Shown here: positions 1 through 28,520 of the stretch, piece by piece
Layout of the letters: each line of letters opens with the position of its first letter
Numbering within the stretch: position 1 is the stretch's first letter
IMG/VR virus record: IMGVR_UViG_3300046352_000035
Location: 1 to 28,520 of that record
DNA: 28,520 bases
DNA from: a virus
Reading direction: 5' to 3' (one strand)
Translations under genes and position numbers: made by a program
The notes under the pieces: model-generated
Databases searched by the model: none
Seen by the model: only the letters and a program-made list of their open reading frames with translations
What the model was told of the DNA's origin: nothing

Positions 1-2
1 AT

Positions 3-365
3 TTATGATTCATTGATACTTTCCTTTGCCTTATCACTGCATGGAATCAATTCACATACGCCAGTCAGGTAGATGATTGGATTCATTACATCTACTTTTG
101 ACTTGTCAGAAGTCAAACCGGTTTGAGCTACGCCAGACAAAGCGATGCCGTCTTTTGCCTTCCACGACCACAGCCGACGGCTGTCTTTAAGCACTACGTT
201 TTCACCATCCACGCTCACCACAATTCCTGCGTGAACACCTGCGGAATAGCATCTGGCAATGCAGTATTCTCCAACAACTGGGTTGTTGCTGATAGCAGGT
301 TGTGTATTGCCAAACAAAGCTGTGATTTGCTTCAGTTCGCCGTAGGTCAGATTGTCTATATTCAT
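3..365 (-). CDS. DUF6948-like small phage protein
   Basis: This 120-residue protein lies on the opposite strand to nearly all other genes here. Its centre resembles the DUF6948 phage family: a V-G-E-Y-C-I-A-R stretch near residue 30, then AGVHAG, a V-V-L-K-D-S-R-R-L-W segment (about 57-66) and a W-K-A-K-D-G turn. This reads as a compact beta-rich domain that may be secreted or bind a partner; no function is established. No signal peptide or membrane helix is seen. The ATG at 365 is preceded on its strand by GGAG eight bases upstream, which supports this start. The gene diverges from the 473 gene across about 107 AT-rich bases, so it needs its own promoter. The family call is from memory of its motif pattern; the role is unknown. 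Confidence 0.75.
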   Translation of the reverse strand: MNIDNLTYGELKQITALFGNTQPAISNNPVVGEYCIARCYSAGVHAGIVVSVDGENVVLKDSRRLWSWKAKDGIALSGVAQTGLTSDKSKVDVMNPIIYLTGVCELIPCSDKAKESINES

Positions 366-472
366 AAAAACTCCATTGATTGAGGAGCCTTGATTCTGAA
401 TTGAAAATAAAGCAGCGTATATTAGGAAAAACCCTTATATACAAACCTTTTTTCTTTGCTTATCTTCTAGCT
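366..472. promoter_or_regulatory. AT-rich divergent intergenic region
   Basis: About 107 bases separate the minus-strand gene ending its 5' side at 365 from the rightward gene starting at 473. The stretch is AT-rich and holds TTGAAA at 401-406, TATATT at 418-423 and TTATAT at 435-440. None pair at the usual 16-18 base spacing, so no specific promoter is called. Geometry alone implies that promoters for both directions lie here or, for the rightward operon, further upstream of 473. Confidence 0.4.
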
Positions 473-652
473 ATGACACATGAACAAGCCGAATTCGAAG
501 CAAGTCAAGCAATGCTTGATTACGCCACTTCACTGGTGATTCAATACACCGACCATCCTGGCGATGTTGAAGCAGCCACCAAAGCTCTTTTTGTTGTTTG
601 CCTTGAGCAACTCTTTGACCGAACCATCTACATCGAAAAGATCACCCGATGA
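473..652 (+). CDS. Hypothetical small helical protein
   Basis: A 59-residue protein starting MTHEQAEFEA. It is almost entirely predicted helix with one Asp-Pro-Gly break near residue 30 and no cysteines or membrane segment. An in-frame start further upstream (380) would add 31 residues with hydrophobic, low-complexity character. The ATG at 473 is preferred because the protein then begins with a clean helical domain, although its ribosome-binding site is weak. The stop overlaps the next start (ATGA at 649), indicating translational coupling. It opens the rightward early-type operon. No family recognised. Confidence 0.55.
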   Translation: MTHEQAEFEASQAMLDYATSLVIQYTDHPGDVEAATKALFVVCLEQLFDRTIYIEKITR

Positions 653-849
653 CTTATATGACGGATGCTCAGTCTCAGTGCGTTGGCAAGGACAAGCTAC
701 CAACAAAAGACATTGCCATGCTGATTGTCGGTAGAAGAAGGGAAACACCAATGCAGGCTTACAAGTGCCCGCACTGCGGATTCTGGCACGTTGGCCATGC
801 AACACCTAAAGCAAAGATTTTCAACCGCGCACCAAAGGAGAGCAAATGA
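649..849 (+). CDS. Small zinc-finger protein (CxxC-x3-HxxH)
   Basis: A 66-residue basic protein. Residues 40-50 read CPHCGFWHVGH, giving C40, C43, H47 and H50, a compact C2H2-type metal site. Before it is a helix with VGRRRE, and the tail is rich in Lys and Arg. Such single-finger proteins are common in phage early operons and usually have no known role; nucleic-acid binding or an inhibitory contact with a host protein are both possible. The start overlaps the previous stop by ATGA and the stop overlaps the next start, so it sits in a coupled string of small genes. Confidence 0.65.
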   Translation: MTYMTDAQSQCVGKDKLPTKDIAMLIVGRRRETPMQAYKCPHCGFWHVGHATPKAKIFNRAPKESK

Positions 850-1061
850 AAAAACCTGTAAGTCAGATGGAGCGTCTCAAGATCATCTTGTCACGCAAAG
901 GTGGAGCAACGGCTGCCGAGATCGCTCGGTTCTTGCCCACTACAAGCCCTCACAGCAAGATGGCTAGGCTAACCCGTATATACGGCTGGACAGTGCTCAA
1001 AAAAGACCGTGGAGACGGTACCAAGCAATACTTTGGCAAGCCGCCAAAGACTTTAACTTAA
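846..1061 (+). CDS. Winged-helix-like DNA-binding protein
   Basis: A 71-residue protein with the layout of a small winged helix-turn-helix. There is a first helix (about 8-17), then G-A-T-A-A-E-I-A-R-F at 20-29 as the turn entering helix 2, a recognition helix around 34-44, and a hairpin wing with W48 and K-Q-Y-F-G near 60-64. AGGAG lies 8 bases before the ATG, a strong ribosome site. A second gene with the same overall plan lies at 6175, so the phage carries two. It is probably a small regulator of transcription; the target is unknown. It could also be a non-DNA-binding wHTH adaptor. Confidence 0.55.
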   Translation: MKKPVSQMERLKIILSRKGGATAAEIARFLPTTSPHSKMARLTRIYGWTVLKKDRGDGTKQYFGKPPKTLT

Positions 1062-1075
1062 CCAAAGGAGAAATC

Positions 1076-1228
1076 ATGAAAAAAGCAATCTTGGCAATCT
1101 ATCTATCAACCCTAGCTAGCATGGTGTGGGCTTCATGCACCACGCATACCATTACGCAAAGCAATGGCCGCATGGTGACTTGCACCACTTGTTGCTTTGG
1201 GTCTAATTGCACAACGAATTGTTTCTGA
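1076..1228 (+). CDS. Cys-rich secreted mini-protein
   Basis: A 50-residue protein with a clear Sec signal: two lysines after Met, a hydrophobic core (AILAIYLSTLASMV), and a likely signal peptidase I site after VWA at residue 19. The mature part is only about 31 residues, rich in Thr and Asn, with six cysteines: one at 21 and five packed into the last 15 residues (CTTCC, then single Cys). The residue three before the first Cys is Trp, so a lipoprotein site is unlikely. The start is fixed by AAGGAG at 1065-1070, six bases upstream. The protein would reach the periplasm and could form disulfides. Exclusion of other phages, envelope signalling or toxicity are all possible; none can be shown here. 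Confidence 0.65.
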   Translation: MKKAILAIYLSTLASMVWASCTTHTITQSNGRMVTCTTCCFGSNCTTNCF

Positions 1229-1253
1229 TTACAATTGATTGAAACACCGGCTA

Positions 1254-1275
1254 GGCAGGGAGTAGCTACCCTGCC
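1254..1275 (+). promoter_or_regulatory. Stem-loop upstream of DUF1376 gene
   Basis: GGCAGGG (1254-1260) and CCCTGCC (1269-1275) form a perfect 7-bp stem with an 8-base loop containing the palindrome TAGCTA. No T-run follows, so it is not a typical intrinsic terminator. It lies in the 107-base gap between the secreted peptide and the DUF1376 gene and may act as an RNA processing site or pause. Confidence 0.45.
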
Positions 1276-1323
1276 GAAAAGCGAACCTCCCCGCCTGCCG
1301 GACGTTTCTTCTTGGGAGCGTTT

Positions 1324-1330
1324 GAGGAGA
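1324..1330 (+). promoter_or_regulatory. Ribosome-binding site for a TTG start
   Basis: GAGGAGA lies five bases before the TTG at 1336 and decides the start of the DUF1376 gene. The DUF1376 signature (M)HYYQF begins exactly at that TTG, so a strong Shine-Dalgarno appears to compensate for a weak initiation codon. Confidence 0.7.
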
Positions 1331-1335
1331 GTGCT

Positions 1336-2082
1336 TTGCACTATTACCAATTTCATATTGGCGACTACAGAGCCGCAACCGCTCATCTATCCAACGATGA
1401 AGACTTAGCCTATAGGCGGTTGTTGGATATGTATTACGACACCGAAAAACCAATCCCAATCGATACCCAATGGGTTTCCAGGCGGTTGCGATTGGCATCC
1501 GAAACGGTTACATCTGTTTTACGAGATATGTTTGTGTTCACAGAGGATGGATGGACGCATTCTCGCTGTGATGCAGAGATTGAGCATTACCACCATTTGG
1601 CTGAGAAAAACCGTGAAAACGGCAAGAAGGGCGGCAGACCAAAAAAACCCAGTGGGTTGCCACTGGCAACCGACAGCGAACCCAAAAAAACCCTAACCAA
1701 TAACCATGAACCAACAACCATTAACCAAGATATAGAACCTAAAGGTTCTTTGTCTGAAGCGGGGCTTCCGACTTGCCCACATGAGCAAATTTTGATTCTT
1801 TGGAAAAAACATTTGCCACACCTAACTCAGCCTCGGTCGTGGGAGGGTTCACGTAAAACGAATTTGCGTCAACGCTGGTTGCAGGCTGCCAAACCATCTG
1901 CGTACTCACCTGAAGGCTACAAATCTCAATCTGAGGGATTGACTTGGTGGGAATCATTTTTTTCCTACATTGCCAAGGAAACAACTCTTGCGAACGGTTT
2001 TCAAAGCCAAGGCCGAACGTGGTTGCCTGATCTCGAGTGGGTCAAAAAATCATTGATGGGAAGTACGCAAAATGAGTTTTAA
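1336..2082 (+). CDS. DUF1376 (YdaU-like) replication-type protein
   Basis: A 248-residue protein. Residues 1-90 match the DUF1376 domain: HYYQFHIGDYRAATAHL, then A-Y-R-R-L-L-D-M-Y-Y and E-K-P-I-P, a winged-helix-like fold found in phage and prophage replication regions. A basic linker follows (KKGGRPKKP, about residue 103), then a low-complexity Thr/Asn-rich segment, then a Trp-rich C-terminal region that may bind DNA or a helicase. DUF1376 genes often stand where phages keep a replication initiator, but the biochemical role is unproven. Translation probably starts at TTG 1336, because GAGGAGA stands just upstream and the domain begins there; an upstream frame extension to 1312 lacks a site. 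Confidence 0.8.
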   Translation: MHYYQFHIGDYRAATAHLSNDEDLAYRRLLDMYYDTEKPIPIDTQWVSRRLRLASETVTSVLRDMFVFTEDGWTHSRCDAEIEHYHHLAEKNRENGKKGGRPKKPSGLPLATDSEPKKTLTNNHEPTTINQDIEPKGSLSEAGLPTCPHEQILILWKKHLPHLTQPRSWEGSRKTNLRQRWLQAAKPSAYSPEGYKSQSEGLTWWESFFSYIAKETTLANGFQSQGRTWLPDLEWVKKSLMGSTQNEF

Positions 2083-2278
2083 CAAACCTACCAAAGTCGA
2101 AGCCAATGATGATGATGAATACAAAAAATTGATGTGTTCATATCCTGGCTGCAAAAGCCGTTGGTCGGTGAGGGTTGACGCGCCTATGTGCAGCTTTCAC
2201 CAATGGGGTGGTTCAGCGTCAAAAAGCAAAGAACTAGAACGCGACGATAAACAATGGTATGACAGTGAGAAATTTTGA
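2072..2278 (+). CDS. Small zinc-binding protein
   Basis: A 68-residue protein. C22 and C27 (C-x4-C) and C40 with H43 (C-x2-H) look like one zinc site holding a short beta-rich core; the ends are charged and probably disordered. It overlaps the DUF1376 gene by 11 bases and shares an ATGA junction with the next gene, so it should be co-translated with the replication-type protein. Proteins of this form often accompany DUF1376 genes in phages. It could bind nucleic acid or serve as a partner of the upstream protein; this is inference from position. Confidence 0.6.
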   Translation: MSFNKPTKVEANDDDEYKKLMCSYPGCKSRWSVRVDAPMCSFHQWGGSASKSKELERDDKQWYDSEKF

Positions 2279-2478
2279 TGAACTATGAAACCGCAAAAAG
2301 AATCCTTGATCGCATTAAGGATGGCGACATCTACCCCAAATGGGTCATTGATACAGCACTACACCTCACAGGAGATTTGGAATTTGATGAGAGAAGCGGA
2401 GAGCCTCGAATGGGTGCAACGCTACAAAGCCAAAATCAAATCAGTGGGGAAGCTCGAAGCCCGCAGATGGTGGATTAA
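2278..2478 (+). CDS. Hypothetical small protein, N-terminal helical motif
   Basis: A 66-residue protein starting MNYETAKRILDRIKDG. The first 35 residues form a recognisable small phage motif (helix, D-G turn, helix, L-T-G-D-L). The remainder is hydrophilic and runs over the start of the next gene in another frame, so the tail may be a by-product of the overlap. The ATG at 2278 overlaps the previous stop (TGATG). No function is known. Confidence 0.5.
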   Translation: MNYETAKRILDRIKDGDIYPKWVIDTALHLTGDLEFDERSGEPRMGATLQSQNQISGEARSPQMVD

Positions 2479-2581
2479 GACCATCACTGACATTGAGCGA
2501 ATTCGCGGAAAAGAAGCGGCTCAAGACCTACGAGACCGAATGAACAGGATTCAAAATGTTTCAAACGATATTTCACGTTGA
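2387..2581 (+). CDS. Hypothetical small basic helical protein
   Basis: A 64-residue protein starting MREAESLEWVQRYKAK. It is strongly helical and basic, with a W-W-I-K core, a R-I-R-G-K-E-A-A-Q-D-L-R-D-R-M-N-R helix, and no cysteines. The reading frame is open from 2285, but the ATG at 2387 is preferred because the protein family form begins there and AGGAG lies 12-16 bases upstream. It overlaps the preceding gene by 92 bases in a different frame and the rusA gene by 26. Position before a Holliday-junction resolvase suggests a recombination or replication accessory; not shown. Confidence 0.55.
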   Translation: MREAESLEWVQRYKAKIKSVGKLEARRWWIKTITDIERIRGKEAAQDLRDRMNRIQNVSNDISR

Positions 2582-2981
2582 AGGCAACCCAAGAGGCAAA
2601 GGTCGTGCAAGGTTTGCTAGGCGCGGCAACTTTGTGACAACGTACACAGATTCCAAGACCGTTGACTACGAAACGCATATCAGAGCCTGCGCTATCAAAG
2701 CAATGGGGTCAGCAAGCCCGCTAGAAACGCCTGTAAGCGTTTATTTATACGCAAGGATGCCCGTACCCGCATCGTACTCAAAAAAACGCACAGAGGCTTG
2801 TATTTCTGGTGAGGTCAGGCCAACCAAGAAACCGGACGCGGATAATATTTCTAAAGCGTTCTTAGATGCCATGAATGGAATCGTCTACAAGGATGACGTT
2901 CAAGTGATCTCCTTGCACATCACAAAGGTCTATTCGTCAGGGCCAGGCGTTGACGTTTTGATACGGGAGGAAGTCTTATGA
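2556..2981 (+). CDS. rusA: RusA-family Holliday junction resolvase
   Basis: A 141-residue endonuclease that cuts four-way DNA junctions made by recombination or replication, clearing branches before packaging. The diagnostic metal-binding motif is visible: K-P-D-A-D-N at 92-97, K100, then K-D-D at 112-114. This matches the catalytic Asp-x-Asp, Lys and downstream Asp of E. coli RusA (D70, D72, K76, D91). The N-terminal G-N-P-R-G-K-G-R-A-R strand is also typical. Length is close to the usual 120-140. It overlaps the preceding gene by 26 bases and shares ATGA with the following one. The active site looks intact, so the protein should be functional. Confidence 0.93.
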   Translation: MFQTIFHVEGNPRGKGRARFARRGNFVTTYTDSKTVDYETHIRACAIKAMGSASPLETPVSVYLYARMPVPASYSKKRTEACISGEVRPTKKPDADNISKAFLDAMNGIVYKDDVQVISLHITKVYSSGPGVDVLIREEVL

Positions 2982-3310
2982 ACGCACCTCACGCAGCCGT
3001 AGACTTCATTCTCAAAAACGCGCCTGAATACGCCAAAGCAAAAAGCCAGCGAATCTACCTAGAAGAATTCAGAAAAAGCAAAAAGGCTTTGCTGATGAAA
3101 GAGGCATTAGTCAAAGGTTACGAAGCAGCTAACGCGCAGGAACGCGAAGCCTATAGCCATCCTGACTACATCGAGCTTCTTGAAGGCTTAGCGGCAGCTA
3201 TAGAGATTGAGGAATCTTTGAAATGGAAGCTCGAAGCAGCAAAGATGAGGACTGAGATTTGGAAGACAGAGGAATATACCAACAAAAAAACAGACAGGGT
3301 TATGTCGTAA
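2978..3310 (+). CDS. Conserved phage protein, helical, after rusA
   Basis: A 110-residue, highly charged, helical protein. Helices appear at about 4-14 (VDFILKNAPEYAKAK), 19-50 and 60-95, with H-P-D-Y as a break near 61-64. The long final helix has heptad character and could dimerise. Its pattern recalls a common but unnamed phage family found beside RusA or single-strand-annealing genes. It starts at the ATGA overlap with rusA and ends 11 bases before the TTG start of the HNH-like gene, so the three look co-translated. A role in recombination is inferred from position only. Confidence 0.65.
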   Translation: MNAPHAAVDFILKNAPEYAKAKSQRIYLEEFRKSKKALLMKEALVKGYEAANAQEREAYSHPDYIELLEGLAAAIEIEESLKWKLEAAKMRTEIWKTEEYTNKKTDRVMS

Positions 3311-3315
3311 AAGGA
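3310..3315 (+). promoter_or_regulatory. Ribosome-binding site for a TTG start
   Basis: AAAGGA lies six bases before the TTG at 3322, directly after the stop codon of the previous gene. It favours 3322 over the earlier TTG at 3259, which would force a 52-base overlap. Confidence 0.5.
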
Positions 3316-3321
3316 AATCTG

Positions 3322-3651
3322 TTGAAGTACCCAAAACACAGCTACGTAAGAAGTAAAAAACTTCTGGAAAACGCCCGAAAAATTCCCTGCGCACACTGCG
3401 GAACTGATGACGGTACGGTGGTAGCCGCGCATACAAACTGGGGCGGGGGTAAGGGCCGAGGCATCAAAGCCGACGATAACCTCATTGCAAGCCTATGCTT
3501 TCGTTGCCATAGCCAGCTAGATCAAGGCTCAAACCTAACCAAGTCCGAGCGCATGGCGATTTGGTTTAACGCGCACTTCTTGACCGTCAAGATTTTGCAA
3601 GTTGATGGCTTATGGCCAGATGACGTGCCCCTACCTAAGGGTTTGTCCTAA
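3322..3651 (+). CDS. HNH-like nuclease (DUF1364/NinG-type zinc protein)
   Basis: A 109-residue protein with a treble-clef HNH layout: C23-x2-C26, A-A-H at 35-37, a glycine-rich stretch G-G-G-K-G-R-G, D-D-N-L at 51-54, and C59-x2-C62-H63. The first H and the N correspond to the catalytic triad of HNH enzymes and the four Cys to the structural zinc. The family resemblance is to small phage nucleases near ninG/rusA. TTG 3322 is chosen because AAAGGA precedes it and the basic N-terminus of the domain begins there; a longer form from TTG 3259 is possible. With rusA it makes a DNA-processing cluster. Nuclease activity is inferred. Confidence 0.65.
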   Translation: MKYPKHSYVRSKKLLENARKIPCAHCGTDDGTVVAAHTNWGGGKGRGIKADDNLIASLCFRCHSQLDQGSNLTKSERMAIWFNAHFLTVKILQVDGLWPDDVPLPKGLS

Positions 3652-3662
3652 TTCTCAAGACG

Positions 3663-3694
3663 CCTAAGACCTATGACAATGAAGTCTTAGGAGG
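3663..3694 (+). promoter_or_regulatory. Hairpin overlapping a strong ribosome-binding site
   Basis: CCTAAGAC (3663-3670) pairs perfectly with GTCTTAGG (3684-3691) around a 13-base loop. The AGGAGG Shine-Dalgarno of the next gene is 3689-3694, so its first three bases are inside the stem. Folding should reduce ribosome access to the ATG at 3700. This could be a translational control for the 66-residue protein and the coupled sigma-like gene. Seen in sequence; the control itself is inferred. Confidence 0.5.
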
Positions 3695-3699
3695 TACTC

Positions 3700-3900
3700 A
3701 TGTTTTCACACGAAGTTTTGCTAGGCCAAGAAGGTAACTGGATAGACGCCAGGTTCTTTATCACTGACGGAGAGATAGAAGACCTGACACTTTGGCTCAA
3801 TGACGTCAACCTTACAAGTCTATTGATAGAGCCTTACGGGTTGAAGGTAAAAAAAGACATTTACCAAAACCTGCCGAGAATTAAAAAATGGGGCGATTAA
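3700..3900 (+). CDS. Hypothetical acidic small protein
   Basis: A 66-residue protein that alternates strands and short helices (WIDARFFITDGEIEDLTLWL, then L-L-I-E-P-Y-G). It has no cysteines, signal or membrane segment. It has one of the strongest ribosome sites in the window (AGGAGG five bases from ATG), partly inside a hairpin. It overlaps the sigma-like gene by 13 bases, so the two are probably coupled. Unrecognised; being paired with the regulator, it could be a modulator or co-factor of it. Confidence 0.6.
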   Translation: MFSHEVLLGQEGNWIDARFFITDGEIEDLTLWLNDVNLTSLLIEPYGLKVKKDIYQNLPRIKKWGD

Positions 3901-4361
3901 AACACTACGGAAAACTAGACGTAGTGAATTTACCAAGTGAAGTAAAAAAGATTTGGTACAGCAAAGACGTTGAACCGGAGCCATGTGAACCAATAGATTC
4001 TTACTGGCCAACAACTACAGATTGCGATCTGGAAATAAAAAAAGACTTTGCAAAAAGATTGCTAGACATAACTCCATTAACAGAGCAAGAAGAAAAAATT
4101 ATTTATCTGATTGTTTTTGATAATGCAACATTAAGAGAAGCTGGAAAAGAACTAGATAAATCTCAAGAGCGGATAAGGCAAATTCTTATAAAAGCATTGA
4201 GAAGATTTAGAAACCACCAAGTAAAACTTACTGGAATACCAAGCATAGAAATAGATGATCGAGTTATGCCGTGGTTTTGGTATCAACATGAAATGAAAAG
4301 GATTAGACATGAGCAAAGTAGTACCGCTAGGTGCAACATGGGATGCAACAGCCGCGCTTAA
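3888..4361 (+). CDS. Sigma-70 region-4-like regulator (late-switch candidate)
   Basis: A 157-residue protein with a sigma-region-4-type helix-turn-helix. L-T-E-Q-E-E-K-I-I-Y-L at 64-74 is the first helix, TLREAGKELDKSQERIRQIL at 81-100 the turn and recognition helix, ending in K-A-L-R-R-F-R. Residues 1-55 match no sigma region 2, so it could not act alone as a full sigma. The tail after 115 is basic and Trp-rich. It stands at the end of a nuclease cluster, the position held by late regulators of the Q type in lambdoid phages. Bases 4081-4140 contain 16 G/C in 60 against 32 in 60 at 4501-4560, so it may be a transferred gene. Promoter binding is well supported; the exact role is inferred. Confidence 0.7.
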   Translation: MGRLKHYGKLDVVNLPSEVKKIWYSKDVEPEPCEPIDSYWPTTTDCDLEIKKDFAKRLLDITPLTEQEEKIIYLIVFDNATLREAGKELDKSQERIRQILIKALRRFRNHQVKLTGIPSIEIDDRVMPWFWYQHEMKRIRHEQSSTARCNMGCNSRA

Positions 4362-4524
4362 TGCTGCGCTAGAAGAGACGTTGCCAGACGAGCAAGTGAT
4401 GGTCATAGTTCGAAAGGCTGACGGGACACGTTGTAAATACATGGCAAACATCACCAACATGGAAGTGCACTGGGAAGCTGCCCAACTGCAAGACGACATC
4501 ATGAAAGGCAGGTACAAAGGATGA
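4309..4524 (+). CDS. Conserved hypothetical small phage protein
   Basis: A 71-residue protein beginning MSKVVPLGATWDATAALNAA. A helix is followed by a strand pair (EQVMVIVRKADG, CKYMANI) and a final helix with W54 and D-D-I-M. The 'V-V-P-L-x-A-T-W-D-A' opening is a pattern seen in small phage proteins of early operons. It starts 53 bases inside the sigma-like gene with AAAGG seven bases upstream, and it overlaps the next start by ATGA. No function known. Confidence 0.6.
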   Translation: MSKVVPLGATWDATAALNAALEETLPDEQVMVIVRKADGTRCKYMANITNMEVHWEAAQLQDDIMKGRYKG

Positions 4525-5054
4525 GCATCACCGTAATGAAGCTGGCGCTGGAGGCGTTGGAAACTTATCACGGCTACATGGAGCCTTTGTTAACAGTGTT
4601 TGGCGGGCCAAGAGTTCCGGCAGAACAAAGCACGACAAGCAAAGTTGAGAAAGCCATCACCGCCATCAAGCAATCCCTTGCAGCACCTACGCAGGAGCCT
4701 GTGGCGATCCACTGCAAGGCAAAACGCGAAAACAACGGCGTGTGCCCAAACCATAACCTTCAATGTGGCTGGCCTAAATGCAACGAACCACCAGTGGCAC
4801 ATGTGCAGAAACTTGCTGATTGCTGCGCGAACTGTTTGCGTCCGGAACATGAGCACCAAGAAGGCAAATGCCCAAAACCCTTCACAACCATTTGGCACGC
4901 ATGGGACTACGACTTTCCACCCGCAGCACAGCGTGAATGGGTTGGGCTGAACTGGGACGACCTGCCCGAAATTTATGTTGGCGACACAGCGTTCATGCAT
5001 GGGGCGAAGTGGGCAGAAGCCAAACTCAAGGAGAAGAACAATGGGCAGCGGTAA
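4521..5054 (+). CDS. Modular Cys-rich phage protein with REW-GL module
   Basis: A 177-residue mosaic protein. Residues 1-55 form a helical dimer-like opening (MKLALEALE, KAITAIKQSL). Residues 65-117 hold nine cysteines, including C-G-W-P-K-C at 82-87 and C-C-A-N-C at 101-105 with several His, probably two zinc sites. Residues 138-172 form a C-terminal module R-E-W-V-G-L followed by a helix ending A-K-L-K-E-K-N. The same module ends the protein at 5217. Proteins of this kind vary by domain shuffling between phages, like the Ea22-type early proteins. It shares ATGA with its upstream neighbour. Function unknown. Confidence 0.6.
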   Translation: MSITVMKLALEALETYHGYMEPLLTVFGGPRVPAEQSTTSKVEKAITAIKQSLAAPTQEPVAIHCKAKRENNGVCPNHNLQCGWPKCNEPPVAHVQKLADCCANCLRPEHEHQEGKCPKPFTTIWHAWDYDFPPAAQREWVGLNWDDLPEIYVGDTAFMHGAKWAEAKLKEKNNGQR

Positions 5055-5220
5055 AAAATTCCGAATCAAGTGGGAGTCGTATCCCGTGTACAGCATCGGC
5101 GCAACACTGGCTTTCCGCAGTGAATACGAGGCGTCCATCCACCTTAACTTTATCAAGCTGTCGATTTACATCGGCATCGGCAGGGGTTACGAAGAGTTTG
5201 ATTTCAAGGAGAAAACATGA
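5041..5220 (+). CDS. Hypothetical small basic protein
   Basis: A 59-residue protein starting MGSGKKFRIKWESYPVYSIG. It reads as a small beta-rich domain: three strands (FRIKWES, AFRSEYEASIHLNF, KLSIYIGIG) and no cysteines. AAGGAG stands 9 bases before the ATG, so this start is preferred over a frame extension from 4975. It overlaps the previous gene by 14 bases and the next by ATGA. Unrecognised. Confidence 0.6.
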   Translation: MGSGKKFRIKWESYPVYSIGATLAFRSEYEASIHLNFIKLSIYIGIGRGYEEFDFKEKT

Positions 5221-5483
5221 GTGCCTATGACCCAACACCACAGCAAGAGAAAGCTATCCGCGAATACCTGCATGAATCAATCGTGCCGTTGATTGAACAG
5301 GTTTTGGTCAAAAAGCTAGGACAAGCCATGTCTTATGCCGCGCAAGAACTGGTCAATCCTAAACGTGAATGGCAAGGACTGACGGATGAGGAGATGCACG
5401 CTTGCTGGGATTCGCCTCTTACGCCGCTGGGGATGAAGCATGCGCGAATGATTGAAGCTGAATTAAAAAGGAAAAATACATGA
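5217..5483 (+). CDS. Hypothetical helical protein with REW-GL module
   Basis: An 88-residue protein. Residues 1-45 form an amphipathic helical region (EKAIREYLHESIVPLIEQVL). Residues 50-86 repeat the R-E-W-Q-G-L-T-D-E-E module, ending A-E-L-K-R-K-N, that also closes the protein at 4521. The two copies therefore look like one exchangeable domain attached to different front ends. Both ends share ATGA overlaps with neighbours. Function unknown. Confidence 0.6.
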   Translation: MSAYDPTPQQEKAIREYLHESIVPLIEQVLVKKLGQAMSYAAQELVNPKREWQGLTDEEMHACWDSPLTPLGMKHARMIEAELKRKNT

Positions 5484-5734
5484 GCAAACAAGAACAAAGC
5501 AAACGACTGTATCAAGCAGTTGAACGACTGGCATTGCAGGCCGGTGAAGACACCAATGAAACCATTGACTGGTTGTGCGGTGAGCATGGCGGCATGGCAA
5601 AACTGTTTGAGAGTCATTTTTCACCAAAATCACGATGGGCTGTATTTTGTGCAGGATGTCGAAAAGAATGGTCGGTTCCATATCAACATCCTGGTAAATC
5701 AATTTGCAGCGAGTGCGAATCTAAGCTTAAATAA
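5480..5734 (+). CDS. Small zinc-ribbon protein
   Basis: An 84-residue protein. The first 45 residues are helical and acidic. The C-terminal part has C57-x2-C60 and C76-x2-C79 around two short strands, a zinc-ribbon knuckle pair. Such ribbons bind nucleic acid or proteins of the transcription machinery. Start overlaps the previous stop by ATGA. Function unknown. Confidence 0.6.
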   Translation: MSKQEQSKRLYQAVERLALQAGEDTNETIDWLCGEHGGMAKLFESHFSPKSRWAVFCAGCRKEWSVPYQHPGKSICSECESKLK

Positions 5735-5745
5735 AAGAGTGCGCC

Positions 5746-5931
5746 ATGAACGACAAAGACGAACTTGTGTCTCTATTACGGGTATGTAACGCAGACGCAT
5801 CAGCGATTGATGCCGTAGAACTAGCCTACGAACTAGGCTATAAAGCAGGGCTTAGAAAAGCCAATTTAGACAGTATTGATATGAAGCTGCGTGAAGAATA
5901 CGCAGCAGGTTTTGATTCAGCACCGGAGTAA
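5746..5931 (+). CDS. Hypothetical small acidic helical protein
   Basis: A 61-residue acidic protein of two or three helices (ELVSLLRVC, AIDAVELAYELGYKAGLRKA). The G-Y-K-A-G-x-R pattern is a common C-terminal helix in small phage proteins of this kind. The ribosome site is weak. It follows the previous stop by 11 bases and is 2 bases from the next start. Function unknown. Confidence 0.5.
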   Translation: MNDKDELVSLLRVCNADASAIDAVELAYELGYKAGLRKANLDSIDMKLREEYAAGFDSAPE

Positions 5932-5933
5932 AA

Positions 5934-6185
5934 ATGAAATATTGGCCAGGCACAAACATCGCTAAAAGCAGCAACAATGCATTTGACTGGGGCAAACTAT
6001 CTGATGCCATGCAAGATCACTTGAGACACGCAAAGCAGTCACACGCAGGCTCTGTTAACTCAAAAAAGCGCATTGCTATCGGTGTAAAGCGCGGGGAAGC
6101 CTTCTACGCTAACCCAACAGAAAAACCATATCAAAAGAGCTTTACGACTTACAGCAAGGCCGTACCCAGCAAAAATGCAAACTAA
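5934..6185 (+). CDS. Hypothetical basic small protein
   Basis: An 83-residue basic protein, poor in predicted order, with a helical middle (WGKLSDAMQDHLRHAKQSHA) and a Lys/Tyr-rich tail. GGAG is placed seven bases before the ATG. The end overlaps the winged-helix gene at 6175 by 11 bases. Unrecognised. Confidence 0.5.
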   Translation: MKYWPGTNIAKSSNNAFDWGKLSDAMQDHLRHAKQSHAGSVNSKKRIAIGVKRGEAFYANPTEKPYQKSFTTYSKAVPSKNAN

Positions 6186-6432
6186 GGCAATCAGAGCATT
6201 ATTGAGAAGCCATCCTGACGGGCTAACCCTCTTAGAAATCCAAGCGCATTTTCCAAAGATGCACCTGGATAACCTTAGAAGGTTAGTCAAAGACTTACCA
6301 GATTCTTACATCGACAGATGGCAACCCGCACCTAGAAAGCAATACAGCGCAGTCTGGTGCGTACAGATTCCACCGCCCGATTGCCCTCACCCAAATGAGA
6401 AAAAAGTCAAAATACAAACCGAAGCCGATTAA
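6175..6432 (+). CDS. Winged-helix-like protein, second copy
   Basis: An 85-residue protein with a small winged helix: I-R-A-L-L-R at 6-11, G-L-T-L-L-E-I at 16-22 as the turn, a recognition helix N-L-R-R-L-V-K near 33-39, and a wing containing Y-I-D-R-W and Y-S-A-V-W. A D-C-P-H-P tail follows. The gene at 846 has the same plan (helix, G-x-T-x-x-E-I, recognition helix, W, wing) with low identity. It is probably a DNA-binding repressor or activator of phage or host genes. It overlaps neighbours on both sides. Confidence 0.55.
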   Translation: MQTKAIRALLRSHPDGLTLLEIQAHFPKMHLDNLRRLVKDLPDSYIDRWQPAPRKQYSAVWCVQIPPPDCPHPNEKKVKIQTEAD

Positions 6433-6856
6433 CCCAGATGCTCACAACTGGGTTCTCTCAGGACTAAAGAAGCTGCCCGAAGTCGGCAGCGTACTAACAA
6501 CACTGAAAATCAAGACCTATGCGGCTTTGGATGAGATTAAGGCAGGCAGAGCAACTACAGACCATGTAGACGTAGTGATAGCCGCCATGAACATGGCAGA
6601 GGCTTACGCAATGGTAGGTAAGGGGGATGACTGGAGAGATGAGATAAAAGCCGCTCAGGACGCTTTATTCACGATGGCCAAGCGCGGTCTAGTCAAAGGA
6701 AGGTTCTTGTTTACGGGGCAAGAAATGAACGCTATTAGCTTGGCAGTAGAGATTCATGGCCAACAACTTGACCAAAGCACCGTTCAAGAACTTGAAAAGT
6801 GCGTCAAGATTGTTAGCAATGAGATCAAAAACAAACGAGCAAGAGTGATTGCTTAG
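6395..6856 (+). CDS. Conserved phage protein, helical
   Basis: A 153-residue helical protein with a very basic N-terminus (MRKKSKYKPKP), an A-A-L-D-E-I-K-A-G-R-A-T-T-D-H-V-D-V segment near 45-62, then a repeat-like helical body containing F-L-F-T-G-Q-E-M. The pattern matches an unnamed but widespread phage protein found near early-late boundaries. It starts 38 bases inside the winged-helix gene. It ends the rightward early block: its stop TAG (6854-6856) overlaps the stop of the converging minus-strand gene. Function unknown. Confidence 0.65.
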   Translation: MRKKSKYKPKPINPDAHNWVLSGLKKLPEVGSVLTTLKIKTYAALDEIKAGRATTDHVDVVIAAMNMAEAYAMVGKGDDWRDEIKAAQDALFTMAKRGLVKGRFLFTGQEMNAISLAVEIHGQQLDQSTVQELEKCVKIVSNEIKNKRARVIA

Positions 6857-6948
6857 TACGTAAGTACATCAAAGTAAGCAAGGGCAAAGCCGCAAAGGAC
6901 AAAGGCGATTCCTACGGCAAGGGCAATGTCTGCAAATTTTTCGTTCAT
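6853..6948 (-). CDS. 31-residue antisense membrane peptide
   Basis: A 31-residue peptide, MNEKFADIALAVGIAF and onward, with a single hydrophobic helix at about 8-26 (Ala/Val/Leu/Phe, one Cys), a charged N-terminus and a short tail. This would be a one-pass inner-membrane peptide. On its strand GGAG lies nine bases before the ATG, and a promoter-like TTGCAC-17-GATAAC lies 35 bases further upstream. Its stop shares two bases with the stop of the converging gene. Such mini-membrane proteins in phages can be holin-like, antiholin, exclusion or toxin peptides. Size puts it below usual gene-calling limits, so it needs conservation evidence. Confidence 0.45.
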   Translation of the reverse strand: MNEKFADIALAVGIAFVLCGFALAYFDVLTY

Positions 6949-6962
6949 GTTTAACTCCAGTT

Positions 6963-6991
6963 GTTGATGTAGTTATTATCAAGTTATCAAC
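6963..6991. repeat. Tandem TTATCAA and GTTGAT/ATCAAC inverted repeat
   Basis: ATTATCAA (6975-6982) is followed at once by GTTATCAA (6983-6990), a direct 8-base tandem repeat. GTTGAT (6963-6968) and ATCAAC (6986-6991) form an outer inverted repeat. The pair covers the -10 of the minus-strand promoter candidate, so a bound protein would block it. TTATCAACA at 6984-6992 also differs from a DnaA box by one base. It looks like an operator between the early and late blocks. Confidence 0.4.
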
Positions 6992-7011
6992 AGAAATTTA
7001 CATTAGTGCAA
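6983..7011 (-). promoter_or_regulatory. Candidate promoter for antisense peptide
   Basis: On the minus strand TTGCAC (7011-7006, 5 of 6 to consensus -35) and GATAAC (6988-6983, 4 of 6 to -10) are separated by exactly 17 bases. The transcript would start near 6976 and give a leader of about 28 bases with GGAG before the ATG at 6948. Confidence 0.4.
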
Positions 7012-7046
7012 ACCCTGATATGCAACTACCCAAAATTGTGCTAGGG

Positions 7047-7055
7047 TGTTAAAAT
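7047..7055 (+). promoter_or_regulatory. Extended -10 promoter candidate, late block
   Basis: TGTTAAAAT is an extended -10 (TG-n-TAAAAT, 5 of 6 in the hexamer). No good -35 lies 17 bases upstream. The start would be near 7062, about 14 bases before the ATG at 7076, leaving just enough leader for the TGGAGA ribosome site. It would drive the 7076-onward block and sits in the only sizeable gap between the two rightward blocks. Confidence 0.4.
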
Positions 7056-7075
7056 CAAGCAAACTGGAGAAGCCT

Positions 7076-7513
7076 ATGGGACTGCTAGACACCGGCGCAG
7101 AAATCGCCATTGAGATTAAAGCTCAAGAAGATGAGGGCATGATTTCCGCTGAGGAAAATGCCAAAGTTCGTGATTTCTTGGTAAAAAATTGGATGCTTGG
7201 CCCTGAGAAAACTCAGCAGCCTAACTCTGAATACTGGCGAAAACTAGCAACCGTTTGGCGAATCAGCCCAGACCAAGCGCGTCGCAATCTCTGCACTAAC
7301 TGCGAATACTTCAATGATGGCCCTGATATGCTGGCCAAGATGGAGAGCATCCCTGAAGACCGCTTTGACAAAGACGGTGGTGGCCGTGGCTGGTGCAACA
7401 AATTTGACTTTATTTGCCACAATCTTCGTGTTTGCCAAGCCTGGGAAAAAGGCGAGCAGCCAATGGACGAAGGTGAAGACTACTCTAATGGAGAAGACAA
7501 TGGGAACGACTAA
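7076..7513 (+). CDS. Conserved phage protein with five-Cys cluster
   Basis: A 145-residue acidic protein. Cysteines at 73, 76, 107, 114 and 120 form C-x2-C and C-x6-C-x5-C, with G-R-G-W-C and C-H-N-L-R-V-C context. This resembles a widespread phage family with a small metal or iron-sulfur-like fold next to structural modules. The first 65 residues are helical. The frame is open from GTG 7046, but ATG 7076 has TGGAGA five bases upstream and gives a normal N-terminus. It opens the late block. It could be a virion-associated metal protein or a small regulator; not known. Confidence 0.65.
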   Translation: MGLLDTGAEIAIEIKAQEDEGMISAEENAKVRDFLVKNWMLGPEKTQQPNSEYWRKLATVWRISPDQARRNLCTNCEYFNDGPDMLAKMESIPEDRFDKDGGGRGWCNKFDFICHNLRVCQAWEKGEQPMDEGEDYSNGEDNGND

Positions 7514-7634
7514 TTCTCAGCAAACTTCCGCCAAACAAGCCAAAAAGACAGCCGAACAAGCCCGTAAACAGGCTGAATCCAAAGGCTGGCAGTCAATGGC
7601 TTACAAGTTTTCCGCACCGAAAGGCAAGAAATGA
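7500..7634 (+). CDS. Tiny lysine-rich protein
   Basis: A 44-residue, strongly basic protein: about ten Lys/Arg against two Glu, Ala- and Gln-rich, probably one long helix followed by a G-W-Q-S-M-A-Y segment. GGAG stands before the ATG at 7500 and the gene overlaps the preceding one by 14 bases. It shares ATGA with the next. It is one of four small basic proteins in this block. Possible DNA condensation or nucleic-acid binding is inference. Confidence 0.6.
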   Translation: MGTTNSQQTSAKQAKKTAEQARKQAESKGWQSMAYKFSAPKGKK

Positions 7635-7786
7635 ACGGCTTGTACGCAAACATTGCTGCTAAACGCGCCCGCATTGAAAAGCAAAAAGCCGCAGGCAAGA
7701 CCCCCGAAAAGATGCGTAAGCCTGGCACTAAAGGCGCTCCTACTGCTGCTGCCTTCAAAGCCGCTGCTAAGACTACCAAAAAATGA
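7631..7786 (+). CDS. Tiny basic phage protein (GLYANI family)
   Basis: A 51-residue protein. It begins M-N-G-L-Y-A-N-I-A-A-K-R-A-R-I and carries E-K-M-R-K-P-G-T-K-G-A-P-T-A-A-A-F, a pattern frequent in small proteins of T7-like and related phages. There are 14 Lys/Arg and 2 acidic residues. Both ends share ATGA overlaps. No biochemical role is established; position between basic mini-proteins and head genes suggests a packaged or DNA-associated protein, or an early host factor. Confidence 0.7.
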   Translation: MNGLYANIAAKRARIEKQKAAGKTPEKMRKPGTKGAPTAAAFKAAAKTTKK

Positions 7787-8034
7787 TTAAGCGCGGCAAA
7801 GAACAGTTTTCAGGCTACAACAAGCCTAAAGCAACACCAAGCCACCCCACCAAAAGCCACGCTGTATTGGCCAAGTCTGGGGAAGATGTGAAACTGATTC
7901 GTTTTGGCCAGCAAGGGGTTAAAGGCTCGCCAGATGGCTCAAAGCGCAACGAAGCGTTCAAGGCCCGTCACGCTGAGAACATTGCCAAAGGTAAGATGAG
8001 CGCTGCATACTGGAGTAACCGCGTTAAGTGGTGA
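7783..8034 (+). CDS. Conserved small basic phage protein
   Basis: An 83-residue basic protein with a recognisable phage pattern: L-I-R-F-G-Q-Q-G-V-K-G-S-P at about 38-50, then F-K-A-R-H-A-E-N-I-A-K-G-K-M-S-A-A-Y-W and V-K-W at the end. This family is common beside phage head genes, including marine and freshwater podoviruses. Function unknown. Upstream overlap is ATGA; downstream the operon is interrupted by a promoter-like element and the HNH gene. Confidence 0.75.
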   Translation: MIKRGKEQFSGYNKPKATPSHPTKSHAVLAKSGEDVKLIRFGQQGVKGSPDGSKRNEAFKARHAENIAKGKMSAAYWSNRVKW

Positions 8035-8038
8035 ACAA

Positions 8039-8057
8039 TACCAAATGGTGGTACAAT
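8039..8057 (+). promoter_or_regulatory. Promoter-like element with inverted repeat before HNH gene
   Basis: TGGTACAAT (8049-8057) is an extended -10. TACCA (8039-8043) and TGGTA (8049-8053) form a 5-bp inverted repeat with a 5-base spacer that overlaps it, suggesting an operator or hairpin. The start would be near 8064, about 13 bases before the ATG at 8077. A private promoter is usual for free-standing homing endonuclease genes. Confidence 0.4.
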
Positions 8058-8076
8058 CTTTCAAAAGGAGATTGTT

Positions 8077-8526
8077 ATGCCGAATGGAAACTTAAAGCAC
8101 GAAGTAACTTGTCCATCTTGCCAAGAAAATCGCCTTGTGCGATCTGATGTAATTTTAAAACTTTCAAGGCAAAACAAACTTCTAATTTGTAAACCCTGTC
8201 ATAACAGGATGCGATTTGACAATAGAGATCACCCAAGAAAAGGCACGGGTGTAAAAAACAATCCTGAACTTTTTAGGACTAAATCAAGCTACTACAAGGC
8301 TAAACAAAGATGCAAGTTAGGTACAAAGCATCATCCTTGTTATGAGATGGTTGAGTTTAGATTTGAATCGTTGCAGCAACTGATTGATTGCATTGGTATT
8401 AGGCCAGATGGAATGACTCTTGACCGCATTGATCCGCTTGGACATTATGAGCCCAATAATGTAAGATGGGCAACAGTGCAAGAGCAAGCCAAAAATAGGC
8501 TTCCCCGTGGATACTGGCGGAAATAA
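8077..8526 (+). CDS. Free-standing HNH homing-type endonuclease
   Basis: A 149-residue protein. An N-terminal zinc knuckle pair (C12-x2-C15, C38-x2-C41) is followed by a linker with K-R-G-T-G-V-K-N-N-P, then the HNH core at 114-133: L-D-R-I-D, H123, N127-N128 and R-W-A-T. This is the L-D-R-I-D...Y-x-P-x-N-x-R-W-A-T signature of phage homing endonucleases. AAAGGAG precedes the ATG. The gene separates two members of the small basic protein cluster and is AT-richer than they are, so it looks like a mobile insertion that copies itself into phages lacking it. No intron boundary is visible. The active-site residues appear intact. Confidence 0.82.
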   Translation: MPNGNLKHEVTCPSCQENRLVRSDVILKLSRQNKLLICKPCHNRMRFDNRDHPRKGTGVKNNPELFRTKSSYYKAKQRCKLGTKHHPCYEMVEFRFESLQQLIDCIGIRPDGMTLDRIDPLGHYEPNNVRWATVQEQAKNRLPRGYWRK

Positions 8527-8535
8527 GATTAAATG

Positions 8536-8709
8536 ATGAAAACCAAGCTTAACAAAACAGGCCAAGCTAAAGTCGGCAAGGTCATGCACGAATTCGGCAA
8601 AGGTGAACTTCATTCCGGCAAAGGCGGGAAAGTCGTAAAGAATCCAAAACAAGCCGTGGCCATCGCTATTTCCGAAGCCGCTCGCGCAATGGGTCGTTAC
8701 AAGAAGTGA
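8536..8709 (+). CDS. DUF6496-like tiny basic protein
   Basis: A 57-residue basic protein. The pattern V-M-H-E-F-G-K-G-E-L-H-S-G, then V-V-K-N-P-K-Q-A-V-A-I-A-I-S-E-A, matches the DUF6496 phage family. It has no cysteine, membrane segment or signal. Two ATGs in tandem (8533 and 8536) are possible starts; the ribosome site is weak, perhaps because the HNH gene now separates it from its former upstream partner. It lies seven bases before the large gene at 8717. Function unknown. Confidence 0.75.
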   Translation: MKTKLNKTGQAKVGKVMHEFGKGELHSGKGGKVVKNPKQAVAIAISEAARAMGRYKK

Positions 8710-8716
8710 GATTGAT

Positions 8717-10258
8717 ATGGCAGACCGAATGATTGCAACACCAATGGCAAATCCAATTATGGGTTTGCTGGCTGATCGACTTAAAAAAGTGCAGCAGTTT
8801 GCAACAAACCCATACGGTTATGCCAATCCCCCTGCTGAAATGCTTCTTAACTTGCTGGGTGTGCCCGCTGTCCAGCAAACAATGGAGCGCATGGCTTATG
8901 GTGAGCCGCTGACCACTGGGGCTGGTATGACTACCAAACCTCGTGCAGAAGCCGTAGAAGCCGCTATGACGGTTGCGCCTGTTGCTGGACTATTGGCAAA
9001 GACCACAAAAGGTTTGCCAGTAGGTGCAAGTATTAAGGATGTTTCTTATCGTGGAAGCCATACTCCTCCAAATGCTAATACTTATGGCGCAACGCTAGAT
9101 GATTTAACAAAGATTTTGCCAGAAGATGTTTATTCACAACAAGGTAAACAGCTTTATGGAATTGGTGACAGACTTATTGATTCTGAGTGGCGTATTGCAG
9201 CATTGAAGGCAAGAGGCAAACCTGATGCTGAAATCGAAGTTTATCGTGCTGTTCCAAAAGGTGTTAAAGAAATCAATGATGGAGATTGGGTTTCAACAAG
9301 TAAGAAATATGCCAAAGACCATGGAGAAAACACTTTAAATGGTGAATACGATATTATCAGTAAAAAAGTAAAAGCCAAAACTTTATCAACTGAGGGCTAT
9401 CCTTATGAGTATGGATATAATGAAGTTCCAAATTTTCCAAGACAAGAAGCACTAGATACAGCCCAAAGAAACGCTACATTGCCTATTGAAAATGGTGGTC
9501 TAGGACTTCCTAAAGATAATACAGCTATAAATAGAGCAAAAGCAATGGGCTTTGATATAGAAACATTGCATGGTTCACCAAACCCAAATATTGAAGCATT
9601 TGACCCAATGATGGCTGGCGGAAACACCGGTAATGCTTTTGATAATAATATCTTTGCAACAAGTAGCCCAGAATCTGCTGGTGGATATGCTCTTAATTGG
9701 AAGCATTACAGAAACACAGTCAAGACAAGTCCAGAATTTAAAGCTATTACTCGTGAAGAAAACACCTTACTAAGTAAGATAGGTGATCTCATAGAGGCTG
9801 GCGATACTAAAGGTGTTGCTGATATAAAAACAAGATTAGATGAACTTACTCAGCAAAAGACTGGTATTTATAACGACTTCATGGCTGGAAAACTTGGTTC
9901 TGAAGGTTCTACTATTTATCCATTGGTAGCTAGAAGTGAAGATTTTTTGCCTTATGAGGCAGAAGGTGCAAACTGGATGAGGGCAAATCGCCCTGCAATT
10001 GATGCTGCCGAACAAACTGGTTATTCAGGCGCTTTGATTAGAAATGTAAAAGACAATGCCGGAACAAATTTAGGTACGATTGCTGATGTTCTGGCAACAT
10101 CTGACCCTAGTAGATTCCGATCACGCTTTGCGGCCTTTGACCCAATGCGTAGAAACGAACCTGATCTTCTTGCTGGGGTGTTACCATTAAGCTTGCTAAT
10201 GGATGAAGAAAATAAAAAGAACGCAGATCAATTTATACGAGGTCTTTTAGGCCAGTAA
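8717..10258 (+). CDS. Polyvalent protein with two ADP-ribosyltransferase-like domains
   Basis: A 513-residue protein with four parts. (a) 1-105: a shared N-terminal region common in podovirus polyvalent proteins. (b) About 108-240: an R-S-E-type ADP-ribosyltransferase-like domain, with Y-R-A-V-P (R177), D-W-V-S-T-S (193-195) and E-Y-G-Y (E231). (c) About 275-475: a second domain of the H-Y-type, with H-G-S-P (H285), I-E-A-F-D-P, N-I-F-A-T-S-S and Y324, ending in F-R-S-R-F-A-A-F-D-P. (d) A C-terminal tail that may touch membrane. Such enzymes attach ADP-ribose from NAD to host proteins, as T4 Alt and Mod do, and are often carried in the virion. Bases 9301-9360 hold 19 G/C in 60, against 34 in 60 at 8881-8940, so the core looks transferred. 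Catalysis is inferred. Confidence 0.65.
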   Translation: MADRMIATPMANPIMGLLADRLKKVQQFATNPYGYANPPAEMLLNLLGVPAVQQTMERMAYGEPLTTGAGMTTKPRAEAVEAAMTVAPVAGLLAKTTKGLPVGASIKDVSYRGSHTPPNANTYGATLDDLTKILPEDVYSQQGKQLYGIGDRLIDSEWRIAALKARGKPDAEIEVYRAVPKGVKEINDGDWVSTSKKYAKDHGENTLNGEYDIISKKVKAKTLSTEGYPYEYGYNEVPNFPRQEALDTAQRNATLPIENGGLGLPKDNTAINRAKAMGFDIETLHGSPNPNIEAFDPMMAGGNTGNAFDNNIFATSSPESAGGYALNWKHYRNTVKTSPEFKAITREENTLLSKIGDLIEAGDTKGVADIKTRLDELTQQKTGIYNDFMAGKLGSEGSTIYPLVARSEDFLPYEAEGANWMRANRPAIDAAEQTGYSGALIRNVKDNAGTNLGTIADVLATSDPSRFRSRFAAFDPMRRNEPDLLAGVLPLSLLMDEENKKNADQFIRGLLGQ

Positions 10259-10316
10259 TAACTCCGCAGATGTAAGTCTGCACTAACATTGACCAACCCT
10301 TGGGAGTCAAAAAAAC
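10259..10316 (+). other. Short gap with small stem-loops before methyltransferase
   Basis: A 58-base gap. GCAGA (10266-10270) and TCTGC (10277-10281) make a 5-bp stem with a 6-base loop. A second weaker fold joins TTGAC and GTCAA around 10290-10310. GGGAG, ten bases before the ATG, is the ribosome site. There is no T-run, so no intrinsic terminator is called. Confidence 0.35.
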
Positions 10317-11447
10317 ATGAAAAATTCGCCAGTAGTCGAAATAATCGACATTGAGAGCCTGATCCCTTACGCAAGGAACAGCCGTACACACGATGACTCT
10401 CAGGTGGCGCAAATTGCTGCCAGCATCAAAGAGTTTGGATTCACAAACCCTGTTCTGATTGATGCTGATAGCGGCATCATTGCAGGGCATGGCCGCATCA
10501 TGGCCGCAAGAAAACTTGGCCTTGTTGACATTCCATGTATTAGGCTTGGACATTTAACTGAGGCCCAGAAACGAGCTTACGTCATCGCCGACAACAAACT
10601 TGCCCTTAATTCAGGGTGGGACAACGAAATGTTGTTGGTTGAGTTTGCCGAGCTAGAAGATTTAGGCTTTGATCTTGATCTGACTGGTTTTGTCCAAGAA
10701 GAAATTGACGGATTAAAGCCTGAAGTGGTGCAAGAAGGGCTAACAGATGAGGATGCCGTTCCTGAAGTGCCTGTTGAGCCTGTAACGAATGTGGGAGACG
10801 TTTACATCCTTGGGCGGCATCGGTTGATGTGCGGTGACTCAACTATCCTAAATGACGTTGACAAACTCATGCTTGGCGTTTACCCAGACTTAATTCACAC
10901 AGATCCGCCATATGGAATGAACGCGGTTAGTAAATCGTCTGTGCTAAAAAAGAATTACAAAATTGACATTTTGGGAGATGACACACCAGACGTTGCCAAG
11001 GACGCATTTAATTTGATTTTTGGTTTGTACCCTAACGCAAAACATATTTGGTGGGGAGCAAACTATTACAGTTCAGTGCTGCCAGATAGTGAGTGTTGGT
11101 TGGTTTGGGATAAGAACAACGGCCAAAGTGACCAAACTGACTGTGAACTGGCGTGGGCCAACTTCCGTAGTGTGGTTCGTCAATTCACACAGGCATCCGA
11201 AAAGACCAATCGGGTGCATCCAACGCAAAAGCCAGTCTCACTCATGGAGTGGATCATCAAACGCTTCAAACTGTCGGCAAATACCATCGCTGACTTCTTT
11301 GGTGGATCAGGTAGTACATTGATTGCTGCGGAAAAGAATGGAATTCAAGCATTTATTATGGAATTTGATCCAAGGTTTTGCGATGTTATTGTAAAGAGGT
11401 GGGAAGAATACACAGGCAAGAAAGCCGTACTTGAGGTGCGGTCATGA
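10317..11447 (+). CDS. ParB-domain fused DNA methyltransferase (N4/N6 type)
   Basis: A 376-residue fusion. Residues 1-95 are a ParB/Srx-like N-terminal domain, with I-I-A-G-H-G-R at 54-60 and a following A-A-R-K-L-G. The rest is an amino-methyltransferase: D-P-P-Y-G at 196-200 (catalytic motif IV), H-P-T-Q-K-P at 301-306, and the AdoMet-binding motif D-F-F-G-G-S-G-S at 326-333. Motif IV before motif I gives the beta-class order. It would methylate adenine-N6 or cytosine-N4 in phage DNA, protecting it from host restriction or tagging it for packaging. No cognate restriction gene is present. It overlaps terS by ATGA, linking modification and packaging. Confidence 0.9.
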   Translation: MKNSPVVEIIDIESLIPYARNSRTHDDSQVAQIAASIKEFGFTNPVLIDADSGIIAGHGRIMAARKLGLVDIPCIRLGHLTEAQKRAYVIADNKLALNSGWDNEMLLVEFAELEDLGFDLDLTGFVQEEIDGLKPEVVQEGLTDEDAVPEVPVEPVTNVGDVYILGRHRLMCGDSTILNDVDKLMLGVYPDLIHTDPPYGMNAVSKSSVLKKNYKIDILGDDTPDVAKDAFNLIFGLYPNAKHIWWGANYYSSVLPDSECWLVWDKNNGQSDQTDCELAWANFRSVVRQFTQASEKTNRVHPTQKPVSLMEWIIKRFKLSANTIADFFGGSGSTLIAAEKNGIQAFIMEFDPRFCDVIVKRWEEYTGKKAVLEVRS

Positions 11448-11857
11448 GCCTTACATCAAAGCAAGAACATTTTTGCCAATCTATTGCTGATGGAATGAGT
11501 CAAGCAGATGCATACCGTAAGGCTTTTGATGCAGACAATATGAAGGCCGAAACAATCCACAAAAGAGCAAGCGAGTTGATGGCTAGCGGGGAGGTTTCGG
11601 GTAGGGTGGCTGAATTAAAAGCAAAGCTGACTGCAAAAGCCCTTTGGACGCGCGAAATGAGCGTTCAGGCGCTTGTTTCTGCCTACAAGATAGCCAAGGG
11701 CAAGGACAACGCTTCAGGCATGACAGGGGCCATTAAAGAGCTTAATGCGATGCATGGCTTTAACGAGCCGACCAAGCATGAGTTATCTGGCCCTAATGGT
11801 GGGCCGATGGATATTGCGGCCATTCAAATTACACTGGTCAAGCCGAATGAATCTTGA
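11444..11857 (+). CDS. terS: Terminase small subunit
   Basis: A 137-residue DNA-recognition subunit. The opening LTSKQEHFCQSIADG and S-Q-A-D-A-Y-R-K-A-F, then H-K-R-A-S-E-L, match the Terminase_2 family (winged helix-turn-helix followed by an oligomerising helix). The C-terminal segment P-N-E-P-T/G-P-N-G-G type linker should contact the large subunit. Length is normal. It starts at the ATGA junction with the methyltransferase and overlaps terL by 11 bases. It would choose the packaging site and stimulate the motor. The site itself is not visible here. Confidence 0.9.
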   Translation: MSLTSKQEHFCQSIADGMSQADAYRKAFDADNMKAETIHKRASELMASGEVSGRVAELKAKLTAKALWTREMSVQALVSAYKIAKGKDNASGMTGAIKELNAMHGFNEPTKHELSGPNGGPMDIAAIQITLVKPNES

Positions 11858-13097
11858 ACTGGACTTCCCTGAAAAGCTGGGATTCTTGTTTGAGCCACAC
11901 CGATACAAAATTCTGTATGGTGGTCGAGGCTCGGCTAAGTCTTGGTCGGTTGCTCGGGCATTGATTGCCATCGCGGTACAGAAGCCAACACGAATCCTTT
12001 GCGCTCGTGAGTTACAGAACTCAATCTCTGATTCGGTTATTGCTTTGCTTGGTGACCAAATCAAGGCTATGGGGCTGGAGTCGTTCTTTGATGTACAGAG
12101 AACAGCCATATACGGATTGAACGGCTCTGAGTTCAGTTTTGTGGGCTTGAAGCACAATGTGACTTCAATCAAGTCTTACGAGGGCGTAGACATTTGCTGG
12201 TGTGAAGAGGCGCAGGCCATTTCCAAGGTTTCGTGGGAAACGCTGATACCTACCATCCGTAAGCCAAACTCTGAGATATGGGCAACATTCAACCCAGACC
12301 TGGACACGGACGAAACTTACAAGCGATTCGTAGTGAATCCACCGCCAAGCGCCAAGATCGCCAAGGTCAACTGGTCGGACAATCCGTGGTTCCCGCAGGT
12401 TCTTAAAGAGGAGCTAGAAGACCTGAAGGCTAAGAACATGGATTCTTACCTCAATGTCTGGGAAGGCCACACACGACAAATGCTTGATGGCGCGGTCTAT
12501 GCCAACGAGCTACGCAAAGCCCAAGAAGACGGTCGCATCCGAGAATTGATGATTGATAAGTCGATTCCAGTGCAAACCTTTTGGGATTTAGGCTGGGCGG
12601 ACATGACCTCAATCTGGTTTGTCCAAACCATCGCAGGCGGTGAGGTTCGGGTTATTGATTTCTATCAAAACTGCCAAAAGACCATCGACCACTACGCTCA
12701 GGTGCTACAAGACAAGGGGTATATCTATAAAGACTGGTGGCTACCGCATGATGCCGAAAACAAGAATATGACCGGAAAATCCGTTAAAGATATTCTTGAG
12801 GGAATGGGCAAACCAGTCAGGATTACGCCAAAGCTGTCTATTGCAGATGGTATTAACGCAGCGCGTACATTGCTAAACCGAGCGTTTATCCATGAAACTA
12901 ACTGTGCTGACGGTCTACAGAATCTGCGCCATTACCGCTATGACGTAGACCCAAACACAAAGATGTTCAGCAATAAACCATTGCATGACCAACACAGCCA
13001 CGCAGCCGATGCTTGGCGGTATGTAGCCGTTGCCCTAGATGAAACAACAAGTTCATGGGGCAAATCAATCAATATAGTTCCGAAATGGGTGGTCTAA
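11847..13097 (+). CDS. terL: Terminase large subunit (PBSX/Terminase_3 type)
   Basis: A 416-residue packaging motor and nuclease. Walker A G-G-R-G-S-A-K-S is at 25-32, Walker B V-D-I-C-W-C-E-E at 114-121 with catalytic E, and the coupling region F-N-P-D near 150. The C-terminal nuclease has F-W-D-L-G-W-A-D (metal Asp) and ends with H-A-A-D-A-W-R-Y-V. ATP drives DNA into the portal and the nuclease trims the ends. ATG 11847 is chosen because it gives a normal N-terminus and an 11-base overlap with terS; the frame extends further upstream without supporting features. Length is typical of the PBSX group (about 400-430). Confidence 0.95.
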   Translation: MNLELDFPEKLGFLFEPHRYKILYGGRGSAKSWSVARALIAIAVQKPTRILCARELQNSISDSVIALLGDQIKAMGLESFFDVQRTAIYGLNGSEFSFVGLKHNVTSIKSYEGVDICWCEEAQAISKVSWETLIPTIRKPNSEIWATFNPDLDTDETYKRFVVNPPPSAKIAKVNWSDNPWFPQVLKEELEDLKAKNMDSYLNVWEGHTRQMLDGAVYANELRKAQEDGRIRELMIDKSIPVQTFWDLGWADMTSIWFVQTIAGGEVRVIDFYQNCQKTIDHYAQVLQDKGYIYKDWWLPHDAENKNMTGKSVKDILEGMGKPVRITPKLSIADGINAARTLLNRAFIHETNCADGLQNLRHYRYDVDPNTKMFSNKPLHDQHSHAADAWRYVAVALDETTSSWGKSINIVPKWVV

Positions 13098-13274
13098 ATG
13101 TTTATGATGAAGCAAGGCGATATTACTAACGCCAAACGGGTTGACGCCCTTGAGAAACGGGTTGAAATGCTTGAAAATATGCTAAAAGCCTTACAATCTC
13201 AAGAACGCCCAAAGATCGGGCGACCAGCAAAGGTCAAAGATGAACTTAAAAGCGATACTTCAAGCCGAGATTGA
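13098..13274 (+). CDS. Small coiled-coil protein between terL and portal
   Basis: A 58-residue protein starting on the base after the terL stop. Residues 14-35 form a heptad coil (VDALEKRVEMLENMLKALQSQ), then a G-R-P-A-K basic linker and a hydrophilic tail. It overlaps the portal gene by 35 bases in another frame. Its ribosome site (GGTGG at about 13088) is modest. A DNA or protein contact role in packaging is possible. It may be a chance frame, but the clear coil and exact junction argue for a gene. Confidence 0.55.
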   Translation: MFMMKQGDITNAKRVDALEKRVEMLENMLKALQSQERPKIGRPAKVKDELKSDTSSRD

Positions 13275-15375
13275 TAACTCCATCGGGTTTATCGAGAGCG
13301 AGACGGTAGAGCAGCGCAAGCAAGCCTTACAAGCCTACCTTCGTCAGCCGTATGGGAATGAGGTTGAGGGTAAGTCTTCTATTGTCACTGGTGAGGTAGC
13401 AGAGGCTATTGATGGCGCAATGCCGCCTCTGATGCGAATCTTCACAAGCTCGGATGAAGTCGTATTAGCTAACCCTACAGGCCCAGGTGATGAGGCCACC
13501 GCTAAACAGGTTACTGACTACCTGAACTACATTTTCCTGCAAGACAACCAGGGCGTGATAATCATGCACGACTGGTTCAAAGACGCCTTGATGCAGAAAA
13601 ACGGCATTGTTAAAGCGTATTGGGAAGACAAAGAAGACGTCACCAAAGAAAGCTATCAGGGCTTGTCTGATGACGAACTGGCTTTGTTGCTGCAAGACAA
13701 AGACCTAGAAATCGTTGAGCAGGATACGCAAGAATTCCCGATGCTTGACCCGATGGGTATGCCGGTAATGAACGCAGACGGTACGCCCGTCACTTACGGC
13801 GTCCATGACGTTAAGGTCAGCAAAAAGTTCAAGACTGGCAAAGTTGTCGTTGAGAATGTCCCGCCTGAAGAATTCCTAATCTCTAAGCGTCGCGTCAAAA
13901 TCTCCAATTCGCCATTCGTTGCACATCGCCGGATGATTAGCCGCAGCGACCTGATCGCAATGGGCTTTGATAAAGACGTTGTTAACGGCTTGGCCACTGG
14001 TGATGCTCTTGCATACACGCCTGAGCGAGTGGCTCGATTCAGCCCAGGTGAGCAGCCCTACGATACTCAAGCTGAAGACTTCGCAATGCAAGAGATTGAA
14101 GTCTTTGAGTGCTATATCTACGTAGATGAGGATGAGGACGGAATCGCTGAGTTGCGTCAGGTCTTTTACGCCAGCAATGAGATTCTGAGTGATGAAGAAG
14201 CCGATTATGTGCCCTTCTACTCAGTCTGCCCGATTCCAATCCCGCATAAGTTCTTTGGTAACTCGCTGGCTGATCGTACTGTTGACTTGCAGTTGATTAA
14301 GACCACTGTTACCCGTCAGATGCTGGATAACCTCTATCTGACAAACAATGCTCGCGTTGTAGCCGTAGAAGGTCAGGTTAACTTTGATGACCTGCTTACA
14401 TCTACAGCCGGTGGCGTGATTCGCGCCAAGTCCACTGGTGCAGTGCAGCAATTGAACGTGCAAAACGTGGCTTCCCAGTCATTCCCCATGCTGGAGTACC
14501 TTGATCGAGTTCAGGCCAAGCGCACCGGCGTGACTGAAGCAAGCCAAGGCCTTGATGCTTCTATCCTGCAAAACGTGACAGCCGCAGCCGTTGCTTCTAT
14601 GCAACAAGCTGGCGCAGGCAAGATTGAAATGATCGCCCGCATCTTTGCTGACACTGGTGTGCGTGATCTGTTTTACGGCATCCTGCACCTTGTCACCAAG
14701 TACCAACAGAAAGAACGCATCATTCGTTTGCGTGGGCAGTACGTGGCAATTGACCCGCGCACTTGGGCTAACAAGTACGACCTGACCGTTAATGTCGGCT
14801 TGGGTAACGGCAACCGTGACCAACAAATGGCCATGTTGCAGATGGTTCTTGCTAAGCAAGAGCAAATGCTCGCTCAGTTTGGCCCGTCTAACCCGCTGGT
14901 TTCGTTTGGCCAGTATCGCGGCTCTTTAGGTCGTATGGTCGAGGCAGCAGGATTTAAAGATTCCGCTGAGTTCTTCAAGCCAATTAGCCCCGAGCAAGAC
15001 CAAGCCTTGTCTAACCCGCCTCAGCAACATCCGCAAATGCCGCCTGAAGTGCAAGCATTGATGGCCAAGACGCAGGCTGATATTCAAGCCCAGCAAGCCA
15101 AATTCCAAGCTGATATGCAAATGCAACAGCAAAAGATGCAGGCTGATCTTGAGTTTGAGCGCCAAAAAGCCGCGCTCGAATTGCAGTTGCAACGCGAGAA
15201 AGCCCAAGCTGAGCTTCAAATCATGCGTGAAAAAGAAGCCTCAAAACTTCAACTAGAGCGCGAGAAAATGAATATGCACTTCAGCATGAAGCAGCAAGAA
15301 TTCGAGGCTGAAGCTCAATTGAAGGCTATGAAGGTAGGCGCAGGCATCACTTCAAACGTGGAGATTCCAGGATGA
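13240..15375 (+). CDS. Portal protein (P22/BPP-1-like)
   Basis: A 711-residue portal that forms the twelve-fold ring at one vertex through which DNA enters and leaves. Wing and stem parts are seen in I-V-T-G-E-V-A-E-A-I-D-G and the central I-P-I-P-H-K-F-F-G-N-S-L-A-D. A P-x-T-G-V-T-E-A-S-Q-G-L-D segment near 430 is typical of podovirus portals. Residues about 605-700 are a long Gln/Lys/Glu-rich coiled coil (Q-A-D-I-Q-A-Q-Q, then repeated Q-R-E-K), like the P22 barrel that extends into the head. The length is larger than HK97 portals (about 400-450), consistent with the podovirus type. AAAGG stands seven bases before the ATG. Confidence 0.93.
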   Translation: MNLKAILQAEIDNSIGFIESETVEQRKQALQAYLRQPYGNEVEGKSSIVTGEVAEAIDGAMPPLMRIFTSSDEVVLANPTGPGDEATAKQVTDYLNYIFLQDNQGVIIMHDWFKDALMQKNGIVKAYWEDKEDVTKESYQGLSDDELALLLQDKDLEIVEQDTQEFPMLDPMGMPVMNADGTPVTYGVHDVKVSKKFKTGKVVVENVPPEEFLISKRRVKISNSPFVAHRRMISRSDLIAMGFDKDVVNGLATGDALAYTPERVARFSPGEQPYDTQAEDFAMQEIEVFECYIYVDEDEDGIAELRQVFYASNEILSDEEADYVPFYSVCPIPIPHKFFGNSLADRTVDLQLIKTTVTRQMLDNLYLTNNARVVAVEGQVNFDDLLTSTAGGVIRAKSTGAVQQLNVQNVASQSFPMLEYLDRVQAKRTGVTEASQGLDASILQNVTAAAVASMQQAGAGKIEMIARIFADTGVRDLFYGILHLVTKYQQKERIIRLRGQYVAIDPRTWANKYDLTVNVGLGNGNRDQQMAMLQMVLAKQEQMLAQFGPSNPLVSFGQYRGSLGRMVEAAGFKDSAEFFKPISPEQDQALSNPPQQHPQMPPEVQALMAKTQADIQAQQAKFQADMQMQQQKMQADLEFERQKAALELQLQREKAQAELQIMREKEASKLQLEREKMNMHFSMKQQEFEAEAQLKAMKVGAGITSNVEIPG

Positions 15376-15743
15376 CACCCGAGCAAATCCTTGCAATTGA
15401 TCTGGAGCGTAATCAACCCGATTACATGACGTTTCAGAAATCAATTGGGTTTATCAACAAAACCCTCAAGGAAGGCGGAAAAATCCTACGCCAAGGCGAC
15501 ACACTTATGCTGTTTCGCAACATTGGAAACAATACGGTTATGTTCCACTCGTTCAGCGCGGACAAGCCTGCAAACTACCTAAAGAATATGGCCATGTTTG
15601 CGGATATGCTGAAAAAGATGGGATTTGAAACCGCTATCACTACCTACCAAAACCCCAAACTGTCTTCTATGTTTAAGGCCGCTGGATTTGATGCGACCGT
15701 GACACAAACAGAAGACGGTTATCAAGCTGAAGTGAGGCTGTAA
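15372..15743 (+). CDS. GNAT-like small protein beside portal
   Basis: A 123-residue protein. The strand-helix pattern (TLMLFRNIG, TVMFHSFSAD, N-Y-L-K-N-M-A-M-F-A-D-M-L-K-K-M-G-F, then Y-Q-N-P-K-L-S-S-M-F-K-A-A-G-F) resembles the C-terminal half of a GNAT acetyltransferase fold, where N-x-x-x-x-x-x-Y-x-x-x-G-F often occurs. The acetyl-CoA phosphate loop (Q/R-x-x-G-x-G/A) is not evident, so it may be catalytically inactive. It overlaps the portal gene by ATGA. Genes of this type follow portal genes in some BPP-1-like phages. Role in assembly is unknown. Confidence 0.5.
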   Translation: MTPEQILAIDLERNQPDYMTFQKSIGFINKTLKEGGKILRQGDTLMLFRNIGNNTVMFHSFSADKPANYLKNMAMFADMLKKMGFETAITTYQNPKLSSMFKAAGFDATVTQTEDGYQAEVRL

Positions 15744-16756
15744 TGGGTGCTGTATCTAAAGCTGTTGAAGATGTTGGAAACTTTGTATCCGACCAAATTA
15801 TTGAGCCGGTAGTTCAGACGGTTGAGCAGGTCGTTCAAAACCCGCAGGCTTTGGCCACAGTAGCCTTGGCCGTTGCTGCGCCTGGGCTTGGTACGGCTAT
15901 TGGCTCAGCTTTGGGCGCTAGTGGCGTGGCATCGTCTGTTGTTGGCAATGCGGTTCTTGGCGGTGCTCTATCAAGTGCTTCAGGCGGTAACTTCGGTGAG
16001 GGTGCTCTTGCTGGTGGTGTTGGCTCTTTGGTGGGTTCTTATGCGAATCCAGCAATCAGCGAGGCTCTGGGTGGTGGCGCTGTAGGCAACGTAGGGGCAT
16101 CTGCGCTGACTGGTGGTGCTCTGTCTGAGCTTCGTGGCGGAGACTTCAGCCAAGGCGCTTTAACCAGCGGTCTGATAAGCGGAATCGGCGAGGCCAAACA
16201 AGCTGCTATCACTGACTACCTGCAAAGCATTGAAAGCCCCTATGCACCAATGCAAGGCCCGACTGAAGCCGATGTATTGGCCACAGAGCCATCTATCAAC
16301 AATGTTATTCAGACCATCGCTCAGCCTGCCGACTTCAATCCGGCTTTGTATGACGTTGGCAAGGCGTTAGTTCCCGTGGCTGTAGGCTCTTTGTTGGCTA
16401 ATCAGGTCATGCAGCCTGCAAGCCAGCCAAGTGGTTTTGGTATTGTCTCAGCGCCTAGCCAATTTAGAGCGCCTGAATACAACATGGCTTTTACGCCATC
16501 TGCACCAATTAACTTTGGCTCACCTGAAATGCTTAAAGGCACGCAATGGGAAAGCCCAAGCCTTACTAGCCTGATTAATACGCTAAACCAACCTGATATG
16601 TCTCAATACAATCAGACCATTGGTAATGTTGGTGGTGTACCAATGTCAATCAACGACATTATTTCTAATCTAGGCAAGACAACCGCAAGTCAGTCCAGCC
16701 CCTCAATTGATAACATAATCGCCAACATTCAAAGCCAATATGGACAAACAACTTAA
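15743..16756 (+). CDS. Ala/Gly-rich virion protein
   Basis: A 337-residue protein. The first 160 residues are rich in Ala, Gly, Val and Ser with hydrophobic G-x-G stretches (A-A-P-G-L-G-T-A-I-G-S-A-L-G, repeated G-G-A-L/G-A-L-x-G-G patterns) that could insert into membrane. The second half is hydrophilic, Pro/Ser/Gln-rich and without clear fold. No signal peptide. Its place between portal and scaffold suggests a core or ejected protein, but a minor head protein is also possible. It overlaps its upstream neighbour by one base (TAATG) and its downstream one by 17. Unrecognised otherwise. Confidence 0.55.
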   Translation: MGAVSKAVEDVGNFVSDQIIEPVVQTVEQVVQNPQALATVALAVAAPGLGTAIGSALGASGVASSVVGNAVLGGALSSASGGNFGEGALAGGVGSLVGSYANPAISEALGGGAVGNVGASALTGGALSELRGGDFSQGALTSGLISGIGEAKQAAITDYLQSIESPYAPMQGPTEADVLATEPSINNVIQTIAQPADFNPALYDVGKALVPVAVGSLLANQVMQPASQPSGFGIVSAPSQFRAPEYNMAFTPSAPINFGSPEMLKGTQWESPSLTSLINTLNQPDMSQYNQTIGNVGGVPMSINDIISNLGKTTASQSSPSIDNIIANIQSQYGQTT

Positions 16757-16979
16757 AGCGCAGTGGGCTAGTAACTTATTGGCTGATGACTTTTTTGTAG
16801 AAGTCATGGATGATTTGAAAAAACAACAGATTAGTGTGATAATTAATTCAAATCGCGATGAGGTTGACGAGCGAGAATCAGCTTACAACCACATTAAAAC
16901 TCTTGATTTGTTTATCGGTCATTTGCAAGGCATTGCCGCAGAGACTGAGATTCAGAAAAAGAAATGGAAGATTCTGTGA
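16740..16979 (+). CDS. Hypothetical small helical protein
   Basis: A 79-residue protein, all helix, two long segments: DDFFVEVMDDLKKQQISVI and Y-N-H-I-K-T-L-D-L-F-I-G-H-L. The tail is Lys-rich. Small helical proteins of this size commonly sit just before the scaffold gene in podovirus head clusters. It overlaps the preceding gene by 17 bases. Role unknown; head accessory is an inference. Confidence 0.6.
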   Translation: MDKQLKAQWASNLLADDFFVEVMDDLKKQQISVIINSNRDEVDERESAYNHIKTLDLFIGHLQGIAAETEIQKKKWKIL

Positions 16980-17030
16980 TGAAAATCACCCGTAGTTCGG
17001 ACGGTTTCCGACAATTGATGAGATATTGAA

Positions 17031-17972
17031 ATGGAAAACACCAACCCTAACGGGAGTGAAAGCCTAAGCGTGAATCAAGCCGCATCTGCGTTTCTGGGTT
17101 TGATGGGTGGAGACGAGGGAGCCGAGGGCCAACCCGAGCAGCCAGCCGAAGAACTTGAAACCAGTGCTGAATCTGATGAAACTGAGTATTCGGGTGAATC
17201 AGATGAGCCTGTAGAGGAAGTAAAACCCCGCTACAAGGCCAAGGTCGGTGGTGAGGAAGTCGAGGTAGAACTTGACGAGCTTATCAACGGCTATCAACGT
17301 AGCAAGGATTACACGCAAAAATCTCAAGCTCTTGCTGAGCAACGCAAAGCTGTAGAAGCTGAGCGCCAACATCTTGAGCAGGTTAAACAAGAGCGACAAG
17401 CATACGCCCAGAAATTGCAGGCACTCGACAGCTTCTTGAGTCAGCAAAACAAGGGTGAGGATTTGGAAGTTTTGAAAGAGACAGACCCCATTGCATACGC
17501 AGTGAAGGTAGCCGAACAGTCTCAGCGTGAGAAACAGTTAGCAGTTGTCCGAGCCGAACAGCAACGCATTGCCCAACAGCAACAAGCCGAGCAACAGCAA
17601 CAATTGCAAAACCATCTCAAGTCTGAAGCAGAAAAGCTCGCGTCTGTTATCCCAGAACTGGCCACGCCAAAAGGTGACGCTATCCGGAAAGAAATCCGCG
17701 AATATGCGAAGTCTGTTGGTTGGTCAGATCAAGAACTCGCCTCAGTGTATGACCATCGCGCTGTGCTGACTTTGTATAAAGCAATGAAGTTTGAGCAGCT
17801 TCAAAAGGGCAAAACTGAAACCTTGAAAAAGGTTCAGCAAGCTCCCAAGATGCTTAAAGCCGGAACTTCAGCGCCTGATACCAAGTCTGCGCAAGACAAA
17901 CAGGTAATGCAACGGTTGCGCCAAACCGGAAAAGTCACTGACGCAGCAAAAGCATTTGAGCGTTTCCTTTAA
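17031..17972 (+). CDS. Scaffolding protein
   Basis: A 313-residue protein that shapes the empty procapsid and leaves before or during packaging. The N-terminus (20-65) is acidic and disordered (repeated Glu, Gln, Ser, Asp). A G-G-E-E-V-E-V-E-L-D-E-L-I-N-G-Y-Q segment follows at about 72-88, typical of phage scaffolds. Residues 90-220 are coiled coil, very rich in Gln, Lys and Glu. A basic C-terminus (V-T-D-A-A-K-A-F-E-R-F-L) resembles coat-binding helix-turn-helix ends. It lies directly before the capsid gene, 17 bases apart. The call rests on composition, order and the E-V-x-L-D-E-L-I-N-G motif. Confidence 0.85.
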   Translation: MENTNPNGSESLSVNQAASAFLGLMGGDEGAEGQPEQPAEELETSAESDETEYSGESDEPVEEVKPRYKAKVGGEEVEVELDELINGYQRSKDYTQKSQALAEQRKAVEAERQHLEQVKQERQAYAQKLQALDSFLSQQNKGEDLEVLKETDPIAYAVKVAEQSQREKQLAVVRAEQQRIAQQQQAEQQQQLQNHLKSEAEKLASVIPELATPKGDAIRKEIREYAKSVGWSDQELASVYDHRAVLTLYKAMKFEQLQKGKTETLKKVQQAPKMLKAGTSAPDTKSAQDKQVMQRLRQTGKVTDAAKAFERFL

Positions 17973-17989
17973 TTTTTGGAGCTTTTAAC

Positions 17990-18934
17990 ATGGCAACCTA
18001 TCAAACCTATACGGCCATTGGCCAACGTGAAGACTTGGCAGACGTCATTTATGACATTTCGCCTACCGACACCCCTTTCATGTCGTCTATCGGCAAAACC
18101 AACGCTACTGCAACTTACCATGAGTGGCAGACTGACAGCTTGGCCGCAGCCGCTCTGGGTGGTGCTGTTGAAGGTGCTGATGCCTCTAGCATCACTGCCT
18201 CGCCCACTACCCGTATCGGCAACCGTACCCAGATTTTCACTAAGTCTGTGGCCATTGCTGGTACTTTGGAAGCCGTGGACAAAGCTGGCCGTAAGTCTGA
18301 GAAGGCTTACCAATTGGCTAAAGTGTCTGCTGAACTGAAGCGCAACATTGAACTGACCTTGCTGTCTAACCAAGTGTCGTCTGCTGGTAACTCCAGCACC
18401 GCCCGCACTATGGGTGGCTTGCAGGCTTGGCTGGCCACTAACGGTGACTTCGGTTCGGGCGGCTCTGCTGGCGCTAACGGTACTACCGCTCGCACCAACG
18501 GCACCAACCGCACCTTCACTGAAGACATTCTGAAGGTCGTGGTGAAAGAGGTTTACCAGTCTGGTGGCAACCCCAAAGTGTTGATGGTCAACCCTGGCCA
18601 CAAGCAAGTGGTTTCCGCCTTCGCTGGTATCGCCGCTCAGCGTTACATGGCCCCCTCTAACGAGCCAACCACCATTGTGGGCGCGGCTGACGTTTATATG
18701 AGCGACTTCGGCACCATTTCCGTGGTTCCTAACCGCTTCATGAACAGCGCCAACTCGTGCGATGACACCGCTTTCATTGTCGACCCCGACATGGCTGCCG
18801 TGGCTTACTTGCGCCCATTCCAAACCATTGAATTGGCTAAGACTGGTGACAGCGAGAAAACCCAGTTGCTGGCTGAATTGACTTTGGAAGTCCGCAACGA
18901 AGCTGGTCATGGCATCATCGCCGACTTGAGCTAA
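17990..18934 (+). CDS. Major capsid protein (SU10-like, HK97 fold)
   Basis: A 314-residue protein that forms the icosahedral shell. The start MATYQTYTAIGQREDLADVI and D-I-S-P-T-D-T-P-F-M-S-S-I-G match the SU10-type capsid family (DUF5309). The conserved segment V-E-G-A-D-A-S-S-I-T and the C-terminal V-R-N-E-A-G-H-G-I-I fit as well. Length is normal. GGAG (17978-17981) stands eight bases before ATG. Codon use is biased towards GC-ending codons (18481-18540 has 33 G/C in 60) as expected of the most expressed gene. The strong bias also opens a long antisense frame that is not a gene. A terminator follows at 18953. Confidence 0.95.
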   Translation: MATYQTYTAIGQREDLADVIYDISPTDTPFMSSIGKTNATATYHEWQTDSLAAAALGGAVEGADASSITASPTTRIGNRTQIFTKSVAIAGTLEAVDKAGRKSEKAYQLAKVSAELKRNIELTLLSNQVSSAGNSSTARTMGGLQAWLATNGDFGSGGSAGANGTTARTNGTNRTFTEDILKVVVKEVYQSGGNPKVLMVNPGHKQVVSAFAGIAAQRYMAPSNEPTTIVGAADVYMSDFGTISVVPNRFMNSANSCDDTAFIVDPDMAAVAYLRPFQTIELAKTGDSEKTQLLAELTLEVRNEAGHGIIADLS

Positions 18935-18952
18935 TCTGACGTAAGTTAGATG

Positions 18953-18987
18953 AAAGCCTCCCTTGGGAAACCTTGGGGGGCTTTTTT
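18953..18987 (+). terminator. Intrinsic terminator after capsid gene
   Basis: AAAGCCTCCC (18953-18962) pairs with GGGGGGCTTT (18975-18984) in a 10-bp stem with one G-T pair and a 12-base loop, followed by six T's to 18987. This is a near-ideal Rho-independent signal. It would leave capsid mRNA much more abundant than that of the tail genes beyond it, as the T7 terminator after gene 10 does. Confidence 0.88.
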
Positions 18988-19000
18988 ATTTTCATGCGAA

Positions 19001-19009
19001 TGATAGAAT
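19001..19009 (+). promoter_or_regulatory. Extended -10 element directly before a leaderless-looking gene
   Basis: TGATAGAAT is an extended -10 (TG-n-TAGAAT, 5 of 6). The -35 region is only a T-run from the terminator. The expected start base is 19016 or 19017, and the ATG of the next gene is at 19017 with no Shine-Dalgarno. The transcript might therefore begin at the start codon itself. Confidence 0.4.
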
Positions 19010-19016
19010 TGCAATT

Positions 19017-19328
19017 ATGGAAAACCCTACATTTCGCAAATCTGTAGCCCACGCTGACGGTGAGGGTGGATTGATTATTCAAACCGCTCAAGACGTTTCC
19101 TCTTTGCTTGAAAAGAACAAAAAGGAATTTAATAGTTACGATGAACGCGCTAAATGGTCAGATGAACTTTACGGAAATAAAGTAGCATCAATCCCGTTTA
19201 CCGCCATTGATGACTTGAATAAGCAGGGAATCATGCGCGGATTCCATGTTATTGATAATGCTCGATTTGCAATGTGGCTAAATAATCCAGACAATCGGGC
19301 TTGGCGTACGCGCCCAGGAGTGATCTAA
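19017..19328 (+). CDS. Small conserved head protein after capsid gene
   Basis: A 103-residue protein. Y-D-E-R-A-K-W-S near 41-48, A-I-D-D-L-N-K-Q-G-I-M-R-G-F near 63-76 and N-N-P-D-N-R-A-W-R-T-R-P-G at the end match a family that follows the capsid gene in many podoviruses. The C-terminal R-x-R-P-G is conserved. No fold is established; a minor head or decoration protein is likely from position. ATG 19017 gives the usual length; the upstream in-frame TTG 18963 lies inside the terminator. No ribosome site is present, which is unusual here. Confidence 0.7.
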   Translation: MENPTFRKSVAHADGEGGLIIQTAQDVSSLLEKNKKEFNSYDERAKWSDELYGNKVASIPFTAIDDLNKQGIMRGFHVIDNARFAMWLNNPDNRAWRTRPGVI

Positions 19329-19946
19329 ATGAGCTTCACCAGTTATGCGGATTTGCAAACAGCCATTGCTGGTTATTTGGCTCGATCTGATCTGACAACC
19401 CAAATTCCTGACTTTATCCGTCTTGCTGAAACGCGCCTACGTAGAGATTTGCGTATCCGTCAGATGCTCAAGTCGGTGACTACCGCAACGGTCGCCGCTG
19501 ACAGTACGGTTGAGTTACCAAGTGATTTTCTTGAGGTGCGTGATTTTGTGGTGGTTGGAAATCCGGTGCGGCCTTTAAACTACTTCAGTCCATCGGCATT
19601 TAACCGAAATACTCGCACTTGGGAATCAGGTAAGCCACTTGATTACACAGTCTTGGCTAATGATTTTCAATTGGCTCCGGTTCCTGACGCTGTATATACA
19701 GTCAAGCTCTTTTACTTTGCTGCGCCTGCTTTCCTGAGTGACGCGAACACAAGCAACGTATTTCTGGCCAACACCCCAGATGCTTTGCTGTATGGCGCTT
19801 TGCTTGAGGCTGAGCCTTATCTGATGAATGATGCTCGAATCAACACATGGGGAACCATGTTTGATCGTGCTATCTCGTCAATTGTGCGCTCTGATGAGCA
19901 GGGCCAATACTCAGGCGTACCGCTTGCAATCAAAACAACTCTGTGA
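19329..19946 (+). CDS. Head-tail adaptor protein (SU10 adaptor-like)
   Basis: A 205-residue protein that forms the ring under the portal. The opening S-Y-A-D-L-Q-T-A-I-A-G-Y-L, the helix I-P-D-F-I-R-L-A-E-T-R-L-R-R-D-L-R and the strand E-L-P-S-D-F-L-E-V-R match the SU10-type adaptor family, as does Y-G-A-L-L-E-A-E-P-Y-L near 155. A helix bundle with a beta insertion is expected. AGGAG lies eight bases before the ATG. It follows the small head gene directly. Its job is to close the packaged head and hold the nozzle. Confidence 0.85.
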   Translation: MSFTSYADLQTAIAGYLARSDLTTQIPDFIRLAETRLRRDLRIRQMLKSVTTATVAADSTVELPSDFLEVRDFVVVGNPVRPLNYFSPSAFNRNTRTWESGKPLDYTVLANDFQLAPVPDAVYTVKLFYFAAPAFLSDANTSNVFLANTPDALLYGALLEAEPYLMNDARINTWGTMFDRAISSIVRSDEQGQYSGVPLAIKTTL

Positions 19947-19954
19947 GGTGAATC

Positions 19955-20341
19955 ATGGCTGAAATGTCAAATTTTCTTGAAAATGCGCTAATCAACGCAA
20001 CCCTGCGAAACACGGCATACACAAGCCCTACAACTGTTTACTTGGGTCTTTACACCACCGACCCAACTGATGCAGATGCAGGTACAGAGGTGAGCGGTAA
20101 CGGCTATGCGCGTCAATCCATTACCTTTGGTGCGCCCTCTAACGGTGTGTCTACCAACAGCGCAGCAATTGAGTTCCCCCAGGCTACAGGCTCGTGGGGT
20201 ACGGTTGCTTACGTGGGTATTCGTGATGCATCTACAGGCGGCAATCTTCTTTATCACACGCCTTTGGATGCATCTAAAACTATTGCCACTGGTGACGTTT
20301 TCCGTGTGGCCGCTGGCTCACTTAGCGTAACGCTTGCGTAA
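19955..20341 (+). CDS. Conserved beta-rich phage structural protein
   Basis: A 128-residue protein beginning L-E-N-A-L-I-N-A-T-L-R-N-T-A-Y. Then V-Y-L-G-L-Y-T-T-D-P, G-T-E-V-S-G-N-G-Y-A-R-Q and G-S-W-G-T-V-A-Y-V-G-I-R-D-A follow in order. This is a widespread family of tail or decoration proteins, sometimes called Gp80-like. A beta-sandwich is expected. GAGGTGA lies five bases before ATG. It overlaps the next gene by one base (TAATG). It is probably virion-exposed; its exact place is unproven. Confidence 0.75.
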   Translation: MAEMSNFLENALINATLRNTAYTSPTTVYLGLYTTDPTDADAGTEVSGNGYARQSITFGAPSNGVSTNSAAIEFPQATGSWGTVAYVGIRDASTGGNLLYHTPLDASKTIATGDVFRVAAGSLSVTLA

Positions 20342-21228
20342 TGGCTGACCTGCTTCCACCGTGGTCGATTGATTCTCTTGACCAGCTAAAAGCTCGTCTT
20401 GATGATCTAACGCTCACGCTGGATAGCCCGCTTTACCAAACATCGGTAACGCTTTGGGATGCTTACGGCTCTGTTAATGCGACCGCATCCGTCAATGCTC
20501 AGGCTGTAAGAGTTCAAAACGCCTCGGCAAGCATTAACGTCTCTGCCAGTGCTTCTTGCGATGCAACACGGATTCAATACGCAAACGCATCGGTTGACGC
20601 AAACGCAACTGTTTCCGCAAGAGCAATCAGGGTTCAAAACGCTGATGCCCAAATCACTGCGAGCGCGGCTGTTTCTTGTGACGCTATTCGCATCCAAAAC
20701 GCCTCTGGTGATGTTTTTTCCAATGCATTGGTATCTTGTGCAGGGACGAGGGTTCAATTCGCTGACGCCGCGATTAGGGGGCTTGCTGACGTATCTTGCT
20801 TGGGCGGGATTGTTGCCAACGGTGTTGCATCCATAACTGCGGACGCTTCGGTGAGCGCAGATGCAATTCGGGTGCGTTTTGCTGATGCTGCAATCACTGC
20901 TGAAGCAATGTTTACGGCACTTGGTGGCATCACTGCTGACGGTACGGCAAGCATTGAAGCCTCTGCTATCTTTGTGGCCAATGCAAACGCCATTTACGGT
21001 AACTCGCCTGCCTTTGTTGGTACTGCACTTATTCAATGCGAGGCATCTAACGGTAGAAGCTGGCAAGATGAGGTGTTTAACGATAACACCTGGACACAAG
21101 ATGCTGCCAACGAAAACACATGGGAAGCAGTGCCAATGCCGGAGAATGTTTGGGAAGACGCAACATTCAATCAAAATACGTGGGCGGCTCAATCAAACGG
21201 AAATAACTCATGGCTACAACAAAACTAA
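20341..21228 (+). CDS. Fibre-like protein with exact 20- and 10-residue repeats
   Basis: A 295-residue protein with strict internal periodicity. Residues 1-40 are a helical start (S-L-D-Q-L-K-A-R-L-D-D-L). Residues 41-220 are nine back-to-back 20-residue units, each ending near R-V/I-Q/R-N/F, with Ala at most odd positions. Cys recurs at 73, 113, 133 and 153, in one register. This suggests a stacked beta-solenoid or trimeric shaft. Residues 240-295 switch to a 10-residue repeat with Trp at 241, 251, 261, 271, 281 and 291 and Asn before most of them. It overlaps its neighbours by 1 and 19 bases and stands between adaptor and nozzle genes, so it is likely a virion appendage. Confidence 0.75.
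   Translation: MADLLPPWSIDSLDQLKARLDDLTLTLDSPLYQTSVTLWDAYGSVNATASVNAQAVRVQNASASINVSASASCDATRIQYANASVDANATVSARAIRVQNADAQITASAAVSCDAIRIQNASGDVFSNALVSCAGTRVQFADAAIRGLADVSCLGGIVANGVASITADASVSADAIRVRFADAAITAEAMFTALGGITADGTASIEASAIFVANANAIYGNSPAFVGTALIQCEASNGRSWQDEVFNDNTWTQDAANENTWEAVPMPENVWEDATFNQNTWAAQSNGNNSWLQQN
20461..21000 (+). repeat. Nine 60-base coding repeats (20 residues each)
   Basis: Residues 41-220 of the 20341 protein split into nine units of exactly 20 residues, without indels. Protein-level conservation is strong (A-x-A-x-I/V-x-A-x-A, V-S-C/A, A-I-R-V-Q-N). At DNA level GTTCAAAACGC recurs at the same phase in some units, but most have drifted, so the repeats are old and under selection. 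Confidence 0.85.
21058..21225 (+). repeat. Trp-centred 10-residue repeat, six copies
   Basis: From Ser240 to the end the protein runs in units of 10 residues of the form [STV]-W-x7-N. Five full copies and a short sixth are present, so Trp falls every 30 bases from codon 241 to 291. The Trp spacing is exact. It looks like a carbohydrate- or assembly-type repeat at the C-terminus. Confidence 0.8.
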
Positions 21229-22658
21229 CATTTGGCGAATGGATGCCAGACCAGCCTGGTATCTCAGGCGCTTTGACCGATGCAAAGAATGTTGTTTCGC
21301 AAGCCATTGGTTATGGGCCTCTGCCTACCGCAGCAACATTCTCTCAAGCCGCATCTGAAAACCTGACAACACTGGTTGCTGGTAAGACACCATCAAGCGT
21401 AACAAAGCTCTTTGCGGCTGGCACTACAAAAATCTATGATGTTTCCGGCGTTGGTGTTCTAACCGATGTATCTAAGTCTGGTGGGTATACGCCTAACGGT
21501 GCAAATGATCGTTTCCGCTTTACGCAGTTCGGCAACACCATCATTGGGACAAACAACAACAACCCGATGCAGGCTTACACGCTGGGAACGTCTACAGCCT
21601 TTGCTGATTTGTCCGCAAGCGCACCGATTTGCAAGTTCTTGACTGTAGTCCGCGATTTTGTCGTTACCGCCTTTACCACCGAAAGCGGCGTGAAATACCC
21701 CGCGCGTGTACGTTGGTCAGGCATCAATAACGAAACCACATGGGGTTCTAGCCAAGTAACGCAGGCGGACTATCAAGACATTGCAGATGGTGGCCAGATC
21801 GTCGGTATCCGTGGTGGTGAATTCGGGCTGGTTTTCCTTGAAAAAGGTATCAGCCGAATGAGCTACGCAGGTACGCCATTCATTTTCCAGTTTGATAACA
21901 TTTCACGCGGGAAAGGCTGTATTGCAGCAAGCTCAATTGCTCAGGTGCAGGGTGTATCGTTCTTCTTGTCGGACGATGGTTTTTATTTGTGCGATGGCCA
22001 ACAAATTCAGGCTATCGGCTCAGAAAAGGTAGACCGCTGGTTCTTTGCTAATGCAGATGAATCCGCATTTGACACCATGAGCGCGGCCGTAGACCCAATC
22101 CGCAAGCTCATCATTTGGAATTTCAAAACAACATTTGCCCAGCGTCAACTCATTATTTACAACTTCAAAACCCAAAAGTGGACATATGGCGATGCGGGTG
22201 CGGACTACATTTCTGATGCATCTACCGCAGCCGTAACCCTTGAGGGACTGGATTCAGTGTCATCTAGCATTGACGCTTTGCCGGTTAGCCTTGATTCCAT
22301 TCTTTACATGGGTGGTAAATTCTTCTTGGGTGGCACAAACGGCAATCGGGTCGTGACCTACAACGGACAACCCGCTACTGGCCAACTGATTACAGGCGAT
22401 TTGAACGCAGGCGGTAGGTCTATTGTTACACTGGCTCGTCCTCAGATAGATAACGGTTCTGCGAGCGTTTCAGTGGCTTCTAGAACGCTTTTGAGTGATG
22501 GTTTGAACTTTGGCACATCTGTAGCCGCTGATTCTGAGAATCGCATTTCGCTACGGTCTAACGGTAACTACCATCGGTTCAAAGTTACCCCGACTGGTGA
22601 CAACTGGACAACCGCAGTGGGTTTGGATGTTGACTTGTCTGGCCAGGGTATGCGATGA
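21210..22658 (+). CDS. Tail nozzle-like protein (P22 gp10-type)
   Basis: A 482-residue protein. The start carries L-T-F-G-E-W-M-P-D-Q-P and A-K-N-V-V, which resemble a family of podovirus tail proteins that form the nozzle below the adaptor. The body is beta-rich with W-G-S-S, R-G-G-E-F-G-L-V-F-L-E-K-G-I-S-R-M and F-L-S-D-D-G-F-Y-L-C-D-G, which look like blades of a beta-propeller. Length fits P22 gp10 (472). It lies directly after the adaptor and repeat-protein genes. Its job would be to close the tail channel until ejection. The start overlaps the previous gene by 19 bases. Confidence 0.75.
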   Translation: MATTKLTFGEWMPDQPGISGALTDAKNVVSQAIGYGPLPTAATFSQAASENLTTLVAGKTPSSVTKLFAAGTTKIYDVSGVGVLTDVSKSGGYTPNGANDRFRFTQFGNTIIGTNNNNPMQAYTLGTSTAFADLSASAPICKFLTVVRDFVVTAFTTESGVKYPARVRWSGINNETTWGSSQVTQADYQDIADGGQIVGIRGGEFGLVFLEKGISRMSYAGTPFIFQFDNISRGKGCIAASSIAQVQGVSFFLSDDGFYLCDGQQIQAIGSEKVDRWFFANADESAFDTMSAAVDPIRKLIIWNFKTTFAQRQLIIYNFKTQKWTYGDAGADYISDASTAAVTLEGLDSVSSSIDALPVSLDSILYMGGKFFLGGTNGNRVVTYNGQPATGQLITGDLNAGGRSIVTLARPQIDNGSASVSVASRTLLSDGLNFGTSVAADSENRISLRSNGNYHRFKVTPTGDNWTTAVGLDVDLSGQGMR

Positions 22659-23440
22659 ACCAATTCCGAGTTTTACCCACTTTTGGCCAAGACCCTCGCG
22701 TAGTCGCTGAGGTTGTTAACGGCATCATGAACGGCAAGACCAACAACACGGGGCTTGTCACGCTAGACACAGGCGGAGCAACGACAACCACCCTAAACGA
22801 CCGCAGGATTAGCAAAGACAGTGTTATTTTGTTTGCGCCTGCATCATCTGCTGCAAACGTGGATTACCTGCCATACGGGGCTTTCCAGAGCTTGGTAGAT
22901 CAAAGTATCGCATCTGCAAACACTGCTTATGCAATGACGCTTGATACGGTTGACTACTCAAATGGCGTGACGATCAGCAATAACTCACGAATCAACGTCA
23001 AGAACGCGGGCGTTTATAACCTTCAGTGGTCAGGTCAGTTTCAAAACACCGACACATCTTTGCATGATGTGAGCGTCTGGCTGCGCAAAAACGGCTCAGA
23101 TGTTGCTGGTTCAACAGGCTTTATCTCGGTTCCAAACTCTCACGGTGGCGTAGATGGCCACGCTATTGTTGGTTGGAATTATTTTATTGAATTGGCCGCA
23201 AACGACTATGTTGAGCTTTATTGGTCGGCAACCAGTACCAACATATCTTTGCAGTTTTACCCAACACAAACCAGCCCAACTCGCCCGTCTACCGCATCAC
23301 TTATCGCCACAATGAGCCACATTTCACACAATAACTCTGTGACCATTTATGCAACAAATCAAGGCCAAGGCGTAGCGACAATCAACCACTTTGCAAATTC
23401 AACAGCTAACAAGACATATGCCTATGTTGTTATTGGCTAA
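22655..23440 (+). CDS. Appendage protein with C1q/TNF-like jelly-roll
   Basis: A 261-residue protein. Residues 17-60 hold the V-V-N-G-I-M-N-G-K-T-N-N-T-G domain, a common connector in phage appendages. Residues about 90-220 are a beta-jelly-roll with G-V-Y-N-L-Q-W-S-G-Q-F and W-L-R-K-N-G-S-D-V, then a Y-V-E-L-Y-W-S-A-T strand, as in C1q/TNF-like trimers. Such domains often bind sugars on the host surface. The C-terminal 40 residues form a second beta part. ATGA overlap with the nozzle gene. Likely a trimeric host-contact or decoration protein; the target is unknown. Confidence 0.65.
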   Translation: MNQFRVLPTFGQDPRVVAEVVNGIMNGKTNNTGLVTLDTGGATTTTLNDRRISKDSVILFAPASSAANVDYLPYGAFQSLVDQSIASANTAYAMTLDTVDYSNGVTISNNSRINVKNAGVYNLQWSGQFQNTDTSLHDVSVWLRKNGSDVAGSTGFISVPNSHGGVDGHAIVGWNYFIELAANDYVELYWSATSTNISLQFYPTQTSPTRPSTASLIATMSHISHNNSVTIYATNQGQGVATINHFANSTANKTYAYVVIG

Positions 23441-23446
23441 AGTGTA

Positions 23447-23452
23447 TATAAT
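23447..23452 (+). promoter_or_regulatory. Promoter -10 (consensus TATAAT) before ejection genes
   Basis: A perfect TATAAT is preceded by TGTA, close to an extended -10. The -35 at 17 bases is poor (ATGTTG); TTGTTA at 23427-23432 gives a spacer of only 14. The start would be near 23459, inside the hairpin described next. It could give the ejection-type genes their own late transcript. Confidence 0.45.
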
Positions 23453-23453
23453 C

Positions 23454-23482
23454 GATTCCACCGGATTAACCGTCATGGAATC
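23454..23482 (+). promoter_or_regulatory. Hairpin in leader of ejection-type operon
   Basis: GATTCCA (23454-23460) pairs with TGGAATC (23476-23482); inside, CGG (23462-23464) pairs with CCG (23470-23472) around ATTAA. No T-run follows. AAGGAG stands six bases before the ATG at 23504, outside the stem. The hairpin could stabilise the 5' end of the mRNA or cap a processing site. Confidence 0.5.
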
Positions 23483-23503
23483 CAGAACTTCAAGGAGTTA
23501 AAC

Positions 23504-24595
23504 ATGGCGGTTACTACCACCACCCAGATCGACCCAACAATCCAGCCGTTTTTAAGCTACGGATTGTCTGAGGCGCAGCGGCTTTATCAAGCTGGTGGCC
23601 CTCAATACTACCCAGGCCAAACCTACGTTGGCCCCTCTGAAACCACCCAAACAGGTCTTCAGGCTCTTGAGCAACGTGCTCGCATGGGTAATCCTTTGCT
23701 TGGTGCAGCGCAACAACAGATTCAAAACACCATTGGCGGTCAGTATCTCGGTGGCAATCCATTCTTTCAAGGCGCTTTCGCACCCGCTGCACAAGCCGCT
23801 ACCGCACAATTCAAAACCGCAATTGGTGACATTGGCTCTGCCGCTTCTAAGGCTGGTCGATACGGCTCGGGCGCAATGGGTGCGCTTGAAGATCGTGCGT
23901 CTAACCAACTTGCCCAACAACTGAGCAACACCGCTGGCCAACTGGCGTATCAGAATTACGCAAATGAGCGCGCACGACAGCAAGCCGCAACAATGGCCGC
24001 GCCCGCACTGTCTCAAGCCGACTACCAAGACATTCAAAACTTGTTAGCCGCTGGCCAAGCGCGTGAGGGTTACACTGGCCAACAGACAGCCGCTGATATT
24101 GCTCGATTCAATTTCCAGCAAAACGCCCCTCAGCAAAACCTGGCCACTTTCTTGTCTAGCGTTTACGGCAACCCGATCAACAACAATCGCAGCCAAACGC
24201 AAACAGGCTACGCTGACACATCTACCTTGCAAAATGTGCTGGGTACGGCTGCAACCTTTGGTGGTCTTTATAAGAACCTTGGCGGCTCTACCGGTATCAG
24301 CAACATCACAAACAGTATTGGTAACTGGTTAAATCCTTATGGTGGTACGCCGCAAGGTGCTTATTCGCAACAAACGCAGTATCTAAATAGTGCTTTGTCT
24401 AATCCACAAACCCAACAAGCTCAGATGCTTTCAGATCAGAACTCTTGGTTTTCAGGAGGTGTAGGCCCTAACGGCGCCTTTGCCAGCCCTGATGTAGGAT
24501 ATGTGAATAATGTATATAGCAGTAATCCACTTATGGCAACGCCATTAATTGCTCCTAATAATATAGCGATTGAATATAATAGCCCAGGTTTTTAA
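23504..24595 (+). CDS. Ejection-type virion protein 1
   Basis: A 363-residue protein starting MAVTTTTQIDPTIQPFLSYG. The Y-Y-P-G-Q-T-Y-V and L-Q-A-L-E-Q-R-A segments match a common family of podovirus internal virion proteins. The middle (about 90-200) is Ala/Gln-rich helix with F-Q-G-A-F-A-P-A-A-Q-A and A-Q-Q-L-S-N-T-A; the end is Asn/Gln/Gly-rich. This composition suits a partly unfolded protein passing through the tail. AAGGAG precedes the ATG. It heads a run of three large genes (to 27754) that should form the ejectosome. No enzymatic domain seen. Confidence 0.65.
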   Translation: MAVTTTTQIDPTIQPFLSYGLSEAQRLYQAGGPQYYPGQTYVGPSETTQTGLQALEQRARMGNPLLGAAQQQIQNTIGGQYLGGNPFFQGAFAPAAQAATAQFKTAIGDIGSAASKAGRYGSGAMGALEDRASNQLAQQLSNTAGQLAYQNYANERARQQAATMAAPALSQADYQDIQNLLAAGQAREGYTGQQTAADIARFNFQQNAPQQNLATFLSSVYGNPINNNRSQTQTGYADTSTLQNVLGTAATFGGLYKNLGGSTGISNITNSIGNWLNPYGGTPQGAYSQQTQYLNSALSNPQTQQAQMLSDQNSWFSGGVGPNGAFASPDVGYVNNVYSSNPLMATPLIAPNNIAIEYNSPGF

Positions 24596-24605
24596 GGGGG
24601 TGACT

Positions 24606-25895
24606 ATGGCTGGACTACTTGATATTTTTAGCTCTGGTGGTGGCGATACGCTGGGTTTGTTGGGAATGTCTCCACAAGACATTCAGCAAACCCGCGATGA
24701 CGCCCAAGCCCAAGCCCTCTACGGTTTAGCCGCTCGATTGTTTCAAGGCGGTAACACAGGCCAATCTATCGCTGAAGGCTTGCAACAAGGTCAAAAGCTC
24801 TACAAATCTGCACTGCAAAACCAAATGCAAGAGCAATTGCAAGGTTTCCAGGTGCAAGATATGTTGCGTAAGCGTAAGCTAGAAGAGCAGGCCCTAGCCC
24901 GCCAAGCAATGATTGATGCCCGTGTTGCTCAGGCTTACCAGCCCGCCGTACAAGCGCAGCCTGCTATGTATTACGGCCAAGAAACACAATTGCCGATTCG
25001 TGATGACCAAGGCAACTTGATGCCATTCGCTACTGAGCCGGTGCAAGGTCGTACGGCAACTCTTGATTTCCAGTCTCTTGCGCCCGTATTGATGACCAGC
25101 CCTGAAGGTCGTAAAACCCTAGGTGAGTTGGCGGCTGCCCAAAAAGCAATGGCTGGTGACACGTTTAGCCTTGCTGAAGGCGCAAAACAATTCCAGCGCA
25201 ACCCTTTTACTGGTGAAGTTGTTGAGGTTGCATCTGGTGCGCCTAAGCGTGAGCCGGTACCTAGCGCAATCGCTGAATACAAGTTTGCTCAAGATCAAGG
25301 TTTTAAAGGAACTTTCCAAGATTTCCAAGTGGCCATGAATCAGGCGAAGGCACCTAAGTTTGCGGTTGATCTGAAAGACCCAACAGCGGTTGCAAAAGCT
25401 CAGTCTGACATTGTGAAAGATTGGCGCGGTGTTGTTAAAGATACAGGCGCAATGGAAGTTGCTGACCGATACAAAGCTGCTAAGGGCGCGGTGGATGAAG
25501 CCAACAAAGGCAATAAGACCGCCGATGGTGCTTTGATCTACGCAATCGGTAAGATTTATGACCCTTCAGGCGCAGTGCAAGAAGGCGACAAGAAAACCAT
25601 TTTGGGAAATCGCTCGATTCCTCAAACGGTTCAAGCCTACGCGCAAAAAGCATTTTCAGGCCAAGAGCTTTTGCCATCTGAGCGGCAAGGTTTGCTTTCA
25701 ATGGCAAGTCAAATCGTCAAATCAAAGCAGGCAAACCTTGAAGCGCAAAAAGCACCTTACGTGAGCATTTCTCGCCAACTTGGCGGTGCTGGTGAATTGC
25801 TGCTTAATCCTTTGTCTGACGCCTTGACCGAGACACCGAGTGATCTCATGTCATTGGCAAGGGCTGAGCTTGCTCGTCGCCAAAAAGGTAAATAA
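24606..25895 (+). CDS. Ejection-type virion protein 2
   Basis: A 429-residue protein. A hydrophobic, glycine-rich start (AGLLDIFSSGGGDTLGLLGM) may touch membrane. Then Gln-rich helices (Q-A-L-Y-G-L-A-A-R-L-F-Q-G-G, L-Q-Q-G-Q-K-L-Y) and a long mixed region follow, ending in a basic helix (S-L-A-R-A-E-L-A-R-R-Q-K-G-K). It follows protein 1 by ten bases with GGGGGT before the ATG. Starts further upstream (24570) lie inside the previous gene. Order and composition fit an internal protein released with the genome; the family is not named. Confidence 0.6.
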   Translation: MAGLLDIFSSGGGDTLGLLGMSPQDIQQTRDDAQAQALYGLAARLFQGGNTGQSIAEGLQQGQKLYKSALQNQMQEQLQGFQVQDMLRKRKLEEQALARQAMIDARVAQAYQPAVQAQPAMYYGQETQLPIRDDQGNLMPFATEPVQGRTATLDFQSLAPVLMTSPEGRKTLGELAAAQKAMAGDTFSLAEGAKQFQRNPFTGEVVEVASGAPKREPVPSAIAEYKFAQDQGFKGTFQDFQVAMNQAKAPKFAVDLKDPTAVAKAQSDIVKDWRGVVKDTGAMEVADRYKAAKGAVDEANKGNKTADGALIYAIGKIYDPSGAVQEGDKKTILGNRSIPQTVQAYAQKAFSGQELLPSERQGLLSMASQIVKSKQANLEAQKAPYVSISRQLGGAGELLLNPLSDALTETPSDLMSLARAELARRQKGK

Positions 25896-27754
25896 TGGAT
25901 TTATCAAAACTCTCTGATAAAGACCTTGAGGCTTTGTCCTCTGGCAACTTGTCTGCAATGTCTGATGCGGCACTGATGCTCATTTCTGGCGAGCAAGAAA
26001 AACCGAATAAAACCAAAAAGCCAAGCCTGACAAAGCAAGAGGCTTTGCAGTACCTAACCGCAATGCCTGAAACTCCCACGATGGAGACGGGTAACGCTGC
26101 TGACCTTTTGCGTCAACTCGGCTTGTCGGCTCGCGCTGGCATCATGGGTGTGGCATCTTTGCCTTTGATGGCTGCTGAACCTTTGGCCGCAATGACTGGC
26201 CAGCCAAACCAAGCTCAAACGCTGCAATCTTTGCTGACCAAGTTGGGGTTGCCTGAGCCTAAAACATCTCAAGAGCGCGTGGTTCAAGATATTGCAAGCG
26301 CAGGAAGTGCTGTAGCCGCTCCCGCATCATTGTCTAAATACTTGGCTCCTGTAGCGCAAAAGTTCTTTACGCAAAATGTGGGCACGCAAGCCGCAGCCGC
26401 TGGTGGCGGTGCATTGGCCTCGGGTGCAGCCCGTGAAAGCGATGCAGGCCCGATTATGCAGCTTCTTGCTGGTCTTGGCGGTGGCATGATTGGCGGCACT
26501 ACAACTAGCGTTGGCCCGTCTGTTACACGAGCCGCAAAAGAAGTAGTCAGGCCATTTACCCAAGCAGGTCGTGAGGCAATCACTGGTAACGTGCTGAGAA
26601 GCCTTGCAAGCGATGCTGAGCAGGCTATTGAAGCGGGCGCTAAATACACGCCTACAGTTCCAGGCTATCAACCTACAACGGCACAAGCGACCCGTGATGT
26701 TGGCTTGATTTCTGCTGAAACACCGATTCGTGCCCTTGATGTTACTGGCAAGTTTGGCACGCAAACTGGTGAGGCAAACCAAGCTCGATTGGCTATCCTT
26801 GACCGTTTGGCTAAAGACAAAGCCGCAGTTGATGCCGCAATCGTTAAGCGTGAAGACGTTACCAAGCCTTTGCGTGAGCAAGCCTTTGCACAGTCTACGG
26901 TTAGCCCTGAGACATTCCAATCAGCGGTTGCTCTTAACGTCAACAAGACCATTGATGACATTCTTGCCTCTAATGCTGGTGCGCGAGGCACAGTTAAGAA
27001 GACCATGAATTGGGCGCGTGAGCAACTTGCTGAGGGCACTACGCCTGAGCGCCTGTACGAGGTTCGCAAAGACCTTAGAGACGCTGCACAAGGTCTTTTG
27101 GATAAAGAAGGCGCGGCATACAGCCTTGCAAAAGGTCAACTTGAGCAGGTTATCAAGTCTGTAGACGAAACGATTGAAGCGGCAGCGCCTGGCTATCGCG
27201 CTTACCTTGATAAGTTTGCAAAGTCTAGCCGTGGCATTGAGCGCCTTGAGGCCGCGCAAGAATTCCGTAGCAAAGTGCTTTCAACGACACCAGACCCTTC
27301 ACGGGTTGGTGATTTCTTGATTTCTCAGCCTTCATTTACTCGCGCTATTCGCGCGGCAGAAAAAGAGACCAAAATGTCTCAGGCGCAGCTAAATGCCTTG
27401 AGCAGGGTTGCACAAGACCTAGATTCAGGCGTTTTGGCTCGCGCGGTCAAAGTGCCTGGCTCCGACACGTTTAAGAATATCAGCACTGCAAACATTATTG
27501 GCGGCATCATTGGCAAACAAATGTTCGGCGAAGTTCCGCCCGCAGTTCAAAAAGTTAGCGCCCCATTAAACTGGCTATATAACGGCACAGATGACGCTAT
27601 CCGTGAATTGCTAGTTGATGCCATGCTTGACCCTAAACTAGCGTCTAAACTGATGACTAAAGCCTCAATGGTGACTGTTGAGCCATTAAGCAAAGAGCTA
27701 AAACGCAAAGCCATGTCGCTAGGTTATGGCGCAACATTTGGATTAACGGAGTAA
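25895..27754 (+). CDS. Ejection-type virion protein 3 (largest)
   Basis: A 619-residue protein. The opening L-S-D-K-D-L-E-A-L-S-S-G-N-L-S-A-M-S is a short motif found at the start of many podovirus virion proteins. Residues 80-210 contain two hydrophobic, Ala/Gly-rich stretches (A-G-I-M-G-V-A-S-L-P-L-M-A-A and A-A-A-G-G-G-A-L-A-S-G) that could span the host membrane. The remainder is helical with a coiled-coil character (A-R-L-A-I-L-D-R-L-A-K-D-K). It starts one base inside the previous stop (TAATG) and ends three bases before the fibre. No lysozyme or transglycosylase motif is seen. A channel role across the envelope is inferred. Confidence 0.65.
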   Translation: MDLSKLSDKDLEALSSGNLSAMSDAALMLISGEQEKPNKTKKPSLTKQEALQYLTAMPETPTMETGNAADLLRQLGLSARAGIMGVASLPLMAAEPLAAMTGQPNQAQTLQSLLTKLGLPEPKTSQERVVQDIASAGSAVAAPASLSKYLAPVAQKFFTQNVGTQAAAAGGGALASGAARESDAGPIMQLLAGLGGGMIGGTTTSVGPSVTRAAKEVVRPFTQAGREAITGNVLRSLASDAEQAIEAGAKYTPTVPGYQPTTAQATRDVGLISAETPIRALDVTGKFGTQTGEANQARLAILDRLAKDKAAVDAAIVKREDVTKPLREQAFAQSTVSPETFQSAVALNVNKTIDDILASNAGARGTVKKTMNWAREQLAEGTTPERLYEVRKDLRDAAQGLLDKEGAAYSLAKGQLEQVIKSVDETIEAAAPGYRAYLDKFAKSSRGIERLEAAQEFRSKVLSTTPDPSRVGDFLISQPSFTRAIRAAEKETKMSQAQLNALSRVAQDLDSGVLARAVKVPGSDTFKNISTANIIGGIIGKQMFGEVPPAVQKVSAPLNWLYNGTDDAIRELLVDAMLDPKLASKLMTKASMVTVEPLSKELKRKAMSLGYGATFGLTE

Positions 27755-27757
27755 CCC

Positions 27758-28520
27758 ATGCCAAAAGTAAAAATTTCAGAATGGTCGTCAACGCCAGCAA
27801 ATAATACCGATATTGACGGTATCAATATCGCTGAAGGCTGCGCGCCCTCTGGAATTAACGATGCTATCCGCAAGTTAATGTCACAAGTTAAAGACTTATA
27901 TAGCGGTACGACTGGTGACGCAATTGGTGTTGCAGGCGGTGGTACAGGTGCAACTACCACATCTGCTGCTCTGACTAACTTAGGCGCTCAGGCATCCCTT
28001 GTAAGTGGAACAAACATTAAAACTGTTAACGGCTCATCTTTGCTTGGGGCTGGTGATTTGTCAGTGACCGCTGCCGACTTATCAATCACTACTGCTAAAC
28101 TTGCAGACGGTGCGGTCACAAGCGCGAAGATCGCTGATGGTGCTGTATCCACTGTGGATATTGCAAACCTCGCAGTCACCACAGCAAAGATTGCTGACGG
28201 CAACGTCACCCCAGCCAAACTTTCTACGGGCGCGCCAACCTGGAATGCGAGCGCTGACCTTCAGTTTAACAGCGGCTATGGCTCCGTTGCTACCGCTTAC
28301 GGCTGCCGCGCTTGGGTGAACTTCAATGGCACTGGCACCGTGGCGATTCGCGCCAGCGGCAATGTATCGAGCATTACTGACAATGGTGTCGGCGACTACA
28401 CGGTTAACTTTACGACAGCGATGCCTGATGTGAATTATTCAGTATGCGGCATGACTTACGATAACGTCGGTAATGTGCGTGTGGTTTCACAAAAGTACGC
28501 GCAAGTCGCAGGCTCTCGAC
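27758..28520 (+). CDS. Tail fibre protein, 3' end cut by window
   Basis: The first 254 residues of a fibre; the reading frame is open at the window edge. The N-terminus holds I-N-I-A-E-G-C-A-P-S-G-I-N-D-A-I-R-K-L, an anchoring motif common in podovirus fibres, followed by G-V-A-G-G-G-T-G-A-T-T-T and the hinge T-V-N-G-S-S-L-L-G-A-G-D-L. Residues 111-160 are five 10-residue repeats. Residues 165-254 begin a beta-domain (R-A-W-V-N-F-N-G-T-G-T-V-A-I-R-A-S). GGAG lies nine bases before the ATG. It binds the host surface; the receptor-binding tip is missing from this window. Confidence 0.85.
   Translation, partial: MPKVKISEWSSTPANNTDIDGINIAEGCAPSGINDAIRKLMSQVKDLYSGTTGDAIGVAGGGTGATTTSAALTNLGAQASLVSGTNIKTVNGSSLLGAGDLSVTAADLSITTAKLADGAVTSAKIADGAVSTVDIANLAVTTAKIADGNVTPAKLSTGAPTWNASADLQFNSGYGSVATAYGCRAWVNFNGTGTVAIRASGNVSSITDNGVGDYTVNFTTAMPDVNYSVCGMTYDNVGNVRVVSQKYAQVAGSR
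28088..28237 (+). repeat. Five 10-residue repeats in fibre stalk
   Basis: Residues 111-160 of the fibre are five units of ten residues, of the form T-T-A-K-L/I-A-D-G-A-V. They form 30-base repeats in DNA with synonymous drift. Such repeats build trimeric stalks in phage fibres. Confidence 0.8.

Follow-up and report, generated by a model that had tools for sequence, protein, structure and literature searches.

A phage gene next to the terminase genes joins a conserved leader to exchangeable cargo, here a divergent ART-PolyVal domain and a second, probable ADP-ribosyltransferase domain

In phages and conjugative elements, polyvalent proteins combine multiple effector domains in one chain, and ART-PolyVal is their commonest modifying domain (Iyer et al. 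2017, PMC5512222). Several ADP-ribosyltransferases (ARTs) per phage protein are known, a single ART type being present up to 12 times, and the proteins have been proposed to be injected like T4 Alt, the precedent for an ART that is packaged and injected (PMC5512222). MuF polymorphic toxins of temperate phages consist of a conserved N-terminal part followed by a variable C-terminal effector; the effectors include ARTs, nucleases and metallopeptidases, the genes lie near portal or terminase genes, and here too injection has been proposed (Jamet et al. 2017, PMC5576092). Where ARTs are encoded close to terminases, packaging is the favoured view, the proposed alternative being that they counter immunity aimed at the packaging apparatus (PMC9503650).

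Here we describe a gene from a viral record in IMG/VR, 28,520 bases long, the whole of which we call the window. The window reads as a single phage of freshwater type, and the named relatives closest to it are uncultured phages from Manatee Spring. Replication genes at the left are followed by an HNH gene, the gene under study, a ParB-N/DNA methylase gene and the genes for the small (TerS) and large (TerL) terminase subunits (Table 1). After TerL come an SU10-type portal, a scaffold, a coat protein, virion proteins, a DNA ejection protein, a 619-aa protein and a last open reading frame (ORF), which is incomplete because the record ends within it. The original prediction had placed two unlike ART-like domains in one gene just upstream of the packaging genes. 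The predicted ORF is present, it does hold two unlike domains (M in the middle and C towards the C-terminus), and every residue that had been named is in place: R177 in YRAVP, S193-T194-S195, E231 in EYGY, H285 in LHGSP, Y324, and FRSRFAAFDP at 467-476. A scan for promoters and terminators around the gene found no excess over chance. PADLOC gave no match to the 513-aa protein, and PDB sequences searched with the whole protein and with the M and C profiles gave none either. Two further observations concern other parts of the window: a 157-aa ORF of the early region (3888-4361) has a sigma-factor-like match (PHROG 351, E 7.9e-11), and a 313-aa open frame (17969-18910, minus strand) antisense to the major head protein gene is probably a coding-bias artefact.

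Table 1. Position of the two-domain gene, its parts and its neighbours in the window.
Feature	Position	Strand	Remark
HNH gene	8077-8526
Whole gene: leader, M, linker, ART-PolyVal-like domain C, tail	8717..10258	+	513 aa
Leader, residues 1-106 (..NPIMGLLADRLKK..YGEPLTTG.GMTTK..GLPVGAS)	8717..9034	+	80 distinct proteins, varied cargo
Middle domain M, residues 108-236; probable minimal R-S-E-type ART	9038..9424	+	PHROG 2579; no Pfam family
R177 codon, strand 1 of M	9245..9247	+	invariant
S193-T194-S195, strand 2 of M	9293..9301	+	position 193 S or T in 47/47
E231 codon, last strand of M	9407..9409	+	E in 47/47
Constant linker, residues 245-280 (ALDTAQRNATLPIENGGLGLPKDNTAINRAKAMGFD)	9449..9556	+	common to proteins with unrelated C domains
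C domain, residues 281-479; divergent ART-PolyVal (PF18760)	9557..10153	+
H285 codon, strand 1 of C	9569..9571	+	H in 32/34
F313 codon, strand-2 aromatic	9653..9655	+	catalytic Tyr position of H-Y-x ARTs
Y324 codon, second conserved aromatic	9686..9688	+	Y in 29/34
Helical insertion in C, residues ~328-389	9698..9883	+	close C relatives only
FRSRFAAFDP, residues 467-476, end of C domain	10115..10144	+	RSRFA.FDP invariant in relatives (partly search-selected)
ParB-N + N6/N4 DNA methylase gene	10317..11447	+	inserted between cargo gene and TerS
Terminase small subunit (TerS)	11444..11857	+
Terminase large subunit (TerL), listed ORF	11745..13097	+	actual start probably further in
DNA ejection protein gene	23504-24595
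619-aa protein gene	25895..27754	+	beyond DNA ejection gene

The nearest known kinds are the polyvalent proteins by cargo and the MuF toxins by plan, with membership of neither complete. As in polyvalent proteins, one protein carries several effectors (ART-PolyVal in the window; PBECR5, LPD23, metallopeptidase, GNAT and ParB in sister proteins) and the genes lie near virion and packaging genes. The window protein differs from them in being smaller, with two cargo domains, in having a defined leader of about 105 aa that lies outside Pfam and PHROGs, and in that M is unnamed in Pfam. With the MuF toxins it shares a conserved N-terminal part, variable effectors and a place near the terminase. However, the MuF domain is absent both from the window protein and from the Pfam tally of 80 leader proteins, and there is no room for a small downstream immunity ORF: in 37 of the 42 leader-bearing loci with a same-strand TerL downstream, TerL follows the gene after 210-379 nt, a gap that a TerS-like ORF fills in the loci inspected. 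We therefore rejected a MuF polymorphic toxin proper. T4 Alt, ModA and ModB are likewise phage ARTs with R, S and E as catalytic residues, but T4 keeps its enzymes on separate genes, as the original prediction had pointed out. The similarity of M to T4 Mod is undetectable past the Arg motif, and the Arg-to-Ser spacing of M is shorter, at 16 residues. Three things are new here: the leader; the family of M domains, together with the enzyme class that is probable for it; and a pre-terminase slot occupied by genes with many leaders.

The gene is a modular cargo locus in which leader, M and C recombine independently of one another. This modularity, which the original prediction had missed, is the stronger and more general finding. 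The leader matches no Pfam or PHROG family, and by Pfam the cargo behind it in the 80 proteins comprises ART-PolyVal (22) and the PBECR5 nuclease (11), together with metallopeptidases, LPD23, GNAT and ParB. Compared with the window, one locus (L001) has an unrelated leader (33% identity) and an unrelated middle (25%) and a linker plus C that is 87% identical; a second (L002) retains leader (73%) and middle (85%) with 34% identity in C; a third (L033) has a leader of 85% identity in front of unrelated cargo. The same holds across the set. Among the 273 leader pairs of at least 85% identity the median cargo identity is 36%, against a mean of 24% for shuffled cargo; 119 pairs fall below 35% and only 10 exceed 80%. 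The loci counted include near-duplicates, and the counts are therefore not independent events. At the codon level the window and L007 have 33% of codons in common in the leader segment and 82% in the linker, which suggests that modules were exchanged recently, as far as codon identity can tell; the linker codons also agree with those of some other phages better than the leader codons do. The constancy of the linker and of RSRFAAFDP is partly selected for, because both were used in the search patterns and in the alignment filter; the leader-based protein set is free of this bias. A search of cellular genomes for the leader gave 65 pattern matches, none of which was confirmed. In five loci (L003, L033, L036, L037 and L042) the middle slot is occupied by a small further module (LIYHGTSPKAAKAIEKSGFD...), which resembles yet another H-type ART. 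That the leader is kept on unrelated cargo suggests an addressing role, and we regard this conserved segment as probably the addressing part of the protein.

The position directly upstream of the packaging genes, which the original prediction had noted for the window, is conserved. The ParB-methylase gene separates the leader gene from TerS in the window and in L016; a similar insertion between effector gene and TerS is found in L016, L130, L139, L149 and L154. Searching with M instead of the leader retrieved loci of which 46 out of 78 have TerL downstream, and the N-terminal leaders of these proteins are of many unrelated kinds. Within one run of these loci (L118-L167) many unrelated short leaders (70-120 aa) stand ahead of one M domain at the same place before TerS and TerL; they may be different virion-addressing signals. 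In a second group of phages the leader gene follows immediately, by ORF limits, after a homologue of the 619-aa protein of the window. A further case is MW202573 (L108:5533-7572, UOF78806.1), where a protein with M and an ART-PolyVal-like domain, annotated as 'DNA repair protein', is encoded between the genes for a tail adaptor and a stabilisation protein, upstream of a DNA injection gene. Taken together, the loci before TerL, the group behind the 619-aa protein and MW202573 place the gene within the late, virion-making block or next to it. Exchange extends to the terminase itself, since one leader gene can be followed by either of two unlike TerL types (L013 and L005 versus L004 and L107).

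M is a real and widespread phage domain, with at least 466 confirmed relatives in IMG/VR and others in mycobacteriophages and in bacterial or MAG contigs. It matches PHROG 2579 ('ParB C-terminal domain') over positions 338-462 of 472 (E 5.6e-32). No ParB model matched M, and the label of this PHROG seems to be a misnomer inherited from ParB-fused members; a ParB function for M was accordingly rejected as resting on the label. Alignment of 47 diverse relatives bears out the residues on which the R-S-E claim had been built: R177 and E231 never vary, and position 193 always holds S or T. Y111, H115, Y147, P180, N187, D190 and W191 are invariant as well. In a more distant set (n=34) the Arg is still invariant and the Glu is kept except in three Sinomonas sequences, which have Gln. 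Several chromosomal stand-alone M-like genes with the Glu replaced by Gln are found in Sinomonas genomes (L244, L245, L246, L250 and L251), possibly an inactive or altered set of paralogues. M is frequently the extreme C-terminus of its protein. It shares a single chain with an ART-PolyVal-like domain, in either order, in 15 of the 63 proteins found by M alone, and also in three bacterial or MAG proteins. As a stand-alone domain it forms gp133 of mycobacteriophage Bask21, and the genes labelled 'ParB C-terminal domain' (PHROG 2579) in many M. smegmatis phages consist of domain M alone (129 aa). The M gene of Bask21 overlaps a helix-turn-helix gene by 4 nt (gp133-gp132, L110:2492-3141), and together the two genes may form a regulated effector or a toxin-antitoxin-like unit.

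Is M an ADP-ribosyltransferase? The structure prediction and fold search proposed for each domain gave a confident AlphaFold model of M (pLDDT 91.7, pTM 0.85) and no significant match in the PDB for either domain. The model of M runs through four helices, a strand bearing R177, another that ends at S193, a helix, two strands and a strand with E231 at its edge, so that R177, S/T193 and E231 lie on predicted strands or at their edge in R-S-E order; this modelled strand order fits that expected of an R-S-E ART core. Searched with Foldseek, the PDB holds no significant fold match for M; the top match is an ART toxin (E 0.46, prob 0.09), and the 52 weak matches also include ARTs of the cholera-toxin and C3 types. 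In BFVD the strong matches are unnamed or polyvalent phage proteins and the ART-named ones are weak. No Pfam ART family was found to match M. Profile comparison (hhalign) aligned M with C at the strand-2/helix motif with a score of 20.2 (E 0.015), compared with a maximum of 17.3 in 60 column shuffles and 16.0 for the reversed profile. The match of M to the T4-type Mod profile, in which R177 aligns with R72 of ModA, lies within the shuffles (E 0.1) and was dropped as support. The C and Mod profiles, from two accepted ART clades, also fail to detect each other (E 0.92), so that the test has little power and the weak signal of M is uninformative rather than negative. Of the claim for the first domain, then, the motif pattern, the strand order and the invariant R, S/T and E stand, but the fold match is not significant and the profile match is marginal. 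We lean towards M being an R-S-E-type ADP-ribosyltransferase, a probable assignment short of proof. On its sequence M is not to be filed among the R-S-E ARTs, and we keep only the statement that it would work like one.

For the second domain the ART assignment is upheld through family membership. PF18760 is matched by 28 of the 34 aligned C relatives (best E 1.8e-11); the window copy itself scores E 0.087 and 14 bits, under the Pfam cut-off of 31.2 bits. As C is filed under PF18760 through the profile matches of its relatives, the window copy can only be called a divergent relative of the family. NCBIfam gave no match to the C relatives. In the model of C (pLDDT 81.6) H285 falls on the first strand, predicted at model positions 30-38. 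The predicted H/Y pattern holds in so far as H285 (32 of 34 relatives) and Y324 (29 of 34) are conserved, but Y324 is not the strand-2 tyrosine. That position is F313, aromatic in 31 of the 34 relatives (F in 15, Y in 8 and W in 8), so the window copy lacks the strand-2 Tyr of ART-PolyVal, a family of the Tox-ART-HYD2 clade, and we rejected Y324 as the catalytic Tyr of this strand. Y324 lies at the end of the helix that follows strand 2, eleven residues beyond F313. In characterised H-Y-E ARTs the nicotinamide pocket is lined by two tyrosines eleven residues apart, and Y324 would presumably correspond to the second of these. The 34 relatives show no clear conserved acid on strand 5; the best candidate, D463, is D in 14, N in 10 and E in 4, and its strand assignment is uncertain. 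With F at strand 2, no conserved strand-5 acid and a Pfam score under the cut-off, the C domain of the window could therefore be weak or inactive. Foldseek found no significant PDB match for C. Most of the matches were to the helical insertion, and the third, to a RES toxin (ART superfamily) at E 0.85, was not counted as support. By the family of its relatives, C is classed as a divergent ART-PolyVal domain of uncertain activity.

We propose a modular effector locus in phages, of which this gene would be one allele, with M and C as exchangeable enzyme cargo. The protein would be made late, together with the packaging and head genes, loaded into the virion by means of its leader and ejected along with the DNA, after which C, and probably M, would ADP-ribosylate two different host targets or sites in the manner of T4 Alt. 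What the sequences show is the domain architecture, the conserved key residues, the family of C, the exchange of modules and the conserved place beside TerS and TerL or beside the ejection block. Packaging in the virion, for which we rely on gene order and the analogy with polyvalent proteins, is inferred, as are the enzyme class of M, ejection and the host targets. We hold the proposal as a whole to be evenly poised. In one alternative the modular effector is the same but M has some other unclassified fold, for example a nuclease-like or nucleotide-binding-like one, in which Arg, Ser/Thr and Glu happen to be kept, leaving C as the only ART. This appreciable minority possibility draws on the lack of a Pfam family and of a significant fold or profile match between M and any ART, on the invariant Y111, H115 and D190-W191, which lie outside the usual R-S-E signature, and on the PBECR nucleases that hold a cargo position in sister proteins. 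Yet conserved residues and strands follow one another as in an ART core, a helix coming straight after the S/T strand, the top PDB match is an ART, the profiles of M and C meet at the equivalent motif, and missing matches count for little in a test in which C and Mod overlook each other.

A gene on the terminase side could also be late and yet not packaged. The enzyme might then stay in the producing cell, modifying host or phage proteins during packaging or excluding superinfecting phages, and never be ejected. Most copies do adjoin terminase genes and not virion structural genes, and a related alternative has been raised for ARTs near portal or terminase genes (PMC9503650). We think it unlikely nonetheless: the second leader group lies within the block of ejection genes, the MW202573 gene lies between tail adaptor and stabilisation genes ahead of a DNA injection gene, the cargo domains are those known from polyvalent proteins, for which injection is assumed (PMC5512222), and unrelated cargo behind one conserved leader suggests addressing. 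Far less probable still is a structural or scaffold role in packaging for a protein whose enzyme domains are degenerate and whose cargo is decoration. The C domain of the window, lacking the strand-2 Tyr and a clear strand-5 acid, and the Gln for Glu in three Sinomonas M proteins would agree with this, but all 47 diverse sequences of M keep R, S/T and E, and the cargo is swapped for recognisable enzymes (nucleases, peptidases and acetyltransferases) and not for filler.

Returning to the modular effector with two enzymes, a wider form of the proposal can be put forward tentatively, as one we find somewhat less probable than not. M would be a new and widespread family of minimal R-S-E ARTs under the 'ParB C-terminal domain' label, and the dedicated slot before the terminase or after the ejection genes would hold, behind many different leaders, exchangeable injected effectors that resemble polymorphic toxins without immunity genes. 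If this is true, the order of a leader with variable cargo directly before TerS and TerL would serve as a rule for finding injected phage effectors. Polyvalent-like proteins, in which only ARTs of the H-Y-D type had been reported, would gain a second ART type, with M, if confirmed, as the exception. The misleading annotation as 'ParB C-terminal domain' would be corrected for many mycobacteriophages, and the leader would be a testable candidate for a head-loading signal in phages with P22/SU10-type head genes.
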